The notes under the pieces are model-generated. The model ran no database searches. It was not told the DNA's origin and saw nothing but the letters and a program-made list of their open reading frames with translations. Positions 1 through 64,000 of a DNA stretch of 64,000 nt are shown piece after piece; positions within the stretch are counted from its first letter, which is position 1; each line of letters opens with the position of its first letter. Location: assembly GCA_003559215.1 (NCBI GenBank), contig PWMF01000058.1, positions 1 to 64,000 on the forward strand, given 5' to 3'. This DNA comes from Natrialbaceae archaeon. GTDB taxonomy: Archaea > Halobacteriota > Halobacteria > Halobacteriales > Natrialbaceae. Made by a program: the position numbers and the translations under genes.

Positions 1-124
1 CTCCCCCTGAATTGGTAGCATGGCGTGGACAGCGGTGATCTCTATCGGGATGTCGTTTTCCTGGCAGTACTCTCGAAACTCAACGATTGCTTCCTGACTT
101 TCGCTGCGCACCTCGAATTTCGCT
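1..124 (-). pseudogene. 5'-truncated Bat/HTH-10-type regulator fragment
   Basis: On the minus strand the reading frame from about base 124 down to base 1 gives KFEVRSESQEAIVEFREYC, then QENDIPIEITAVHAMLPIQ, and runs off the window. This pattern (a short beta strand, EAI..FREYC, a DIP-type strand, a leucine/His segment, then PIQGE) is what I know from the part just before the C-terminal HTH-10 domain of haloarchaeal bacterio-opsin-activator-like regulators. Upstream of base 124 the frame stays open but reads as low-complexity shadow sequence, and the bases are used in another frame by the coiled-coil gene. The fragment therefore has no N-terminus or start of its own. I infer a recombination or deletion junction. 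It could be a short intact gene only if it used an unusual start near 124. Confidence 0.5.
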
Positions 125-530
125 CTCTGGCTTCGCTCCGCGTGAGGATCCAGTGGTGCTGTTTGGGAAGGTCCTCGATTAGATCGTAGGCGTAACGTCG
201 TGAGACGCCGGTTACCGTCACGATCTTCGCGGCGTCCATCACGACCGCGGCCTGGTCGCCGGTGCGGTTGTTCTCGGCACCGGCGACGATCTGACGGACC
301 TTTCCGTCCTTACTACTCGAGCCATCCTTGAGGACGTCCATCCGTGCCTCGAGCGCATCGAGACGGGCTCGGAGCTCGTCGTTCTCGTCCTCGAGTTCGC
401 TGACGCGGTCGTCGGTGTTCTCGAGCCAGCTCGAGAACGCGTCGAGTCGGGCCTCGAAGTCGTTGACACGATCGCGAAGCGATTCGAATAGCTCCTTCAC
501 GTCCTCGGCACTGCGAGGAGCGACGCTCAT
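42..530 (-). CDS. Coiled-coil protein with C-terminal HTH-like segment, integrated-element type
   Basis: A 162-aa protein. The ATG at 530 is preferred to an upstream in-frame start because its ATG overlaps the stop of the preceding 48-aa zinc-ribbon gene (ATGA). Residues ~10-70 form a heptad-rich, strongly charged coiled coil (ENTDDRVSELEDENDELRAR). Residues ~100-135 contain VTGVSRRYAYDLIEDLP, which looks like a helix-turn-helix or winged-helix specificity segment. The last ~30 residues look foreign: the same DNA codes in another frame for a Bat-type regulator fragment, so the C-terminus is probably a read-through tail after a junction near base 125-150. It is the last gene of a three-gene operon. 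Such proteins are common near haloarchaeal integrases and proviruses. Specific function unknown. Confidence 0.6.
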   Translation of the reverse strand: MSVAPRSAEDVKELFESLRDRVNDFEARLDAFSSWLENTDDRVSELEDENDELRARLDALEARMDVLKDGSSSKDGKVRQIVAGAENNRTGDQAAVVMDAAKIVTVTGVSRRYAYDLIEDLPKQHHWILTRSEARERNSRCAAKVRKQSLSFESTARKTTSR

Positions 531-673
531 CGAACCACCTCGTGAACGCCGAAGGTGCGACGGCAGTTGCGACACTCCCAGCGAGAACGATCGTCCTTGA
601 GGCGCCAGGACTCGGGAAGGATCCAGCCGCACTCGGGACAGTCGGGCTCGTACGCGCTCGCAGACGAGCTCAA
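527..673 (-). CDS. 48-aa zinc-ribbon protein, TTG start
   Basis: A short gene found by reading between its neighbours. The frame from TTG (673) gives 48 residues with two CxxC knuckles, CPECGW (residues 12-17) and CRNCRR (34-39), and ends VHEVVR. This is a typical small C2C2 zinc ribbon. The TTG is chosen because a perfect haloarchaeal Shine-Dalgarno sequence (GGAGGTGA) lies 6 nt upstream and because the upstream gene's stop overlaps it (TTGA). Its own TGA overlaps the next gene's ATG (ATGA). The arrangement implies translational coupling through three genes. Likely a DNA- or protein-binding accessory protein of the element; partner unknown. Easily missed because of its length and start codon. 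Confidence 0.72.
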   Translation of the reverse strand: MSSSASAYEPDCPECGWILPESWRLKDDRSRWECRNCRRTFGVHEVVR

Positions 674-1146
674 GCTGTCTCACCTCCTGGAGTCTCGGCA
701 GGATCAAAGACGGCCGACCACGGGATCTGGCGGTACTGTTCGACAGTCTGACCGCCGCGGCCGCAGTTCGTCCACCGCTCGGCGATCAGCTGATCGATGA
801 CTGGCGCCTCGACGAGCGACATCCGGAGGATGTACTCCGTTCCTGGATCGACGACTGAGAGGATGTACCAGCCGCCGGCGCTGACGAGGCGCTCGTGGTT
901 CGCCCGTGAGATCCACCACTGGCCGCGACGCTGTCGCGAGTCGTAGCGGACCCAGCACGACTTGCACTCGATCGGATCGCCGGCGTCGACGGATCGAGCA
1001 CCGACGTCGAAGCTGTTGGTCGCGACGAGATCGTACCAGTCGTCGCGATGATCGCGATCGTCGGCGATCGGCTCGAGGGGCCACTGACTGCAACTCTCGT
1101 CTTCGACGTCGAGGCCGCGATCCCGGTTGTCGGCCACGGACGTCAT
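670..1146 (-). CDS. PDDEXK-like (Holliday-resolvase/restriction fold) protein
   Basis: A 158-aa protein starting at ATG 1146, first gene of the element operon. The centre carries YDLVATNSF followed by PIECKSCWVRY and a basic/aromatic segment RRGQWWISRANHERL. The D ... E-x-K spacing with a following aromatic strand fits the restriction-endonuclease-like nuclease fold seen in small haloarchaeal proteins beside integrases. The C-terminal ~60 residues are not recognised. An inverted repeat (CCTGTTTT/AAAACAGG) lies 11 bp upstream of the start and a palindrome further up, so the operon is probably repressed through these sites. The fold call is inference from motif spacing, and activity is unproven. 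Its stop overlaps the start of the zinc-ribbon gene. Confidence 0.55.
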   Translation of the reverse strand: MTSVADNRDRGLDVEDESCSQWPLEPIADDRDHRDDWYDLVATNSFDVGARSVDAGDPIECKSCWVRYDSRQRRGQWWISRANHERLVSAGGWYILSVVDPGTEYILRMSLVEAPVIDQLIAERWTNCGRGGQTVEQYRQIPWSAVFDPAETPGGETA

Positions 1147-1156
1147 GCTGCCACCC

Positions 1157-1178
1157 CCTGTTTTGCTGAAAAAACAGG
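1157..1178. promoter_or_regulatory. Perfect 8-bp inverted repeat upstream of element operon
   Basis: CCTGTTTT, 6-base loop, AAAACAGG. It sits between the operon start codon (1146) and the tRNA-proximal palindrome. Position suggests an operator or a short RNA hairpin in the leader. No known binding protein can be assigned. Confidence 0.5.
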
Positions 1179-1182
1179 CGTG

Positions 1183-1267
1183 GCTTTGAACCTGAGGTTC
1201 AGTTCTTTGCTCGAGTTGAAACCAGCGAGAAACCCGAGACTAAGGAGTAGAAGCTTTGAACCTGAGG
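1183..1267. repeat. Direct repeat GCTTTGAACCTGAGG x2 with 15-bp palindrome
   Basis: The 15-mer occurs at 1183-1197 and again at 1253-1267, exactly 70 bp apart. The first copy overlaps a perfect palindrome, TGAACCT-G-AGGTTCA (1187-1201); the second keeps the left arm and part of the right. The pair fills the space between the element operon and the 3' end of tRNA-Thr. Candidate operator pair, or arm-type integrase sites of the element. Confidence 0.55.
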
Positions 1268-1272
1268 ATGTA

Positions 1273-1346
1273 AGCCGGTGGAGGGATTTGAACCCTCGAC
1301 CTAATCCTTACGAAGGATTCGCTCTGCCAGTCTGAGCTACACCGGC
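1273..1346 (-). tRNA. tRNA-Thr (anticodon CGU)
   Basis: The minus strand begins GCCGGTGTAGCTCAG and ends with the T-arm GAGGGTTCAAATCCCTC, then CACCGGC and discriminator U. The acceptor stem pairs GCCGGTG with CACCGGC. The anticodon arm is AATCC - TTCGTAA - GGATT, so the anticodon is CGU (codon ACG, threonine). The length is 74 bases, there is no intron in the loop, and the 3' CCA is not encoded. The 3' end faces the element-like operon at 42-1146, the usual geometry for archaeal integration into a tRNA 3' end. Confidence 0.93.
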
Positions 1347-1438
1347 GAAGTGCGTTTATTTGTACGAGCGATAGCCGGCATAAGGATTGCGAATCGTCGC
1401 GGTCGTGCCACGGTGTCACGGACTGGCTGTGGGATCAC

Positions 1439-2419
1439 TTAGCGCTCGAGCCGGACGTCCAGACAGACGTTCAGCTCGTGTGGGGCGTACGATCTGACCG
1501 TGTGGCGGGTCTCGACGCTCACCTCGTACTGGGGTTCGGCCGCCTCGCGGATCGCCCGCTCGCCGGGACCGAACGGGTCGCCCTCGTGCTGGATGTCGTA
1601 GTAGTGGAGCGTACAGTCCTCGCCCGCGAGCGCGACCGCCGACTCGAGGAACGCGTCGGCGCTGTGGGGCAGGTTCATCACGATCCTGTCGGCCCAGTTC
1701 TCGTACTCGGGGACGACCTCGCGGACGTCGTCGCAGATCGGCGTGACGCGGTCCTCGACGCCGTTTCGGCGCGCGTTCTCGCGAAGATAGTCGACCGCGG
1801 TCTCGTTAACGTCGACGCCGACGCAGTCGGCGCCGCGTTTCGCGAACGGGATCACGAACGGGCCGACGCCGGCGAACATGTCGAACGCTCGCTCCTCGCT
1901 CCCAACCTGTTGGGCGACCCGGTGGCGTTCGGTCGCCAGCCGGGGCGAGAAGTACACCTCGGCGAGATCCAGCGCGAACTCGCAGCCGTACTCGCGGTGG
2001 ACGACCTCGGTACCCTCGCCCGCGAGCAGTTCCCAATCTCGCACGCGCGTCTCCCCTTTGACCTTCGAGGCTTTGTTCAGTACCGTCTCCACCGGAAGGT
2101 CGGAGTCCAGAATTGCCGCGGCGATCTCTCGCGCGCGTTCCTCGTCGTCCTCGTCGAGCAGCGCGGCGTCGCCGAGCCGTTCGTACGACGGCTCGTCCGC
2201 AAGCAGGTCCGCCGGCGTCGTCTGCGTCTCACGTTCGGGCACGGGCTGGCGGACGACCTCGTACTCGTTCGAGAGCGTGTCGGGATCGGTAACTGGAACG
2301 TAAAGCCAGCCGTCCTCGACGAAAATTTCGTAGTCGTCATCGATCAGGTCCGCCTCGGCGAGGGTCGAGCGCGTCGCTTCGCCTGCCTCGGGTTCGACGC
2401 GGACGCACGGCACCTCCAT
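1439..2419 (-). CDS. trm5: tRNA (guanine37-N1)-methyltransferase Trm5
   Basis: A 326-aa class I SAM methyltransferase of the archaeal/eukaryal Trm5 family, which makes m1G37 next to the anticodon (the first step toward wyosine in tRNA-Phe). The N-terminal ~110 residues match the Trm5 D1/linker region. FDMFAGVGPF (~residues 178-187) is the SAM-binding loop, VGVDVN the acidic motif, and NLPH (~249-252) the catalytic/base-binding NPPY-like motif. ETVLNKASKVKGETR is the conserved stretch just before the methylase domain. ATG at 2419 gives the normal length. It is divergent from diphthine synthase, with 88 bp between. The window also holds twy1, which acts on its product. Confidence 0.92.
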   Translation of the reverse strand: MEVPCVRVEPEAGEATRSTLAEADLIDDDYEIFVEDGWLYVPVTDPDTLSNEYEVVRQPVPERETQTTPADLLADEPSYERLGDAALLDEDDEERAREIAAAILDSDLPVETVLNKASKVKGETRVRDWELLAGEGTEVVHREYGCEFALDLAEVYFSPRLATERHRVAQQVGSEERAFDMFAGVGPFVIPFAKRGADCVGVDVNETAVDYLRENARRNGVEDRVTPICDDVREVVPEYENWADRIVMNLPHSADAFLESAVALAGEDCTLHYYDIQHEGDPFGPGERAIREAAEPQYEVSVETRHTVRSYAPHELNVCLDVRLER

Positions 2420-2476
2420 ACCGGTAGTCGCCGCCGCCGGCTCCTAACGCTGACGCTTCGATCGCCGTGTCGAAAG

Positions 2477-2484
2477 CTTATAAC
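2477..2484 (+). promoter_or_regulatory. TATA box of diphthine synthase gene
   Basis: CTTATAAC about 28 bp upstream of the dphB ATG (2508). It predicts transcription starting within a few bases of the start codon, i.e. a leaderless mRNA. Confidence 0.6.
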
Positions 2485-2507
2485 CGCCGCTCGCGCTACC
2501 GACGGCC

Positions 2508-3281
2508 ATGCTCACTTTCATCGGGCTCGGGCTCTACGACGAGCGGTCGATCACCGTCGAGGGCCGGCGAGCGCTGCGAGAGGCCGACCGGGCCTACGCC
2601 GAGTTCTACACAAGCAAGCTACTCGGAGCGACCGTCGAGGAACTCGAGTCAGCCCACGACGTTTCGATCGAGGTTCGCGATCGGGCGGGCGTCGAGCAGG
2701 AGCCCGAGGAGATGCTCGCCGCGGCTGAGAACGAGAACGTCGCCTTCCTCACGGCGGGCGACACGATGATCTCGACGACCCACGTCGACCTCCGGCTGCG
2801 CGCTCACGACCGTGGGATCGAGACACGGGTGATCCACGGCGTCACCGCCCAGACGGCCGCCAGCTCGCTGACCGGCCTGCAGAACTACCGGTTCGGGAAG
2901 GCGACGACGCTTCCGTTCCCCTACGCCCACGGGGCCGACGGGCTTCCCGCGAGCGTAACCGAGACGATCGACGCGAACCGGGCGAACGGGCACCACACCG
3001 TCGTTTATCTGGATATTAAGGCCGAGCGCGACGAGTACATGACTGCCGATATCGGTGCCGAACTGCTGGCCGAGGTCTATCCGGATCTCGTCGGGGTCGT
3101 CGTCGCTCGAGCCGGCAGTCCCGACCCCCTCGTCGCGGCCGGAACGATGACCGAACTCGCGGAGCGGTCGTTCGGCGACCCGCTGCACCTGCTGGTCGTC
3201 CCCGGCGAGTGTCACCTCCTCGAAGCTGACACACTCGTCGAGCTGGCCGACGCCGATAGGGACGCCCTCGATATTGTATAG
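2508..3281 (+). CDS. dphB: Diphthine synthase (Dph5/DphB)
   Basis: 257 aa, the usual length. It transfers methyl groups from SAM to the modified histidine of elongation factor 2 in diphthamide synthesis. MLTFIGLGLYDERSITVEG at the N-terminus is the family signature. FLTAGDTMISTTHVDL (~residues 83-98) and VIHGVTAQTAASSLTGLQ (~110-127) are SAM/product-site motifs of the tetrapyrrole-methylase fold. YRFGKATTLPFP is also diagnostic. Single gene behind its own TATA box with a leaderless start. The C-terminus HLLEADTLVELADADRDALD is typical. Confidence 0.95.
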   Translation: MLTFIGLGLYDERSITVEGRRALREADRAYAEFYTSKLLGATVEELESAHDVSIEVRDRAGVEQEPEEMLAAAENENVAFLTAGDTMISTTHVDLRLRAHDRGIETRVIHGVTAQTAASSLTGLQNYRFGKATTLPFPYAHGADGLPASVTETIDANRANGHHTVVYLDIKAERDEYMTADIGAELLAEVYPDLVGVVVARAGSPDPLVAAGTMTELAERSFGDPLHLLVVPGECHLLEADTLVELADADRDALDIV

Positions 3282-3415
3282 AAACCGCCAGCGGGCACGG
3301 GGTTAGCTATCGGGTAAGCGTCTCCGTACCGATCGATCTCGAACACAGTCCTTTCGGGAAGAAGGTTTAGTACCTCTATTAACAAGTATACACGTGCGGA
3401 AAGTTCAGATCACAC

Positions 3416-5314
3416 ATGGATAACGGCAACAACACTGGATTCGGGTCGTCCAGGCGGCGGCTGCTGGCCGCCGTCGGTGCAACGTCGGCGACGCTCGCCG
3501 GCTGTACGGACTTCCTGTCCGAAGACGAAAACAGCGGCAACGGTGGGAACGGTGACGACTCCGGTAACGGCAACGGAGAGGGGAACGGGGACGACTCCGA
3601 CGACGGTGGGGACGACGGAGGAGAGACACTGTGGCCCGCGATCGACGACGGCGAACTGTTAGCCGACTTCGAGGAGGAGCCGAATCGGCGGACGGGCGAG
3701 GTCTCGGTGTCGTCCGACGACGCACGGCGGGGGTCACAGGCCGCAGTCATTGAGGACGAGGAGGGCGAGTCGGCGGGACTAACGGTCTACTTTTCGGACG
3801 GGATCGACCTCACCGAGCACGACGTCTCGTTTGCGGCCAAACCCGAAGCGGCGAACCGGATCGTCGTCGAGTTCGTCGCGCCCGGTCGGGAGAGCCGGCT
3901 TACGACCGTCCGGACCGTCCCCGGAGAGTACACGGGCTGGTTCCGGCTCGACTGCGGGTACGAACACAAACCCGGCGACGAGCCGGATCTCTCGAACGTC
4001 ACCGCGATCAACATCCTCGCGACGAACGACGGCCGACCGATCAAGATGGCTGTCGACGACCTTCGAAAGGTCGACTCAGTCGACAACGGGAAGGCGATCC
4101 TCCTGTTCCACGGCGGGTACGAGTCCCAGTACGAGATCGCCGCCGACATGCTCGAGGAGCGAGGGTGGGCCGCCGCCGTTCCGCTCCCGCCCGAGGCGAT
4201 CGGTGAGAGCGGTCGGATGGACGTTACGCAACTTCAGGAACTGCAGGATCGGGGTTGGGACATCTGTTCGAACCCGTCGACCACGACGGCGCTCTCGGAC
4301 TCGCCCCAGGACCGACAGCGAACCGTCCTCGAGAACTCGAAGAACATGCTCGAGGAACAGGGCTTCGAGGACGGCGCACGCCACCTGCTCGTCCCCGGCG
4401 ACCGGATGAGCGAGGAGACCTACGAAGTCGTCAGAGACGTTCACGAGACGGCGTTCCTGTTCGGATCCTGTCCGAGCACGATGCCGCCGACGGAGCGTCA
4501 CATGATCCCGCATATCTGGGGGCCCTCGCTTCACGACGGCGTGCGCCGGCATATCAACCTCGTCGACCAGTACAACCAGCTCACCGTGTTACGCATGCAA
4601 CGGATCGTCGATACGGACGATCCCGAAGACGGCGAGATGAGCCTCGATGAGTTCGAGCACCTGCTCAATCACCTCGAACACCGCGGGCTCGACGTGATTA
4701 CGCCGTCCGATCTCGTCGACGGCGACTACGAGCGCGAGACCGACGACGACGTGGACGACGAGCGCCCGGAGGGAACGATCCTCGAGGCGGGTCGCTCCTA
4801 CGAGTTCGAGGGTGACGGATCGGCGACCGAGACTGTCGAGCTCGACGAGGGGGTCGCCGTCGCGAGTTTCTCCCACGACGGCGACGACGAGTTCGTCGTG
4901 GAGCTCGACGGCGACGTGCTCGCGACGACCGCCGGACAGACGACCGGTGAATCCATCCGTCCCGTCGACGGCGGCAGTTATCAGCTCGAGATAGCGGGCG
5001 ACGGGGAGTGGCTCGTCGACCTCTCGCAGCCGGAGATCCACGGAGAGGACCTCGAGGAGCTTCCGGTCGAGCGCTCCGGCAACGGCTCCTCGTTCGTCGG
5101 CCCGTTCTGGGCGCCCGACGACGTCTCGCTCTCGCCGACCCACGACGGTGACGGCGAGTTCGTCGTCACCGGCTACGGCGCCGACGGGAGCTACGAACAG
5201 CTCGTCGACCAGACGGGATCGTTCGACAGCTCGCGGTCCTACGCGGCGGGCGGAGCGGTCTGGATCGACATCGAGGCCGACGGCGACTGGACGCTCGCGG
5301 TCGAGGACGCCTGA
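3416..5314 (+). CDS. Tat-exported lipoprotein with degenerate polysaccharide-deacetylase (NodB-like) domain
   Basis: 632 aa. The N-terminus SSRRRLLAAVGATSATLAGC is a twin-arginine signal with a lipobox, so the protein should be anchored outside the membrane. An Asp/Gly/Asn-rich linker follows (~residues 38-65). Residues ~80-220 are a beta-rich module, probably carbohydrate-binding. AILLFHGGYESQYEIAADML (~225-245) aligns with the NodB TFDDGY...ALP motif but has HGG where the metal/catalytic Asp pair should be. LEHRGLDVITPSDLV near residue 430 matches the end of the NodB barrel. The C-terminal ~170 residues repeat beta modules resembling each other. The active site looks lost, so binding rather than deacetylation is likely. 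Monocistronic. Confidence 0.7.
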   Translation: MDNGNNTGFGSSRRRLLAAVGATSATLAGCTDFLSEDENSGNGGNGDDSGNGNGEGNGDDSDDGGDDGGETLWPAIDDGELLADFEEEPNRRTGEVSVSSDDARRGSQAAVIEDEEGESAGLTVYFSDGIDLTEHDVSFAAKPEAANRIVVEFVAPGRESRLTTVRTVPGEYTGWFRLDCGYEHKPGDEPDLSNVTAINILATNDGRPIKMAVDDLRKVDSVDNGKAILLFHGGYESQYEIAADMLEERGWAAAVPLPPEAIGESGRMDVTQLQELQDRGWDICSNPSTTTALSDSPQDRQRTVLENSKNMLEEQGFEDGARHLLVPGDRMSEETYEVVRDVHETAFLFGSCPSTMPPTERHMIPHIWGPSLHDGVRRHINLVDQYNQLTVLRMQRIVDTDDPEDGEMSLDEFEHLLNHLEHRGLDVITPSDLVDGDYERETDDDVDDERPEGTILEAGRSYEFEGDGSATETVELDEGVAVASFSHDGDDEFVVELDGDVLATTAGQTTGESIRPVDGGSYQLEIAGDGEWLVDLSQPEIHGEDLEELPVERSGNGSSFVGPFWAPDDVSLSPTHDGDGEFVVTGYGADGSYEQLVDQTGSFDSSRSYAAGGAVWIDIEADGDWTLAVEDA

Positions 5315-5437
5315 ACGTCGGAACCGCCCGTAGCTGTAGTGTAGCTGAAAAGCGCTCTCTCTCCCGACCGATTTTCCGTCCGTTCGATTTCGTCGGCTTC
5401 GTTTCGAGCATTACCGCCGTCCGGACGGCGAGCTAGC

Positions 5438-6418
5438 TCACAGCCGGTCGATAATCGCGTTCGTCACGTCCTCGGTGCTCGCGTTGCCGCCGAGGTCGCC
5501 CGTCTGCGGACCTTCCTCCAGGGTCGCCTCTACGGCCGACCGGACTGCAGCGGCCTCGTCGTCGTATTCGAGGTACTCGAGAAGCATCGCGGCCGAGAGG
5601 ATCGCTGCGGCGGGGTTCGCGACGCCCTCGCCGGCGATGTCGGGGGCGGTACCGTGGACGGGTTCGAACAGCGCCCGCTCGGGGCCGACGTTCGCGGAGG
5701 GAAGCAGCCCGAGCCCGCCGACCAGCCCCGCGGCGAGATCCGAGAGCACGTCGCCCGCGAGGTTCGGACAGACAACGACGTCGAACTGCTCGGGGTCGAG
5801 ACAGACCTTCGTCGCGAAGGCGTCCATCAGCACTTCGTCGGTCTCGACACCCGCCTCGCTGGCGACGCCGGCGACCGTCTCGCGGAAGAGCCCGTCGGTC
5901 TCGCGCATTACGTTCGCTTTGTGGGCGATCGTGAAGCCGTCGTGGTCGCCTTGCTGGACGTACTCGCAGGCAAACTCCGCGAGCCGTCGGGAGGCCGTCT
6001 CCGTCGTCACGCGGGTGAGGGTTGCAACGTCGTCGGTGAGGCGATCCTCGTGGCCCGCGTAGACGCCCTCGGTGTTCTCCCGGAGAAAGACGAGGTCGGT
6101 CTCGGGACGGACGGCGTCGACGCCAGGGTAGGCCGTCGCCGGGCGGACGTTGACGAACGAGCCGACCGCGTCTCGGAGCGGGAGGATGACGTCGGCGGCC
6201 GTCTCGCCCGCCGCGCCGAACAGCGTCGCGTCGGTCGACGCGGCGAGGTCGTACGTCTCTTGGGGCAGCGGGTCGCCGGTCTCCTCGGCGACCGCGTCGC
6301 CGGCCTCGGCCTCGGTGAACTCGAAGTCGATGTCGAGGGCGTTCAGTACGTCGACCGCTGCGGGCGTGACCTCCTGGCCGATTCCGTCACCGGGGACGAC
6401 GGCGATCTCGTGAGTCAT
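5438..6418 (-). CDS. leuB: 3-isopropylmalate dehydrogenase
   Basis: 326 aa from ATG 6418 (an upstream in-frame start adds 23 unrelated residues and is rejected). It oxidises and decarboxylates 3-isopropylmalate with NAD+ in leucine synthesis. [19 protein letters not shown] is the family N-terminus. [27 protein letters not shown] and [15 protein letters not shown] are substrate, metal and subunit motifs, and [19 protein letters not shown] is the NAD-site signature. It is the last gene of the leu/ilv cluster but is separated from leuD by a protease gene, so it probably has its own promoter in the 77-bp gap (an AT-rich TATTCGATA ~35 bp upstream). Confidence 0.94.
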
Positions 6419-6495
6419 GTCGGACTCTCGCGCGCCGGGCAAAAAGAGGGTATCGAATACCACGAGAACTGCCCGCCTGCGAGGCAAAATCCGAA

Positions 6496-8751
6496 TCAGG
6501 ACCGGGCCAGCCGCGCGACGCCGACCGCGACGACCACTCCGGCCGCGGCGAGAACGATCGGAACCGGTCCGCCCGAGCCGCTCTCGGGAGGCTCGATGAC
6601 GACGGCCTCGGTCGTTCCCTCGTCGATCGTCCCCGTTTCGGCCGTGGTCGACTCGAGATCTGCTCCCGAGGCCGTCACCGTGTACTCCTCGCCGGTTCCG
6701 GGAACCGTGACCTCGAGCGTGCCGTCCGCAGCCGTGCGCTCGTCCGGCTCGAGCGTCTCCTCCGACTCGGACTCGACGACGACTGACGCGTTTTCGATTG
6801 GGTCCCCGTCCCCGGTCTCGACCGCGATCTCGAGGGTCGAATCACCTCGCATGTCGAACGACTCCGTCCGGGTTTCCGAACCGTCGACTGCGACCGTCCG
6901 CTCGTCCTCCAGGCGTCCAGGTGCGTCTACCTCGAGGGCGTACTCCTCGTCGCCGGGAACGGCATCGATTTGGTAGCTCCCGTCGTCGGTTCGCTCGCCC
7001 GGATACGAACCGGTCGGTCCCGTCGCCGAAACCGTTCCGTCGTCGACCGCCGTTTCGAACCCGTCGTCCTCGAGGTCGACGTCGATCGTCCCGCTACCGG
7101 CGAGCGAGAGATCGACGGTCGCCGACCCGTCGGCCGGCGGCGACGCCGTCTCCGACGTCGATTCGTAGCCGGAGCCTTCGGCGACGACCTCGTACTCTCG
7201 GTCGGCTTCGAGGCCCTCGAACTCGAACGCCCCCCCGGAGTCGGTCGTCGTCTCGTGGCGATCGCCGTCGCCGGTGGCCGTGACCGTCGTTCCCTCGAGG
7301 GGTGCGCCGGTGACCGTATCGGTCGCCGTTCCCTCGATCGTCGAGTACGAACCGGCCCGCTCGATCGCCGCCGGGACGTCGATGATCCCGTGGCCGTCGC
7401 GCTGGCCGTCGGCGTCGACCGCGGTCTCGGTCAGCGCGGTCTCGAGTTCCGCCGCGTCGAGCGTCGTCGCCGTCGCCGACTGCACGAGCGCGGCCGCCCC
7501 GCCGGCCGCGGGCGCGGCCATGCTGGTGCCGCTTTTGGTCGTGTACCCGCCGCCGGGAGCCGTGCTCGTTACGTCGACGCCGGGCGCGACGAGGGTCGGA
7601 ACATCGTACGAGCCGGGCCAGTGCTCCGGCGCGTCCGAACCCCACGCCTCGGCCGTCTCGATCTCCTCGCTGCTCGAGAACTCGGGGACGGTGCCCCCGT
7701 CGTTCACCGCACCGACGCTGGTCGTAGCGTGGAAGTTGCCCGGCGACGTCGAGGTTTCTGCACCCTGGTTGCCGGCCGAACTGATGACCGGCGTTCCGGC
7801 GTCGTTCGCGTTCTCGATGGTCTCGAGCAGTCCTGGGTTGTACCCCTCGATCCCCAGGCTCAACACGATGACGTCCGCGTCCGCCTCGACGGCCCACTCG
7901 ATACCCGCGATGATGTCGCGCTGGTAGCCGACGCAGTCTTCGCCCCCGCACTCGGTCATGACCGCACCGTGGTAGAGGTCGGCGTCGGGGGCGACGCCGA
8001 TCTGCGTCCCGCTCTCGTTGCCCCCGGTGACGACGCCCGAGACGTGGGTGCCGTGGTCGTCGTAGGCGATCGGCTCGTCCGAGGGATCGTCGCCGAAGTC
8101 GTGCCACTCGGCGACGTCGAGATCCGGGTGGTCGCCGTCGACGCCTGAATCGAGAACCGCGACGGACGTTCCCTCACCCTCCGTTCGGTAGGTATCCCAT
8201 GTCTCGGGAACGTTCAACTGCTCGAGCCCGGCCGAGGGGCCGCCGGTCTCGAGGTCCTGCGCCTCGGTGTCGGCGCCGCTCGCGTTCCGATCGACCGTTC
8301 CGGACACCGCATCGTCGGCGCTGATCGCGGTGACCCCGTCGGCCTGGGCGAGGGTCTCGAGGTCCGTTCGGTCGGTGTCGACCGTCGCGAGGACGGTCGT
8401 GGTGATCCAGAACTCCCGTTCGACGGTAACGGCGTCGCTCGAGGCGACGTCCCGGTCGAACCGTTCGTGACTCGCCTCGGCTCGCATCCTTCGATCCGCG
8501 GGCTCCTCGTTACCGTCCGACGGAGGAGACTCGAGATGGACGAAGATGGTGACCTCGCCCTCGGCGTCCTCGAGGGCGGGGTCGATCGGCGCCTCGGCGG
8601 CCGTCGCGTCGTCGACGCCACCTCCAGGTCCGACGGGGACGCCGACCGACCCGACCGCCGCTCCGGGGACCAGCCCGACGACCAGCACGAGCGCGAGAAG
8701 GACGGCTCTCGGCCGGGTCGCGAGACGATCGGCTACCGATCCCGGAGACAT
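6496..8751 (-). CDS. Halolysin-like subtilisin-family (S8) serine protease, secreted, C-terminally anchored
   Basis: 751 aa from ATG 8751. An N-terminal hydrophobic signal ([19 protein letters not shown]) is followed by an inhibitor-like propeptide. The catalytic triad is visible: Asp in [14 protein letters not shown] (~198), His in [12 protein letters not shown] (~235) and Ser in [11 protein letters not shown] (~409), with the oxyanion Asn in SSAGNQG (~327). After the catalytic domain come about three carboxypeptidase-regulatory-like beta repeats, an Asp/Glu/Thr-rich stretch, and a terminal transmembrane helix ([19 protein letters not shown]), so it is probably held at the cell surface. A start at 8772 is rejected because it would fall in the TATA region. 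The gene splits leuD from leuB in the same orientation, which looks like an insertion into the leucine operon. Confidence 0.9.
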
Positions 8752-8769
8752 TAACACAATATGGAAATT

Positions 8770-8786
8770 CAATATACTAAATATGA
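8770..8786 (-). promoter_or_regulatory. AT-rich core promoter of the subtilase gene
   Basis: The minus strand reads CATATTTAGTATATTGAA 20-35 bp upstream of ATG 8751. A TATA box here predicts a nearly leaderless transcript and supports the chosen start. It shows the protease is not simply part of the leuCD mRNA. Confidence 0.55.
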
Positions 8787-8839
8787 TCGGCCGTTAGCTG
8801 CTGCTGCCCGGTCGGTGCAAACGACAAAAGGGGAGGACC

Positions 8840-9481
8840 CTACTCCGCTTCGGGGATCGCGCCGGAGTCGACGTACGGCAGTTCGCGGGCGGTCTCCCGA
8901 ACCGCGCCCGCGTTGGACTTCATCAGCGCCGTCGTGTCCCAGACGCCGTCGACCAGGGCCTTGCGCTGGGCGTCGTCGACGGTGACATCGATCGTTTCCG
9001 ATCCGTAGGTGACCGTCTCGGCCTCGACGTCGATCTCGAGTTCGCCGTCGGGGTTTTCGTTGACCCAGTCCTGGAGCTCCTCGATCGTCTCGCTGTCGGC
9101 CGTGACGGTCGGAATGCCGAGCGCGAGACAGTTCCCCGCGAAGATCTCGGCGAAGCTCTCGCCGATGATCGCGTCAATCCCCCAGCGCATCAGCGCCTGG
9201 GGGGCGTGCTCGCGTGAGTAGCCACAGCCGAAGTTCGAGTTGACCACCATGACCGAGGAGTCCTGGTAGCGCTCCTCGTTGAACGGGTGGTCTTTCTGCT
9301 CGTCGTCCTCATCGAACCGAAGGTCGAAGAACGCGAACTCGCCCAGTCCGTCGAAGGTGACGACCTTCATGAACCGCGCGGGGATGATCTGGTCGGTGTC
9401 GATGTCGTTGCCCCGGATTGGAACGCCGGAGCCCGAGACGTAGTCCACCTCGGGGATCTCCACGTCGTCCGTGTCGCTCAT
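8840..9481 (-). CDS. leuD: 3-isopropylmalate dehydratase small subunit
   Basis: 213 aa. It forms the isomerase with LeuC that converts 2- to 3-isopropylmalate. [18 protein letters not shown] is the LeuD signature. [19 protein letters not shown] carries the substrate-recognition loop, and [20 protein letters not shown] follows. The ATG at 9481 overlaps the leuC stop (ATGA), which fixes the start against a longer upstream frame. Translationally coupled to leuC. Confidence 0.94.
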
Positions 9482-10905
9482 TGGGCGGTCACCTCTGCTT
9501 CCGGTAGCTCGCGAACGTCGGAGACCTCCCCGGTGATCGCCGCCGCGGCGACCATCCGCGGGTTCATCAACACCGTGCGGCCGTCCTTGCTGCCCTGGCG
9601 GCCGACGAAGTTCCGGTTCGAGGAGGATGCACAGGCCTCGTCGCCCTCGAGCTGATCTTCGTTCATTCCGAGACACATCGAGCAGCCGGCGTTGCGCCAC
9701 TCGAAGCCGGCGGCCTCGAAAACGTCTTTGAGCCCCTCCTCCTCGGCGGTCTCCTGGACGCGCTGGCTGCCGGGGACGACGAGCGCACGGACGTCGTCGT
9801 GGACCTCTCGACCCTCGACGATTCGGGCCGCGCGGCGCAGGTCGGGGAGTCGGGCGTTAGTACAGGAGCCGAGGAAGGCGACGTCGATGTCGTACCCCTC
9901 CATCGTCTCGCCGGGCTCGACGCGCATGTGTTCCTGGGCGCGTCGTGCGGTGTCTTGCTTGTCAGCCGGCAGCGCCTCGGGTTCCGGAATCGGATCGGTG
10001 ATCCCGATTCCCTGACCCGGGGTCGTCCCCCAGGTGACGACCGGCTCGAGCTCGTCGGCGTCGATGCGGACGACGTCATCGTACTCGGCGTCGTCGTCCG
10101 AGCGAATCGACTCCCAGTACGGCTTGAGCTCCTCGAACTTCTCGGGATTTTCCTGGAAGTAGTCGGTCTCCTCGAGCCACTCGTAGGTGGTTTCGTCGGG
10201 GTTGACGTAGCCCGCGCGGGCGCCGCCCTCGATCGACATGTTACAGATCGACATCCGACCCTCCATGCCGAGGTTCTCGATCGCGGAGCCGGCGTACTCG
10301 TAGACGTAACCGACGCCGCCCTCGGTACCCAGTCGGCGGATGATCTCGAGGATGACGTCCTTCGCCTCGACGCCGTCGCCGAGTTCACCCTCGACTTCGA
10401 TCTTTCGTACCTTCTGCTTCTCGAAGGCCAGAGTGCCCGTCGCGAGGACGTCCCGGATCTGGCTGGTGCCGATGCCGAAGGCGAGCGCGCCGAAGGCGCC
10501 GTGGGTCGAGGTGTGGGAGTCGCCACAGACGATCGTCTTGCCGGGCTGGGTCAGCCCCTGCTCCGGCCCGACGACGTGGACGATCCCCTGATCGCCCGAG
10601 TTCGGGTCCGAGAACTCGATTCCCGCCTCCCGGACGTTGCGCTCGAGCTCGCTCATCATCTCCTCGGCGGCGTCCTCGTCGTAGGGGCGAGACTGATCCG
10701 CCGTCGGGATGATGTGATCGACCGTCGCGTGCGTTAGTTCGGGGTAGGCGACCTCAAGGTCCCGCTCGCGGAGCATCCCGAAGGCCTGCGGGCTGGTGAC
10801 CTCGTGGATGAGGTGGAGGCCGACGAACAGCTGGTCCTGTCCGGTCGGCAGGGTGGTCACCTTGTGGCGGTCCCAGACCTTGTCGTACAGCGTGCCCTCG
10901 CTCAT
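9478..10905 (-). CDS. leuC: 3-isopropylmalate dehydratase large subunit
   Basis: 475 aa, normal length. It is an aconitase-family subunit that holds the [4Fe-4S] cluster. The ligands are visible: Cys in [19 protein letters not shown] (active-site region), Cys in [16 protein letters not shown], and the pair in [34 protein letters not shown] is the other family signature. Its ATG overlaps the stop of the upstream 99-aa gene (ATGA) and its stop overlaps leuD. Part of the ilvB-ilvN-ilvC-orf-leuC-leuD transcription unit. Confidence 0.95.
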
Positions 10906-11201
10906 ACGTCGGTTACTCCCCCATCGCGTCCGTGTTCATTACCCCGCTCGAAGACCTCGTTCGCATCGTCTGCGCCCTCCGGCGGCGTGTGGTCGACTCG
11001 CTTCATCGTGCCGTCGGCGTCCGACTGCGGATCCGTCGCGGCCGGGTTCTCGTCGTCGGCACCTTTCCGTTGGCCGCCGTCGGCCACGACCGTCGGGCCA
11101 CGGCTGAACAGCCGACCGGCTGTCTCGCCGGTGTAGGGGTTCGTGTGGCTGACCGTACGCATCGAGTCGTCGTCCGTTTCGGTGTCGCTCGCTCGTTTCA
11201 T
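10902..11201 (-). CDS. Conserved small haloarchaeal protein between ilvC and leuC
   Basis: 99 aa, highly acidic and probably largely disordered. The only recognisable element is [19 protein letters not shown] (from residue 14), which I know as a conserved haloarchaeal stretch in the same position of the ilv/leu operon. It starts 1 nt after the ilvC stop and its stop overlaps the leuC start (ATGA), so it is co-translated with both. No enzyme motif, membrane segment or metal ligands. The strict synteny suggests a regulatory or structural role for the pathway enzymes; that is inference. Function unknown. Confidence 0.75.
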
Positions 11202-11202
11202 T

Positions 11203-12255
11203 TTAATCTGCCTGAACTTTCGATCGCTCGTCCTCGCTCTCCTCTTCCTGTTCTTCCTGCCAGGCGAACAGCGCGCGGAGGCGCTCGCCGACTTCCTCGA
11301 TCTCGTGGTCCTTCTCGGCCTGGTTGAGCTGGGTGTAGACCGGGCGGTTGGCCTGGTTCTCGGTAACCCACTCGGTCGCGAACTCGCCGTTCTGGACCTC
11401 CTCGAGTACCTCCTCCATGTTCGCGCGAACCTGATCGTCGATGACGGCTTCGCCGCGGGTGAGGCCGCCGTACTCGGCGGTGTCCGAAACCGAGTCCCAC
11501 ATCGCGCCGAGCCCGTCCTCGTACATGAGGTCGACGATGAGCTTCATCTCGTTGAGACACTCGAAGTAAGCCATCTCGGGGCTGTAGCCGGCGTCGACGA
11601 GCGTCTCGTAGCCGACCTTGATCAGCTCGGCGATGCCGCCACAGAGGACGGCCTGTTCGCCGAAGAGGTCGGTCTCGGTCTCCTCGCGGAACGTCGTTTC
11701 GACGACCCCTGCGCGGGCACAGCCGATCGCCTTCGAGTACGCGAGCGCGCGCTCTTTCGCGTCGCCGGTGGCGTCCTGGTAGACTGCGAGCAGTCCCGGC
11801 GTCCCCTCGCCGTTCTCGTAGTTGCGCCGTACGAGGTGCCCCGGCGACTTGGGTGCGATCATCGTCACGTCGACGTTCTCGTCGGGCTGGATCTGGTTGT
11901 AGTGGATGTTGAAGCCGTGAGCGAACTGCAGCGTGTCGCCCTCCTCGAGTTCGTCCTCGATCTGCTCGTAGACGTGGGGCTGGACCGTGTCAGGTACGAG
12001 CATCGAGACGATCTGCGCGCGTGAGGCAGCCTCGACCGGCGTCACGACCTCGAGACCGTCGGCTTCCACGGCCGAGCGCGAGGACGAGTCCTCGCGCAGG
12101 CCGACGACCACGTCGACGCCGCTGTCGTGGAGGTTCAGCGCGTGGGCGTGGCCCTGGCTCCCGTAGCCGAGGACGGCGACGGTTACGTCGTCGAGCTGCG
12201 ATTCGTCTGCGTCCGATTCGTAGTAGATCTCAGTGGTGAATTCGTCTTCAGTCAT
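11203..12255 (-). CDS. ilvC: Ketol-acid reductoisomerase
   Basis: 350 aa, class I length. It converts acetolactate or acetohydroxybutyrate to the dihydroxy acid with NAD(P)H and Mg2+. [20 protein letters not shown] (~residues 23-42) is the Rossmann nucleotide site. [19 protein letters not shown] is the substrate loop, [15 protein letters not shown] the metal-site helix, and [19 protein letters not shown] the family signature. The start at 12255 overlaps the end of ilvN by 8 nt; the longer upstream frame is an ilvN shadow. Confidence 0.95.
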
Positions 12256-12907
12256 CGTCTGCTGGTTGGGTGTAGGGGGTGTTGTTCGCCTCGTTGGCGG
12301 TCGATTCTGCCGGAGCGGGTGCCGCGGTGTCGTCGGTACCGCGAGCGAGCGCCGTCGTCCCGGTTCGGGCGATCTCGCGGATGCCGAACTGGGAGAACGT
12401 CTCGATCGCGGCCTCGATCTTCTGGCGGGCGCCCGTGATCTCGAACGTTGCGGTCTCGGGGCTCGAGTCAACGGTCTTGGCGTCGTACATGTCCGCGACG
12501 GCGGCGACCTGGTCGGGTCGCTCGGCGTTGACCTTCACCAGAGCGAGCTCGCGGCGCATCGCGTCGGGCTCGAGTTCGCGCACGGCGATCACCGGGATCA
12601 GCTTCCGGAGCTGCTTCTTAATCTGGTCGATGCCAGGGTCGGGCTCCTCGACGACGAGCGTGATCCGCGCGCGGTCCTCGTCGTCGGTCGGGCCCACGGT
12701 GAGGCTCTCGATGTTGAACTGCCGCCTCGAGAACAGCCCCGAGGCTTCGGCGAGCACGCCGGGTTCGTGTTCGACCAGTGCCGAGATAACCGTCCGCCGA
12801 GGTTCGTGTTTCGCCTCGACCTCGGGGTCGATGCGAATCCCCTGTTTGTTCCGTCGGCCGGCGGGCGTCGGTCGCTCTTCGGGCTTCGGGCCGTCCAACC
12901 CTTTCAT
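12248..12907 (-). CDS. ilvN: Acetolactate synthase small (regulatory) subunit
   Basis: 219 aa. An N-terminal ACT domain ([20 protein letters not shown], then [16 protein letters not shown]) binds the feedback effector, probably valine. A second small-subunit domain follows ([16 protein letters not shown]...[15 protein letters not shown]). The N-terminal ~40 and C-terminal ~25 residues are low-complexity acidic extensions typical of halophiles. Its ATG overlaps the ilvB stop (ATGA), giving coupled synthesis of catalytic and regulatory subunits. Confidence 0.93.
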
Positions 12908-14703
12908 AGCTGATCCTCCGTCAGTGCGAACTGACCGTTGTCGCCGCCGCTCGGAACCATCGGGTAGACGTTCGCCTGCGGATCAATATGGACGTCGATC
13001 ACGGACGGGCCGTCGTAGGCGAGCGCGGCGTCGATCGTGTCCGCGACTTCGTCGTAGTCATCGATTCGGAACCCCTCCGCGCCGAACGCCTCGGCGAGCG
13101 TGTCGAACTCGGGCATCCAGCCGTAATCCGAGGCGGAGTGGCGCCCGTCGAAGAAGGCGTCCTGCCACTGTCGGACCATCCCGATGTACTCGTTGTTGAG
13201 CACGGCAACCGTGATGTCCAGGTTCTCGCGGACGGCGACCGACAGTCCCTGCAGCGTCATCAGGAACGAGCCGTCGCCGTCGATGCAGACGACCTCCTGG
13301 TCGTCGTCGGCCGCGAAGCGAGTGCCGATCGCCGCCGGGAGGCCGTAGCCCATCGCGCCCAGGCCGTGGCTCGAGACCCAGGTGCGGGGCTCGGTGTAGG
13401 TCCAGTACTGCCAGGCCCACATCTGGTGTTGTCCGACGCCGGTCGTAACGACCGCTCGGTCGCTCGTGGCCTCGTCCAGGGCTTCGACGACGAACTGCGG
13501 TTTGATCGGTTCGTCCTCGGGCGTGTCGTAGGCCATCGAGTAGTCGGACTTCCACTGCTGGCACTGCGCGCGCCACTTCGTCGCCTGCGGCGACTCGTCG
13601 ACGGCCTCGGTCAGCTGCTCGACGACGGTGCCGGCGTCGCCGATCAGCGGATAGTCCGCGTGGATGTTCTTCGAGATCTCCGCCGGATCGATGTCGACGT
13701 GGATGATCTCGGCGTCGGGCGCGAACGTCTCGATGCCGCCTGTCAGGCGGTCGTCGAACCGGGTTCCGACGGCGACCATCGTATCGCAGTGGGTGATCGC
13801 CATGTTGGCGTAGCCGGTACCGTGCATCCCGGCGCCCTCGAGTGCGAGCTCGTGGTCCTCGGGGAACGCGCCGGTTCCGGGCATCGTCGTGACGACCGGG
13901 ATCTCGTGTTCGATCGCGAACGCGCGACAGACCTCGGCGGCGTCGCCCTTGATCACGCCCCCGCCGAGCAGCATGATCGGGCGGCTGGCGCTCTCGATGC
14001 GTTCGGCCGCGGCCGCGACGATCTCGGGGTCCGCTCGCTCCTGGACGTCGTAGGTGTCGGGCGTCCGCGGCTCGTCGGGTTCGCGGTCGGTTTCGGCGTT
14101 CGTAACGTCTTTCGGTAGGTCGACCAGCGTCGGACCCGGTCGACCCTCGCTCGCGAGCGCGAACGCCTCGCTGACGTCGGTACCGACGCGGTCGGGCTCT
14201 CTCGAGAAGGTGTTGGTCTTCGTGACCGGCATCGTGACGCCGGTGGTATCGGTCTCCTGGAAGGCGTCGTTGCCGACGAACTCCGTCGGCACCTGTCCGG
14301 TCAGTGCGACGACCGGATCCGAGTCCATGTCGGCGTCAGCCAGTCCGGTGACGAGGTTCGTCGCCCCCGGCCCCGAGGTCGCCAGGCAGATCCCCGGCTC
14401 CCCGGAGACGATGCCGTAGGCGTCGGCGGCGTGGGAGGCCCCCTGCTCGTGGGCCATCGTCACGTGTTGGATCTCGGAATCGTACAGTGCGTCGTAGACG
14501 GGCATGATCGCGCCGCCCTGCACACCAAAGGCGTGCTCGACGCCCGCGTTCTCGAGGGCGCGAACGACGGACTCGGCGCCCGTCGTGACGGGGGTCGGTT
14601 CGGCGTCGGTCGCCGACCCGTCGGCGGCGTCCTCGGCCGCGGTTGTCTCCTGGTCGTCGTGCTGTTCCTCGGTCGCGGTAACCGGTGCTGCGCGTTCGCT
14701 CAT
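12904..14703 (-). CDS. ilvB: Acetolactate synthase large (catalytic) subunit
   Basis: 599 aa, a ThDP- and FAD-dependent enzyme that condenses pyruvate with pyruvate or 2-ketobutyrate. ENAGVEHAFGVQGGAIMPVYD and MAHEQGASHAADAYG (catalytic Glu) are at the N-terminus. The ThDP/Mg motif is GDGSFLMTLQGL ... VLNNEYIGMVRQWQ near residues 480-530. The first ~40 residues are a Thr/Ala/Glu-rich halophilic extension. A strong Shine-Dalgarno (AGGAGGT) lies 5 nt before the ATG. Upstream is a ~215-nt leader with a 28-codon ORF and a hairpin, described separately. Confidence 0.95.
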   Translation of the reverse strand: MSERAAPVTATEEQHDDQETTAAEDAADGSATDAEPTPVTTGAESVVRALENAGVEHAFGVQGGAIMPVYDALYDSEIQHVTMAHEQGASHAADAYGIVSGEPGICLATSGPGATNLVTGLADADMDSDPVVALTGQVPTEFVGNDAFQETDTTGVTMPVTKTNTFSREPDRVGTDVSEAFALASEGRPGPTLVDLPKDVTNAETDREPDEPRTPDTYDVQERADPEIVAAAAERIESASRPIMLLGGGVIKGDAAEVCRAFAIEHEIPVVTTMPGTGAFPEDHELALEGAGMHGTGYANMAITHCDTMVAVGTRFDDRLTGGIETFAPDAEIIHVDIDPAEISKNIHADYPLIGDAGTVVEQLTEAVDESPQATKWRAQCQQWKSDYSMAYDTPEDEPIKPQFVVEALDEATSDRAVVTTGVGQHQMWAWQYWTYTEPRTWVSSHGLGAMGYGLPAAIGTRFAADDDQEVVCIDGDGSFLMTLQGLSVAVRENLDITVAVLNNEYIGMVRQWQDAFFDGRHSASDYGWMPEFDTLAEAFGAEGFRIDDYDEVADTIDAALAYDGPSVIDVHIDPQANVYPMVPSGGDNGQFALTEDQL

Positions 14704-14911
14704 CGATTACCTCCTGTCGCCTTTCGGCGGTCCGGTGCTCTTGCTGGTGTCATCTGGTGAATTGCTGGTCGCTCGGTGGTCGGTGCGACGGATACGGGCC
14801 GGGGTCGAGGAAGGAGTGAGAGAGGGGCTAGTATGCCCCTACAATACGAATACGAGCGAGCGCGCTGCCGTCGGTGTCGCGAGTGCGAACCGATCTGCGA
14901 GCGCGATCCGT
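14704..14911 (-). promoter_or_regulatory. Long ilvB 5' leader with hairpin (candidate attenuator)
   Basis: Predicted transcription from the TATA box at 14942-14950 gives a leader of about 215 nt, unusual in a window where most genes are leaderless. The minus strand has a perfect 6-bp hairpin, AGGGGC-ATACTA-GCCCCT (14823-14840), whose loop holds the stop codon of the leader ORF. A pyrimidine-rich run (CTCTCTCACTCCTTCCTC) follows immediately. The remaining ~100 nt to the ilvB Shine-Dalgarno show no obvious structure. The layout resembles a translation-coupled attenuator, but this is inference. Confidence 0.45.
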
Positions 14912-14914
14912 CAT
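14828..14914 (-). CDS. 28-aa putative leader peptide of the ilvB operon
   Basis: ATG at 14914 lies only a few bases from the predicted transcription start. The encoded peptide ends SALARIRIVGAY, with Leu, Ile and Val (the end products of the operon) clustered just before the stop, and the TAG stop sits inside the loop of the hairpin at 14823-14840. A weak GGAG precedes the ATG. There is no recognisable domain. It could be a chance ORF; 28 codons alone is weak evidence, and the argument rests on position and composition. Confidence 0.4.
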   Translation of the reverse strand: MTDRARRSVRTRDTDGSALARIRIVGAY

Positions 14915-14941
14915 TACTCCACTCGTAGGACCGGCGACCAT

Positions 14942-14950
14942 CATAATAGT
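14942..14950 (-). promoter_or_regulatory. TATA box of the ilvB-ilvN-ilvC-orf-leuC-leuD operon
   Basis: The minus strand ACTATTATG is the only AT-rich hexamer-like element in the 325 bases between leuA and ilvB. It predicts a start near 14918-14922, just ahead of the leader ORF. Confidence 0.5.
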
Positions 14951-15029
14951 TTCGTCCCGGGCAACGCTGGCGGGAACGGCGTCGCCATAGCCGGGGCTCC
15001 CGGCCGGTAGCAAACGAGGGGGCCATCCC

Positions 15030-16257
15030 TCAGATCTGCACCTCCTCTCGCTGGCGCTCGACGCCAGCCTCCTCGGCGAACCGCTCCAAGTCCTCGACCG
15101 TGATGCGGCGCTTCTCGGCGCCGTAGTCCTTGACGCGGCGCGTTACCGTCCGCACCTCGTCGTCGGTGGGCTCGTACCCGCGTTCTTCCAACCGCTCGCG
15201 GACCGAGTGGGTCCCGGTGTGTTTCCCCATGACCAGTCGGCGCGTCGCGCCGACCATCTCGGGGGTCATGACGCCAGGCTCGAAGGTGTCGGAATTCTCG
15301 ATGACGCCCGCGGCGTGGATCCCGCTCTCGTGGGAGAAGGCGTTGTCGCCGACGACGGGTTTGTTCCCCGGCGTCTCGATCGAACTCTTCTCCTCGACGA
15401 TCTCGGAGAGCTCCATGATGCGGGTCGTATCGATCCCCGTATCGCACTGGTAGACCGACTCGACGGCCATCACGAACTCCTCGTAGGCGGCGTTGCCGGC
15501 CCGCTCGCCGATCGAGTTGACCGACACCTGCGCCTGGTCGGCGCCCGCCTCGATGCCTGACAGGGCGTTGGCGGTCGCCAGCCCGAAGTCGTCGTGGGTG
15601 TGGACGTCGACCCGCGCGTCGGTGTGGGCACAGACCTTCTCGATCATCGCCCGGAACCGGTTCGGCGTCGCGACGCCGCAGGTGTCCGGGATGTTGATCC
15701 AGTCCGTTCCCGCCTCGGAAACGGACTCGATCACGTCGATCAGGAACGTCTCGTCCGTTCGGGTCGCGTCCATCGGCGAGAACATGCAGGTCGCTCCCGC
15801 TTCGGTGATCCGTTCGACCGACTCGACGGCGCGCTGTACTACGTCCTCCCGGGTCGCGTGCATCGAATCCTCGATCTGGACGTCGCTGGTGCTGACGAAC
15901 GTGTGCACCATCTCGACACCGGAATCCAGTGCGGCTTCGATGTCGTCGTCGACGACGCGGGCCAGCCCGCAGGTGGTCTTCGACGTCGAGGACGCGATAT
16001 CCCGGACCGCCTCGAACTCGGCCTCGGAGTTGACGGGGAACCCGGCCTCGATAACGTGGGTGCCCATCTCGTCCAGAACCGCGGCGATCTCGCGTTTGTC
16101 GTCGTAGGAGAACGACGTGCCGGGCGACTGTTCGCCGTCCCGCAGCGTCGTATCGAAGACACGTGCTGACTCGATTTCGTCAGTGGAATCTAACGTGCCC
16201 TGGAAGAACTCGACCCCCCTGACTGGTGTCAGAGGTCGGGTTGCCTTGTGAAGACAT
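15030..16257 (-). CDS. leuA: 2-isopropylmalate/(R)-citramalate synthase, with apparent 5' frameshift
   Basis: A DRE-TIM aldolase. FDTTLRDGEQSPGTSFSYDD carries the catalytic Arg and metal Asp; VIEAGFP, VHTHDDFGLATANALSGIEAG and SVNSIGERAGNAAYEEF hold the His metal ligands. The body is open from 15030 to about 16213. The likely start, ATG 16257 (MSSQGNPTSDTSQG), is in a different frame: a run of six G (16214-16219) puts it one base out. Removing one G gives 409 codons in one frame, and a TATA box lies ~30 bp upstream of this ATG. Internal start 16067 would delete the catalytic motif. At ~408 aa it lacks the C-terminal LeuA regulatory domain, so it may serve either reaction. Natural frameshift or sequence error cannot be told apart here. 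Confidence 0.85.
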
Positions 16258-16676
16258 TGTACCCGATCCGAGGATCGACGTCGTATATAAACCTGACGCT
16301 GCTCGCGGGATGGGACGACGTGTCAACCCTCACAGAACTCCGTTGACGACGGAAAAACGCAAGACATCAACGGCCTATTATCGAACGGATATCCTATTAT
16401 CATACTGGTCGCTCCGCGGGTCGTCCCCGAAATCTCTCGCTCGAGCCCCTACAATCCATCCGAATATGCTCGAAAACAACCTAGTTCGGCTGGCGCGCGC
16501 TTCCCGGTGGACAGTCGGTCAGTAAGAAGGGATCTCCGGAGGGAGATCTGTACTATCGTCCACCAACCCATAGATTTCGAAACACGAGTCGAGAGAAGAA
16601 CTGGCGTCCGGGACGAACGGATCGGTTCCCGCCTGAGATATACAGGTGTTGCAGTCCCGCCCGATTCCGAAGGTGC
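16258..16676. other. Non-coding region upstream of leuA
   Basis: 419 bases between leuA and the Lrp-type gene without a convincing gene. It contains the leuA TATA box (16284-16291), a twice-repeated CCTATTATC (16374-16382 and 16393-16401, 19 bp apart), and an 11-mer GCCCCTACAAT (16445-16455) that also occurs in the ilvB leader (14835-14845). A 33-codon TTG-started frame (16378-16479, minus) covers the 11-mer but is not supported otherwise. Confidence 0.5.
16284..16291 (-). promoter_or_regulatory. TATA box of leuA
   Basis: The minus strand TTTATATA, a near-consensus haloarchaeal TATA element, is centred ~30 bp upstream of ATG 16257. It predicts a leader of only a few nucleotides and fixes 16257 as the start. 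Confidence 0.75.
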
Positions 16677-17270
16677 TCACTCGAGGGCGTCTCGGTGGGA
16701 CTCGTACCGACTCAGGTATCGATCCTCGCAGGAGGAACAGCAGAACGTTTTGATCTCGCCGTCGACCGTCGCCGTCACGCCGTCGCCGGTGACTTGCTTC
16801 CCGCAGACGACGCACTCGAGGGCGAATCCGGTCGCCGAGAGTGCCGAGACGCGAGCCGACCGATTGAGTAGCGTGACGTCGTACCCGGTCAGGGAGGCGA
16901 GATCGACCTCGCGAGCGAGCCACGAGCGGACGTCGCCGTCGGAAATCGTCGCGTGAACGAGGACGCGGCCGTCGGTCCCCTCGAAGACGCGCTCGACGCC
17001 CTCGAGCTCGCCCGCGGCCGCGTAGACATCGTCGACTGCCTCGGGAGCGGGCTCGAGGTCGACCAGCACCGAGACCTCCCCGTGGAGTCGCTCGCGGTCG
17101 ACATCGATCGTAAACCCCTGGATGATCCCCTGGCCCTCGAGCCGGGAGATCCGATCCGAGACCGCCGGCGGCGTCAGCCCGACCCGGTCGGCGATCTCCT
17201 TGTACGGCCGGCGGGCGTTGGTCGCCAGCAGCTCGAGGATCTCGAGGTCCGTCTCGTCGAGCTCGCGCAT
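16677..17270 (-). CDS. Lrp/AsnC-type regulator with C-terminal TRASH metal-binding domain
   Basis: 197 aa from ATG 17270. Residues ~3-45 are the AsnC winged helix (LDETDLEILELLATNARRPY ... VGLTPPAVSDRISRLE). Residues ~60-130 form the ligand/RAM-like domain. The C-terminus has ECVVCGKQV and TFCCSSCEDRY, the CxxC...CxxC arrangement of a TRASH domain, which senses metals. In haloarchaea this architecture is associated with copper-homeostasis genes. Here the divergent neighbour (98 bp away) is a diiron ferritin-like gene, hinting at iron or copper/oxidative control of that gene. It may also act on itself. It lies upstream of leuA but the 419-bp gap argues against an operon. Confidence 0.88.
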   Translation of the reverse strand: MRELDETDLEILELLATNARRPYKEIADRVGLTPPAVSDRISRLEGQGIIQGFTIDVDRERLHGEVSVLVDLEPAPEAVDDVYAAAGELEGVERVFEGTDGRVLVHATISDGDVRSWLAREVDLASLTGYDVTLLNRSARVSALSATGFALECVVCGKQVTGDGVTATVDGEIKTFCCSSCEDRYLSRYESHRDALE

Positions 17271-17368
17271 GAGTGGTGGTTGGCGGGCGCGCGCCAAGAG
17301 TGTACCGCGGACGCCGCGGATGTGGAGGTGTGAGAACTAAACCCCCGGTCGTGGTAGGGCGGCTGGCA

Positions 17369-17824
17369 ATGACGTCAGACGAAGTGACGGACCTCCTGAC
17401 GGAGGCCTACGTCGACGAACTCGAGACCGTGATGAACTACCTGACAAACGCCATCGTGCTCGATGGAGTCCACGCCGAGGAGGTCAAATCGAGCCTCGAG
17501 GCCGACGTCGACGAGGAACTCGAGCACGCGCGGCTGCTCGGCAACCGACTGAAGCAACTCGACCGGTCCCCGCCCGGCTCGGAGTCGTTCGAGGCCAACC
17601 AGTCGAGTCTGCAGCCACCCGAGGACACCACCGACGTCGAGTCGGTGATCGACGGCGTCCTCGAGGCCGAGGAGGACGCCCTGGAGACGTACCGGTCGCT
17701 GCTCGAGGCCGCCGAGGACGCGAACGACCCGGTCACGGAGGACGTCGCGGTGACGATCCTCGCCGACGAGGAGGCCCACCGCACCGAGTTCCGCGGGTTC
17801 AGAAAGGAGTTTCCTCAGGACTGA
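17369..17824 (+). CDS. Ferritin-like diiron protein
   Basis: 151 aa, four-helix bundle. Each helix provides acidic or His ligands: YVDELETVMNYL (helix 1), EELEHARLLGNRL (helix 2, E-x-x-H), LEAEEDALETYRSLL (helix 3) and LADEEAHRTEFRGF (helix 4, E-x-x-H). This is the complete pattern of a rubrerythrin/bacterioferritin-like diiron site. There is no rubredoxin domain and no haem Met is evident. ATG 17369 chosen; the longer upstream frame reads as non-coding. Divergent from the TRASH-Lrp gene. Probable role: iron or peroxide handling. Confidence 0.82.
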   Translation: MTSDEVTDLLTEAYVDELETVMNYLTNAIVLDGVHAEEVKSSLEADVDEELEHARLLGNRLKQLDRSPPGSESFEANQSSLQPPEDTTDVESVIDGVLEAEEDALETYRSLLEAAEDANDPVTEDVAVTILADEEAHRTEFRGFRKEFPQD

Positions 17825-17952
17825 GACGATCTGTTGTAACGATTTACCGGCGCAACCGCAGTACGGCTCGCGATTGCGTCGTCGATGACTTACGGCAGTC
17901 CGTATAAGACGCGAAGCGAACGTTTTTCTCGGCGCACTTCGAGGGGGTGCGT

Positions 17953-18243
17953 ATGAGCGATTTCGATCTTGACCTGCGAACCGTCGAGGAACACATCGAC
18001 GAGGAGTTCGAGCTCGACGGCGAAATCGTCCTCGGCGTCCTCGACGGGACGACGCCGTCGTCGGAGTGGCTCGAGGCGGTTTCGACGGGGAACGTGCTCG
18101 TCCTCTGCGTCGAGGGCGAGGTCAACGAACTCGCCTCCGGTTTCGCCCGCGACGTCAAGGAATCGGGCGGAAACCTCATTCACTTCCGCGGCTTTCTGGT
18201 CGTCACGCCGCCGGGGATCGACGTCAACACCGATCGACTCTGA
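17953..18243 (+). CDS. Conserved haloarchaeal protein (DUF5779-like)
   Basis: 96 aa. It is conserved along its whole length with haloarchaeal proteins I associate with DUF5779: EIVLGVLDGTTPSSEWL, NVLVLCVEGEVNEL and LIHFRGFLVVTPPG, an alternating alpha/beta pattern with no membrane segment or catalytic motif. The ATG at 17953 is used; a GTG two codons earlier is possible. Single gene. Function unknown; the family number is from memory. Confidence 0.75.
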   Translation: MSDFDLDLRTVEEHIDEEFELDGEIVLGVLDGTTPSSEWLEAVSTGNVLVLCVEGEVNELASGFARDVKESGGNLIHFRGFLVVTPPGIDVNTDRL

Positions 18244-18374
18244 GACGGACTCCCGTACGTTAGTTCCGGGACGACCACGAGCCGTCCCGGGGTCGATCCG
18301 GGAAATCGTCACTGAACTCCGTACGACGGCCAGTAGCGCTACGTTACCATTCACGGTTTGCAGAGCTTTGCCGC

Positions 18375-19073
18375 TCAGTCGGAGACGCCGTCCGATCGAA
18401 ACGTCAGCCAGTGGCCGTCCGGATCGCGGACCACGACCTCCTCGCCGGTCTCGTGTTCGACTCGAGCGACGCGGTCTTCGACCGCTTCGAGCGCGGCTTT
18501 CGGATCGTCGGTCTCGAATCCGAGGTCGACGTGGACGCCGCCGCGACCGTCGGCGATCCCGAGGTGGGGCTCCCAGAGCTCGAGGGACATCGGGCCGTCC
18601 AGCCGCACCCGCTTGCGGTCGGAACCGACGTCGACGGTTCGAAAGCCCAGCGCCTCGTAGAACTCGCGGGCCCGGCCGAGGGACTCGACCTCGAGTACGA
18701 CCTCGAAGAGCCCGTCGATCCCCGGCCCCTCGACGTCGCGCTGGCCGAGTTCGACGCAGTTCCCGTCGGGGTCGTACAGGTACAGCGACCTCGAGGAGCC
18801 GAACCGGGCTTCCTCGAGGTCGTACTCGGTACTCAGGCGGTCCCACCATTCGTCGTACTCCTCGGCCGGGATCGAGAGGGCGTAGTGGGTGTGGAGCCCG
18901 CCCCGCGGAACCGTCTCGGGTCGGCGGAGGACGAGATCGGTCTCGCCCGCGGCCAAGACGACCTCGTTCTCGCCGTCCTCGCGGACGGGCAGGGACAGCG
19001 TCTCCGCGTAGAACCGTCGCGCCGGCTCGAGATACTTGACCTCGAGCGCGAGCCGGGAGAGTCCGGTGAGCAT
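18375..19073 (-). CDS. VOC-family (glyoxalase/dioxygenase fold) protein, two domains
   Basis: 232 aa from ATG 19073. Two tandem vicinal-oxygen-chelate modules: residues ~1-115 (LTGLSRLALEVKYLEPARRF ... LYLYDPDGNCVEL) and ~125-230 (IDGLFEVVLEV ... VVVRDPDGHWLTF). The metal-ligand positions are partly kept (Glu in NCVEL, His in THYALSI and GGVHVDLGF). Such proteins include glyoxalase I, extradiol dioxygenases and resistance proteins; the substrate cannot be told. Monocistronic; divergent from the gene at 19236. Confidence 0.85.
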   Translation of the reverse strand: MLTGLSRLALEVKYLEPARRFYAETLSLPVREDGENEVVLAAGETDLVLRRPETVPRGGLHTHYALSIPAEEYDEWWDRLSTEYDLEEARFGSSRSLYLYDPDGNCVELGQRDVEGPGIDGLFEVVLEVESLGRAREFYEALGFRTVDVGSDRKRVRLDGPMSLELWEPHLGIADGRGGVHVDLGFETDDPKAALEAVEDRVARVEHETGEEVVVRDPDGHWLTFRSDGVSD

Positions 19074-19235
19074 GGTCGCTCCTACTCGGAGCGGAGGCAT
19101 AGAAGCGTCGCCGCAACGAGTTCGGCGGCATCGGGGGCGGCGCAACAAGCGACTCGGTGGGGAGAGACCGTCATTGAACCGGCGGAATCGGCGGGTTCGT
19201 CCAGGTTTATGGGCGGAGCGAGCGTACCCTCGGGC

Positions 19236-19919
19236 ATGCCATTTCGCGTCGACGAGCGCGCGACCGAGTTCACCGAGATCGATCGGTTCGACGGCGGCGT
19301 CGGCTGGATCGCCCACCCCGACGAGGAGATGCAGCGGGCCAGCCACGCCCTCGAGCACGACGGCGAGGTGTGGGTGATCGACCCCGTCGACGTCGCGGGG
19401 ATCGACGAGTTGTTCGCGGAGTTCGGCGAGGTCCGCGGTGTTGTCGTCACGCTCGACCGCCACAAACGCGACGCAGCCGACGTTGCAAACCGCCACGACG
19501 TCCCGGTGTACCTCCCCGCATTCTTCGACGGCGTCTCCGAGGAGCTCGAGGCGCCCGTCGTTCGCTTCGGCGACGAGCTCGCCGATACAGGGTTCAAGGC
19601 CCGGACGGTCATCGACAGCCGGTTCTGGCAGGAGGTCGCCCTCTACGACCCCGAACGTCGGACACTCGTCGTCCCGGAGTCGGTCGGCACCGCCGACTAC
19701 TTCCTCGCCAAGGGGGAACGCCTCGGGGTCCACCCGATGCGGCGGGCGATCCCCCCGCGGGACGCTCTCGGCGACCTCGTCCCCGACCGGGTGCTCGTCG
19801 GCCACGGCGCCGGCGTGCTGACCGACGCGACGACGGCCCTCGAGACCGCCCTGTCTCAGTCGCGGACGCGAGCCCCGCTGCTGTACGCCAAGACGGGACG
19901 AAAGCTGTTACCGTTCTGA
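19236..19919 (+). CDS. Metallo-beta-lactamase-like protein lacking the canonical metal motif
   Basis: 227 aa. The order of elements follows the MBL fold: GGVGWIAHP, then DGEVWVIDPV, VRGVVVTLDRHKRDAADVAN where HxHxDH should be, then VPVYLPAFFDG, and GFKARTVIDS with a late VLVGHGAGVLTDAT. The motif position reads LDRHKRDAAD, so only fragments of the ligands are present. Similar proteins are widespread in haloarchaea as conserved hypotheticals. It may be a non-hydrolytic or altered-site member. Function unknown. Confidence 0.65.
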   Translation: MPFRVDERATEFTEIDRFDGGVGWIAHPDEEMQRASHALEHDGEVWVIDPVDVAGIDELFAEFGEVRGVVVTLDRHKRDAADVANRHDVPVYLPAFFDGVSEELEAPVVRFGDELADTGFKARTVIDSRFWQEVALYDPERRTLVVPESVGTADYFLAKGERLGVHPMRRAIPPRDALGDLVPDRVLVGHGAGVLTDATTALETALSQSRTRAPLLYAKTGRKLLPF

Positions 19920-19959
19920 TGGGATACAGCTAACTGTCGCGGGCCCGTACGAGTACGGC

Positions 19960-20382
19960 GTGGTCTACGTCACTCGCGCCCTGGTCGAGGTGTTGCTCGA
20001 GCTGGCCGAGGACGCCGATCCGGACCGGGTCCGGACCGGCGTCTCGGTGACCCCAGCCGGCGAGCTCGAGGGAGCCGAGGGGCTCCCGCCCGAGACGCCG
20101 GTCTTTACCGATTTCTTCCTCCCCGACCCCGGGAACGCGGTCAACGCGGTCTTCGGCGTCAACCTCTCGACGCCGGCCCGACAGTCCCAGGGCCAGTTCG
20201 TCTCCCACCCCGTCAGGGAACTGGAGGTGACCAAACGCGACGATCTCGCTCAGGTGGTGTTCGTCGCCGTCCCGCCCTGGGAGATCGACGAGGCGTCGTT
20301 CGGCGCCTTCGATCGGTTCGGCGAGCGCCAGCCCCTCGAGATCCTCGACGCCCGAGCGCCCGAACGGTCGCTCCGAGACTGA
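19960..20382 (+). CDS. Conserved haloarchaeal protein, GTG start
   Basis: 140 aa starting at GTG 19960, 40 nt after the MBL-like gene and probably co-transcribed with it. Typical stretches are TRALVEVLLELAEDADPDRV, TGVSVTPAGELEG, VFTDFFLPDPGNAVNAVFGV and VVFVAVPPWE. The whole sequence looks like a single soluble alpha/beta domain conserved in Halobacteria. No catalytic motif recognised. Confidence 0.7.
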   Translation: MVYVTRALVEVLLELAEDADPDRVRTGVSVTPAGELEGAEGLPPETPVFTDFFLPDPGNAVNAVFGVNLSTPARQSQGQFVSHPVRELEVTKRDDLAQVVFVAVPPWEIDEASFGAFDRFGERQPLEILDARAPERSLRD

Positions 20383-20420
20383 GTATCGGCAGATCGAGCC
20401 CGCCCCGACGAACTGCTGCG

Positions 20421-20630
20421 CTACTCGAGGTAGCCCAGGCCGCGGAGCTGTTCGGTGATCTCCTCGAACTCGGCCTCAGTCAGCTCGCCCTGTCGCTGGT
20501 GCTGGATAACGATGCTTCGGAGCAGGAACCGGACCAGATCGCTGGTGCTCTGGAAGCTCGTTCCCTCGATCGTGTCGTCGACGCGATCGGCCAGATCCTT
20601 CGGGATCGAAACCGTGGTGTACTCGACCAT
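20421..20630 (-). CDS. Ribbon-helix-helix (CopG-type) DNA-binding protein
   Basis: 69 aa. VEYTTVSIPKDLADRVDDTI forms the beta strand and first helix, and STSDLVRFLLRSIVIQHQ the second helix of an RHH dimer. The C-terminal EAEFEEITEQLRGLGYL is a short extra helix common in haloarchaeal members. A transcriptional regulator; target unknown, possibly itself. No toxin partner is adjacent. Confidence 0.82.
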   Translation of the reverse strand: MVEYTTVSIPKDLADRVDDTIEGTSFQSTSDLVRFLLRSIVIQHQRQGELTEAEFEEITEQLRGLGYLE

Positions 20631-20834
20631 ACGAGATACTCCGGCGCGGTCCCCAAAGACGTGTCGCCGCTCGACGACTCGGCTTCGGGGGCGGGTCGAG
20701 AACGGGTCGCTCTCCGTGGTTCGTCACGTCCCGGTGGGGGTTGCGGGAACGAACCGTCACTCGGTGCTGGGAGACTGCCGGATCGCGGACCGTCTCCGCA
20801 GCGGTTTTGATATGCGGCGTTCTATTGGCGACGT

Positions 20835-21164
20835 ATGGGAGTCAGGCCACCATCGAACGACGACGACGACGAGCCGGAGAGCGTCGATTTCGGAATTGCC
20901 GCCGTCGACGCGCGCCTCAGGCGCTCGGAGCTATCGTTTCCGGCGACCAGAGACGACGTCGACGCCGAACTCGGCCACGAGCAGATCTCGTACGACGTCC
21001 ACGGAAACGATGTCCCCCTTGGCGAGATGCTCGCGGAGACCGACCAGGAACGGTTCGACTCGCGTCAACAACTGCTGAACGCGCTTCACGAACCGTTCGA
21101 GGAATACCGCCGCCAGAATTCCAACGGCGTCGTCCAGCAGTTTCGATCGATGCTGCCGTTCTAG
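20835..21164 (+). CDS. Conserved haloarchaeal protein (DUF2795/DUF5789-like)
   Basis: 109 aa. LSFPATRDDVDAELGHEQIS followed by VPLGEMLAETDQERFDSRQQ and LLNALHEPFEEYRR gives a small helical domain resembling the haloarchaeal DUF5789/DUF2795 group. A disordered acidic N-terminus precedes it. A TATA-like TTTTGATATG lies ~27 bp upstream of the ATG, suggesting a leaderless message. Family assignment is tentative. Confidence 0.65.
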   Translation: MGVRPPSNDDDDEPESVDFGIAAVDARLRRSELSFPATRDDVDAELGHEQISYDVHGNDVPLGEMLAETDQERFDSRQQLLNALHEPFEEYRRQNSNGVVQQFRSMLPF

Positions 21165-21176
21165 CCGTCCCGTTCG

Positions 21177-22190
21177 CTACTCGTCGTCTCGATCCCGTTC
21201 GCGCTCGGCCCGCGTAATCTGCTCGAGCCGGCGACGCTGTTCACGGTGCAGCGTCACGAGCATGTCCGAGAGCACGCCGAACATGAGCAGCTGCACGCCG
21301 AGCAGGATCGCGGCCGCGGAGACGACCGCCAGAATCTCGTGGCCCTGCTGGTACTGGATCCACTGCCAGAGCACGTACATCGCCACGACGCCGCCGGAGG
21401 CGATGCTCGCCGCGCCGAGACTCCCGAAGTAAAACAGCGGGTTGTTCGTCTTCGCCAGCGAGTACAGCGCCAGTACGATCGTCCCGCCGTCCCTGAGCGG
21501 GTGGAGGTTCGTCTCCGAGGCCTCCGGGCGGGCGCTGTAACTGACCGGGACGACCGTCGTGTCGACCCCGTGTTTGACGCACTCGACGGCGAGTTCGGTC
21601 TCGATCGTGAACCCGTCCGAGTCGAGCGCGAGGCGTTCGAACGACTCGGTCGTAAACGCCCGGTACCCCGAGAGGATGTCCTCGTACTCGGCGCCGTGGA
21701 TCAGCCGAAACGAGCGGTTGATCAGTCTGTTTCCGAACCCGTTCAGCGCCTTCATCGCGTCGTCGTCCATCTCAGCAAAGCGGTTTCCGATGACGTGCTC
21801 GTACCCCCGCGAGAGCTGCTCGAGCATGCGCTCGGCGTCGGCCGGGTCGTAGGTGCCGTCGCCGTCGACCATCAACACGTACGGAACGGTGACGTACTCG
21901 AGGGTCTCCCTGACCGCCTGACCCTTCCCGTCACCGGCCTGCGTGAACACCTGGGCGCCCCGCTCGCGTGCGATTTCGCGCGTCTCGTCGTCGGAGTCTC
22001 CGTCGACGACGACGACGTTCGAGTACCCCTGTTCGTAGAACCCGTCGATCACACTGCCGATCGTCGCCGCCTCGTTCAGCGTCGGGATGAGGACGCAGAC
22101 CTCGTCGGCCGAAATATCGCGCGTGCGATCACTCATCGACAGGAACGCCTCCCGCTCGAGCGTCGACGCGCGGACCCCGTCATGCTCCAT
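21177..22190 (-). CDS. aglJ: Dolichol-phosphate hexosyltransferase AglJ (GT2, two membrane helices)
   Basis: 337 aa from ATG 22190; an alternative start is 22136 (MSDRTRDIS). It adds the first hexose to dolichol phosphate in archaeal N-glycosylation. GT2 motifs: VCVLIPTLNEAATIGSVIDG, VVVVDGDSDDETREIA, GDGKGQAVRE, and VLMVDGDGTYDPADAE with the DxD-like DGD. DILSGYRAFTTESFERL and NLHPLRDGGTIVLALY match my recollection of Haloferax AglJ closely. Two C-terminal transmembrane helices (~255-280 and ~288-312) anchor it. It starts the minus-strand side of the glycosylation region. Confidence 0.88.
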   Translation of the reverse strand: MEHDGVRASTLEREAFLSMSDRTRDISADEVCVLIPTLNEAATIGSVIDGFYEQGYSNVVVVDGDSDDETREIARERGAQVFTQAGDGKGQAVRETLEYVTVPYVLMVDGDGTYDPADAERMLEQLSRGYEHVIGNRFAEMDDDAMKALNGFGNRLINRSFRLIHGAEYEDILSGYRAFTTESFERLALDSDGFTIETELAVECVKHGVDTTVVPVSYSARPEASETNLHPLRDGGTIVLALYSLAKTNNPLFYFGSLGAASIASGGVVAMYVLWQWIQYQQGHEILAVVSAAAILLGVQLLMFGVLSDMLVTLHREQRRRLEQITRAERERDRDDE

Positions 22191-22220
22191 TGCTCGTGAA
22201 TTTCGCGCCATAGATGAAAA

Positions 22221-22228
22221 ATATATTG
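22221..22228 (-). promoter_or_regulatory. TATA box of aglJ
   Basis: The minus strand CCAATATATTTTTC is centred ~33 bp upstream of ATG 22190. Predicted start near 22198 excludes the earlier in-frame codon at 22211. Confidence 0.6.
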
Positions 22229-22259
22229 GTCATGGAGTGCACAAAATAGTTGGTCGGCG

Positions 22260-23639
22260 CTACGATCCCACTATGGAGACGATGTGCTGGCGCATCCGCC
22301 CGTCGATCGGGATGTTCGCACACCGCTCGTCGAGGCCGATCGTCTGGAGCAGGAGACTCGAGTCGTCGAGCAGGGAGAGCTGGAGGTAGGTCCCCTCGCG
22401 GTAGCCGTCGCTGGTTCTGGTCATGTTGATGATCTTTAACGTCTCGTACTCCCGGAGCTGGTCGGTGATGCGCTTCTTGCCGAGGACGTTGGCGTCGATC
22501 GCCTCGGCGAACGCCCGGTAGACGCGGTACATTTCGGTGGCTTTGAACGCCGAGCGCTCGGAGAACTCGTCCATCGTCGCCAGCGCCGCGATCGCGATCT
22601 TCGCCTGCGTTGGACAGCCCCGGATCAGATCCTGGATCCGGGTTACTTCGGCGTCGTCGTTTGCGACCCGGACGTGGCTCTCCGTGACTTGGGCGGCGTC
22701 GTTGTCCCTGGCGACCTCGCCGGCGAGCCGGAAGAGGTCGATCGCCCGTCGCGCGTCACCGTGTTCCTGGGCCGAGAACGCCGAACACAGCGGGATGACA
22801 TCGTCGGTCAGTACGTCGTCGCGGTAGGCGTCGCACCGCCGCTCGAGGATGTCGCCGAGCTGGTTCGCGTCGTAGGCCGGGAAGACGATCTCGTCGGGTG
22901 AGAAGGAGCTCTCGACGCGGGTGTCGAGTCGATCACCGTACTTCAGGTCGTTGCTGATCCCGATGACGGTGATGCTGGCGTCGACGTCGTTCTCCTCGCC
23001 CGCACGCGAAAGCTGCATGAGGAGTTTGCTGTCGTCGGCCTCCTCCGGGGGAACGTTCTCGACGTCGTCGGGCGGTGCGAGGCGGTCGATCTCGTCTAGG
23101 ACGACGATGATCGCGTCGTACAGTTCGTCGATGACCGACCAGAGCCGATCGTAGTACGCTCCCGTCGCGATCCCCGAGTGAGGGATCGTGATCCCCGTTT
23201 TCTCGGGCTCGTTCAGACTCTTCGCGAGGTGGATGACGGTCTGGACCTCCGAGCGACGCTGGGCGCAGTCGATAACCGCCCGGCCGATCCGGACGTCGTT
23301 CTCCAGCCCGCGACCGACGACCTCGCGGCTGACGTAGCGGGTGACCAGCGTCTTCCCGGAGCCCGACTTTCCGAGCAGGAGCGTCCCCTTGCCCGTTCCC
23401 CCGGTGATCGTCGGCTTGAGCCGTCGGGCGACGGTCTCGATCTGGTTGTTCCGGCCGACGATCTTGTTCTGGTCGGGGACGTGGTCGATCCGCAGCAGGT
23501 CCTCGTTCGCGAAGATCCGGTCTTCCTCGTCTAGTACCGAGAGCGGATCGTCGCGAGACTTGGAGCGAGAGTGGGCGACCGCACCGTGCTCGGCGGCGTA
23601 CTCGCCGAGCGTCCCCGTCCCCTCCGCGTGCAAAGGCAT
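22260..23639 (-). CDS. orc1: Orc1/Cdc6 replication initiator
   Basis: 459 aa from ATG 23639. AAA+ ATPase: Walker A GKSGSGKT (residues 90-97), Walker B VVLDEID (179-185), sensor 1 ITVIGISNDLKYGDRLD, and the sensor-2 region EHGDARRAIDLFRLAGEVA. A C-terminal winged helix (~350-459: QAKIAIAALATM, SAFKATEMYRVYRAFAEAID, LREYETLKIIN) binds origin boxes. The gene reads away from the adjacent origin (23640-24444), and one origin box lies directly before its start codon. It is a full-length, apparently active initiator dedicated to this origin. Confidence 0.94.
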   Translation of the reverse strand: MPLHAEGTGTLGEYAAEHGAVAHSRSKSRDDPLSVLDEEDRIFANEDLLRIDHVPDQNKIVGRNNQIETVARRLKPTITGGTGKGTLLLGKSGSGKTLVTRYVSREVVGRGLENDVRIGRAVIDCAQRRSEVQTVIHLAKSLNEPEKTGITIPHSGIATGAYYDRLWSVIDELYDAIIVVLDEIDRLAPPDDVENVPPEEADDSKLLMQLSRAGEENDVDASITVIGISNDLKYGDRLDTRVESSFSPDEIVFPAYDANQLGDILERRCDAYRDDVLTDDVIPLCSAFSAQEHGDARRAIDLFRLAGEVARDNDAAQVTESHVRVANDDAEVTRIQDLIRGCPTQAKIAIAALATMDEFSERSAFKATEMYRVYRAFAEAIDANVLGKKRITDQLREYETLKIINMTRTSDGYREGTYLQLSLLDDSSLLLQTIGLDERCANIPIDGRMRQHIVSIVGS

Positions 23640-23658
23640 ACACCGTCTTTCAGATGAA
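23640..23658 (-). promoter_or_regulatory. Origin box overlapping the orc1 leader
   Basis: TTCATCTGAAAGACGGTGT ends one base before the orc1 ATG and differs from the consensus box at two positions. It lies where the core promoter/start site should be, so Orc1 binding here could repress its own gene. Confidence 0.65.
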
Positions 23659-23748
23659 TTTTCCTTAGCTCTTTCCCTCCACGAGCGGGGGTCGCTCGCG
23701 TCGAGTTCGCATCGGAATCGAAGCCGCCCGCACACTGGTCGCGAGTCA

Positions 23749-23768
23749 CACACCGGATTTCAGATGAA
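23749..23768 (-). repeat. Origin-recognition box 2
   Basis: Plus strand CACACCGGATTTCAGATGAA; full match to the consensus but without an adjacent G-string. Confidence 0.85.
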
Positions 23769-23802
23769 TCGTCGGGGAGGAGGAAGTCGGCGCTCCCCCA
23801 CC

Positions 23803-23822
23803 CACACCGGATTTCAGATGAA
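23803..23822 (-). repeat. Origin-recognition box 3
   Basis: Full consensus copy with an adjacent G-string (minus GTGTGGGTGGGGGAG). Confidence 0.88.
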
Positions 23823-23864
23823 ACCGTGCGAAACGGGGACCGATCTCGGCCGACCGCCCCCACC

Positions 23865-23884
23865 CACACCGGATTTCAGATGAA
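23865..23884 (-). repeat. Origin-recognition box 4
   Basis: Full consensus copy with an adjacent G-string (minus GTGTGGGTGGGGGC), 62 bp from the previous copy. Confidence 0.88.
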
Positions 23885-24036
23885 ATGCCGTGAAGAGGGG
23901 GGGGGAGGGAAGGGCCGTGAGGCCCCGCCGACGGGTCGCCGTGAGGTGGATCTCCGCGGGACGACCGCGATTCATGCTCGTCTCACGCGCTTCTAGATTT
24001 CCGTTTGCAGGCGATAGGGACCGTAACTCCGCGATA

Positions 24037-24054
24037 TCATCTGAAATCCGGTGT
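24037..24054 (+). repeat. Origin-recognition box 5
   Basis: TCATCTGAAATCCGGTGT, opposite orientation to boxes 1-4, without a G-string; first base pair of the consensus differs. Confidence 0.82.
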
Positions 24055-24231
24055 CGGATCGGAGAACGAACTCGAGACGTGAACTCCCCGTGACACCGGT
24101 GACATCGACACTTCGAGTCGCTCGATCCGGGTCCGTTTCCGGACACAGGAGGGTAGTACATAAAAGCCGGTAGAGAAACGCCGTTCGATCGCGGAAACCC
24201 GATAGAAAACGGTTGGTACGGGATTATCCCA

Positions 24232-24291
24232 CTATACTACTACTACTACTAGATTACCACTAGAGTAAAATATATAATATAGATAAGAAAC
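24232..24291. other. AT-rich putative duplex-unwinding element
   Basis: TACTACTACTACTACTAG, then CACTAGAGTAAAATATATAA and TATAGATAAGAAA: the most AT-rich stretch of the origin, with a TAC triplet run. It lies between boxes 5 and 6, the expected place for strand opening. Confidence 0.7.
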
Positions 24292-24417
24292 TCTCTCAGG
24301 CGAGACCGCCGTAGATCTGCGTAGGTCGTGTATAGCACTCTCTGCACTCCTCAGGCTCCCTCGGGTTCGCTCGAACCGGAGCCGTCGCCACCCCACCCCC
24401 TCCCCGCCTCCGACCGA

Positions 24418-24444
24418 TTTCATCTGAAATCCGGTGTGGGGGTG
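24418..24444 (+). repeat. Origin-recognition box 6 with G-string
   Basis: TTTCATCTGAAATCCGGTGT followed by GGGGGTG. Plus-strand orientation, on the far side of the AT-rich element; 123 bp from the end of aglF. Confidence 0.88.
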
Positions 24445-24566
24445 TCCGTCTCCGAACCGACCCGGATCACGTTCCGACTGTCGTCCGAACCCTGCGGGTC
24501 CGTCCGGTCTGTGGGCGATAGCCGTCGCTCCCTCGATGACCCGCTCGAGAACGAACCAGTCGACGG

Positions 24567-25298
24567 CTACTCCGGAATCGGTGCCTCGGCTTCCCGCACG
24601 CGTTGTTCGGCTTCCTCCCGATCCTCCGGGTAGCCGACGTCGATCCGCCAGCCGTCCATCCGGATCGCGTCGATCGTCCGCCCCGACTGGATGAGGAGGT
24701 CGATCGCGTCGGGCAGTTCGTACTCCCCCCGGTCGGAGGGCTGGACGAGGTGGCAGGCGTGGAAGATCGCGGGGGTGAACGTGTAGAAGCCGGTCATCAC
24801 GAGGTTCGACGGCGGCTCGTCGGGGTTCTCGACGACCTCGACGATCTCGCCGTACTCGTTGGTGTCGAGCACGCCGTATCGAGAGGCCTCCTCGTAGGGA
24901 ACCTCCTCGACGAGAAAGGCCGCGTCCGCGCGCTCCTCGTGCTGGCGTTTGATCACGTCCCCGAGGTTCCCCCGGAAGACGTTGTCGCCGAGCATGAGCA
25001 CGAAGTCGTCGTCGACGTGGGGCTCGGCCTGCAGAATCGCGTGACCGAGTCCGAGCTGTTCGCGCTGGTGGGCGTAGGTGATCGGGACACCCTCGTAAGC
25101 GTCGCCGTAGCGCTCGATGAGTTGCTCCTTCTGGTAGCCGACGACGACGACGAGTTCGGTGACGCCGATCTCGAGCAAGTTGTCGAAGACGTCCTCGACG
25201 AGCGGTTTCCCGTCGACTTCCACGAGGGCCTTGGGTTTCTCCTCGGTTAGCGGCCGGAGGCGAGTTCCCTCGCCGGCGGCCAGCACGACTGCTTGCAT
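24567..25298 (-). CDS. aglF: Glucose-1-phosphate uridylyltransferase (AglF-like)
   Basis: 243 aa from ATG 25298. MQAVVLAAGEGTRLRPLTEE is the nucleotidyltransferase signature (G-x-G-x-R) and EKPKALVEVDGKPLV continues it. GYQKEQLIERYGD, QREQLGLGHAIL, MLGDNVFRGNLG and NLVMTGFYTFTPAIFHACHL are nearly as I recall Haloferax AglF, which makes UDP-glucose for N-glycan assembly. WRIDVGYPEDREEAEQR is the C-terminal signature. It is separated from aglJ by the origin and orc1. Divergent specificity (UTP versus dTTP) cannot be settled by eye. Confidence 0.86.
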   Translation of the reverse strand: MQAVVLAAGEGTRLRPLTEEKPKALVEVDGKPLVEDVFDNLLEIGVTELVVVVGYQKEQLIERYGDAYEGVPITYAHQREQLGLGHAILQAEPHVDDDFVLMLGDNVFRGNLGDVIKRQHEERADAAFLVEEVPYEEASRYGVLDTNEYGEIVEVVENPDEPPSNLVMTGFYTFTPAIFHACHLVQPSDRGEYELPDAIDLLIQSGRTIDAIRMDGWRIDVGYPEDREEAEQRVREAEAPIPE

Positions 25299-25421
25299 GT
25301 TCGAACAGTCTCCGCGAATTACCAAATAGTTTGTGTGCGAGTGACACGGCGCGGAAAGATAGTCGGTGGCACCGAACTCGTCGGTACTCGAGTCGCGTAC
25401 GGTCTCGCCTCACTTCGGGGC

Positions 25422-26408
25422 TTACGAGCAGCGCTCACAGGCGACTGCACGGAGATCCGGATGCGCCGCGAACTCGCGGTGCTCCTCCGGGAGTTCCTCG
25501 AGGGAGTCCGCCGCCGCGAAGCGCTCGCGGATCGTCGCCCAGCGTTCGTGGCGAACGACGACGATGACGGGCACCGACTCGAGGCCGAGCAGCTTCGTGA
25601 TCGACAGCCGGTGTTTCCCGGCGCTGAACCGAATTATCTCGCCGTTCCGGCCGATTCCGACGCGCATCTCGTGGGGGAACTCGGTTCCCAAGATCGGTTT
25701 CATCGCGGCGCCACCGGTCTCCATGTCGTCGTCCTCGCGCTCGAGGAGTTCGTCCTGGGGGACGTACCCCTCCTCGGCCATCGACTCGTAGAGGGCGTCG
25801 ATGTCGGCACACCGACGCTCGAGTTCCTCGATCGTCGACGACCGCCAGTCCCCGAGCCCGTTCTCGATCTTGTAGGCCGCGTACCGGTACTTGGCGGTTA
25901 CCTCCCAGGGCTCGCCCTCCTGGAACCGGGCCTCGAGCGAGCGGTGGATCCGGGTCTCGGCCCACTCGGTTCGAAAACGGTCCCAGCGGCCGCCGACGAC
26001 CCCGACGATCGGCTCGTCGTGTATCGGCGAGCGTTTCGTATCGCCGTCTTTCGTCGGAAACTGGGCTTTTCCCAACCGCGACTGATACCGAAGATCGGCC
26101 GGATCGATCTCGACGACCGTCGGAAGATCCGACGCCGGTGGGTCGCCGGCCGCGTCCCGTCGACGAATCGCCCACCAGTAGCCGAACGCGTTCTCGTACA
26201 GGCATCCGAAGATTCGGCCGAGAGCCCCGGAAACTCCCGCGAGTTGGTAGAAAACCAGCAACTTCCGCCACGACGCGGTTAGTGCCGCGAGAAAGAGAAT
26301 CTGGTATTCGGCGTCGGAACCGCCGAGATTCCCGGCACCTCCCGTTCGGCCGTGTTCGTCGAGTGCGATCGATCCCGTCAGAAAAAACTCTGCGAGGACG
26401 GCGTTCAC
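25422..26408 (-). CDS. ParB/sulfiredoxin-like domain protein, paralogue 1 of 3
   Basis: 328 aa from GTG 26408. The N-terminal ~85 residues are hydrophobic/aromatic and not shared with the paralogues except for length. Then come the shared blocks: VVEIDPADLRY (~95), a long insertion, GGRWDRF, HRSLEARFQEGEPWE, DIDALYESMAEEGY, and the C-terminal RNGEIIRFSAGKHRLSITKL followed by LGLESVPVIVVVRHERW. That last block resembles the D-G-x-HR-x-A...LG...VPV core of ParB N-terminal/sulfiredoxin-fold domains. The end, HPDLRAVACERC, is shared with paralogue 2. Divergent from paralogue 2 with a 59-bp intergenic region. Function unknown. Confidence 0.7.
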   Translation of the reverse strand: MNAVLAEFFLTGSIALDEHGRTGGAGNLGGSDAEYQILFLAALTASWRKLLVFYQLAGVSGALGRIFGCLYENAFGYWWAIRRRDAAGDPPASDLPTVVEIDPADLRYQSRLGKAQFPTKDGDTKRSPIHDEPIVGVVGGRWDRFRTEWAETRIHRSLEARFQEGEPWEVTAKYRYAAYKIENGLGDWRSSTIEELERRCADIDALYESMAEEGYVPQDELLEREDDDMETGGAAMKPILGTEFPHEMRVGIGRNGEIIRFSAGKHRLSITKLLGLESVPVIVVVRHERWATIRERFAAADSLEELPEEHREFAAHPDLRAVACERCS

Positions 26409-26467
26409 GTTGGATCCAGTGATTTAACGTGGGGGTAGAGTTACTAATACGTGAGGGAATCGGTAGA

Positions 26468-27391
26468 GTGAGTCTCGTACACAGATCTCGACGAATACTC
26501 CGCGAAGACGGCGTTCCGTCCCTGCTGTGGCGATCGATACGGTTCGTCTGGACGACGGCCGTCTGGCGCCGGGAACTCGTCCAGCGGCTCCCCGCGAGAG
26601 CGGTCGCCCTGGCGTTTGCGGTCCGGAGTCGGCTCCTTCCCCACGTGAGCGACGCGAACCCGGCTCGGCCGGTCCGGGTCGACCCCGATGAGATCGAGTA
26701 CTACCACGGCAGCGACGATCCCTGGCGGCTCGGCCACGTCATCGACGGCGACTGGGACGAGCCCGAGGGACGGTTCGAGGAGACGGCCGTCTACCGGTCG
26801 CTCGAGGCCCGGTTCCTCGAGGGCGCCGACTGGGAGGAGACGGAGCTGTACGCCGAGTACCGCGACCGACTCGAGGCCGGCGATCCGTACTGGCGGTGTA
26901 CAACGGAGGCGGAACTCGAGGCCTACTTCGATCGGATCGACGACCTCTACGAAGCCGTCGCCGACGAGGGGTACCGCTCCCAGCGGGAGCTGCTGGCCGA
27001 CGACGACGCTGACCCCCGCGGAGAGAACACCGACGCGGTCCACCCGGTCGTTCAGGAGATCGGCGTCAACGTCTACCGCGACGGCGAGTTGGTCAAGAAG
27101 GGCGCCGGCTTCCACCGGCTGGCGATCGCGAAGCTGCTCGACCTCGAGGAGATTCCGGTGACCGTGCGGGTTAGACACGCCGACTGGCAGGCGATCAGGG
27201 ACGAGATCCGCGCCGCCTCGAGCCGTGAGGAGCTGAGCGAGCGCGCGGAGTCCAATCTCGCGCACCCCGACCTTCGAGACGTCGTTCCCGAGCGGTGGCG
27301 CCAGTCGAGGGCCGAACCGACGGCGGGCGCGGAGCGCGAGCCGTCGCAGACGGACGACTCCGACGACGACGTCCCGGTTCCGCAGCGGTAG
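26468..27391 (+). CDS. ParB/sulfiredoxin-like domain protein, paralogue 2 of 3
   Basis: 307 aa. GTG 26468 is preferred over GTG 26429: a TATA-like TTACTAATA sits ~24 bp upstream and the resulting N-terminus (SLVHRSRRILREDG) aligns with paralogue 3 (SHLLERVKEIWRRDG). Shared blocks: VRVDPDEIEYY, GDWDEPEG, YRSLEARFLEGADWEETELY, RIDDLYEAVADEGYRSQREL, and DGELVKKGAGFHRLAIAKLL then LEEIPVTVRVRHADW. After HPDLRDVVPERW there is a ~30-residue acidic tail. The conserved His-Arg pair (FHR) and VRH are candidate active-site residues. Followed 55 bp later by paralogue 3. Confidence 0.7.
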   Translation: MSLVHRSRRILREDGVPSLLWRSIRFVWTTAVWRRELVQRLPARAVALAFAVRSRLLPHVSDANPARPVRVDPDEIEYYHGSDDPWRLGHVIDGDWDEPEGRFEETAVYRSLEARFLEGADWEETELYAEYRDRLEAGDPYWRCTTEAELEAYFDRIDDLYEAVADEGYRSQRELLADDDADPRGENTDAVHPVVQEIGVNVYRDGELVKKGAGFHRLAIAKLLDLEEIPVTVRVRHADWQAIRDEIRAASSREELSERAESNLAHPDLRDVVPERWRQSRAEPTAGAEREPSQTDDSDDDVPVPQR

Positions 27392-27445
27392 CCGACGCGC
27401 GTCGAGCCAGCACGGTTAACTACTGCTGCCCGGAACGTCTCGGAC

Positions 27446-28162
27446 GTGTCCCATCTCCTCGAGCGGGTGAAAGAGATCTGGCGGCGGGACGGCGCTCTCG
27501 CGGTCGCCGACGAGACGGCCGCGTACCTCCGGTGGCGTCTCGAGGGCTCCGCGGCGTACGGCGCGGTCCGGACCCGCGAACTCGAGTTCCGGAACCGCTG
27601 CGTCGACGCCGACCCGTTGCAGCTCACGTGGGTCGACCCCGCCGAGATCGAGTACGTCGTCGGTGAGCTCGTTCCCGACCAGACTGACGATTCCCATTTC
27701 GAACGGCCGAACGTCCCGACCCAGGGGCGAGACGGGGTCGGCGCCGTCCGCGGAGGTGAGTGGGACCGACCGACGGTCCCGTTCACCGACCTCTCGGAGT
27801 ACCGACTGCTCGAACGGCACTTCCTTGAGGGCGTCCCCTGGACGGAAACCGAGTTCGTCGACCGTCACCGTCGCTCGCCCGACTCGAACTGGAGCGAGCG
27901 GAAGCTGTTGCACAAGCTCGAGCGGATCGACGATCTCTACGAGACGATCGCGACGGACGGCTACAGGACCCAGCGCGAACTCGGCGGTCACCCGCTGAAC
28001 GAGATCATCGTCTACGCCGGTCGGGACGGCGAGCTTCGGTGGCACGAGAACGGTCGCCACCGGCTCGCGATCGCGAAGCTGCTCGACCTCGAGTCGGTAC
28101 CCGTGCTGATCACGGTTCGCCACCGAAAGCTGCTCTTTCCGGGCGAGCGCTCGCCCCCGTAG
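27446..28162 (+). CDS. ParB/sulfiredoxin-like domain protein, paralogue 3 of 3
   Basis: 238 aa from GTG 27446. The most compact member: an N-terminal helix (SHLLERVKEIWRRDGALAV), then TWVDPAEIEYVVGE, GGEWDRPTVPF, YRLLERHFLEGVPWTETEF, RIDDLYETIATDGYRTQREL, and DGELRWHENGRHRLAIAKLL with LDLESVPVLITVRHRKL. It lacks the tail after VRH that the other two carry. Co-directional with paralogue 2 and probably in the same transcript. Surrounded by glycosyltransferases, so a role in surface-glycan synthesis is plausible but unproven. Confidence 0.7.
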   Translation: MSHLLERVKEIWRRDGALAVADETAAYLRWRLEGSAAYGAVRTRELEFRNRCVDADPLQLTWVDPAEIEYVVGELVPDQTDDSHFERPNVPTQGRDGVGAVRGGEWDRPTVPFTDLSEYRLLERHFLEGVPWTETEFVDRHRRSPDSNWSERKLLHKLERIDDLYETIATDGYRTQRELGGHPLNEIIVYAGRDGELRWHENGRHRLAIAKLLDLESVPVLITVRHRKLLFPGERSPP

Positions 28163-28191
28163 CCGCGACGAGTGTTCGCCCCTCAGTGGTG

Positions 28192-29100
28192 TCAGTTCAC
28201 GCACACCGCGAGCCGGCTCTTCGCCTCGAGGACGGCCAGCAACGCTCCGCAGCTGATACTCGCTGCCAAGTAGTAGCAGTGGTAGCGTGCGTTCCCGGGG
28301 TCGATCGCCAGCGCGTGCCTGAGGTAGGCGGCCGCCGGCTCCCGTCGTCCGTTCTCGGCGTAGATGATCGCGACGTTGGCCGCGAACTCGGCGCGTCGTC
28401 GTCGGCCGACGTGCTCGCCGTGGCGCTCGAGGACTTGTCGGTAGCCCTCGAGTTTCCGCTCGGGATCCGTTCCGATCCGTTCGCCGTCGGTGTGGCGGTC
28501 CAGGAGTACCTCGGGGACGCCCCTGATCTCGGCGCCCTCGTCGGCCGCCAGCAGGCGCAGGTAGAACTCGTAGTCCTGGACGGCGGGCAAGTCCTCGTCG
28601 AGGGGGCCGACGTCGTCGAACGCCGACGCACGAAACGTCGTCGCCGAGAAGCTCCCGACGGGGTTGCCCCGCCCGAGCTCCTCGAGCGTGACCCGCTCCT
28701 GTGCCCGGATGACGTCGTAGACCGCGCCGCCCCGGCGCTTCCGGTAGGAGGTGTAGACGCCGCGAACCTGTTCGGTTCCCGCCCGAAAGGTCTCGAGGAC
28801 CCGCTCGACGTGGGTCGGCGCCAGTTCGTCGTCCGAGTCAAGAAAGGAGACGAACTCGCCGGTCGCACGTTCGATTCCTCGGTTCCGGGCCGCGTTCGCC
28901 CCGTTGTTTGCCCTGGTCTGGAGATACACCAGCCGGTCGTCGTCGTACGAATCGAGGACTGCGTCGGTCCCGTCGGACGAGCCGTCGTCGACGACGATCA
29001 CCTTGAGGTCGTCGGACGTCTGTGCGAGCGCGCTGTCGATCGCCCGACCGACGACCGACGCGCGGTTGTACGTCGGGATGACGATGCTGACCGCGGGCAT
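28192..29100 (-). CDS. Family 2 glycosyltransferase
   Basis: 302 aa from ATG 29100. GT-A fold: VSIVIPTYNRASVVGRAIDS, VIVVDDGSSDGTDAVLDSYD, NGANAARNRGIERATGEFVS and FLDSDDELAP (DxD). VGPLDEDLPAVQDYEFYLRL is the acceptor-side signature. The C-terminal ~60 residues contain a TPR-like stretch (ANVAIIYAENGRREPAAAYL). Cytoplasmic, no membrane helix. Donor and acceptor unknown; the location implies N-glycan or S-layer glycan assembly. Divergent from the next GT2. Confidence 0.87.
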   Translation of the reverse strand: MPAVSIVIPTYNRASVVGRAIDSALAQTSDDLKVIVVDDGSSDGTDAVLDSYDDDRLVYLQTRANNGANAARNRGIERATGEFVSFLDSDDELAPTHVERVLETFRAGTEQVRGVYTSYRKRRGGAVYDVIRAQERVTLEELGRGNPVGSFSATTFRASAFDDVGPLDEDLPAVQDYEFYLRLLAADEGAEIRGVPEVLLDRHTDGERIGTDPERKLEGYRQVLERHGEHVGRRRRAEFAANVAIIYAENGRREPAAAYLRHALAIDPGNARYHCYYLAASISCGALLAVLEAKSRLAVCVN

Positions 29101-29172
29101 TCCGTTATCCCACCTCTCGCCCCCGAAATGAAAGCCCTTTTGATCGGGCCCGAATACTGCTAAACGAACTCG

Positions 29173-30066
29173 ATGACGACCGTCTCGATCATCACGCCCG
29201 TCTACAACGACTTCCCGGGGCTCCGCGAGACGGTCGACTCGCTCGCGGCACTCTCGACGAGCGTCGACTGGGAGTACACGGTCGTCGACAACGGCTCGAC
29301 CGACGGCACGTACGACCGCGCCGCGCGTTACGTCGAGGATCGACTCGAGGGCACCGTCCTGCTCGAGGACGGGATCCAGTCCTCCTACGCGGCCCGCAAC
29401 GCCGGCGTTCGCCACAGCGACGGCGACGTCCTCGCCTTTGTCGACGCCGACATGACCGTTCCCGAGGGATGGCTCGGGGACGCCCTCGACGTCTTCCGGG
29501 CCGCGGAGGCCGACTACATGGGTTGTGCCGTCGAGCTCGAGCTTCCCGACGACCCCTCGGTCGCGGCCCGCTACGACCACCACTCCGGCTTTCCGGTCGG
29601 CCACTACCTCGAGCACCAGCGCTTCGCTCCCACCTGCTGTCTATTCGTCCGCCGAGAGGTCTTCGCCGATGTCGGCCTCTTCGATCACCGGCTGACCTCC
29701 GGGGGCGACAAGGAGTTCGGCAATCGGGTCGACGAGGCAGGGTACGACCTCCACTTCGCGCCTGGCGTCACGATGTTTCACCCCGTCCGGGACTCGCTCG
29801 GCGCACTCGTCCGGAAGGACCTCCGCGTCGGCCAGGGGCTCTGCCAGCTCCAGTGCTACCACCCCGATCGGTACGGGTCGCCCGGGATCCCACCCCGACC
29901 CTCGGGCGTCAAGCAACCCGACCCCGACCTCGAGCGACGGGAGCGGCTGACCTTCGGCGCGCTCGAGACCGCGCTAACTGGGGTTCGCGGGATCGGCTAC
30001 TACCGCGAGTACCTCGCGGGCGAGCGAGCGCGTGGGCCCGGCGAAGCTCCCGAACTCGAGGACTGA
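29173..30066 (+). CDS. Family 2 glycosyltransferase
   Basis: 297 aa. VSIITPVYNDFPGLRETVDS, TVVDNGSTDGTYDRAARYVE, SSYAARNAGVRHSDGDVLAF, VDADMTVPEGWL (DxD: DAD), and CLFVRREVFADVGLFDHRLT with GGDKEFGNRVDEAG. This architecture is frequent in haloarchaeal glycosylation clusters. It lacks the C-terminal membrane helices of AglJ. The last ~60 residues (CYHPDRYGSPGIPPRPSGV onwards) are variable. Single gene, with 253 bp of non-coding sequence after it. Confidence 0.87.
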   Translation: MTTVSIITPVYNDFPGLRETVDSLAALSTSVDWEYTVVDNGSTDGTYDRAARYVEDRLEGTVLLEDGIQSSYAARNAGVRHSDGDVLAFVDADMTVPEGWLGDALDVFRAAEADYMGCAVELELPDDPSVAARYDHHSGFPVGHYLEHQRFAPTCCLFVRREVFADVGLFDHRLTSGGDKEFGNRVDEAGYDLHFAPGVTMFHPVRDSLGALVRKDLRVGQGLCQLQCYHPDRYGSPGIPPRPSGVKQPDPDLERRERLTFGALETALTGVRGIGYYREYLAGERARGPGEAPELED

Positions 30067-30319
30067 CCGTCGGCGCTCGGGACGGGATCCGACACTGCCG
30101 ACCGCGTGCTCGGTCGTCGAGGACTGAACCGATTCACACCTGCGTTCGGTCCGGCGACGTTCGTCAACGTTCGCGGCGAGTACGATCCGGAGCACGGTCG
30201 ACGAAGGACTTCTCCCGACGGTGACTGAACTCGAGGGCAAGACGCGAGTCGGCGTTCGGTACGTGACAGCGGCCCGGCCTCGAGATCAGTCGTCCCGACG
30301 AGCCGTCCTGAGCGCGAGG

Positions 30320-31477
30320 CTATCCCGGCAGCCGGCCCGTTCGCTCGACGAGCACGAGGACGACGACCGTCGCCCCGAGTACGACCGCGGCGCTCGCGAA
30401 CACGGTGTCGTAGGCGTACCCTCGCTCGACGAGCGAGCCGACGGCCGACGAGCCGAGCGCCTGCATCAGCATCCACGTGGAGCTGAACACGGCGTAAGCG
30501 CTGCCCCGCGTCGAGTCGGGGAGCGTATCGAGGAGGTAGGTGTCGATCGCGGGAAAGAGGGAATGGATGATGAAGCCGACGACTGTCGAGAGGACGATCA
30601 GTCCGATCAGCCCCTCCACTTGCGTCAACACGAGGAGGCTCGTTGCGAACGCGCCGACGATCCCGAGCAAATAGGGGACGTGAGGGAACCTGTCAGCCAG
30701 GTCGCCCCCGAAGAAGAAGGCTGGGACGCCGGCCGCGAAGATGATCGTCAGCATCATCCCCGCCGCCCAGTCCGAGAGCCCCTTCGACTGCATGTACAGC
30801 TCGTAGAAGTTAAACAGCCCCTGCCAGACGAACGACGCCGCGCCGACGATCGCCAGCGCAGTCACGATCAGCTTCCACTCCGAGAGCGCGCCGGCGACGA
30901 AGTCGCGGTCGGCGTCCCCCGCGGTCGGCAACTCGGTGTTTCTCGCCACGAACCACGTGTAGACCGTAATCGCCGCCGCACCGATCGCGATCGCCCACAG
31001 CGAGAGCCGCCAGTCGACGAGCAGGGTGAGTGCGACGAACGGCGCGGCGATCACCGCGGCGACCTGGCTGGCCGCGCCGTGAATACCGATGATCCGACCA
31101 ATGCGGGTCGGGTACAGTTCGCTCAACAGCGGGTTCGCCGAGACGAAGTAGATCCCGGAGGCGATCCCCATGAGGAAGGCCCCGATCATGAGGTGTTCGA
31201 CCGTCGTCGCGGTCGCGGCGAGCCCCGAGGAGCCCGCCAGAACGAGCCCAGACACGAGGACGACGTGGTGACGGGGGACCTTCGTGAGGATCCACCCGGT
31301 CGGCAACCGGGGCGAGGCGCTGCCGACCCAGGCGAGGGTCACGATGAGACCGGCGGTCGCCTCGCCGATCCCGAACTCGGCGATGAAGACGTCGAGAAGC
31401 GGTGCGAAGACGATCCTGGCGAGATTCACCAGAAAGACGAGTCCGCAGAGAGAGGCGAACAGTCTGGCGCGAGTCAC
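30320..31477 (-). CDS. Major facilitator superfamily transporter
   Basis: 385 aa from GTG 31477, with about 12 transmembrane helices. An early loop contains PRLPTGWILTKVPRHHVVL, a variant of the helix 2-3 MFS motif, and the second half has GGDLADRFPHVPYLLG in the equivalent place. LYPTRIGRIIGIHGAASQVA is the helix 4-5 region. No substrate motif is recognised. Location between glycosyltransferases could mean export or import of glycan precursors, or may be incidental. Confidence 0.85.
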   Translation of the reverse strand: MTRARLFASLCGLVFLVNLARIVFAPLLDVFIAEFGIGEATAGLIVTLAWVGSASPRLPTGWILTKVPRHHVVLVSGLVLAGSSGLAATATTVEHLMIGAFLMGIASGIYFVSANPLLSELYPTRIGRIIGIHGAASQVAAVIAAPFVALTLLVDWRLSLWAIAIGAAAITVYTWFVARNTELPTAGDADRDFVAGALSEWKLIVTALAIVGAASFVWQGLFNFYELYMQSKGLSDWAAGMMLTIIFAAGVPAFFFGGDLADRFPHVPYLLGIVGAFATSLLVLTQVEGLIGLIVLSTVVGFIIHSLFPAIDTYLLDTLPDSTRGSAYAVFSSTWMLMQALGSSAVGSLVERGYAYDTVFASAAVVLGATVVVLVLVERTGRLPG

Positions 31478-31630
31478 GGTCGATGTTTCTAACGGGTCGT
31501 CTCAAACGTTCCGAAGTCGGCGCGAGACCGGCTCGAGGGTACGGTGACTCGAGGAGCCGAGAGATCGCTCGAGCGGGGGCCGACTGAGACGACCCGAGCC
31601 GTTTTGCTCGCCGAACACCTACCGAAACCG

Positions 31631-31936
31631 ATGCCGACGACGTGTGCGCTCTGTCGACGAGTCGTTCCCGACGAGCGGATCGACGACCCCCAGGTCGTCC
31701 AGGAACACCACCTCCGCCCCGAGGAGCGAGCCACGAGCCCGACGGTGATGCTCTGTCGCCCGTGTCACAAACAGATCCACGCCCTGTTCACGAACGAGGA
31801 ACTTCGCGAGGAGTACGACACGATCGAGGCCCTGCGGTCGGCCGAGCGCCTGCAGGGATATATCAACTGGATCAGGGGGACGAACAAGCTCGAGATCCAG
31901 GTCAGAACGAGCGATCGGGTGCGTGACGGCAGATGA
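31631..31936 (+). CDS. HNH endonuclease-like protein
   Basis: 101 aa. TTCALCRRVVP and VMLCRPCHKQIHALF form two CxxC zinc knuckles; EHHLRPEER between them gives the His of the HNH motif and CHKQIH the final His. The helix after it (NEELREEYDTIEALRSAERL) is typical for stand-alone haloarchaeal HNH proteins. ATG at 31631. Short stand-alone HNH proteins of this type are common in Halobacteria and are not necessarily mobile. Confidence 0.83.
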   Translation: MPTTCALCRRVVPDERIDDPQVVQEHHLRPEERATSPTVMLCRPCHKQIHALFTNEELREEYDTIEALRSAERLQGYINWIRGTNKLEIQVRTSDRVRDGR

Positions 31937-31975
31937 CGGCAGATGACGGCGGCGAACGAGTCCCGCCGTGAGGGT

Positions 31976-32455
31976 TCAGGGCGCGAACTCGCAGACGTGA
32001 TCGGAGTCCCCGTCGTCGCAGGCACCCTCGAGACGAATCCTGAGAGACGGGCGGTACGTCGCGTCGACAAGGACGCAGTCGTCGTCCACCTCTCTCGCTT
32101 CGACTAGCTCCGGAATCGACTCCGTCACCCAGTCGTCGCCGTCCACCCGGGCGCGTACCGCGTAGTCGCCCTTCGTACTTCCCCACTCGCAGTCCAGGAG
32201 CGTCCCGTAGTTGTGCTGGTCGCCGCCGTCGATTTCGCGTGCGGCCCGGATCTCGTGTGTGGAGGCGTGGACGACCTCCCCGTCCTGAAGCACTTCGGCG
32301 TCGAACCGGTGTGACGACTCCGTATCCGCGTTGTGCAGCGAGAATCCAACGAGCTGGACCGGGGGAGGATCGTTCCATCCGATCAGTGACGAACAGCCCG
32401 CACCGAGGGCGGCGACGACAGTACTTCCAGCACTCAAGAGCGTGCGCCGATCCAT
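31976..32455 (-). CDS. Putative lipoprotein, unknown function
   Basis: 159 aa. The N-terminus RRTLLSAGSTVVAALGAGC is a twin-arginine-like signal ending in a lipobox (LGAGC), so the mature protein should be lipid-anchored outside. The rest is a small beta-rich domain (VQLVGFSLHNADTESSHRFD, EVLQDGEVVHASTHEI) with three further Cys near LLDCEWG, DDDCVLVD and GACDDGDSDHVCEF that could form disulfides. Resembles the many small haloarchaeal surface lipoproteins. No specific family recognised. Confidence 0.75.
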   Translation of the reverse strand: MDRRTLLSAGSTVVAALGAGCSSLIGWNDPPPVQLVGFSLHNADTESSHRFDAEVLQDGEVVHASTHEIRAAREIDGGDQHNYGTLLDCEWGSTKGDYAVRARVDGDDWVTESIPELVEAREVDDDCVLVDATYRPSLRIRLEGACDDGDSDHVCEFAP

Positions 32456-32570
32456 CGGATGATGGTTCGTCGCCGCTTGTAAGTATCTTCAGGCCGCTCT
32501 CCGCCGTCCGTTCCCGGGGTCTCCGCGACTTCGAGTCCCGCTCCGTCGATCGACGTGGCTCGAGTCCCGC

Positions 32571-33530
32571 TCAGGCGGTCGGCGCCTCCTCGACCTCGTC
32601 CCGAACGAGCGCGTCGTCGGACCGGACGAGCCCGTATAGGTAGCCGAAGCCGACAGCCGCGGTAAACACGACGATGGCGACCAGCTGTTTGGCCTTCGCG
32701 CTCGAGGGCTCGCGAACGAGGTCTCGAAGCCGCGAGGGAACGAACTCGAGCATGAGCTGTTGCAGATACTCGTTCTTGTCGCCCGCGGCCTCGGGCAACA
32801 GGAGGTCCATGATCCGCTTGGAGTACCCCTGCCAGAACGAGCGGAAGACGAGCCACCGGAAGTCGCCGCGATAGTCGAACAGTTTGTGGTGGACGACGGC
32901 GTCCGTGTTGTAGATCACGCCCTTGCCGTACCGGTTCGCCATCCGGATACAGACCGGGGCCTCGTGGGCCTGTATGTGGCGGTCACCCTTCCGGCCCGTG
33001 TTCTCGTCGTAGCCGCCGACCTCGAGGAAGACGTCACGGCGAAAGGAAATGTTCGAGCCGTAGGTGTTGCGAAGCTCCTCCATGTGCTCGCCCATCCCGC
33101 GCTCGTCGCAGCCGACGAGCCAGTAGAACTCCTCGGGGAAGAAGTCGGGCTTCTCGGTGACCCAGTCGGGCTTGGCGTGACCGCCGACGGCGATCGCGTC
33201 GGTCTCCTCGTAGACGCGGACCAACTCCGCGATCCAGTCGGGCTCGGCGACTGCGTCGTCGTCGATGAAGGCGACGACCTCGCCGCTGGCGATCTCGGCG
33301 CCCCGCGTCCGGCTGTAGGAGATCCCTCGGTTCTCGTCGTTACAGCGGAGGACGACCTCCTCTCGGTCCCCGTACTCCTCGCTGACGCACTCGAAGACAG
33401 CCTCGTTGCCGTCGACGACGACGACGACCTCGAGCGGCTCGTACGTCTGTGCGAGCACGCTATCGACGCACTCCGAGAAGACGTCGTAGCGCTCCATCGC
33501 GTACGTACAGACGACGGCGGAGACCTTCAT
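32571..33530 (-). CDS. aglG: Glucosyl-dolichyl phosphate glucuronosyltransferase AglG-like GT2
   Basis: 319 aa from ATG 33530. VSAVVCTYAMERYDVFSECV, VVVVVDGNEAVFECV, NDENRGISYSRTRGAEIASG, VVAFIDDDAVAEPDWI (DDD) and NTYGSNISFRRDVFLEVGGY are close to my recollection of Haloferax AglG. A terminal hydrophobic segment (QLVAIVVFTAAVGFGYLYGL) is probably a membrane anchor. The longer upstream frame is rejected: a TATA-like AGTTTATTC lies ~40 bp upstream of this ATG. Divergent from aglB, 193 bp apart. Distinction from other AglG/AglI-type transferases is by memory only. Confidence 0.8.
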   Translation of the reverse strand: MKVSAVVCTYAMERYDVFSECVDSVLAQTYEPLEVVVVVDGNEAVFECVSEEYGDREEVVLRCNDENRGISYSRTRGAEIASGEVVAFIDDDAVAEPDWIAELVRVYEETDAIAVGGHAKPDWVTEKPDFFPEEFYWLVGCDERGMGEHMEELRNTYGSNISFRRDVFLEVGGYDENTGRKGDRHIQAHEAPVCIRMANRYGKGVIYNTDAVVHHKLFDYRGDFRWLVFRSFWQGYSKRIMDLLLPEAAGDKNEYLQQLMLEFVPSRLRDLVREPSSAKAKQLVAIVVFTAAVGFGYLYGLVRSDDALVRDEVEEAPTA

Positions 33531-33563
33531 CGGAGGACTCGTTTCGATGAGGGAGGAATAAAC

Positions 33564-33572
33564 TTTGTCGTC
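33564..33572 (-). promoter_or_regulatory. TATA box of aglG
   Basis: The minus strand AGTTTATTC is centred ~38 bp upstream of ATG 33530, predicting a ~12-nt leader. Confidence 0.5.
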
Positions 33573-33689
33573 CGACTCCCGACTCGCCACGACCACCGTC
33601 GTCGGCGTCACCTCGTCCGGTCGTCACCGCCCCGTTCGGAGAGAACAATTCTTGGCTAGTGACTGTAAAATAATCTGATCGGTATGAGA

Positions 33690-33698
33690 AAGCTTATT
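33690..33698 (+). promoter_or_regulatory. TATA box of aglB
   Basis: AAGCTTATT ~30 bp before ATG 33724 predicts an almost leaderless transcript. The same GCTTATTC / GTTTATTC form precedes the divergent aglG. Confidence 0.55.
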
Positions 33699-33723
33699 CG
33701 TGGCTTCCCTCTCGTGAAACCTA

Positions 33724-36651
33724 ATGAGTACGGAGACCGAACGAGCCGAGGAGCGGACGGAACCGTCCGTTCTCGGCTCGTGGGAAGAGTGGTACCACGT
33801 CCCAGTCGTCGGGGCCGTGATGCTGTTTATGTTCTGGGTCAGAACACAGTCGTACGAGGCCTTCGTCACCGATGACGGGACCCCCGCACTCGCGGGCGTC
33901 GACTCCTGGTACCACTGGCGGACGATCCAGTGGACGGCCGAGAACTACCCCCGAACGATGCCGTATGAAGTCTGGACGGGCTTTCCAACCGGCAACTACG
34001 TCGGCCAGTTCGGAACCCTCTTCGACCAGCTGATCGTCACCGCCGCGATGATCGTCGGTCTCGGGGAGCCCTCCTCGAGCACGCTGTACACCGTCTCCTT
34101 GCTCGCGGTGCCGGCGATGGCGGCGCTGGTCGCGATTCCCGTCTTCTACCTCGGTCGACGACTGGGCGGGACCGTCGGCGGACTCGTCGCCGTCGTTTTG
34201 CTCGCGCTCGCCCCCGGCCAGTTCCTCGTTCGGACCACGGCGGGACAGCTCCAGCACCACGTCGCCGAGGTGCTGTTCATGGCCGTCGCCGTCCTCGCGA
34301 TGACCGTCGCGCTGCGGGTCGCCGAGCGCGAGCAACCCATCTACGAACTCGTCGCCGACAAGAACTGGGACGCGCTCCGACAACCGACGATCTACGCCGC
34401 GTTGGCGGGGATCGCGCTCGCGCTGTATATTTGGGTCTGGCCTCCCGGGGTCGTCCTCATCGGAATCTTCGGCGTCTTCTTCGCGGTTCAGCTCTGTCTC
34501 GACTACGTCCGGGGGATCTCCCCCGATCACGTCGCGTTCGTCGGCGCCGTCTCGCTGGGCGTGACCGCGGTCGCGACGACTCTGCTGATCGAGGAACCCG
34601 GCACGAGCGTCACGAGCTTCGGCTACCTCCAGCCGGGCACCGCGGCGCTGGTCGCCGTTGGCTGTCTGTTCATGGCGTGGTTCGCCCGTCAGTGGAACGC
34701 CCGCGGGATCGATCGGCGGTTCTATCCGGGCGCGATCGCCGCCCTGATCGTCGGCGCGTTCGCGGTCATGTGGCTCGTCCTGCCGGACTTCTACGAGACG
34801 CTCGTCGGGAACCTCACCGGACGGCTCATCCCGCTCGATCCCGATGCTGGAACGCTGACGATCCAGGAGGCCCAGCCGCCCGACGACTTCACGGCCCACG
34901 TATTCAGCGAGTTCGGCACCGCCTTCTACACGATGCTCGCCGGGCTGGCGCTGTTGATCGCCCGACCGCTGTTCGGCCGGAAGTACCGCGCAGAGTACAC
35001 GCTGATCCTCGTCTGGTCGCTGTTCCTGATCAGCATGTCCGCGACTCAGATCCGCTTCTCGTACTATCTCGTCCTCGCGGTCGCCGTCGTCAACGCCGTC
35101 TTCGTCGCCGACGTCGTGCGGCTGTTCGATCTCGACCTCCAGCGCGGCGCGCGGTCGCTCGAGGGAGTCGAGACCTACCAGATCATCATTCTGTTCGTGG
35201 TCGTCCTGTTGCTGTTCGCGCCGCTGCTCCCGGTCGTCGCCGCCGACGGCGACACGGCGATCGATCGCGGCGAGGCCACGGGGCCACACCCCGACGCGAT
35301 GGTCTGGGAGGAGTCGACCCACTGGCTCGAGTCGAACACCCCCGAACCCGGTAACTACGGTGGTGCCGACAGGGCCGACGAACTCGAGTACTACGGCAGC
35401 TACGACTACCCCGACGGGGGCGACTTCGACTATCCCGAAGGTGCCTACGGCGTGCTGTCCTGGTGGGATTACGGCCACCTGATCACGACACAGGGCGAGC
35501 GGATTCCCCACTCGAACCCGTTCCAGCAGAACGCCGAGACCGCCTCGGCGTTCCTGACCGCCGAGTCCGAGCGGGGGGCCGAGCTGATCCTCGAGGCGAT
35601 GGCGGCCGGCGAGGACCCGCTGGACGGGGACGATAACGTTCGCCCGCTCGAGGAGCTCGAGGCGGCGGTCGACGACGACGCCGACGAGCAGATGCGGTAT
35701 GTGATGATCGACGACCAGATGGCGGGCGGGAAGTTCAGCGCGATGACCGCCTGGTCGGGCCCCGACTACGACCACTACGTCACGCCCGACGTCGAGGCCG
35801 GCGAGGAGATCGATCGCGACGAGGTCGACGACAGCCTCGAGGTCCCCTACGAGGATACGATGGTCGCGGGTCTCTACTTCGACGACGCCGCGGGGATGGA
35901 CAACTATCGGCTCGTCCACGAGAACGATCAGCGCACGGCCGGTTTCGTCAGCTACGCGCTGATCGACCCCGAGACCGATCAGGTGCTCACCGACGAGACC
36001 GGCCAGCACCAGGTTGCAATCAACCAGCCCCTCGATCAGCAGACCGAGATCCAGCTCTCGCAGTTCGAGCAGAGCCCCGACGTCGACGTCGAGTACATCG
36101 ACGAGCGCGAGGGTGCCGCGGTCAAGACCTACGAGCGCGTCGAGGGTGCGACGATCGTCGGCACTGCCCCCGACGCAGACGAGGGTGACGCGGTGACCGC
36201 AGAACTCGAGCTCGACTCCGGAGTCGATCGCGACAGCTTCACTTACGAACAGGAGGCCGAAGTCGACGAGAACGGCGAGTTCGAGCTGACGGTGCCGTAC
36301 GCGACCGACGACGAGCTCGACGTCGAGGACGGCTACACCGAGAGCGCCGTCGAGGCCGTCGACGAGTACACCGTGACCGTCGAAGGCGAGACACCCCAGC
36401 AGGGCGACATCGAGGTCCCCGAGAGCGCGGTCGTCGACGGTGAGATCGTCGAGGTCGACCTCGAGGAGACGGCGCTCGAGGCCGACGATGCCGCGGCTGA
36501 CGACGAAACGGACGGTACCGAGAACGGCGCCGACGATGCGGGCGACACCGCCGACGAGGACGATGATACCGGTGCCGAAGCCGACGACGGCGAGGACGCC
36601 GACGATACCGCCGGCTCGCTCGTCCCGACTGCAGCCGGACTCGCGGACTGA
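33724..36651 (+). CDS. aglB: Oligosaccharyltransferase AglB
   Basis: 975 aa. It transfers the lipid-linked glycan to Asn of exported proteins. The N-terminal half has about 13 membrane helices. GVDSWYHWR (residues 58-66) contains the catalytic Asp of the first external loop. SWWDYGHLITTQGERIPHSN (~579-598) carries the WWDYG acceptor-recognition motif of STT3/AglB. The extracellular C-terminal domain is very acidic and ends in an Asp/Glu/Ala/Thr-rich tail (~910-975). It follows aglG on the opposite strand and closes the glycosylation region. A convergent gene follows after a hairpin with a T/A run. Confidence 0.95.
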   Translation: MSTETERAEERTEPSVLGSWEEWYHVPVVGAVMLFMFWVRTQSYEAFVTDDGTPALAGVDSWYHWRTIQWTAENYPRTMPYEVWTGFPTGNYVGQFGTLFDQLIVTAAMIVGLGEPSSSTLYTVSLLAVPAMAALVAIPVFYLGRRLGGTVGGLVAVVLLALAPGQFLVRTTAGQLQHHVAEVLFMAVAVLAMTVALRVAEREQPIYELVADKNWDALRQPTIYAALAGIALALYIWVWPPGVVLIGIFGVFFAVQLCLDYVRGISPDHVAFVGAVSLGVTAVATTLLIEEPGTSVTSFGYLQPGTAALVAVGCLFMAWFARQWNARGIDRRFYPGAIAALIVGAFAVMWLVLPDFYETLVGNLTGRLIPLDPDAGTLTIQEAQPPDDFTAHVFSEFGTAFYTMLAGLALLIARPLFGRKYRAEYTLILVWSLFLISMSATQIRFSYYLVLAVAVVNAVFVADVVRLFDLDLQRGARSLEGVETYQIIILFVVVLLLFAPLLPVVAADGDTAIDRGEATGPHPDAMVWEESTHWLESNTPEPGNYGGADRADELEYYGSYDYPDGGDFDYPEGAYGVLSWWDYGHLITTQGERIPHSNPFQQNAETASAFLTAESERGAELILEAMAAGEDPLDGDDNVRPLEELEAAVDDDADEQMRYVMIDDQMAGGKFSAMTAWSGPDYDHYVTPDVEAGEEIDRDEVDDSLEVPYEDTMVAGLYFDDAAGMDNYRLVHENDQRTAGFVSYALIDPETDQVLTDETGQHQVAINQPLDQQTEIQLSQFEQSPDVDVEYIDEREGAAVKTYERVEGATIVGTAPDADEGDAVTAELELDSGVDRDSFTYEQEAEVDENGEFELTVPYATDDELDVEDGYTESAVEAVDEYTVTVEGETPQQGDIEVPESAVVDGEIVEVDLEETALEADDAAADDETDGTENGADDAGDTADEDDDTGAEADDGEDADDTAGSLVPTAAGLAD

Positions 36652-36673
36652 CTTCGACTCTTTTCCGTTCGCT

Positions 36674-36688
36674 CGAGTAAAAAACTCG
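36674..36688. terminator. Bidirectional terminator between aglB and the Cdc6-like gene
   Basis: CGAGT-AAAAA-ACTCG hairpin, with TTTT shortly before it on the plus strand and a T-run on the minus strand. It lies between two convergent genes. Confidence 0.5.
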
Positions 36689-36762
36689 GTTCGCTACCGG
36701 CTCGTCGTCAACGCGATCGTCGGACGGTGTCTCGCCGCAACCCCGCTCCCCGACGGACTGGC

Positions 36763-37923
36763 TCACGACGATTCACCGTCCGTCGCGGCCAGCGCCCGGA
36801 ACACGATCGTCGGGAACCGGGGGACCACCGTGCTGGGACGGCGCCCGCTCCCGTTCGTCGGGAGCGGCACCCGTTCGATGACGCCCCGATCGGCGAGCTC
36901 GTACAGGAACCGTTTGACCGTCCCGGCGGTCAGCCCCGATCGGTCGGCGATTTCGGTCGCGACCTCGCGGATGGGCTGGTCGACCGCGTCGACGGCGATC
37001 AGGTCGCACAGCACCCGCTGGCGCGTCTCCGAGAGTGAGAGTGTCCGGTCGACGTGGACGCCGGCGTCGGGAACGTTCTCCATCGCCCGCTCGAGGTGGG
37101 TCCGTTCGATCCGATCCGCGTCGTCCTCGCCGGCCAGCACCGCCGCGCCGAACAGCGCCGCGAGCGCGTCGTGGGCGTTGCCGTCGGCCCAGACTGCGAT
37201 CTCGCGGACGGTTTCGTGTTCGAGTGCGCCCGCTGTCAGCCCCGTGGACGTCCGATCGGTGACGACGTCGACGAGTTCGTGGTGGCGGTAGGCCGGCGCC
37301 GTCACCGTCGTCCCGCGCCAGCTCTCGGGCTCGTCTTGGCCGACGGCGAGCGTCGAGACGCTCTCGCTCGCCGGCTCGACGAGCTCCTGAACGCGATCGT
37401 AGGAGAGGGTCTCCGGCTCGTCGTGGTGATCGACGGCCACGACGGCTCGTCGGTCCGGTCGCGAGAGTCGGGTACAGAGCCGCTCCCGCAGGTCGTCGGT
37501 GCCGACGCCGCTCTCGGGGACCGAGTCCGGGGAGATCATCGAGAGCACGGTCCGGTAGAACGCGAAGGGGCTTCCGACGCGTCGGGTGTCGACGTAGACG
37601 AACCACGTCACCGTCCCGGTGCTGCCGGCTCGGGTCGTCGTTCCGATCGTTCGGGTCGGCTCGCCGAGCCGTTCGTTCAACGCGCCGAACAGCGCCGTCA
37701 CGATCGCGGACGTGCCGGCTCCCGCCGGCCCGACGAGCGTTGCCGGTTCGGGCAACTCGTCGTCGAACACCGGCTCGAGCGCGTCGAGCAGCTGCTCGAG
37801 CACGGGGCCTCGTCCCACCGGCTCCGCGCGGTGGACGACTGGGCTGAGGTGGTTGCGGTTGACGACGATCCCGCTCGTTCGGTGCGCGGATCGTCGTCTG
37901 GCGATGCGCTCCTCGAGGTTCAT
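36763..37923 (-). CDS. Cdc6-like AAA+ protein with degenerate Walker A
   Basis: 386 aa from ATG 37923. The overall order matches Orc1/Cdc6: RNHLSPVVHRAEPVGRGPVL before the P-loop, an AAA+ core, a lid (NAHDALAALFGAAVLAGE, THLERAMENVP), and a C-terminal winged helix (LSETRQRVLCDLIAVDAVDQ, GLTAGTVKRFLYELADRGVI). But the P-loop reads GPAGAGTS (65-72), with Thr in place of the essential Lys, and the Walker B region reads VVAVDHHDE. ATP hydrolysis is therefore doubtful. Its ATG overlaps the glpC stop (TGATG), so it is translated with the glycerol-3-phosphate dehydrogenase operon. Could be a regulator derived from Cdc6. Confidence 0.8.
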   Translation of the reverse strand: MNLEERIARRRSAHRTSGIVVNRNHLSPVVHRAEPVGRGPVLEQLLDALEPVFDDELPEPATLVGPAGAGTSAIVTALFGALNERLGEPTRTIGTTTRAGSTGTVTWFVYVDTRRVGSPFAFYRTVLSMISPDSVPESGVGTDDLRERLCTRLSRPDRRAVVAVDHHDEPETLSYDRVQELVEPASESVSTLAVGQDEPESWRGTTVTAPAYRHHELVDVVTDRTSTGLTAGALEHETVREIAVWADGNAHDALAALFGAAVLAGEDDADRIERTHLERAMENVPDAGVHVDRTLSLSETRQRVLCDLIAVDAVDQPIREVATEIADRSGLTAGTVKRFLYELADRGVIERVPLPTNGSGRRPSTVVPRFPTIVFRALAATDGESS

Positions 37924-39275
37924 CAGTCGACGAGCGCGGCCTCGAGGACCTCGAGGGTGTGGGTGATCTCGTAGCCGGTGCCGTGGCCCATCTGCATCGA
38001 ACAGGTCGGACACTCCGTGAGTCCGGTCGTCGCTTCCGCGTCCTCCATGTGCTCGAACATCTCCTCGCCGATCTTCATGGAGGTTTCGTAGTTCTCCTCC
38101 TTCCAGCCGTACGTTCCGGAGATGCCAGAACAGGAGTCGCCGACGTCCTCGACGTCGATCCCGTCGATCGCGCTCAGCACCTCGACCGTTTGACCGTCAA
38201 GTCCCTGGTTGCGGGCGTGACAGGGCGCGTGGTAGGCGAACTCTGCGTCGACGGCGGTCCCCTCGAGCTCGCCTGTCAGATCCTCGTGAACCCGAAGGTA
38301 CTCGACGGCGTCCCAGGTGTTCGCGGCGACGTTCTCGGTGCCCTCGAAGTCGAACAGTTCGGGGTACTCCTGGCGGATCGACATCGAACACGAGCTACAG
38401 GAGGCGACGATGTCGGCGCCGTCCTCGATCGCGTCGGCGAGTTCGCGGACGTTGGTCTCGGCGGCCCGGCGGGCGTCCTCGAGCATTCCGTTGGCGAACA
38501 TCGGCGTCCCCGAGCAGGCCTGCTCGGGGACCATCACCTCGTAGCCGAGGTGTTCGTAGACCCGGACGAGCGCCTTCGCGACCTCCGGCGTGTTGTAGTT
38601 CGAGTAACAGCCGTGGAAGTACGCGATGCGCTTGTGGGGGTTCTCGAGGTCCTCGCCGCGCGCCGCCCGGGCCTCCCGCGCTCGCTCCCTCGAGGTGTCG
38701 TTGCCGCCGCGCTCGGCCCACCAGCCGCGGAACGTCTGGGTCGCGAACTCGGGGAACTCCCGGTCGCCGGCGATCCCGATCACCTTTTCGCCCATCCACT
38801 GCGTGACCGACAGCCCCATCACGAAGTTGGCAGTCCGAGGGAAGGTCGCGGCGATCGGCGCCAGCTTCCGGTAGTTCGAGAGCATCCGGTTGCGCCAGTA
38901 CTCCCGGGAGAGCTTGCTCATGTTCTCCTCGACGTACTCCGCTCGAGCGGTGTTGTGCATCTGGGAGAGGGGCACCTCCGAGGGACAGGCGCTGTCACAG
39001 CGCATGCAGTTCGAACACTTCATCACCGAGTCGTCGATGTCGTGGTCATCCTGCCGTTTGAGCCGCCACTGTTCGGGGCCCTGGAACTTCGGCCCGGGGA
39101 ACTCGTCGTCAACCTCGGCGACGGGACAGTTCGTATCGCAGGTCGAGCACTTGTAGCAGTTGTCCGCGCCCGGTCGGAGGTCCATCTCCTCGGCCTCGGG
39201 GAACACCTCGATCGGTTCGAACCCCTCTTCTTCGCCCGGTACGTGATCGTCCATCGGCTGTTCTGCGTCACTCAT
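37923..39275 (-). CDS. glpC: Anaerobic-type glycerol-3-phosphate dehydrogenase subunit C
   Basis: 450 aa from ATG 39275, with GGTGA ahead of it; a longer upstream frame overlaps glpB and is rejected. Two [4Fe-4S] clusters: CYKCSTCDTNCPV (~41-53) and CSNCMRCDSACPSEVP (~89-104). Two CCG domains follow (FHGCYSNYNTPEVAKALVRV ... CSSCSMSIRQEYP, and YHAPCHARNQGL ... GDSCSGISGTYGWKEENY ... CPTCSMQMGHGTG). It passes electrons from GlpA/GlpB toward the membrane quinone pool. Last of glpABC; followed by a coupled Cdc6-like gene. Confidence 0.94.
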   Translation of the reverse strand: MSDAEQPMDDHVPGEEEGFEPIEVFPEAEEMDLRPGADNCYKCSTCDTNCPVAEVDDEFPGPKFQGPEQWRLKRQDDHDIDDSVMKCSNCMRCDSACPSEVPLSQMHNTARAEYVEENMSKLSREYWRNRMLSNYRKLAPIAATFPRTANFVMGLSVTQWMGEKVIGIAGDREFPEFATQTFRGWWAERGGNDTSRERAREARAARGEDLENPHKRIAYFHGCYSNYNTPEVAKALVRVYEHLGYEVMVPEQACSGTPMFANGMLEDARRAAETNVRELADAIEDGADIVASCSSCSMSIRQEYPELFDFEGTENVAANTWDAVEYLRVHEDLTGELEGTAVDAEFAYHAPCHARNQGLDGQTVEVLSAIDGIDVEDVGDSCSGISGTYGWKEENYETSMKIGEEMFEHMEDAEATTGLTECPTCSMQMGHGTGYEITHTLEVLEAALVD

Positions 39276-39366
39276 CGAATCACCAGTGTCGGTCGGTTTC
39301 GCTCGTTCGCACCGCTCGAGTCGCTCGAGGCGGCTGTCACCACTGCACTCGCCGCTGCGGTCGCGC

Positions 39367-40650
39367 TCATCTGCCCGCCTCCGCGCCGGCTCGACCGCCC
39401 GCGACGTACCCCGTCGCAAGCGAGACGCCGGCACCCGATTTTTCGGCCGCGTAGTCGTAGCCGCCCAGCACCGCCCCCGCCGCTCGCAGGTTCGCGAACT
39501 CGGGCTCCTCGTCGGCGTCGAGCGGTCGCAGCTCGCGGTCCGGTACGACGCCGAACCGGGCGTAGGGCTGCTCGCCGAAGACGTCGTCGACGAACCAGTC
39601 GTAGCGGTCGTCGGCGTGTGGCACGTAACAGTCGAAGATCGGCTCGAACACCCGCTCGCGCTCGCTTCGGACGCCCTTGCCGACGAGCCCGCCCGTCGCG
39701 AGGACGTACTGGCCCGCCTCGTGGGGGATCTCCTGGCCGTGGCGGTCGACGAGTACGTGGTCGATAGCGTCGCCGTCGGTTTCGTACCCGACGACCGGGA
39801 CGCCCGAGGTGACGCGCACCCCGGCGTCCTCGAGGGCCTCGTACAGCAGATCTTCGAGGCGAATCCCTGGCAGGCTGGGCGGACCCATCGGCACCTCGAA
39901 GACGTCGGCGCCGAGCGACTCGGCGAGCTCGGCCCGGACCTCCGCGGCGTGTTCGTCGCCCAGTAGCGCGGGAAAACCGACGCGGGACTCGCCCTCGAGG
40001 TGCGGTTTCACGATCGACGCGAGCGCCTCGCGAGCGGAGCGGTCGCCCGCAGCCGTCTCGACGCGTTCCTCGTGATCGAGCAGGTGGGCGTACCGCGTGA
40101 GCTTCGCGTCGTCCCGGACGATGCCCGGAAACTGCAGGGTGACGCCGCGGGCCGAAAACGGGGCGCCCGCGGCCTCGAGGTGGGAGGCCGCCAGCGGCGC
40201 GTCGAAGTCGGTCAGCGTCTCGAACCCGACGAGCAGCGTCTCCTGCGGGTCGCTCGCCAGCCCAGCGGCCGTCGAGACCGGGTATCGCGCCGTCGGTTTC
40301 ACCGTACCCCCGTGGGTCGGCACCAGCGCGTTCGAGTCGGTGTGGTCGCCGGCGTAGGCGTCGCCGGCGATCTCGTCGAAAAAGGAGAGGGCCTCCCGGA
40401 CCGCCTCGGTGCCGACCCGTCGGTAGGGGTGGCTCTCGGGAAGCTCCTCGAGTCGCTCGAACGGGTCGACGATCGGGCCCTCGCCCTCGTGGGTGTAGCC
40501 CAGCACGTCGATCAACCCACTCGCGTTCCTGAGGGTGCTTTGCTTGTGCGCGACGAGCCGGACGTCGACGCCCTCCTCGGCCGCCGCGAGCGCCGCGGTC
40601 GCGCCCGCGATCCCGCCGCCGATCACGAGGACGTCGTCGGTGATCGCCAT
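39367..40650 (-). CDS. glpB: Glycerol-3-phosphate dehydrogenase subunit B
   Basis: 427 aa. DVLVIGGGIAGATAALAAAE is a Rossmann flavin-binding motif. ATLRNASGLIDVLGYTHEGE-like sequence and ARGVTLQFPGIVRDD are GlpB family stretches, and GVSLATGYVAGGRAGAEAG closes the flavin site. ATG 40650 is chosen over GTG 40662 because the GGAGGTGA ribosome site overlaps that GTG and lies 8 nt before the ATG, which is 1 nt from the glpA stop. It probably relays electrons between GlpA and GlpC. Preceded and followed by operon partners. Confidence 0.92.
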   Translation of the reverse strand: MAITDDVLVIGGGIAGATAALAAAEEGVDVRLVAHKQSTLRNASGLIDVLGYTHEGEGPIVDPFERLEELPESHPYRRVGTEAVREALSFFDEIAGDAYAGDHTDSNALVPTHGGTVKPTARYPVSTAAGLASDPQETLLVGFETLTDFDAPLAASHLEAAGAPFSARGVTLQFPGIVRDDAKLTRYAHLLDHEERVETAAGDRSAREALASIVKPHLEGESRVGFPALLGDEHAAEVRAELAESLGADVFEVPMGPPSLPGIRLEDLLYEALEDAGVRVTSGVPVVGYETDGDAIDHVLVDRHGQEIPHEAGQYVLATGGLVGKGVRSERERVFEPIFDCYVPHADDRYDWFVDDVFGEQPYARFGVVPDRELRPLDADEEPEFANLRAAGAVLGGYDYAAEKSGAGVSLATGYVAGGRAGAEAGR

Positions 40651-40651
40651 C

Positions 40652-42361
40652 TCAGCGCTCACCTCCGTCGGAGCGTGCCGGCGAGGCGGTCCGTGCGCCC
40701 GAATCGAACGCGCCGTAGTCGACTCCCTCCGCGCGGCTCGCGGGATCGTTATCTCGGTTCATCGTCGTCGCGTGCAGGGCGTAGTTGAGCATCGCCTGGG
40801 AGAGCTGCTCGCCCCAGAGGGCGTGGCGCTCGCCCTTCCAGCGCTCCTGGAACAGCTCGTCGAGCGCTTCCCGGGTCGTCTCCTCGTCGTACTCGGGGTG
40901 GAGCTCGTTGGCCATGTTCGCACAGCAGAAGCCGCCCTGGCAGTTGCCCATCGACGCGCGGGTTCGGATTCGGACCGCGTTGAGGTCCGAGCCGGACTGC
41001 GAGATCGCGTCCTGAACTTCGGCCCGCGTGACGCCCTCGCACTGGCAGACGACGGGGTTCGGGTCGTCGGTCTCGAGGACCTCCTGCGACCGACTCCCGA
41101 GGCGCTGTTTGCTCCGGCGGGCGATCGGCGAGCGCAGCCCGAAGTCGTCCATCCCCTCCTCGAGGACGGCGAGGTTCTCGCTGCCCGGCAGGGCCTCCTC
41201 GGCGGTCGCACACGAGGCGCGAACGCCGAGCTGGTCGCAGACGTGGTTCGAGATCTCCTCGGCCATCGCCCGGTAGGTCGTGAACTTCCCGCCGACGATG
41301 CTCGACATGCCGGTGACGCCGTCGCGATCCTCGTGATCGAGCAGGAAGAAATCGCGCGTGATGTCGGTGGGGTCCTTCGTCCCCCGTCCCGGCGGCTCGT
41401 ACAGGGGTCGGACGCCCCAGAACGAGCGGATCGTCCGGGCCTCCTCGAGGATCGGCACGAGCTCCGAGAGCGTGTCGATCATCATGTCGACCTCCCACTT
41501 CTCCTCGGGGTAGTCGTCGGGGTCCTCGACCTCCTCGTCCGTGGTACCCAGAATCGCCGTCGTCTCGTGAGGGACGATAATGTCGGCGTCGCCCTTCGGC
41601 CGGCAGCGGTTGATCACGGTGTCGACCTGTCGGACGTTCATGATCGTCATGACGCCCTTCGAGGGGCGGACCTCGACGTCTAAATCGGCCATCGCGCCGA
41701 TCTGGCCGGCCCAGGCGCCGGTAGCGTTGACCACGTTGTCGGCCGTGATGTCCTCGGTCGTCCCCGGCGTTTTGTGCGTGCGATTTCCCGGTCCGGAGTC
41801 GTGGCGCACCGTCACGCCGTAGATGTCGTCGCCATCGCGCAGCAGGTCGATTACCTCGGCGTGGGTCTCGATGCGGGCGCCGTAGTTCTCGGCGTCGATC
41901 GCGTTCGCGACGCAAAGTCGGAACGGATCGATCGCGCCGTCTGGGACCTGGATCGCGCGTTTGACGTCCGTGGCGAGGTAGGGTTCGACCTCGCGGGCTT
42001 CCCGTCCCGAGAGAACTCTCGCCGGAATGTCGCAGTCGCGACAGCCCTCGAGTTTTTCCCGGAAGTAGTCGTCCGGGTCCTCGGGGCGCTGGACGAACAG
42101 CCCGCCGGTCATCTCCACGCAGTGACCGGCGATATCCCGAAGGATCTCGTTTTCCTCGATACACTCGACCGCGCTGGCCTGGTCAGAGACCGCGTATCGT
42201 CCCCCGCTGTGTAGCAGGCCGTGCATCCGGCCCGTCGTCCCGTCGGTCAGATTGCCTCGCTCGACGAGCGTGACCTCGAGGCCGCGCATCGCCAGATCCC
42301 TGGCGATGCCACAGCCGGTCGAGCCGCCCCCGAGCACGAGAACCTCGGTGTCGTGTGCCAT
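40652..42361 (-). CDS. glpA: Glycerol-3-phosphate dehydrogenase subunit A (catalytic)
   Basis: 569 aa. [20 protein letters not shown] (residues 6-25) binds [23 protein letters not shown] is the DAO/GlpA substrate region, and [13 protein letters not shown] and [17 protein letters not shown] complete the flavin fold. A BFD-type [2Fe-2S] domain follows near the C-terminus ([11 protein letters not shown], then [16 protein letters not shown]). It oxidises glycerol-3-phosphate to dihydroxyacetone phosphate. Its promoter lies in the 308-bp region shared with the divergent glpK. Confidence 0.95.
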
Positions 42362-42390
42362 CCCTTCGTCCGTACCTAGCCCTCGTCTGC

Positions 42391-42400
42391 CTTTATTTTA
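42391..42400 (-). promoter_or_regulatory. TATA box of glpABC
   Basis: The minus strand TAAAATAAAG is centred ~34 bp upstream of the glpA ATG (42361), predicting a leader of about 9 nt. Confidence 0.6.
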
Positions 42401-42564
42401 TCGACGGCACAGAACCGTCAGTAACGACCGGCTAGTCGGCTGATGAGTTCGGAGCGGAGCACTCTCGCTTTTCGAGTAAAATCACCCGAACGATCCACGT
42501 TCGAGCACGTGAACCGGATATTTCGACCGGTTCGAACACGATTCTTCCGACGACAAGTGGCAAC

Positions 42565-42622
42565 CATCCTACTATTTCGGCAACGTTTATAATGATCGTA
42601 GGAAATGTTTACCAGTAGGATG
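42565..42622. promoter_or_regulatory. glpK core promoter bracketed by a 9-bp inverted repeat
   Basis: The arms are CATCCTACT (42565-42573) and AGTAGGATG (42614-42622), 40 bp apart. The glpK TATA box TTTATAAT (42586-42593) lies between them and the right arm covers the predicted start site (~42616). The rest of the 308-bp glpA-glpK intergenic region holds the glpA TATA box and no gene. Candidate operator for the glycerol regulon. Confidence 0.6.
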
Positions 42623-42669
42623 CGATCGTCAGTAAAGACATCGCTCGGGACGATCCGGGGTGACCACGA

Positions 42670-44208
42670 ATGACAGCACAGACGTACGTCGGCGCGGTTG
42701 ATCAGGGGACGACCGGAACGCGGTTTATGGTGTTCGACCACGGCGGGCAGGTCGTCGCCAACGCCTACGAGAAACACGAGCAGATCTATCCGGAACCCGG
42801 CTGGGTCGAACACGACCCGATGGAGATCTGGGAGAACACGAAAAGCGTGATCACGACGGCGCTCGGCAAGGCGGGGATCAGCCCCGATCAGCTCGAGGCC
42901 ATCGGTGTCACGAACCAGCGGGAGACGACGCTGCTGTGGGACGCGGATTCGGGCCGCCCGGTCCACAACGCCATCGTCTGGCAGGACCGGCGGACGACCG
43001 ATCGAGTCGAACAACTCGAGGAGGACGGTCTCGTCGACACCGTTCGGGAGAAGACTGGGCTCGAGGCCGACGCCTATTTCTCGGCGACGAAAGCCGAGTG
43101 GCTCCTCGAGAACGCCGATCCGATCAAGATGGAACGGACCCGCCCTGAGGACATCTACGACCGGGCCGAACAGGGAGAGGTGCTGTTCGGAACGATCGAC
43201 ACGTGGCTGATCTACAACCTCACCGGCGAGCACGTCACCGAGGTCACGAACGCCTCGCGGACGATGCTGTACAACATCCACGACCTCGAGTGGGACGAGG
43301 AACTGCTCGAGGAGTTCGGTATCCCACGGGAGATGCTTCCGGAGGTCCGGCCCTCGAGCGACGACGACACGTATGGTTCGACCGATCCGGACGGGTTCCT
43401 CGAGGCCGAGGTTCCCGTCGCCGGGGCGCTGGGTGACCAGCAGGCGGCGCTGTTCGGCCAGACCTGCTTCGACGCCGGCGAGGCCAAGAACACCTACGGC
43501 ACCGGATCCTTCTTCCTGATGAACACCGGCGAGGAGGCCGTCGAGAGCGACCACGGCCTGCTGACGACGATCGGGTTCCAGCGCTCGGGCGAACCCGTCC
43601 AGTACGCCCTCGAGGGATCGATCTTCGTCACCGGGGCGGCCATCGAGTGGCTCGAGGACCTCTCGCTGATCGACAACCCGGCCCAGACCGCCGAACTGGC
43701 CCGCAGCGTCGACTCGACCGACGGCGTCTACGTCGTGCCCGCCTTTACGGGACTGGGCGCGCCCCACTGGGACCAGCGCGCCCGCGGGACTATCGTCGGG
43801 ATGACCCGTGGCACCCGCAAGGAACACGTCGTCCGGGCGACCCTCGAGTCGATCGCCTACCAGACTCGCGACGTCGCCGAGGCGATGGAGGCCGACTCGG
43901 GCATCGAGATGACGGGCCTCCGGGTCGACGGCGGCGCGGTCAAGAACAACTACCTCTGCCAGCTCCAGTCCGACATCATCGGTTCGAGTATCGTTCGGCC
44001 GAAGGTCGACGAGACGACCGCACTGGGCTCGGCCTACGCGGCGGGACTGGCCGTCGGCTACTGGGAGGACATCGAGGGCCTGCGCGACAACTGGCAGGTC
44101 GACCGCGAGTTCGACCCGCAGATGGAACGCGACGAGGCCGACCGGAAGTACGACCGCTGGGGCGACGCGCTCGAGCGTGCTCGGGACTGGGCCCGGGACG
44201 GTGACTGA
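42670..44208 (+). CDS. glpK: Glycerol kinase
   Basis: 512 aa, normal length. YVGAVDQGTTGTRFMVFDHG (phosphate 1 loop), GVTNQRETTLLWDADSGRPV, NAIVWQDRRT, the FGGY-type signatures (GTIDTWLIYNLTGEHVTEVT, DQQAALFGQTCFDAGEAKNT, YGTGSFFLMNTG) and LRVDGGAVKNNYLCQLQSDI. It makes glycerol-3-phosphate for GlpABC. It starts ~54 nt after the predicted transcription start. The next gene follows after 2 nt, so the two are co-transcribed. Confidence 0.96.
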   Translation: MTAQTYVGAVDQGTTGTRFMVFDHGGQVVANAYEKHEQIYPEPGWVEHDPMEIWENTKSVITTALGKAGISPDQLEAIGVTNQRETTLLWDADSGRPVHNAIVWQDRRTTDRVEQLEEDGLVDTVREKTGLEADAYFSATKAEWLLENADPIKMERTRPEDIYDRAEQGEVLFGTIDTWLIYNLTGEHVTEVTNASRTMLYNIHDLEWDEELLEEFGIPREMLPEVRPSSDDDTYGSTDPDGFLEAEVPVAGALGDQQAALFGQTCFDAGEAKNTYGTGSFFLMNTGEEAVESDHGLLTTIGFQRSGEPVQYALEGSIFVTGAAIEWLEDLSLIDNPAQTAELARSVDSTDGVYVVPAFTGLGAPHWDQRARGTIVGMTRGTRKEHVVRATLESIAYQTRDVAEAMEADSGIEMTGLRVDGGAVKNNYLCQLQSDIIGSSIVRPKVDETTALGSAYAAGLAVGYWEDIEGLRDNWQVDREFDPQMERDEADRKYDRWGDALERARDWARDGD

Positions 44209-44210
44209 GG

Positions 44211-45329
44211 ATGCTTGACGCACTCCTCGACCTCGCCGAGATCATCGCGGCCTTCGGCGGCGGCGCGTTCGGCGCCGCCCTCGGTCCGCTGCCGGCGTTT
44301 ATTTTCACCGGCTTCATGGTGATCGCCGGCGAGGCCGCGACGCTCGTCGATCCCGAGGCGGCCGCGATCACCGATCAAGTCGCGTTCGGTGCCCCGTTCT
44401 CGCCGGCGATCAGCTTCGCGGGCGGGGTGGCGGCGACGGCCTACGCCGCCCGTCGGGGGTATATGGACACCGGCTTCGACTACCACGAGGCCAAGAACAT
44501 CGCCTACGCGCTCGGGACGAAACCCGACGTGCTGGCGGTCGGCGGCGCGTTCGGTATCTTTGGCTACTGGCTCGTCACACTCTCGGCCGAACTCGGGATG
44601 CCCTACGACCCGATCGCGATGGGGGTCGTCCTCTCGGCTTTTGCCCACCGGCTGATTCTGGGCTACAGCATCATCGGCAAGGTTCGGGGCGCAAACATCC
44701 TCGACATGAGTCCGTTCGAGCGCGAGGAGATGCGGGTCATCGGCGAGTCCGCGACCGACGGCGGCGAGGCGACCGACCGCGCGGAGGGGAAGCCGACGGC
44801 CGCCGCGGCGCCTCAGAAGGACCGCCTGAAGGTAGAGCCGTGGCTCCCCCACCAGTACAAGTGGGATCACGTCGCGATGCTCGGGCTCGCGGCCGGGATC
44901 CTGGGCGCCTACGTCGGGATCGTGACCGGAAGCGCTTTCCTCGGGTTCGGGATCAGTGCAGCCTCGCTGGTCTTCCTCAACTGCGGGGTCGAGAAGATTC
45001 CGGTGACCCACCACATCACGCTTCCGGCCGCAACCGCCGCGCTGGCGGTCTACGTCCCCGCCGACGGCGGCGTCGCGGAGGGCGCCCCGGTCGCCTATGA
45101 CGGCGGCGCGTTGCTTGCCGGCACCGGCGCCGAGGTCGCCCTGATCGTCGGTCTCGTGATCGGCGTCGTCGCCGCACTGTTCGGCGAGGTCTTCCAGCGG
45201 GTCTTCTTCGCTCACGGCGACACCCACGTCGACCCGCCCGCTGCGGCGATCGTCTTCGGAACCTTCCTCATTGCACTCCTGTACGTCCTCGGGGTCTTCC
45301 CGACGACAGTCTGGGTCCCGTGGTTCTGA
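44211..45329 (+). CDS. Multi-pass membrane protein linked to glpK (putative glycerol facilitator/transporter)
   Basis: 372 aa with about eight hydrophobic segments separated by a cytoplasmic loop (~175-210, EREEMRVIGESATDGGEATD). Conserved-looking parts are FIFTGFMVIAGEAATLVDPE, PFSPAISFAGGVAATAYAAR, MDTGFDYHEAKNIAYALGTK and NCGVEKIPVTHHITLPAATA. It is not an aquaporin (no NPA motif). In Haloferax a membrane protein called GlpX in this position is described as a putative glycerol facilitator; it is unrelated to fructose-bisphosphatase GlpX. Function rests on synteny: it starts 2 nt after glpK. Confidence 0.75.
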   Translation: MLDALLDLAEIIAAFGGGAFGAALGPLPAFIFTGFMVIAGEAATLVDPEAAAITDQVAFGAPFSPAISFAGGVAATAYAARRGYMDTGFDYHEAKNIAYALGTKPDVLAVGGAFGIFGYWLVTLSAELGMPYDPIAMGVVLSAFAHRLILGYSIIGKVRGANILDMSPFEREEMRVIGESATDGGEATDRAEGKPTAAAAPQKDRLKVEPWLPHQYKWDHVAMLGLAAGILGAYVGIVTGSAFLGFGISAASLVFLNCGVEKIPVTHHITLPAATAALAVYVPADGGVAEGAPVAYDGGALLAGTGAEVALIVGLVIGVVAALFGEVFQRVFFAHGDTHVDPPAAAIVFGTFLIALLYVLGVFPTTVWVPWF

Positions 45330-45352
45330 TCGCTCGCTGACCTCGATTTCCG

Positions 45353-45358
45353 TTTTTT
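45353..45358 (+). terminator. T-run terminator of glpK operon
   Basis: Six T within GATTTCCGTTTTTTCC, 24 bp after the stop of the membrane protein; the standard archaeal intrinsic terminator form. Confidence 0.55.
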
Positions 45359-45443
45359 CCGTCGCGTTCGAACGCCTCGAGCGACGTCGCTCTCGCCTGT
45401 CGGGATCCGTTCGCTTTAGGCGACCGCGACCCGACCTCCCGGC

Positions 45444-46127
45444 ATGACCGCCGACCCGCCGCTGATTCTCGACATCGACGGCACCCTGACCCGCCCCGAT
45501 CGGTGGGGGATCGACCCGCGCGTCTTCGACCCGATCCGCGACTGGGAGGCTCCGGTCGTGATCGCCACCGGGAAGGCGTTCCCCTACCCCGTCGCGCTCT
45601 GTCACTTCGTCGGCGTCCCCGAACTCGTCGTCGCCGAGAACGGCGGCGTCGTCTACACCGGCGACGACGTCTTCTTCACCGCCGACCGGGAGGCCGCCCG
45701 GGCCGTCGCCGAGCGCTACCGGGGCGCGGGCTACGAACTCGGCTGGGGCGCCGAGGACACCGTCAACCGCTGGCGCGAGACCGAGGTCGCGATCAACCTC
45801 GAGCAACCGATCGAGCCGCTGCGAGAGATCGCCGCCGAGTACGGCCTCGAGGTCGTCGACACGGGCTACGCCTACCACGTCAAGGACACGGAGCCGAACA
45901 AGGGTGACGGCGTCGCGACCATCGCGGAGCACGTCGGGTTCGACCTCGAGGAGGCCGTCGCTGTCGGCGACTCGATCAACGACGTCTCTACCTTCGAGGC
46001 CGTCGGTCGAAGCTTCGCGGTGGCCAACGCCGACGAGGCGGCGACCGAGGCGGCAGACGAGGTGCTCGAGGACGTCCACGCCGACGGGACGTTATCGGTG
46101 TTCGAGCGCGTTCGCGGGAGCCGATAA
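45444..46127 (+). CDS. Phosphoglycolate phosphatase (archaeal HAD type)
   Basis: 227 aa. LILDIDGTLTRPDR carries the HAD nucleophile (DxD). VIATGKAFPYPVALCHFVGV and ELVVAENGGVVY are motif II and the cap junction. VKDTEPNKGDGVATIAEHV has the motif III Lys, and VAVGDSINDVSTFEAVGRSF motif IV (GDSxND). This matches the archaeal TA0175-like family annotated as phosphoglycolate phosphatase, with a C2-type cap between motifs. Cytosolic detoxification of 2-phosphoglycolate is the family role; promiscuity is possible. Confidence 0.88.
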   Translation: MTADPPLILDIDGTLTRPDRWGIDPRVFDPIRDWEAPVVIATGKAFPYPVALCHFVGVPELVVAENGGVVYTGDDVFFTADREAARAVAERYRGAGYELGWGAEDTVNRWRETEVAINLEQPIEPLREIAAEYGLEVVDTGYAYHVKDTEPNKGDGVATIAEHVGFDLEEAVAVGDSINDVSTFEAVGRSFAVANADEAATEAADEVLEDVHADGTLSVFERVRGSR

Positions 46128-46387
46128 CGCTCGGCCAGCCCGACGACGGACTTCCAGCGGCTCGTCTGGGACGGGAGGCGTTCGAACCGGCCGGACCACG
46201 CTGGGTGGCGCGCTGTCGTTAGGACCGAGCGACAGCGAGCATCTGGCTGACGATGTCGTGCGAGGGACGAGCGAGGAAACGGAGTGACCGAGCGAGTCGG
46301 CTGGGGAGGGCGTGGCGATCTCCCGTTCCCGTGACCGGTAAGTGAGTAGTAAGTCAGCTACTTGGTCGTACAGGACAATCATCCAAC
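46128..46387. other. Non-coding stretch before gene remnants
   Basis: 260 bases with no convincing gene, promoter or RNA. Composition is normal until ~46320, then slightly AT-richer. Confidence 0.5.
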
Positions 46388-46627
46388 ATGACTCGAGCAC
46401 GAACCGTCGGGCTGGGATTGGTCCTCGCGACCGGACTCCTCCGGACGACGATTCGAGTCAGCGGCTACGAACTGCAGGTCCTCTCCGCGCTGCTGACGAT
46501 GGGCGTCGCGCTCGCCGCCGTCGTCGCCTTTCGCTCGCTCGATAGCGCGGGCGAGCGCGAGTACCTCGCTCGAGCAACTCCTCTGGTGCCCCCGACTCGA
46601 CGAGCCGCCCCTCGTAGAGGATCCTGA
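46388..46627 (+). CDS. Small membrane protein, possibly truncated
   Basis: 79 codons. Residues ~5-60 give two hydrophobic helices (VGLGLVLATGLLRTTIRV and LSALLTMGVALAAVVAFRSL) and an acidic end DSAGEREYLARA. After about residue 62 the sequence turns into PTRRAAPRR, which is antisense to the ABC-transporter remnant, so the natural C-terminus appears to be lost. It lies inside a ~700-bp decayed stretch. No ribosome site. It could be a real short protein or the 5' part of a broken gene. Confidence 0.4.
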   Translation: MTRARTVGLGLVLATGLLRTTIRVSGYELQVLSALLTMGVALAAVVAFRSLDSAGEREYLARATPLVPPTRRAAPRRGS

Positions 46628-46757
46628 CGTCGGTCGCGATTCGTTCGACGACGGGAAGGACGTGTGTCGAGAGAACGATCGTCGTTCCGTTCGCCGCCAA
46701 CTCCGTCAGCAGCTCTGGAAGTTGTCGAGCATTCGATTCGTTCTCGAGCGAACGTGC
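46557..46757 (-). pseudogene. Remnant of an ABC-transporter ATP-binding subunit
   Basis: The minus-strand frame reads ARQLPELLTELAANGTTIVL, then STHVLPVVERIATDVRILYE and GRLVESGAPEELLERG. This is the part of an ABC ATPase after the D-loop: STH is the switch His (H-loop), and GRLVESGAPEELL the usual C-terminal region. The Walker A, signature and Walker B parts are missing upstream, where the frame becomes unrelated. It is a 3' fragment of a drug/bacteriocin-type (CcmA/NatA) ATPase left by deletion. Confidence 0.7.
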
Positions 46758-46838
46758 AAACGCAGCACACATATCTCTTTGCCCACAGCTTCCGCCAACG
46801 CGGTCACGAAAGCGCGAGGAAACGAATCCCCGGCTGCG

Positions 46839-47180
46839 TCAGGCTTCGTCTTCGTCAGTGAGATCCTCGATCCAGCTGATCGCGGCCATCGCCTGCGGGA
46901 AGCCGAGCGTCGGGATCGAGAGCGCCGCGACCTGTTTGAGCGCCTCGGGGTCGACGTCCTCGTCGAGCCCGCGTCGAACGTGGGAGTGGACGGCACCCTC
47001 CGACCCGGCGCCGATCGAGAGTGCGAGTTTGACGAGCCGTTTCGTCTCGTCGTCGATCGGCCCGGCCGCCGATGCGGCCTCGCCGAGATCGGAGTACGCC
47101 TCCCAGACCTCGGGGTAGTCGTCTGCGAACTCGCCCGCCGTCGACGGCAGTTCCTCGGGATCGTCTATCTGATCAGCCAT
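46839..47180 (-). CDS. Carboxymuconolactone decarboxylase/AhpD-fold protein without the CxxC site
   Basis: 113 aa. PEVWEAYSDLGEAASAAGPI, then DETKRLVKLALSIGAGSEGA and VHSHVRRGLDEDVDPEALKQ, with LSIPTLGFPQAMAAISWIED, is the CMD/AhpD helical fold. The position that carries Cys-x-x-Cys or Cys-x-x-His in AhpD reads SEGAVHSH, so the peroxidase Cys are absent and only the His remain. Such proteins are frequent in haloarchaea. Role unknown; a thiol-independent activity or binding function is likely. Confidence 0.83.
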   Translation of the reverse strand: MADQIDDPEELPSTAGEFADDYPEVWEAYSDLGEAASAAGPIDDETKRLVKLALSIGAGSEGAVHSHVRRGLDEDVDPEALKQVAALSIPTLGFPQAMAAISWIEDLTDEDEA

Positions 47181-47320
47181 CTGTGTGCGAGGCGTCAGCC
47201 CGGACCGAGAAGATAGTTCTGCCGGAGCCCAGCTCGTGGGAACCGGGTTGCGAGACCGGGAGACGCGCTCGAGCGAGCGGTCGCAGAACGCTTTTCTATC
47301 GACCGCCCCGTCTCTCGGGT

Positions 47321-47626
47321 ATGGACGGATTCGACGTCGCGGTCGGGGCCTTCGGCCTCAGCACCACGGCCGCGCTCTTCGCGCTCGTTCACCGGGACGC
47401 GATCGGACAGGGGATCTCCCGCCCGCGACTGTGGGCCGCGATCGCAGCGATCCCCTTCCTGCTCGGGGTCGGCCTCTACCTGTTCGCTCCGGCGCCGATG
47501 ACGGGCGTGATCATGACCGCCAACACCGGCATCGTGCTCTACACGTTCGAGCGCGAGATCGCCAGCGAGAGCGACGAGGACGACGGCGAACCGGTCGAAC
47601 CCGGAACGTTGCCCAATCAGAAGTGA
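47321..47626 (+). CDS. Small membrane protein, unknown function
   Basis: 101 aa with three hydrophobic helices (VAVGAFGLSTTAALFALVH; LWAAIAAIPFLLGVGLYLFA; MTGVIMTANTGIVLYTFERE) and an acidic C-terminal tail of ~25 residues. It reads like the short conserved haloarchaeal membrane proteins and shows normal halophilic codon use. ATG at 47321. Upstream TTTTCTATC may be its promoter. No family recognised. Confidence 0.65.
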   Translation: MDGFDVAVGAFGLSTTAALFALVHRDAIGQGISRPRLWAAIAAIPFLLGVGLYLFAPAPMTGVIMTANTGIVLYTFEREIASESDEDDGEPVEPGTLPNQK

Positions 47627-47707
47627 CGTCCTCGAGCGGACCCGCCGTCCTCGCGTAGCTCCCGACACCACACGGCTTTTGCCCGCGCCGCCGAAAGGGA
47701 GGCCAAC

Positions 47708-48739
47708 ATGAGCGACTCCGCGGATCCCGCGACCGGGTCGGCGACGGCCGAGGCCGACGACGGGGGAACCGACGACACCCCTGCCCAGGTCTCGAGCCCG
47801 AACTACCACAGCGAGAACCACACCGCGGCCCAGACCTGCGGCTGGACGGCCAACGCCCTCCGCGGGGAGGGACGGTGTTACAAGAACGTCTTCTACGGGA
47901 TCCAGTCCCACCGCTGCATCCAGATGACGCCGGTAGTCAAGTGCAACGAGCGCTGCGTCTTCTGCTGGCGGGACCACCGGGGCCACGCTTACGAGCTGGG
48001 CGACGTCGAGTGGGACGACCCGGAGGCGGTCGTCGACGCCTCGATCCGCCTGCAGAAAAAACTGCTGTCGGGATTCGGCGGGAACGACGACGTCCCGCGA
48101 GAGGTCTTCGAGGAGGCGATGGAACCGCGCCACGTCGCCATCTCGCTGGACGGCGAGCCGACGCTGTACCCCTACCTGCCGGAACTGCTCGAGGCCTTCC
48201 ACGATCGGGATATCACCACCTTCCTCGTCTCGAACGGCACCCGTCCCGAGGTGCTCCGGGAGTGCGATCCGACCCAGCTGTACGTTAGCGTCGACGCTGC
48301 CGAGCGCCACACCTTCGATCAGGTCGTCAAACCCGTCGAGGACGACGCCTGGGGGCGTCTGCTCGAGACGATGGACGTCCTCCGGGAGAAAGAGCAGACC
48401 CGCACGGTCCTGCGGACGACGCTCGTCAAGGGCGAGAACATGCACCATCCCGACTGGTACGCCGGCTTCTACCAGCAGGCCGATCCCGATTTCGTCGAAC
48501 TGAAGGCGTACATGCACGTCGGCCACTCCCAGGGCCGGCTCGACCGCTCGTCGATGCCCGACCACGAGGAGGTCGTCGACTTCACCGAGCGGGTCCGGGA
48601 GTACATGCCCGAGTTCACCGAACTGCGGGGGGTTCCACCCTCGCGGGTGACGCTGCTCGCAAAGAACGAGGAGACGTGGGTGCCCAAGCTCGAGAAAGGG
48701 AGCGAGTTCTGGGAGCGGGACCCGGTGACCGGCGACTGA
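47708..48739 (+). CDS. twy1: 4-demethylwyosine synthase Twy1 (radical SAM)
   Basis: 343 aa. It converts m1G37 of tRNA-Phe to 4-demethylwyosine using pyruvate and SAM. CNERCVFCW (Cys79, 83, 86) is the radical-SAM cluster motif. GRCYKNVFYGIQSHRCIQMT before it holds the extra Cys of the second cluster together with CGWTANALRGEG. HVAISLDGEPTLYPYLPELL, FLVSNGTRPEVL and VELKAYMHVGHSQGRLDRSS are Twy1 signatures. A disordered acidic N-terminus of ~30 residues precedes the domain. GGGAGG lies 5 nt before the ATG. Trm5 at 1439-2419 makes its substrate. Confidence 0.94.
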   Translation: MSDSADPATGSATAEADDGGTDDTPAQVSSPNYHSENHTAAQTCGWTANALRGEGRCYKNVFYGIQSHRCIQMTPVVKCNERCVFCWRDHRGHAYELGDVEWDDPEAVVDASIRLQKKLLSGFGGNDDVPREVFEEAMEPRHVAISLDGEPTLYPYLPELLEAFHDRDITTFLVSNGTRPEVLRECDPTQLYVSVDAAERHTFDQVVKPVEDDAWGRLLETMDVLREKEQTRTVLRTTLVKGENMHHPDWYAGFYQQADPDFVELKAYMHVGHSQGRLDRSSMPDHEEVVDFTERVREYMPEFTELRGVPPSRVTLLAKNEETWVPKLEKGSEFWERDPVTGD

Positions 48740-48925
48740 GCCGGTTGTCGACCGCACAGTCGGCCCGCCGACGCACCCGGCGACGAAGGTGTTAGCCGGA
48801 GGTCTTTTACCGGCGTCGGACGGACGTTCAGTACGAACCGAATAAACTGCCGCCAACTGCATCACAGTTCTGTTACGCATTCCACATTCGATACGCTTTT
48901 GGGTGCCGCCGCGAACTTTCTATGT

Positions 48926-49633
48926 ATGTCAGTGACAGCCGAGTCCGTCGTCGGCCACGACGAACTCGCCGTTCTCAAGCTGCTCGCACTCGAGGGCGGG
49001 CTCGAGGGTGACGTCAAGATTTCCTGCTCCCGCCTCGCGGACCGACTCGAGGCGTCGAACCAGACGGCCTCGCGCCGGCTCCAGCGCCTCGAAGCGTCGG
49101 ACCTGCTCGAGCGCGACACGGTCAGCGACGGCCAGTGGGTCGCGGTTACGGACGCGGGTGAACGCGCGCTCCACGCCGAGTACGAAGACTACCGGCGGAT
49201 CTTCGAGACCGACCCCGAGGTCGAACTCGAGGGGACCGTCACCAGCGGGATGGGCGAGGGTCGCCACTACATCTCGCTGTCGGGGTACAAACGGCAGTTT
49301 GCCGAGCGTCTGGGGTACGAGCCGTTCCCCGGAACGCTGAACGTCGACCTCCGGGAGGACAGCGTCCGCCGCCGGAGCGCGATGGCCTCGCTCGAGCCGG
49401 TGCCGATCGACGGCTGGGAGGACGAGGACCGAACCTACGGTCCCGCGGTCTGTCACCCCGCGACCGTCGAGACCGCAGACGGCGACAGCTACGAGGAGGC
49501 CCACATCATCGCCCCCGAACGCACCCACCACGACGAGGACCAGCTCGAGGTCATCGCCCCCGAGAAGCTCCGGGAAGAGCTCGGCCTCGAGGACGGGGAC
49601 GGCGTGACCGTCTCCGTGGGTGATCGCCGATGA
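48926..49633 (+). CDS. ribK: CTP-dependent riboflavin kinase with N-terminal winged helix
   Basis: 235 aa from ATG 48926. The N-terminal ~85 residues are a MarR-like winged helix ([52 protein letters not shown]). The C-terminal domain is archaeal Rib[48 protein letters not shown] and [20 protein letters not shown]. It phosphorylates riboflavin to FMN with CTP. The HTH fusion suggests autoregulation of riboflavin genes. Its stop overlaps the ribB start (ATGA). Confidence 0.95.
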
Positions 49634-50322
49634 CCGGGCGCCACGCCAGCGCGAACGCCGGCGCAGGCGGGCAGGCGCCGACGGCGTTCGAGCGTGCCCT
49701 CGAGTCGCTGCGGGCGGGCGAGCCGGTGCTCGTCCACGACGCGGCCGACCGCGAGGGCGAAACTGATATTATCTACCACGCCGACGCGGTTACGCCCGAG
49801 GCCGTCTCCCACATGCGAAACGACGCCGGCGGGCTAGTCTGCGTCGCGCTCGCCCACGAGGTCGCGGAGGCGTTCGATCTCCCCTTCTACACGGAGGAGA
49901 TCGACCACCCCGCCGCGGCCGACCACGAACTCGGCTACGACGAACGCTCGTCGTTCTCGCTGACGGTCAACCACCGTGACACCTACACGGGGATCACCGA
50001 CGCCGACCGCTCGCGGACGATCCAGGCGCTCGGCGAGGCCGCGGCCGAGCCCTCGACGACGGAGTTCGCGACGGAGTTCCGCGTCCCCGGCCACGTCCAC
50101 CTGCTGAAAGCGGCTCCCGACCTGCTCGCCCAGCGCGAGGGCCACACCGAACTCGGCCTCGCCCTTGCCGACGCCGCCGACCTCCCGCCCGCGGTCGTCG
50201 TCTGCGAGATGTTAGACGACCAGACCGGCGAGGCGCTCACCCCCGCCGACGCCCGCGCCTACGCCGACCGCTACGACTACGTCTACCTCGAGGGCCGGGA
50301 CGTCCTCGAGCGGCTGGACTGA
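49630..50322 (+). CDS. ribB: 3,4-Dihydroxy-2-butanone-4-phosphate synthase
   Basis: 230 aa. [20 protein letters not shown] (acidic metal/substrate loop), [60 protein letters not shown] and [20 protein letters not shown] (H-x-H metal site and catalytic Glu). It makes the four-carbon precursor of riboflavin from ribulose-5-phosphate. Coupled to ribK by a 4-nt overlap. Slightly longer N-terminus than bacterial RibB. Confidence 0.94.
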
Positions 50323-50335
50323 GCGCCCGCTCGCG

Positions 50336-50686
50336 TCAATCGCCGTCGGTCTCGAACTGCGTCCGCTCGGCATCCGGCCCGCTCCGGTAGACCGCGTACA
50401 GGACCAGCACGGCGATCGAGACGTCGATACCGTGCTCGACGAGGTGATGTGCGGTCATCGGAACGACCCCGAAGACAGTACCGAGACCGACCAGCGACCG
50501 GACCAGGAGCAAGCCGAGAACGATCGTAATCAGCAGATAGCGAGTCGATCGCCGCCGTAGATACGCGACGACGCCACAGCAAAACAGCACGGCCGTACAG
50601 AGCACTGCCAGAACGACCACGACGAGCAGAACTGGAGCTACTTGCGGGTCCAGCCATCCGAGATCGAACGGATTCGTGTGATGCAT
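50336..50686 (-). CDS. Small membrane protein, unknown function
   Basis: 116 aa with three hydrophobic helices (VAPVLLVVVVLAVLCTAVLF; YLLITIVLGLLLVRSLVGLG; HLVEHGIDVSIAVLVLYAVY) and an acidic tail. The third helix is preceded by two His (MTAHHLVEH), which could bind a metal or haem. Divergent from the two-wHTH regulator (163 bp between the start codons), which may control it. In gene order this pair precedes a propeller lipoprotein and a CopC-CopD fusion, suggesting a common metal-related locus. Family not recognised with confidence. Confidence 0.7.
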   Translation of the reverse strand: MHHTNPFDLGWLDPQVAPVLLVVVVLAVLCTAVLFCCGVVAYLRRRSTRYLLITIVLGLLLVRSLVGLGTVFGVVPMTAHHLVEHGIDVSIAVLVLYAVYRSGPDAERTQFETDGD

Positions 50687-50849
50687 CTCCGCATTCCTAC
50701 GTCGGTCGGTGCGTTACCTATGCTCTTCGGTCACAGGAGGTTGCACAGACGGTCTCACCATCGAAGGGGGATCGGAAACCGTTATCAGTACCGGGCGGCT
50801 AGCCGGCGGTAACGGCCGGTTCAGCCGGAATTTCGGTGATTCGATTCAC

Positions 50850-51377
50850 ATGTCCGATACGCGACGACAGATCAGAACCCACGTCCACGCTAACGCCGGC
50901 ATCCACTTCAACGAACTCGTCAGGGAATCGGCGTTCGCGCCGGGGCAGATCCAGTACCACGTCCGCCGCCTGATCGACGACGGCGAACTCGTTCGCGGGG
51001 AGTTCTACGGCCGGACCCACTACTACCCGCCGACGTACGACGAACGCGAGCGGGTGATGTTAGCGCTGTTCCGGCGTGAAACCGCCCGCGAGATCGTCGT
51101 CCACCTGATCGAACACGAGCCGACGGGGCCGGGTGCGGTCACCGACGCGCTGGGGATCGCCCGGAGCACGCTCGAGTACCACCTCGATCGACTGGTCGAG
51201 CAGGACGTCGTCGAGAAGACCTACGACGAGCGCAACCGAGTCGAACTTCGGCTGGCGAATCCCGAACAGACGGGCGAGCTGTTATCGACGGTCGAACCGA
51301 CCGTTCCCGACCGGCTGCTCGACCGCTTTACCCGCCTCGTCGACGGGCTCCTCGAGGGGAACCCGAGTCCGAAGTAG
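50850..51377 (+). CDS. Transcriptional regulator with two winged-helix domains
   Basis: 175 aa from ATG 50850. Two successive ArsR-like winged helices: residues ~3-60 (RRQIRTHVHANAGIHFNELV, PGQIQYHVRRLIDDGELVRG, TYYP-type wing) and ~70-130 (REIVVHLIEHEPTGPGAVTD, GIARSTLEYHLDRLVEQDVV, NRVELRLANPEQT). This two-wHTH layout is common in haloarchaeal membrane-stress and metal regulators. No metal-binding Cys are visible. The longer upstream frame is non-coding. Its targets may be the adjacent membrane protein and lipoprotein genes. Confidence 0.84.
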   Translation: MSDTRRQIRTHVHANAGIHFNELVRESAFAPGQIQYHVRRLIDDGELVRGEFYGRTHYYPPTYDERERVMLALFRRETAREIVVHLIEHEPTGPGAVTDALGIARSTLEYHLDRLVEQDVVEKTYDERNRVELRLANPEQTGELLSTVEPTVPDRLLDRFTRLVDGLLEGNPSPK

Positions 51378-51522
51378 CAACGGGATCCGCTCGTCCAGTT
51401 CGCTCGCTCGAGAGCCGAACGGACGCACAGTTATTCGGGGGATCTATTTCATTTTCCCGATCGTGCCGTAGTTTCGATAATCGCACCAGAAGGAACGTAG
51501 TCGACCGTGAGTAGAGTCGAGC

Positions 51523-52785
51523 ATGGACCGATCGGTCAAGCGACGGCGTTTCGTACAGGTAGCTGGAAGCGGACTCGTCGTCGGTATCGCGGGCTGTGCC
51601 GGTGACGACGGCGATGACGACGACAACGGTGACGACGAGGGCGACGACGACCACGACCACAACGGCGACGACGAGGAGTCGGAGACCGACGGCGAGAACG
51701 GAGACAGCGAAGGGCTGATCTACGCCTTCGCGCCGGAGACGATCGCAGTCATTGACCCCGAAGACGGCGAAGTCGTCGACGAGATCACCGAAGAGCTCGA
51801 GGACGAGGGATGGGGCGACCCGCGGATCACGACCGATTACAGCGAGATCTACGTCATCCGAGAGTCGCCGTCGCAGGTCCTCGTTATCGACACCGAGAGC
51901 CACGAGATCGTCGACGAGGTCGACATCGGACCGGACGCGACCCACATGTACCACCCCAACGACGACGAGATGTGGGCCCACAGTGACGAAGAGGGTACGT
52001 TCTACGTCATCGATACCGACTCCCACGAGGTGACCGAGATCGTCGAATCGGGGCTCGAGGAGGAGGGCCACGGCAAACTGCTCTACCACGAGGATATGGG
52101 CTCGATGGGCTATGCGACGAACGTTAACGACCCCGCGGCGCTGATCATCGACCTCGAGGAGTACGAGCGGACCGACTACGTCGAACTCGACAACGAGGAG
52201 GAAGGAACCCACTACAAGGCCTACGCCCCCGAAACGGGCCTCGCCTACTTCGAGCACGGCGACGAGACCGCCGTCGTCGACACTGAGAGCGACGAGGTCG
52301 TCGAGTATCTCGAGTTTTCGGGCGGGATGTACCTCTCCCCGGACGAGGAGGTGCTGGGCGTCCTCGACGGCAACAGTATTCGGTTCCTCGACGCGACGAG
52401 CGAGGACAGCGACGAACTCGGCGTCGTCGACGTCGACGACGGTCCGGACGCCCTCCGCTACCACGAAGCCGACGACGGCACGCTCTACGCCTACACCGCA
52501 CACACCCAGACCGACGAGGCGTCGGTCATCGACGTCGAGGAGGCGGAGGTCGTCGAGACGCTCGAGATCGGCGACATCGTTCGTCCCGAGGACGCCCCGT
52601 TCCTCCACCGAACCGGCGTCGAGGGTGGCGGCTACTTCATCAGCCCCGCCGACGCCGACGGAATCGTCGCGATCCTCGAGATGGAAACACAGGAGGTCGT
52701 CGACCACGTCGAGGTCGAGGAAGGCGTCGATACGGTCCAGTACGTCGGTGATTCGGGCGTCGGCTACTCCAGCAGACTTCGCTAA
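51523..52785 (+). CDS. Tat-lipoprotein with beta-propeller repeats and Asp/His-rich linker
   Basis: 420 aa. VKRRRFVQVAGSGLVVGIAG followed by Cys is a twin-arginine signal with a lipobox. Then comes an Asp/Glu/Gly linker that includes DDDHDHNGDDEE, a possible metal-binding patch. From ~65 onward there are about seven repeats of the YVTN-like pattern (VIDPEDGEVVDEI, VIDTESHEIVDEVDI, VIDTDSHEVTEIVE, VVDTESDEVVEYLE, VIDVEEAEVVETLE and so on), giving a propeller. It ends 3 nt before the CopC-CopD start, so the two are an operon. A surface metal-binding or chaperone role is inferred. Confidence 0.82.
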   Translation: MDRSVKRRRFVQVAGSGLVVGIAGCAGDDGDDDDNGDDEGDDDHDHNGDDEESETDGENGDSEGLIYAFAPETIAVIDPEDGEVVDEITEELEDEGWGDPRITTDYSEIYVIRESPSQVLVIDTESHEIVDEVDIGPDATHMYHPNDDEMWAHSDEEGTFYVIDTDSHEVTEIVESGLEEEGHGKLLYHEDMGSMGYATNVNDPAALIIDLEEYERTDYVELDNEEEGTHYKAYAPETGLAYFEHGDETAVVDTESDEVVEYLEFSGGMYLSPDEEVLGVLDGNSIRFLDATSEDSDELGVVDVDDGPDALRYHEADDGTLYAYTAHTQTDEASVIDVEEAEVVETLEIGDIVRPEDAPFLHRTGVEGGGYFISPADADGIVAILEMETQEVVDHVEVEEGVDTVQYVGDSGVGYSSRLR

Positions 52786-52788
52786 CCG

Positions 52789-54831
52789 ATGAGCGCGAGA
52801 TCGTCGCTCGGCGGACGCGGCTCGTCCCCTCGCCGGTCGTTTCTCGCGGCGATACTCGCCTGTCTCGTCGTCGCCGGCCTCGCGGCGGCGCTCGTCGCGA
52901 CGCCGGTCACGGCCCACGCCTACCTGAGCGAGACGGATCCCGCGAACGGCGAGCAAGTCGACGAGGTACCCGAGGAGATCACGCTGACTTTCTCCGGTGA
53001 CGGCGTGGTCAACGCCGACATCACCGTCGAGGGGCCGGACGGCGACGTCGTCAGTGGCGAGCCCGAGATCGATCCCGACGACACGCAGCTCGTCGACGTA
53101 CCGATCGAAGACGCGGCCGACGAGGAGGGGATGTACACGGTCGAGTGGGAAGTGCTGGCCGACGACGGCCACACCACGTCGGGTTCGTTCTTTTTTGCCG
53201 TCGGCGACGAACCGCTCGACCGCGACGCGGTCCTCGAGTCACACGAGGACGACGAAACCGACGAATCGATCCCGCCGATCGAAGCGGGCTCGAAGGGGCT
53301 GTTGCTCGTCGGGATCGTCGGACTGGTCGGGATTCCGGCGGCAGCGGCCGTCGCTGCCGGACCCGTTTTCGCTCGAGGCACGGGTGGTCGGCGGGCCCCC
53401 CTCGACCGACGAATCGGCCGGCTGCTCGTCGGCGCCGCGGTCCTCACCCTCGCGAGCGCACTCGTCCTCGGTCTCGCCCGGAGCACGAGCCTGGGGCCGC
53501 TTTCGATCGACACTGTCTCGCAGTTCGTCGAAACGCCGCTCGGGCAAGCGTGGCTCGCACAGCTCGCCGTAGCGGCGCTCGTCACTGCGCTCGTCGTCTG
53601 GCGGAGCCGAGGTGGCGCCCACGGATCCGCGCTTGCCGGCACGTTCCTCGGGGCGCTCGCCCTCGCGGGAACGGTCGCCTGGACGAGCCACTCGGCGACG
53701 GCGATCGATCGGCTTCAGGGAACGATCGTCGACTTCGTTCACATCGTCGGTGCCGGGCTCTGGATCGGCGGCCTGGCGGTGCTCGCCCTCGCCGTCGTTC
53801 CGACGGCCCGGGAGGCCGCTGTCGGCGACCGAACCGCCCTCGTCGCTGACACGATCCGGAGATTCTCGATCCTCGGACTGAGCGGTGTCACCCTCGTCGT
53901 GGCGACGGGGTTCGTCCTCGCCTCCTGGCACGTTCCCGAGGCGAGTGGCCTCACCGACACCATGTACGGGCTGACACTCGTCGCGAAGCTGGTGCTGATC
54001 GCGCTCGCACTCGGACTGGGCGGCGCAACGCGGTTCGTCCTTCTGAGTCGGCTCGAGCCGTCGGGAGCTGCCGATGCGGCGGGCCCTTCGCGGCCGACGA
54101 GCACCGACGGTGGCTCCGCTCCGGAGGACGGCCGACTACGGACGATCGTTCGAGCGATCCGACTCGAGCTGGCCCTTCTCGTCGTCGTCCTCCTGCTGTC
54201 GGGCCTGCTCACGTCGGCGCCGACGGCCGCCGTCGCCGAGGGGGACGAACTCGTCGAATCGACAATCGAACGCGAGTACGACGATGGTATCCTCGAGATC
54301 AGCGCGTTCCCGGCCGCAGAAGAGGGCGACGGGGACGACTACTTCGTGCTCGAGGCGGACGAACCGATCGTCTTCGAGGTCGCGTTCCTCGACGACGACG
54401 GCGAGCCGATGGCCTCGGACCAAACCGTCCGATTGCTCGCGAGCAGCGAGGACGGGACCGAAACCGAGGTCGAACTCGAGGAAACCGACGACGGCACGTA
54501 CGCCACGGTCCAGCCCCTCGCCGACGACGGCCGCTGGGAGCTGCGGGTAACCGGCGCGCCCAACGGCTCGTACGTCAGCGAGTGGATCGACGTGATCGTG
54601 GTCTCGGCCGACGGTCACGACCACGGCGACGACGCACACGATCACGACGATCACGCTGACCACGACCACGGCGACGAGGACGCACACGATCACGAAGACC
54701 ACGATCACGACGTTGACGACGGCGACGACTCGGCATTTGTCGTCTTTCTCCAGTTCGGCGCCGTCGCAGTCGCCGTCGTCGGAACGGTTGCGGTTGCCGT
54801 CGAAACCCTCCGGGTTCGCGACCGCGACTAA
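52789..54831 (+). CDS. CopC-CopD fusion copper-resistance protein with C-terminal YtkA-like and His-rich parts
   Basis: 680 aa. A signal/anchor (~18-40) is followed by the CopC domain (~43-140: HAYLSETDPANGEQVDEVPE, then LTFSGDGVV and WEVLADDGHTTSGSFFFAVG), whose first His after cleavage and late DGH are copper ligands. Residues ~165-480 form the CopD membrane part with about eight helices (TSHSATAIDRLQGTIVDFVH, GAGLWIGGLAVLALAVVPTA). Residues ~500-600 are a YtkA/FixH-like beta domain. A His/Asp run (GHDHGDDAHDHDDHADHDHG and following) and a last helix end the protein. Copper import or storage is likely. Operon with the propeller lipoprotein. Confidence 0.88.
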   Translation: MSARSSLGGRGSSPRRSFLAAILACLVVAGLAAALVATPVTAHAYLSETDPANGEQVDEVPEEITLTFSGDGVVNADITVEGPDGDVVSGEPEIDPDDTQLVDVPIEDAADEEGMYTVEWEVLADDGHTTSGSFFFAVGDEPLDRDAVLESHEDDETDESIPPIEAGSKGLLLVGIVGLVGIPAAAAVAAGPVFARGTGGRRAPLDRRIGRLLVGAAVLTLASALVLGLARSTSLGPLSIDTVSQFVETPLGQAWLAQLAVAALVTALVVWRSRGGAHGSALAGTFLGALALAGTVAWTSHSATAIDRLQGTIVDFVHIVGAGLWIGGLAVLALAVVPTAREAAVGDRTALVADTIRRFSILGLSGVTLVVATGFVLASWHVPEASGLTDTMYGLTLVAKLVLIALALGLGGATRFVLLSRLEPSGAADAAGPSRPTSTDGGSAPEDGRLRTIVRAIRLELALLVVVLLLSGLLTSAPTAAVAEGDELVESTIEREYDDGILEISAFPAAEEGDGDDYFVLEADEPIVFEVAFLDDDGEPMASDQTVRLLASSEDGTETEVELEETDDGTYATVQPLADDGRWELRVTGAPNGSYVSEWIDVIVVSADGHDHGDDAHDHDDHADHDHGDEDAHDHEDHDHDVDDGDDSAFVVFLQFGAVAVAVVGTVAVAVETLRVRDRD

Positions 54832-54904
54832 TCGCTCGAGGGACCTCTCTTTCCGCTTCCCGAATAGCGAACACTTAGTATCGTGGTCTTCAACACCTAC
54901 GATC

Positions 54905-55834
54905 ATGGGATTCGACGAGATGGACGTCGACACGATCTGGATGGACGGTGAGTTCGTCGACTGGGACGACGCGCAGATTCACGTTCTGACACACGGACTT
55001 CACTACGGCACAGGGATCTTCGAGGGGGCGCGCTGTTACGACACCGAGGAGGGGCCCGCTATCTTCCGCTGGGAGGAACACCTCGAGCGACTCTACCAGT
55101 CCGCCAAACCGTACGAGATGGAGATCGGTCACGACGCCGAGGAGCTGACCGAGGCGACCCTCGAACTCGTCCGGAGCCAGGATCTGGCCTCGTGTTACAT
55201 CCGTCCCGTCGCCTTCTACGGCTACGACAGCCTCGGCGTGAGCCCGGGCGACTGCCCGACGCGGATCGCGATCGCCGCTTGGCCGTGGGGAACGTACCTC
55301 GGCGAGGACGCTCTCGAGAACGGCATCGAGGTGATGGTCTCCTCGTGGCGGAAACACGCCTCGAGCCAGATCCCAACGAACGCGAAGACGACGGGGCTGT
55401 ACGTCAACAGCATGCTCGCGGGAGAGGAGGCCCGCCGCAACGGCTACGCGGAGGCGATCGTGTTGAACAAGGAAGGCGACGTCGCGGAGGGCCCCGGCGA
55501 GAACATCTTCATGGTTCGGGACGGCGAGATCTACACGCCCGGCCTCTCGGAGTCGATCCTCGACGGGATCACCCGCAAGACCGTGATCACGCTCGCGGAG
55601 GATCTCGGCTACACCGTCCACGACAGGGAGTCGATCTCGCGGGGCGAACTCAACACCGCCGACGAGCTGTTCTTTACGGGCTCGGCGGCAGAAGTGACCC
55701 CCATTCGGAAGGTCGACAACGTCGTCATCGGCGACGGCGACCGCGGCCCGGTCACCGAGGAGATCCAGTCGAAGTTCTTCGAAGTCGTCGAGCGCCGTAC
55801 CGACGAGTACGACGAGTGGTTTACCTACGTCTGA
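54905..55834 (+). CDS. ilvE: Branched-chain amino-acid aminotransferase
   Basis: 309 aa. Fold type IV PLP enzyme: IWMDGEFVDWDDAQIHVLTH and GLHYGTGIFEGARCYDTEEG at the N-terminus, YIRPVAFYGYDSLGV, SSQIPTNAKTTGLYVNSMLA (the Lys that binds PLP is in NAKTTG, ~residue 160), EAIVLNKEGDVAEGPGENIF, and ELFFTGSAAEVTPIRKVDN. It performs the last step for Leu, Ile and Val. It lies ~39 kb from the ilv/leu cluster with its own AT-rich promoter (ACTTAGTATC) ~24 bp before the ATG. Confidence 0.95.
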   Translation: MGFDEMDVDTIWMDGEFVDWDDAQIHVLTHGLHYGTGIFEGARCYDTEEGPAIFRWEEHLERLYQSAKPYEMEIGHDAEELTEATLELVRSQDLASCYIRPVAFYGYDSLGVSPGDCPTRIAIAAWPWGTYLGEDALENGIEVMVSSWRKHASSQIPTNAKTTGLYVNSMLAGEEARRNGYAEAIVLNKEGDVAEGPGENIFMVRDGEIYTPGLSESILDGITRKTVITLAEDLGYTVHDRESISRGELNTADELFFTGSAAEVTPIRKVDNVVIGDGDRGPVTEEIQSKFFEVVERRTDEYDEWFTYV

Positions 55835-56020
55835 GGATCCAGCGCTCCGTTCTGCGGTCTTTCGCGCCGTACCGTGACCAGTTCCAGCGGCGAGACGTCT
55901 CCCGACACCGATCCGGAGGCCTCGTCCGCCACTCGAGCACACACTCCGAGGACGCTCGGAGACGGACTCGAGGTGCTCCGGTCCGCGGCCTCGTCCCCGC
56001 CGAAACCGGCCCTCCGGCTC

Positions 56021-56500
56021 TCATCGATCTAGCCACTCGTCCAGCGGAACGATCCGCTGTGTCGGCGGCGATCCGAGCACGAGCTTTTCGGAACTGACGT
56101 CGTCAGTAACCGTCGCACCGGCCGAGACGACTGTTCCCTCGCCGATCTCGAGTCCGGGACCGACGACGACGCCGGCGCCGAGGAACGCGCCCGTGCCGAG
56201 TACGACCCGCTCGAAGACGTCGTTGCGAAACGCCATCCCGTCCTCGCGTAGCTCGTGGGTGACGCCGACGACGCTGCAGTTCGGGCCGATCTGTACGCCG
56301 GGTCCGACCTCGGCGTTCTCGACGTACGTTCCCGCGTTGACGTCGATGTCTCCCTCGAGCCGTGACTTCTTGACCGACGCTCGCTCGTAGAGCCGACAGC
56401 CGTCGCCGATCTCGGCGTCGTGGATCGTCGCGAACTCCCGGATCTCGGCTCGGCCGACGTCGGAGTCGACCACCCTCGCCGTGTCGTCGACAGTTGGCAT
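56021..56500 (-). CDS. Left-handed beta-helix (hexapeptide-repeat) acyltransferase
   Basis: 159 aa composed almost entirely of hexapeptide turns: AEIREFATIHDAEIGDGCRL, DIDVNAGTYVENAEVGPGVQ, IGPNCSVVGVTHELREDGMA, VVLGTGAFLGAGVVVGPGLE and IGEGTVVSAGATVTDDVSSE, closing with LVLGSPPTQRIVPLDEW. The His in VTHEL is at the usual catalytic position of acyltransferases. Similar proteins act on nucleotide sugars in surface-glycan pathways; substrate unknown. Monocistronic. Confidence 0.85.
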   Translation of the reverse strand: MPTVDDTARVVDSDVGRAEIREFATIHDAEIGDGCRLYERASVKKSRLEGDIDVNAGTYVENAEVGPGVQIGPNCSVVGVTHELREDGMAFRNDVFERVVLGTGAFLGAGVVVGPGLEIGEGTVVSAGATVTDDVSSEKLVLGSPPTQRIVPLDEWLDR

Positions 56501-56569
56501 ACCCGTACTCGCGGCCGAACCACCATCAACCCGGGCGGACGGCTCTTGGCTCGACCGTCGGCTCGGCTC

Positions 56570-57007
56570 TTATCCGCTGGTCGACACCTCGAGGACTATC
56601 TCCTCACCGTCTTCGAGTGTGTGCTCCGTCGGCTCGACCGATTCGCCGTCGATCAGGAACGTCATCTCGGTGCTGGCGTCGGCCTCGTTGTAGGTGTCCC
56701 CGTCGTGGTCGAGGACGTGGTCGCCGTCGACCGTTTCGAACGAGAAGTACGGCAGTAGGTCGATTCCCTCGGCGAACGTGACCCGTTCTTCGCCCTCCAT
56801 GTACCACTGATCGCTGCCCTCGTGGAGGTGGAAGTCGATCGAGTGATTCGTCGCGTGTTCGGCCTGGTACCGATCCTCGGAGAGGTTCACCGGTTCGCCG
56901 TCGATCAGGATTTCGATCTCGCCCCGGTCGTCGACCTCGTCGTCGGAGAGACAGCCGGCGAGCAACGTGAGGCTCGAGACTCCGGCGAGAACCGCTCGTC
57001 GTTGCAT
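56570..57007 (-). CDS. Putative lipoprotein, unknown function
   Basis: 145 aa. RRAVLAGVSSLTLLAGC is a twin-arginine-like signal with a lipobox (LLAGC). The mature part is a small beta domain with two related halves: EIEILIDGEPVNLSEDRYQA and MTFLIDGESVEPTEHTLEDG, each with an I-D-G-E turn. FHLHEGSDQWYMEGEER lies between and has three His/Trp residues. Repeated ancestral halves are the only structural clue. Widespread type in haloarchaea; function unknown. Confidence 0.75.
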   Translation of the reverse strand: MQRRAVLAGVSSLTLLAGCLSDDEVDDRGEIEILIDGEPVNLSEDRYQAEHATNHSIDFHLHEGSDQWYMEGEERVTFAEGIDLLPYFSFETVDGDHVLDHDGDTYNEADASTEMTFLIDGESVEPTEHTLEDGEEIVLEVSTSG

Positions 57008-57099
57008 ATCCGATCGGAGGGGATCGTCGGCTCAAAAGGTTCTGGTTCCCCTGTCGAACGGACTCGCGGCCCTCGAGGACGTCCGGCGAGCGTTCGCGG

Positions 57100-57822
57100 T
57101 CAGTCCTCGAGCCGCCGTCGATCCGACTCGGGTTCGGTCTCCCCGCCGTCGGTCGTCGCCTCGTCGACGACGTCGATCGAGACGCCGGCCTCCATGTCCC
57201 GGTTTCGGCTCGAGTCGCCGAAGCCGGCGCTCAGGACACGGGTCAGGGCGTCCTCGACGTCCTCGTCGAGTTCGGTGATCCGGCTCGACTCGACCTCGAT
57301 GACGAACCCGGTCGTGATGTTCGGCGACGTCGGTAGGAACAGCACCTCGCGGCCGTCCTCGGTCACCTTGCCGGTCTTGAACGCGGTCATTCGAAGCCCA
57401 TCCCAGGTCTCGAGCTTGACCGGTTTCTGCAGGGAGTCCTGCTCGCCGAAGGCGGTCTCGGCGGCCATCTTCGAGGCGTTGTAGACGACACGGATCACAG
57501 GGACCCGGTTGGCGACGTTGTCGACCAGTCGCTCGACCAGTCCGCCGACGGTCGTTCGCATGAGGTAGCCAACCGAGAACGTCAGGATCACCAGAACGGT
57601 CAGCGCGACGATCACCCGGAGGAACTGGGCGACCTCCTCGCGGGTCTGCTGGGCCTGGCCGCCGTCGCCGGGAATCAGCGGCCGGAGCGCGGCCTCGTCG
57701 AGGATGAGCCCGGGAGTCAGCCCCGCGATGAGACCGTAGAGCCAGTAGATAACGTAGAGGGTCACGAGAATCGGGCCAAGGACGATCAGCCCGCTTGCGA
57801 AATCCCGCTTCCACGAAGCCAT
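57100..57822 (-). CDS. DUF502 family membrane protein
   Basis: 240 aa from ATG 57822 (a GTG three codons earlier is possible). Two membrane helices (~10-35 FASGLIVLGPILVTLYVIYW; ~70-95 VIVALTVLVILTFSVGYLMR), then the DUF502 soluble part: RVPVIRVVYNASKMAAETAF, KPVKLETWDGLRMTAFKTGK and VLFLPTSPNITTGFVIEVES. In bacteria and plants the family (LCV-like) is implicated in membrane organisation. C-terminal ~50 residues are acidic and disordered. Confidence 0.88.
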   Translation of the reverse strand: MASWKRDFASGLIVLGPILVTLYVIYWLYGLIAGLTPGLILDEAALRPLIPGDGGQAQQTREEVAQFLRVIVALTVLVILTFSVGYLMRTTVGGLVERLVDNVANRVPVIRVVYNASKMAAETAFGEQDSLQKPVKLETWDGLRMTAFKTGKVTEDGREVLFLPTSPNITTGFVIEVESSRITELDEDVEDALTRVLSAGFGDSSRNRDMEAGVSIDVVDEATTDGGETEPESDRRRLED

Positions 57823-57861
57823 GTACGCCACCTCACACTAGGGGCTAATGAGCCCTTTCCT

Positions 57862-58740
57862 TTAGCGGCCGAGGACGGCTCGGACCGCGAACCAGAGGTT
57901 CTCCTTGCGTTCCATCGCCCGGCGGTAGAAGTACGACATCCAGCGGTCGCCGTAGGGGACGTACTGGTAGACCTCGTACTCCTCGGCGAGTTCGAACTGG
58001 GCGTCGTTCCGAACGCCCATCAGCATCTGGATCTCGAAGTCGGTGCCGTGTTCCTCGTGAAGTTCGATCGCACGGTCGATCATCGCCGGGTCGTGGCTGC
58101 CGATCGCGATCCCCCCGTCGAACTGTTCGAAGGCGTACTCGAGCAGGGCCTCGTACTCTCGGTTGACGGCATCTTTGCCCTTGTAGGCGATCTCGGCCGG
58201 CTCGTCGTAAGCACCTTTGACGAATCGAACCTTTCCGGGGACGTCCGCGAGCCGTTCGACGTCCCTGCGGGTCCGCTTGAGGTTCGCCTGGACGCAGACG
58301 CCGACCCCGCCGTCGGTCCACCGGTCCGACGAGGATCGCGCACGCTCTCCGCTCCAGTGCTTCCTGGCGAACTCCTCGTAGGCGTCGAGGGTCGCGTCGG
58401 TCGTCGTGTGATCCTCCATATCGATCCAGACGAACACGCCGCGGTCGGCCGCGGTCTCGACGATTCCCTCGAGGTTCTCCCGGAAGACGTCCTCGCCGAG
58501 GTCGAGGCCGATCTGGGAGGGCTTGACCGACACCGTCGCATCGAGGTCGGAGCGCGCGATGTCCTCGACGAGTTCGCGGTACTCTCGGGCGTCGGCGTCG
58601 GCGGCCTCGCGGTCGTCGTAGTGTTCCCCCAGCAGGTTCACGATCGCCTTCACGTTCCGATCGTTCAGCTGACGAACGTGCTCGAGGGCCTCGGCTGGTC
58701 CCTCTCCGGCGACGAACCGATTCGCGACTGGCAACATCAT
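57862..58740 (-). CDS. Proline dehydrogenase
   Basis: 292 aa, a stand-alone FAD-dependent TIM barrel of the ProDH/PutA family, which converts proline to delta-1-pyrroline-5-carboxylate. Motifs: VKAIVNLLGEHYDDREAADA, ATVSVKPSQIGLDLGEDVFR, VFVWIDMEDHTTTDATLDAY, VGVCVQANLKRTRRDVERLA, VRFVKGAYDEPAEIAYKGKD, IAIGSHDPAMIDRAIELHEE and YQYVPYGDRWMSYFYRRAME (the terminal RR/Y substrate site). A Ser/Arg insertion (~130-143) is unusual. Catabolic role; no P5C dehydrogenase gene is adjacent. Confidence 0.93.
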   Translation of the reverse strand: MMLPVANRFVAGEGPAEALEHVRQLNDRNVKAIVNLLGEHYDDREAADADAREYRELVEDIARSDLDATVSVKPSQIGLDLGEDVFRENLEGIVETAADRGVFVWIDMEDHTTTDATLDAYEEFARKHWSGERARSSSDRWTDGGVGVCVQANLKRTRRDVERLADVPGKVRFVKGAYDEPAEIAYKGKDAVNREYEALLEYAFEQFDGGIAIGSHDPAMIDRAIELHEEHGTDFEIQMLMGVRNDAQFELAEEYEVYQYVPYGDRWMSYFYRRAMERKENLWFAVRAVLGR

Positions 58741-58846
58741 ACAGTAGTTACGTCGCCGAGCTTATATGGAGCTGATGTTATCGGCGGTGCGACGGGTCGA
58801 GGACGAACCACCCCCGATTAAGACCTGCGGGTTCGTCCCGCCGAAC

Positions 58847-59392
58847 ATGGCAGTACTCGAGACGATCGTCGTCGCCTTCTGGGCGATGTTGCCGGCCTAC
58901 GTTCCCAACAACGCCGCGGTGCTGGCCGGCGGCGGTCGGCCGATCGACGGTGGACGGACGTGGGACGACAAGCGCGTGCTCGGCGACGGGAAGACCTGGC
59001 GGGGAACCGCCGCGGGGATCCTCGCGGGAGTGCTCCTCGCGGGCGCGCTGACCCTCGTCGCCGACGACGTGAGCGCGGCGACCGGGATCGACGTTCCGGC
59101 GTTTACGCCGCTGGCGGCGATCGGCCTCGCCGCAGGGGCAATGCTCGGCGACATCACGGCCTCGTTTCTCAAACGCCGAACCGGCCGCCAGCGCGGCGCG
59201 ATGTTCCCCGGACTGGACCAGCTCGATTTCGTCGTGGTCTCACTTCCCCTAACCGCGTTGCTCGCGACTGAGTGGTTCTTTGAGGTGTTCACGTGGGGCG
59301 TGATCGCCGTCGTCGTCGTGCTCACCCCGATCCTGCACGTGACGACGAACATGATCGCCTACCAGCTTGGACTGAAGGACGAGCCCTGGTAA
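58847..59392 (+). CDS. carS: CDP-archaeol synthase
   Basis: 181 aa, about five membrane helices. LPAYVPNNAAVLAGGGRPID and DDKRVLGDGKTWRGTAAGIL are the family signatures near the N-terminus; AMLGDITASFLKRRTGRQRG and FPGLDQLDFVVVSLPLTALL include the CDP-alcohol-transfer acidic residues, and TPILHVTTNMIAYQLGLKDE closes it. It activates di-geranylgeranylglyceryl phosphate with CTP for polar-lipid synthesis. ATG 58847; the longer frame upstream is unlike the family. Confidence 0.94.
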   Translation: MAVLETIVVAFWAMLPAYVPNNAAVLAGGGRPIDGGRTWDDKRVLGDGKTWRGTAAGILAGVLLAGALTLVADDVSAATGIDVPAFTPLAAIGLAAGAMLGDITASFLKRRTGRQRGAMFPGLDQLDFVVVSLPLTALLATEWFFEVFTWGVIAVVVVLTPILHVTTNMIAYQLGLKDEPW

Positions 59393-59612
59393 CCCCTCGA
59401 GTCGACGAGAACCGTTCCGTCGTCTCCGCTTCCAGAGCCGTTCGCCGACGTCTTTCGGCCCACTTATCTCACTCCCTCCTATCGGTAGTGACTAACTAGC
59501 GAGTGGCGGACGTTCGCGCGGCCCGACCGACGGCTATCGAACCGATTTCTGTGTACGTCCTCTATAGTTACTGTGGACAAATTATTTATCACTGTTCCAC
59601 CTGGCCCTACGT

Positions 59613-60995
59613 ATGACGAGCAGTCCACCGATCGACGAACTCCACTACGACGAGGCACCGAACGTCGACAGCGTCCCCGGCCCGCGGTCGCGGGAACTAC
59701 TCGAAAAACAGCGCGAGATCGACAGCAGCGCGGTCGCCTACCCCGAGGACATCCCGGTCGCGTTCGAGGAGGGCTCAGGCGCGACAGTTCGTGACGTCGA
59801 CGGCAACACCTACATCGACATGTTCGCGGGCATCGGCGTGCTCAACGTCGGCCACGCGAACCCCTACGTGCTCGAGGCCGTCCACGAACAGGCCGACAAG
59901 CTGGTCCACACGGTCGATTTCCCGACCGAGGCCCGACTCGAGCTGATCGAGAAGCTCGACGAGATCGCCCCTTCGGGATTGCAGGGCAATCAGAAGGTCG
60001 TCTTCGGCGGCCCAACCGGCAGCGACGCCGTCGAAGCCTCGATCAAACTCGCCAAATACAACACTGGCGGTGACGGCCTGATCGCGTTCCGCGGGGCCTA
60101 CCACGGTGCGACGCCCGGTGCGATGAGCCTCACCGGCAACAAGGGGTTCAAGGAACACTACTCGCCGCTGCTGGCCGACGTCGTCCACGCCCCCTACCCC
60201 AACCCGTTCGAGCAGGGGAAGGCGCCACAGGAGGCCGTCGATCACGCCCTCGAGGAGGTCCAGGCGATCCTCGAGGATCCCTACGGCGGACTCGCGAACC
60301 CTGCGGGTATCTTCGTCGAGCCGATCCAGGGCGAGGGCGGCGTCGTCACGCCCCCGGAGGGGTTCCTGCAGGGCCTGCGCGACCTCGCCAACGACAACGA
60401 CGTTACGCTCATGTTCGACGAGATCCAGAGCGGGTTCGGCCGCACCGGCGAGTGGTGGGCCAACGATTGGGCCGACGTCACGCCCGACGTGATGACTTCC
60501 GCGAAGGCGCTGGGCGGCGTGGGCTTTCCGCTGTCGGCGACGATGTACCACGAGGATCTCGACACGTGGGGCTCGGGCGACCACGCCGGCACCTACCGCG
60601 GCCACGTCGTTGCGATGCGGGCCGGCAGCCGCGCCATCGAGTACATCCAGGACCACGACCTGCTGGCTCACGCCCGTGAACTGGGCGAGCATATCCGCGG
60701 TCGGCTTCGTGAAGTCGCCGCCGGGAACGATCATCTCGGCGACGTCCGCGGACAGGGGCTGTTCATCGGCGCCGAGTTCGTCGACGGCGACGGCGCTCCG
60801 GCCGACGACCTCGTCGACGAGATCCAGCAGTACTGCTTCGAACACGGCGTGCTCGTCTGGACGGCCGGCCGCCACGGTAACGTCCTCCGGCTGCTGCCGC
60901 CGCTCGTGCTCACCCAGGAGCTCGCGGAGACGGCGATGGACGTCGTCGCCGACGCGATCGAACACGCGACGGCCGAGACCAAACAGACCGCCTAA
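59613..60995 (+). CDS. Class III pyridoxal-phosphate aminotransferase
   Basis: 460 aa. [60 protein letters not shown] (phosphate loop), [40 protein letters not shown] and [19 protein letters not shown], then [20 protein letters not shown] with the PLP Lys. It belongs to the ornithine/4-aminobutyrate/2,4-diaminobutyrate group; the substrate cannot be fixed by eye. A RidA gene follows after 11 nt, which fits an enzyme producing reactive imines. A TATA-like AATTATTTATC lies ~32 bp upstream of the ATG. Confidence 0.9.
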
Positions 60996-61006
60996 CGACC
61001 CGAACG

Positions 61007-61402
61007 ATGTCCGACACCGAACCGATCACCACAGACGGCGCACCGAGCAACGACAACCCCTACTCTCAGGGCGTCCGCGCCGGGGACACCCTCCACGTCT
61101 CGGGCTACGGCCCCGTCGATCCCGACTCGGGCGAGGCCGTCGACGGCGACATCGAGGCCCAGACCGACCGCGTGCTCGAGAACGTCGCCGCGGTCGTCAG
61201 CGAGGCCGGCGGCGACGGTCTCGCGGACGTAGTAAAGGTCACCGTCTACCTGACCGATCTCGAGGACTACGAGCGGGTCAACGAGACCTACGGCGAGAAA
61301 TTCGGCGAGGAACCGCCCGCCAGGGTCTGCGTCGAGGTCTCGAGGCTGCCCGAGGACGTTCGCGTCGAGATGGACGCGACGGCCTACCTCGGCTCGCAGT
61401 AG
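61007..61402 (+). CDS. RidA-family enamine/imine deaminase
   Basis: 131 aa. NDNPYSQGVRAGDTLHVSGY, VDGDIEAQTDRVLENVAAVV, SEAGGDGLADVVKVTVYLTD and KFGEEPPARVCVEVSRLPED with VRVEMDATAYLG. The conserved Arg of the active site (PPARVCVEV) is present. It hydrolyses reactive enamines left by PLP enzymes. It is 11 nt after the class III aminotransferase, most likely an operon. Acidic N-terminal extension of ~18 residues. Confidence 0.93.
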   Translation: MSDTEPITTDGAPSNDNPYSQGVRAGDTLHVSGYGPVDPDSGEAVDGDIEAQTDRVLENVAAVVSEAGGDGLADVVKVTVYLTDLEDYERVNETYGEKFGEEPPARVCVEVSRLPEDVRVEMDATAYLGSQ

Positions 61403-61585
61403 ACGGGACTACGGTATTCGTTTTCGCCGTTCCCGAGACGACCCCACGGCCACCTGAAGGGCCACCCCCGCCGTTTCGCGACGATCGTCTCTCACGTTCT
61501 CGTCGGGGCCGATGAGTTCCGTCCCCCGAACCGGGTCCCGGTATTGGCTACCGTTAAGTGAGCCGACTGCCTACCGCCACGAAAG

Positions 61586-62866
61586 ATGGTGTACGACGTT
61601 CGAAGCAGGCTATCGGAGCTCAGACGGGAGTTCCACCGACGTCCGGAGCCGGGGTGGCGGGAGTTCCGGACGACGGCCCGGATCGTCGAGGAGCTCGAGT
61701 GCATCGGGGTCGACGAGATCGCCGTCGGTCGGGAGGCGCTCTCGACCGATCAGAGCATGGCGGTGCCCGAGGAGAGCGAGCTCGATCCCTGGCTCGAGCG
61801 TGCCCGCGAGGCGGGGGTTCGCGAGGACGTCCTCGAGCGGACGGCGGACGGCCACACCGGCGTCGTCGGCGTCCTCGAGCAGGGGTCGGGCCCGACGATC
61901 GGGCTCCGGGTCGACATGGACGGGATCTCGATGACCGAGTCCGATCTGGCCGAGCACCGACCCGCCGCGGAGGGGTTTCGCTCGGAACACGAGGGGTACA
62001 TGCACGCCTGCGGCCACGACGCCCACATCGCGATGGCGCTGGGAACGATCGAGGCGATCAAAAAGAGTGAGTTCGAGGGGACGCTGAAGGTCTTTTTCCA
62101 GCCCGCCGAGGAGATCTCGGGTGGCGGGAAGGCGATGGCCGAAGGCGGCTACCTCGAGGATGTCGATTACCTGCTGGCGCTCCACGTCGGGCTCGACCAC
62201 CCGACGGGCGAGATCGTCGCCGGCGTCGAGAAGCCGCTGGCGATGGCCCACCTGACGGCGACGTTCGAGGGTGCAAGTGCCCACGCGGGGAAGGCGCCGA
62301 ACGAGGGCGGGAACGCGATGCAGGCCGCGGCGACGGCGATCCAGAACGCCTACGCGATTCCCCGCCACAGCGACGGCCAGACCCGCGTCAACGTCGGCCG
62401 GATCGAGGGGGGAACCGCGAGCAACGTCATCGCCGAGGAGATCACGATCGACGCGGAGGTCCGCGGCGAGACGACGGGACTGATGGAGTACATGCGGACC
62501 GAACTCGAACGGGTGCTGTACGCGGCCGCGGAGATGCACGACTGTGACGTCACGCCGCGGGTCATCAGCGAGTCCCCCCGGGCCGACAGCCACCCTGCTC
62601 TGCGCGAACTGATCGAGTCGGTCGCCCGCGAGGTCGAAGGCGTCGACCGAGTGATCCCCTCGACGGAGTTCGGCGTCAGCGAGGACGTCACCTACCTGAT
62701 GAACCGCGTCCAGAACGGCGGCGGGCTCGCCTCCTACCTGCTCGTGGGAACGGACCATCCGACCAACCACCACACGCCGACGTTCGACATCGACGAGCGG
62801 AGCCTCGAGATCGGCGTGGGGGTGCTCTCGGAGACGATCGCCGAACTCTCCCGCCGACCGGTCTGA
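61586..62866 (+). CDS. M20-family amidohydrolase (AbgB/IAA-amino-acid hydrolase-like)
   Basis: 426 aa. ELRREFHRRPEPGWREFRTT at the start, GPTIGLRVDMDGISMTESDL, YMHACGHDAHIAMALGTIEA (zinc ligands Cys/His), LKVFFQPAEEISGGGKAMAE (Glu ligand/base), LTATFEGASAHAGKAPNEGG (dimerisation domain), GRIEGGTASNVIAEEITIDA and LVGTDHPTNHHTPTFDIDER (last His). A ~40-residue insertion near residues 45-90 departs from the usual family. Hydrolyses N-acyl amino acids or aminobenzoyl-glutamate-like amides. Monocistronic. Confidence 0.9.
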   Translation: MVYDVRSRLSELRREFHRRPEPGWREFRTTARIVEELECIGVDEIAVGREALSTDQSMAVPEESELDPWLERAREAGVREDVLERTADGHTGVVGVLEQGSGPTIGLRVDMDGISMTESDLAEHRPAAEGFRSEHEGYMHACGHDAHIAMALGTIEAIKKSEFEGTLKVFFQPAEEISGGGKAMAEGGYLEDVDYLLALHVGLDHPTGEIVAGVEKPLAMAHLTATFEGASAHAGKAPNEGGNAMQAAATAIQNAYAIPRHSDGQTRVNVGRIEGGTASNVIAEEITIDAEVRGETTGLMEYMRTELERVLYAAAEMHDCDVTPRVISESPRADSHPALRELIESVAREVEGVDRVIPSTEFGVSEDVTYLMNRVQNGGGLASYLLVGTDHPTNHHTPTFDIDERSLEIGVGVLSETIAELSRRPV

Positions 62867-62953
62867 CTCGTTCGCGACCGATCGAAGCTGTTCGATTGCC
62901 GTCACGTTGTCCGGATCAGAAACGTTAATTCGCGCGCTCCACCAGTAGCCTGT

Positions 62954-63175
62954 ATGAGCCAGGATGACGTCCCGCAGTCGCTTCGAACCGCGGCCGACTC
63001 GGACCGACCTCGCGGGATCCTCACCCCCTCCGACCGCGACTTCCTGCTCGGCCGGAAGACGGATTACACCGACCACTCGAAGAAACAGAAGCGAAACCGG
63101 ATCCGTCGACGGGTCCGGAACGCGGTGCTCGATTTTAGCATCCTCTTCGAGTACCTAGAGGAGCGCGACCGGTAG
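62954..63175 (+). CDS. Small conserved haloarchaeal protein
   Basis: 73 aa. GILTPSDRDFLLGRKTDYTD, then a very basic helix SKKQKRNRIRRRVRNAV, then LDFSILFEYLEERDR. The basic stretch suggests nucleic-acid binding. A TATA-like GTTAATTC ~30 bp upstream of the ATG predicts a leaderless mRNA. It is followed by the 140-aa gene with 3 nt between, in what looks like a widespread conserved haloarchaeal pair. Function unknown. Confidence 0.75.
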   Translation: MSQDDVPQSLRTAADSDRPRGILTPSDRDFLLGRKTDYTDHSKKQKRNRIRRRVRNAVLDFSILFEYLEERDR

Positions 63176-63178
63176 ACG

Positions 63179-63601
63179 GTGTTCGACCCCGACGACGAGG
63201 ATCGGGACGCCTACACGCAGGGAATCACGGACATGCTCGCCTTCCTCCACCTCGGGACGATGGGGTACCACACGCCGTTCAAGGACATGCTCTCGGAGGG
63301 CGTCGGTAAGGCCGAACAACGCCTCGCGGGGTCGAACTATCGGATGGTCAACGTCGAGTTCAGCGTCGAACCGGTCGGGCAGATCGACGTCGACGAGGTC
63401 GTCGAGAAGCTCGAGAACGAGGAGTTCGCCCAGCTCACCGACGAGGAGTTGCGGGCGTTCGTCCGACTGTTGACGATGTCCGACTCCTTCTCTCCGGAGA
63501 CGACCCGCGAGGAAATCAAGGACCGGGTCGACGAGTTCGCCGAGCGCGCCGACGAGAGCGCGGCGGCTCGCGAGCGGAACCTCGAGGAGCTGACGAACTA
63601 A
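63179..63601 (+). CDS. Conserved haloarchaeal protein, GTG start
   Basis: 140 aa from GTG 63179, 3 nt after the stop of the 73-aa partner. DAYTQGITDMLAFLHLGTMG, YHTPFKDMLSEGVGKAEQRL and ELRAFVRLLTMSDSFSPETT are conserved-looking helices; the C-terminal ~45 residues are acidic. No catalytic motif recognised. The pair is probably one functional unit. GTG is used because no ATG lies nearby and the spacing matches translational coupling. Confidence 0.75.
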   Translation: MFDPDDEDRDAYTQGITDMLAFLHLGTMGYHTPFKDMLSEGVGKAEQRLAGSNYRMVNVEFSVEPVGQIDVDEVVEKLENEEFAQLTDEELRAFVRLLTMSDSFSPETTREEIKDRVDEFAERADESAAARERNLEELTN

Positions 63602-63928
63602 GCTACCGTCGTCTTCTCGCGGCTCGAACGGAGTCGATGCTCGCCACCGGACGACGTCGCTCTGCTCGAGGGATCGAATACAGTATGTGTTTCGGCTCGA
63701 GCGAACGGCTTCTTCTCGTTAGTGAAACGATTGACGGGGCCGGTTATCGAATGTGGGGTACGGAACTCCTAAGTTGAAATACAGTGTGTGTGAGTTATAT
63801 AGTTGGCCGTGTGTTGGATAATGCGTACCGTTGAGGAAATCCGTACACGATCCGTACAATAAACGCAATCTGTGTATGGTAGATACGAAAAAGAAATGTT
63901 TATGCAAGATACTGACAATGGGTTCGGT
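63602..63928. other. AT-richer non-coding region
   Basis: 327 bases with visibly lower GC than the rest of the window (TGTGTGTGAGTTATATAGTT and AAAAAGAAATGTTTATG). I see TATA-like elements near 63797 and 63896 but no gene. Boundary of an accessory segment is possible. Confidence 0.5.
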
Positions 63929-64000
63929 ATGCCATCGCAGTGCACGGCAAGTGGGAGGGAGAACCGATCCAGACGGACCCGGTCGCTCGGATCGAGAACG
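63929..64000 (+). other. Possible start of a gene cut by the window end
   Basis: An AT-rich box (AAATGTTTATG, ~63894-63904) predicts a transcript from ~63925-63930, and an ATG lies at 63929. That frame (PSQCTASGRENR...) looks Arg/Ser-rich, while the frame from GTG 63940 reads HGKWEGEPIQTDPVARIEN, which looks more protein-like. The true start cannot be chosen here. Confidence 0.25.

Follow-up and report, generated by a model that had tools for sequence, protein, structure and literature searches.

Three related genes within an N-glycosylation cluster

The window, that is, the whole 64,000-nucleotide stretch analyzed here (positions 1 to 64,000 of contig PWMF01000058.1 from a Natrialbaceae archaeon), contains a haloarchaeal N-glycosylation cluster of the Natronococcus type, with three related genes, A, B, and C, in its middle:

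21177..22190, minus strand: AglJ N-glycosyltransferase (TIGR04182, 442 bits, cut-off 325)
24567..25298, minus strand: AglF, UTP--glucose-1-phosphate uridylyltransferase (NCBIfam NF041313, 430.5 bits, cut-off 400)
25422..26408, minus strand: paralogue A, 328 residues, long form with HPD tail (open reading frame, dN/dS)
26429..27391, plus strand: paralogue B, 320 residues, long form with HPD tail (open reading frame, dN/dS, AlphaFold model)
27446..28162, plus strand: paralogue C, 238 residues, short form without the W253/HPD tail (open reading frame, dN/dS, orthologues, AlphaFold model)
28192..29130, minus strand: GT2 glycosyltransferase, start of reading frame uncertain (PF00535, E = 2e-35)
29173..30066, plus strand: GT2 glycosyltransferase (PF00535, E = 4e-24)
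32571..33530, minus strand: AglG glucuronosyltransferase (NF041394, 533 bits, cut-off 440)
33724..36651, plus strand: AglB oligosaccharyltransferase (TIGR04154, 885 bits, cut-off 450)

AglJ, AglF, AglG, and AglB each score above the curated NCBIfam cut-offs. A preliminary description of this DNA had named aglF and two GT2 genes as the flanks of the three paralogues; the NF041313 and PF00535 matches bear this out, with AglJ, AglG, and AglB lying farther out. An Orc1/Cdc6-like gene adjoins aglB (36763-37803), its score of 59.8 bits being far under the family cut-off of 181.

The called starts of A and B are divergent and 20 bp apart, and B and C lie in tandem with a gap of 54 bp. Because all three genes begin with GTG, their start codons are uncertain. 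C ends right after its VRH motif, upstream of where W253 and the HPD tail would lie in B numbering, and its orthologues are likewise short. BLASTP aligned A with B at 45% identity over 193 residues (E = 2e-41), C with B at 41% over 208 residues (E = 4e-32), and A with C at 33% over 192 residues (E = 1e-20). Judged by these local identities of 33-45%, the three are distant paralogues, in the arrangement of one divergent and two tandem genes described earlier, and the motif blocks that had been quoted as common to them are found in their sequences.

Against Natronococcus orthologues, dN/dS was 0.34-0.46 for A, 0.21 for B, and 0.15-0.17 for C. Values of 0.15-0.46 indicate that all three are maintained genes under purifying selection. 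Each falls in its own well-supported orthologue clade, and the A-B-C triplet is also present in other genomes of the same genus (G002, G003, G005, and G007). The A orthologue of G005 (contig C34, 59923-60866) appears to be divided between two frames, perhaps through a frameshift or an error of sequencing. The genome of the window itself has three more family copies, on contigs C160 and C195.

Conservation and distribution of the family

We aligned 89 family members (alignment A2) and collected a larger set of 113, with a median pairwise identity of 30%. In B numbering, W109, G219, R230, and H250 are invariant in the family alignment, and P78, P86, G107, D110, W135, T138, L173, G181, R217, G227, H229, P243, R249, W253, and HPD 279-281 are nearly so. 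R230, the arginine of the P motif GxxR (Box II), is present in all 113 aligned members, while column 228, the variable position of GxHR, is chiefly R, N, K, Q, or H among the 89.

Of 119 close relatives, 69 carry the family, with a maximum of 12 matches in a single genome. Of 391 sampled haloarchaeal genomes, 151 (about 39%) have it, representing 53 of 85 genera. The family is an accessory trait, since it is absent from two near-complete genomes of the window's genus. Outside the order, members occur in three genomes of the Halobacteriota phylum sample; their neighbors include genes for GT2 enzymes, a DegT-type sugar aminotransferase, a cytidylyltransferase, and a sulfotransferase. Searches of plasmids by tblastn with three different queries returned haloarchaeal matches only and no bacterial members, and a scan of genome contigs with patterns from close relatives likewise gave haloarchaeal members only. 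Phages yielded no match or just weak ParB-like proteins, and no member was found in viral contigs. Five long open frames near members, considered as gene fusions, were spurious read-through or carried no fusion.

No Pfam or NCBIfam model claims the 89 alignment members, and single searches of Pfam, NCBIfam, and PHROGs with A, B, and C gave no significant match. Members on plasmids are labeled hypothetical protein or are unannotated, and no published description of the family was found in the literature searched, which left out most subscription papers. The family is a common component of haloarchaeal surface-glycan loci, yet it has no Pfam or NCBIfam model and is annotated as hypothetical where checked.

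A predicted ParB/sulfiredoxin fold

The features of the fold and the conserved motifs map to the three genes as follows:

26654..27193, plus strand: ParB/Srx domain of B, about residues 76-255, with an insert at about 95-160 (VIA alignment over about 80-255, secondary structure of the model, hhalign)
26747..26758, plus strand: GDWD motif of B (W109 invariant; D110 in all members but one)
26969..26983, plus strand: GYRSQ of B, placed by hhalign on the Box I (C motif) loop GVLQP of ParB
27107..27118, plus strand: P motif GFHR of B (R230 invariant; GxxR as defined in PMC12704722)
27170..27178, plus strand: VRH of B, end of the last strand (H250 invariant)
28052..28063, plus strand: P motif GRHR of C
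25455..25463, minus strand: HPD of A
25608..25619, minus strand: P motif GKHR of A
25980..25991, minus strand: GRWD of A
26100..26108, minus strand: IDP of A

The AlphaFold models of B (pLDDT 88.4) and C (pLDDT 89.1), which were built from largely one alignment and are not fully independent, matched almost exclusively structures of ParB, Noc, KorB, sulfiredoxin, SbnI, and SerK. For the C model, the best 32 Foldseek matches all belonged to the ParB/Srx superfamily or to 2hwj, an uncharacterized protein that is a structural relative. Their probability reached 0.98, and with a best E-value of 0.009 the fold call rests on agreement across many matches and not on any single score. The best 32 rows given by VIA for the same model were again ParB/Srx members or 2hwj, with Z-scores of 6.2 to 3.5; the next unrelated entry scored 2.1. 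In a search of a viral structure library, the best matches were ParB-like or nameless and superposed poorly.

Profile alignment points the same way. With hhalign, the family core matched 20 archaeal ParB-fold sequences with a probability of 94.5 and a score of 51.6; the reversed control scored 24.1, and none of 20 column-shuffled controls exceeded 14.5. The register places LYExIxxxGYxxQ on LANTIDEMGVLQP and GxHRLAIAKLL...IPV on GERRWKASQ...IPA, so that VDPxEI corresponds to the first strand, LYE..GYxxQ to Box I, and the final block to Box II. The GxWD, YRSLE, and WEET motifs lie within a family-specific insert. Prediction and profile alignment together thus assign the ParB/Srx alpha-beta fold to the family. 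The preliminary description had confined a ParB/sulfiredoxin-like domain to the last ~100 residues. Both models and hhalign uphold the fold, but not this extent: the domain runs from the VDPxEI strand to VRH and makes up most of the protein.

Comparison with known ParB-fold proteins

The best profile links of the family lead to SerK, the archaeal ADP-dependent kinase of free L-serine, and SbnI, the O-phosphoserine synthase of Staphylococcus. The links are weak (SerK, 6 of 89 members, best E = 0.001; SbnI, 7 of 89, best E = 0.009), and the family does not reach the NCBIfam cut-off of either. Both share with it the fold, a GxHR motif followed by IPV, and the lack of a helix-turn-helix (HTH); the third position of GxxR is His in the family and in SbnI/SerK-like proteins alike. 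In contrast to SerK and SbnI, the family has no conserved Asp before GxHR, carries the large GxWD/WEET insert, and occurs in a glycan context, and just the ParB-fold part of these enzymes aligns with it. The residue directly before GxHR is Asp in 32 of 89 members, Ala in A and B, and Asn in C; this position is D69 of SerK and D58 of SbnI. The catalytic Glu after the first strand is E30 in SerK and E20 in SbnI. D110 is a candidate counterpart of this Glu, the residue match being uncertain owing to the insert.

Sulfiredoxin, which also has His at the third position of GxxR, shares the fold and the His-Arg of GxHR. However, the catalytic Cys of its GGCHR motif is replaced by F, K, and R in B, A, and C, respectively, and the family adds the insert and N-terminal helices. 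Lacking this Asp and this Cys, the family does not belong to SerK/SbnI or sulfiredoxin under their definitions, but it may still act in a similar way. The sulfiredoxin GGCHR does occur in a divergent relative from outside Haloarchaea (L165 1501-2175 / L188 2574-3404, genome G156), whose P motif, GGGGCHR, contains a Cys like that of sulfiredoxin and which has DNW in place of DWD.

The ParB, Noc, and KorB CTPase clamps share the fold, with the Box I loop and Box II in register. They differ in having GERR where the family has GxHR, and in their neighborhoods, those of the family holding glycan genes. Furthermore, Pfam recognized no HTH or C-terminal dimerization domain in A, B, or C, and at most chance single matches in the 89 members. 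Neither A, B, and C nor the family genes in family genomes reach the curated cut-off of PF02195; searches of relatives with PF02195 and SerK matched other proteins and not the A-C family. The sole PF02195 ParB-type gene in the window's own genome (L001 964-1170, G000:C203) lies on a 4 kb contig.

A recent survey presents the ParB-CTPase fold as a general-purpose module for NTP binding to which individual lineages have added parts of their own, and describes its domain search as one with PF02195 (Kaljevic et al. 2025, PMC12704722). The superfamily is known, and its spread was shown by that work, but PF02195 does not detect the family studied here, and we found no glycan-locus family in the main text of PMC12704722.

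Genomic context

We compared 80 family neighborhoods with 20 control stretches from the same genome set. Among 134 near neighbors, Pfam identified Polysacc_synt (18), Glycos_transf_1 (14), Glycos_transf_2 (11), GT61 (6), NTP_transferase (5), and Sulfatase (4), none of which was among the 25 commonest families in 133 control genes. A glycosyltransferase of any kind was present in 76% of family loci and 15% of controls, although such counts are neither fully independent nor exact, as loci were picked by E-value rank, several of them from one genome, with simple composition-based gene calls. GT2 genes occurred in 38 of 80 family loci, MATE-type flippases in 36, AglB in 26, and ABC exporters in 19; the 20 controls held one flippase and none of the others. 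The flippase frequency was 8.4% for the immediate neighbors and had dropped to 0.5% seven to nine genes away; for ABC exporters, the corresponding values were 6.8% and 0.5%. Loci in which profiles found no glycosyltransferase contained ABC exporters, PAP2 phosphatases, epimerases, and O-antigen ligases. The family is thus strongly and steadily associated with glycosyltransferase, flippase, and oligosaccharyltransferase genes above control, and the suspected neighborhood link to glycosylation holds well beyond the window.

Two recurrent neighbors have no Pfam match (L108 11089-12132 and L063 12402-13517); they occur in 6 and 8 loci, respectively, and in no controls, most strongly at one to two genes' distance. 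Neighbors that we read as sulfatase-like, with the motif LLLDACRYD (L108 9882-10913, L100 3426-4430, and L089 8134-9141), seemingly have an N-terminal helix segment and a DWD motif in common with the family. Searches for an N-terminal module common to the family and other glycan proteins gave weak profile matches at best (E = 0.004).

Thirty fetched loci carry 2-5 members each. Co-located members are 24-44% identical, a closer relative is always found elsewhere, and nearly all co-located copies retain R217, R230, H250, and D110. Recent tandem duplication is ruled out, since co-located copies are always distant. Copy number and glycosyltransferase count were weakly and not significantly correlated (rho = 0.24, p = 0.051). 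This copy pattern is that of substrate-specific enzymes, divergent in the way glycosyltransferases are.

Proposed function

The best explanation, which we hold tentatively, is that A-C are stand-alone archaeal ParB/sulfiredoxin-fold proteins of a previously undescribed family dedicated to surface-glycan assembly. With similar reserve, we picture an NTP-dependent peripheral-membrane transferase, most probably of a kinase-like type, whose substrates would be lipid-linked glycans or their sugar precursors. It is somewhat more conjectural that the family forms a new glycan-assembly enzyme class, in which ParB-fold NTP-dependent transferases phosphorylate or otherwise modify archaeal lipid-linked glycans, with a paralogue per step. 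The family carries the ParB/Srx fold into sugar-coat assembly and suggests that the synthesis of archaeal N-glycans or polysaccharides includes an unrecognized step that depends on a nucleotide.

In the proposed mechanism, the N-terminal helical segment probably holds the protein at the cytosolic face of the membrane. The segment is net basic in most members (median +0.09 per residue, compared with -0.05 in the rest of the protein) and has no transmembrane stretch in 96% of 78 members; A and C of the window have no net positive N-terminus. The GxHR P motif and the GYxxQ loop would bind NTP, either ATP or CTP. Precedent for this is that replacing the Arg of GxxR by Ala abolished binding in the ParB-fold proteins tested (PMC12704722); against it, a published screen saw NTP binding in vitro for only 11 of 28 purified proteins with this fold (PMC12704722). 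D110 of the insert and H250 may form the reaction center, which supposes, as a guess, that the two are grouped at the nucleotide pocket. By analogy with SerK and SbnI, the group transferred would most likely be the gamma phosphate; it would pass to a sugar or lipid-linked glycan before flipping, and the different paralogues of one locus might serve different sugars or steps, like glycosyltransferases. R230, D110, and H250, being invariant or nearly so, make the family directly open to point-mutation tests combined with glycoproteomics.

An enzyme is suggested by the enzyme-like conservation pattern, with W109, G219, R230, and H250 invariant and D110, R217, H229, and HPD nearly so. The missing SerK/SbnI Asp in A, B, and C, and the missing HPD tail in C, argue against it. 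The main rival, unlikely yet the strongest of the alternatives, is a nucleotide-dependent switch or adaptor that performs no glycan chemistry: the protein would dock on glycosyltransferases or flippases and, through an NTP-driven conformational change, gate glycan assembly, polymerization, or flipping. Three proteins with this fold, ParB, Noc, and VirB, act as NTP switches (PMC12704722); A, B, and C lack the catalytic residues of SerK and sulfiredoxin; and flippase enrichment peaks at the immediate neighbors and drops fast. However, no HTH or C-terminal dimerization domain was recognized, 2-5 divergent copies per locus are hard to square with a single switch, and the invariant H250 and the near-invariant D110 lie outside known nucleotide motifs. 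We lean slightly toward an enzyme over a switch for the A-C family: the predicted fold, the conserved P motif, the genetic context, and purifying selection are results of the analysis, while NTP binding, membrane docking, catalysis, and the substrate are inferred.

We consider it improbable that the family forms a new class of sugar transferases or of enzymes processing sugar nucleotides, with an NDP-sugar taking the place of the NTP. The distribution and paralogy of the family mimic those of glycosyltransferases, GT4 genes overlap or directly adjoin some of the copies (14 same-strand neighbors lie within 60 bp), and GT61 genes are among the most local neighbors. On the other hand, we know of no ParB-fold protein that uses nucleotide sugars, and ordinary glycosyltransferases are already present in these loci. 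A Noc- or VirB-like role in regulating the glycan locus by local DNA binding, to which the fold of DNA clamps and weak PHROG matches to ParB-like partition proteins might point, is very improbable for stand-alone proteins that show no recognizable HTH and no PF02195 match at these genes, in their own genome or in family genomes, and whose mostly basic N-terminus is more like a membrane anchor.

On a plasmid of Natronorubrum daqingense (L198), a family gene lies beside genes for an archaetidylserine decarboxylase, a PAP2 phosphatase, a sugar transferase, and aglF, a neighborhood that raises a possible link to archaeal lipid chemistry.
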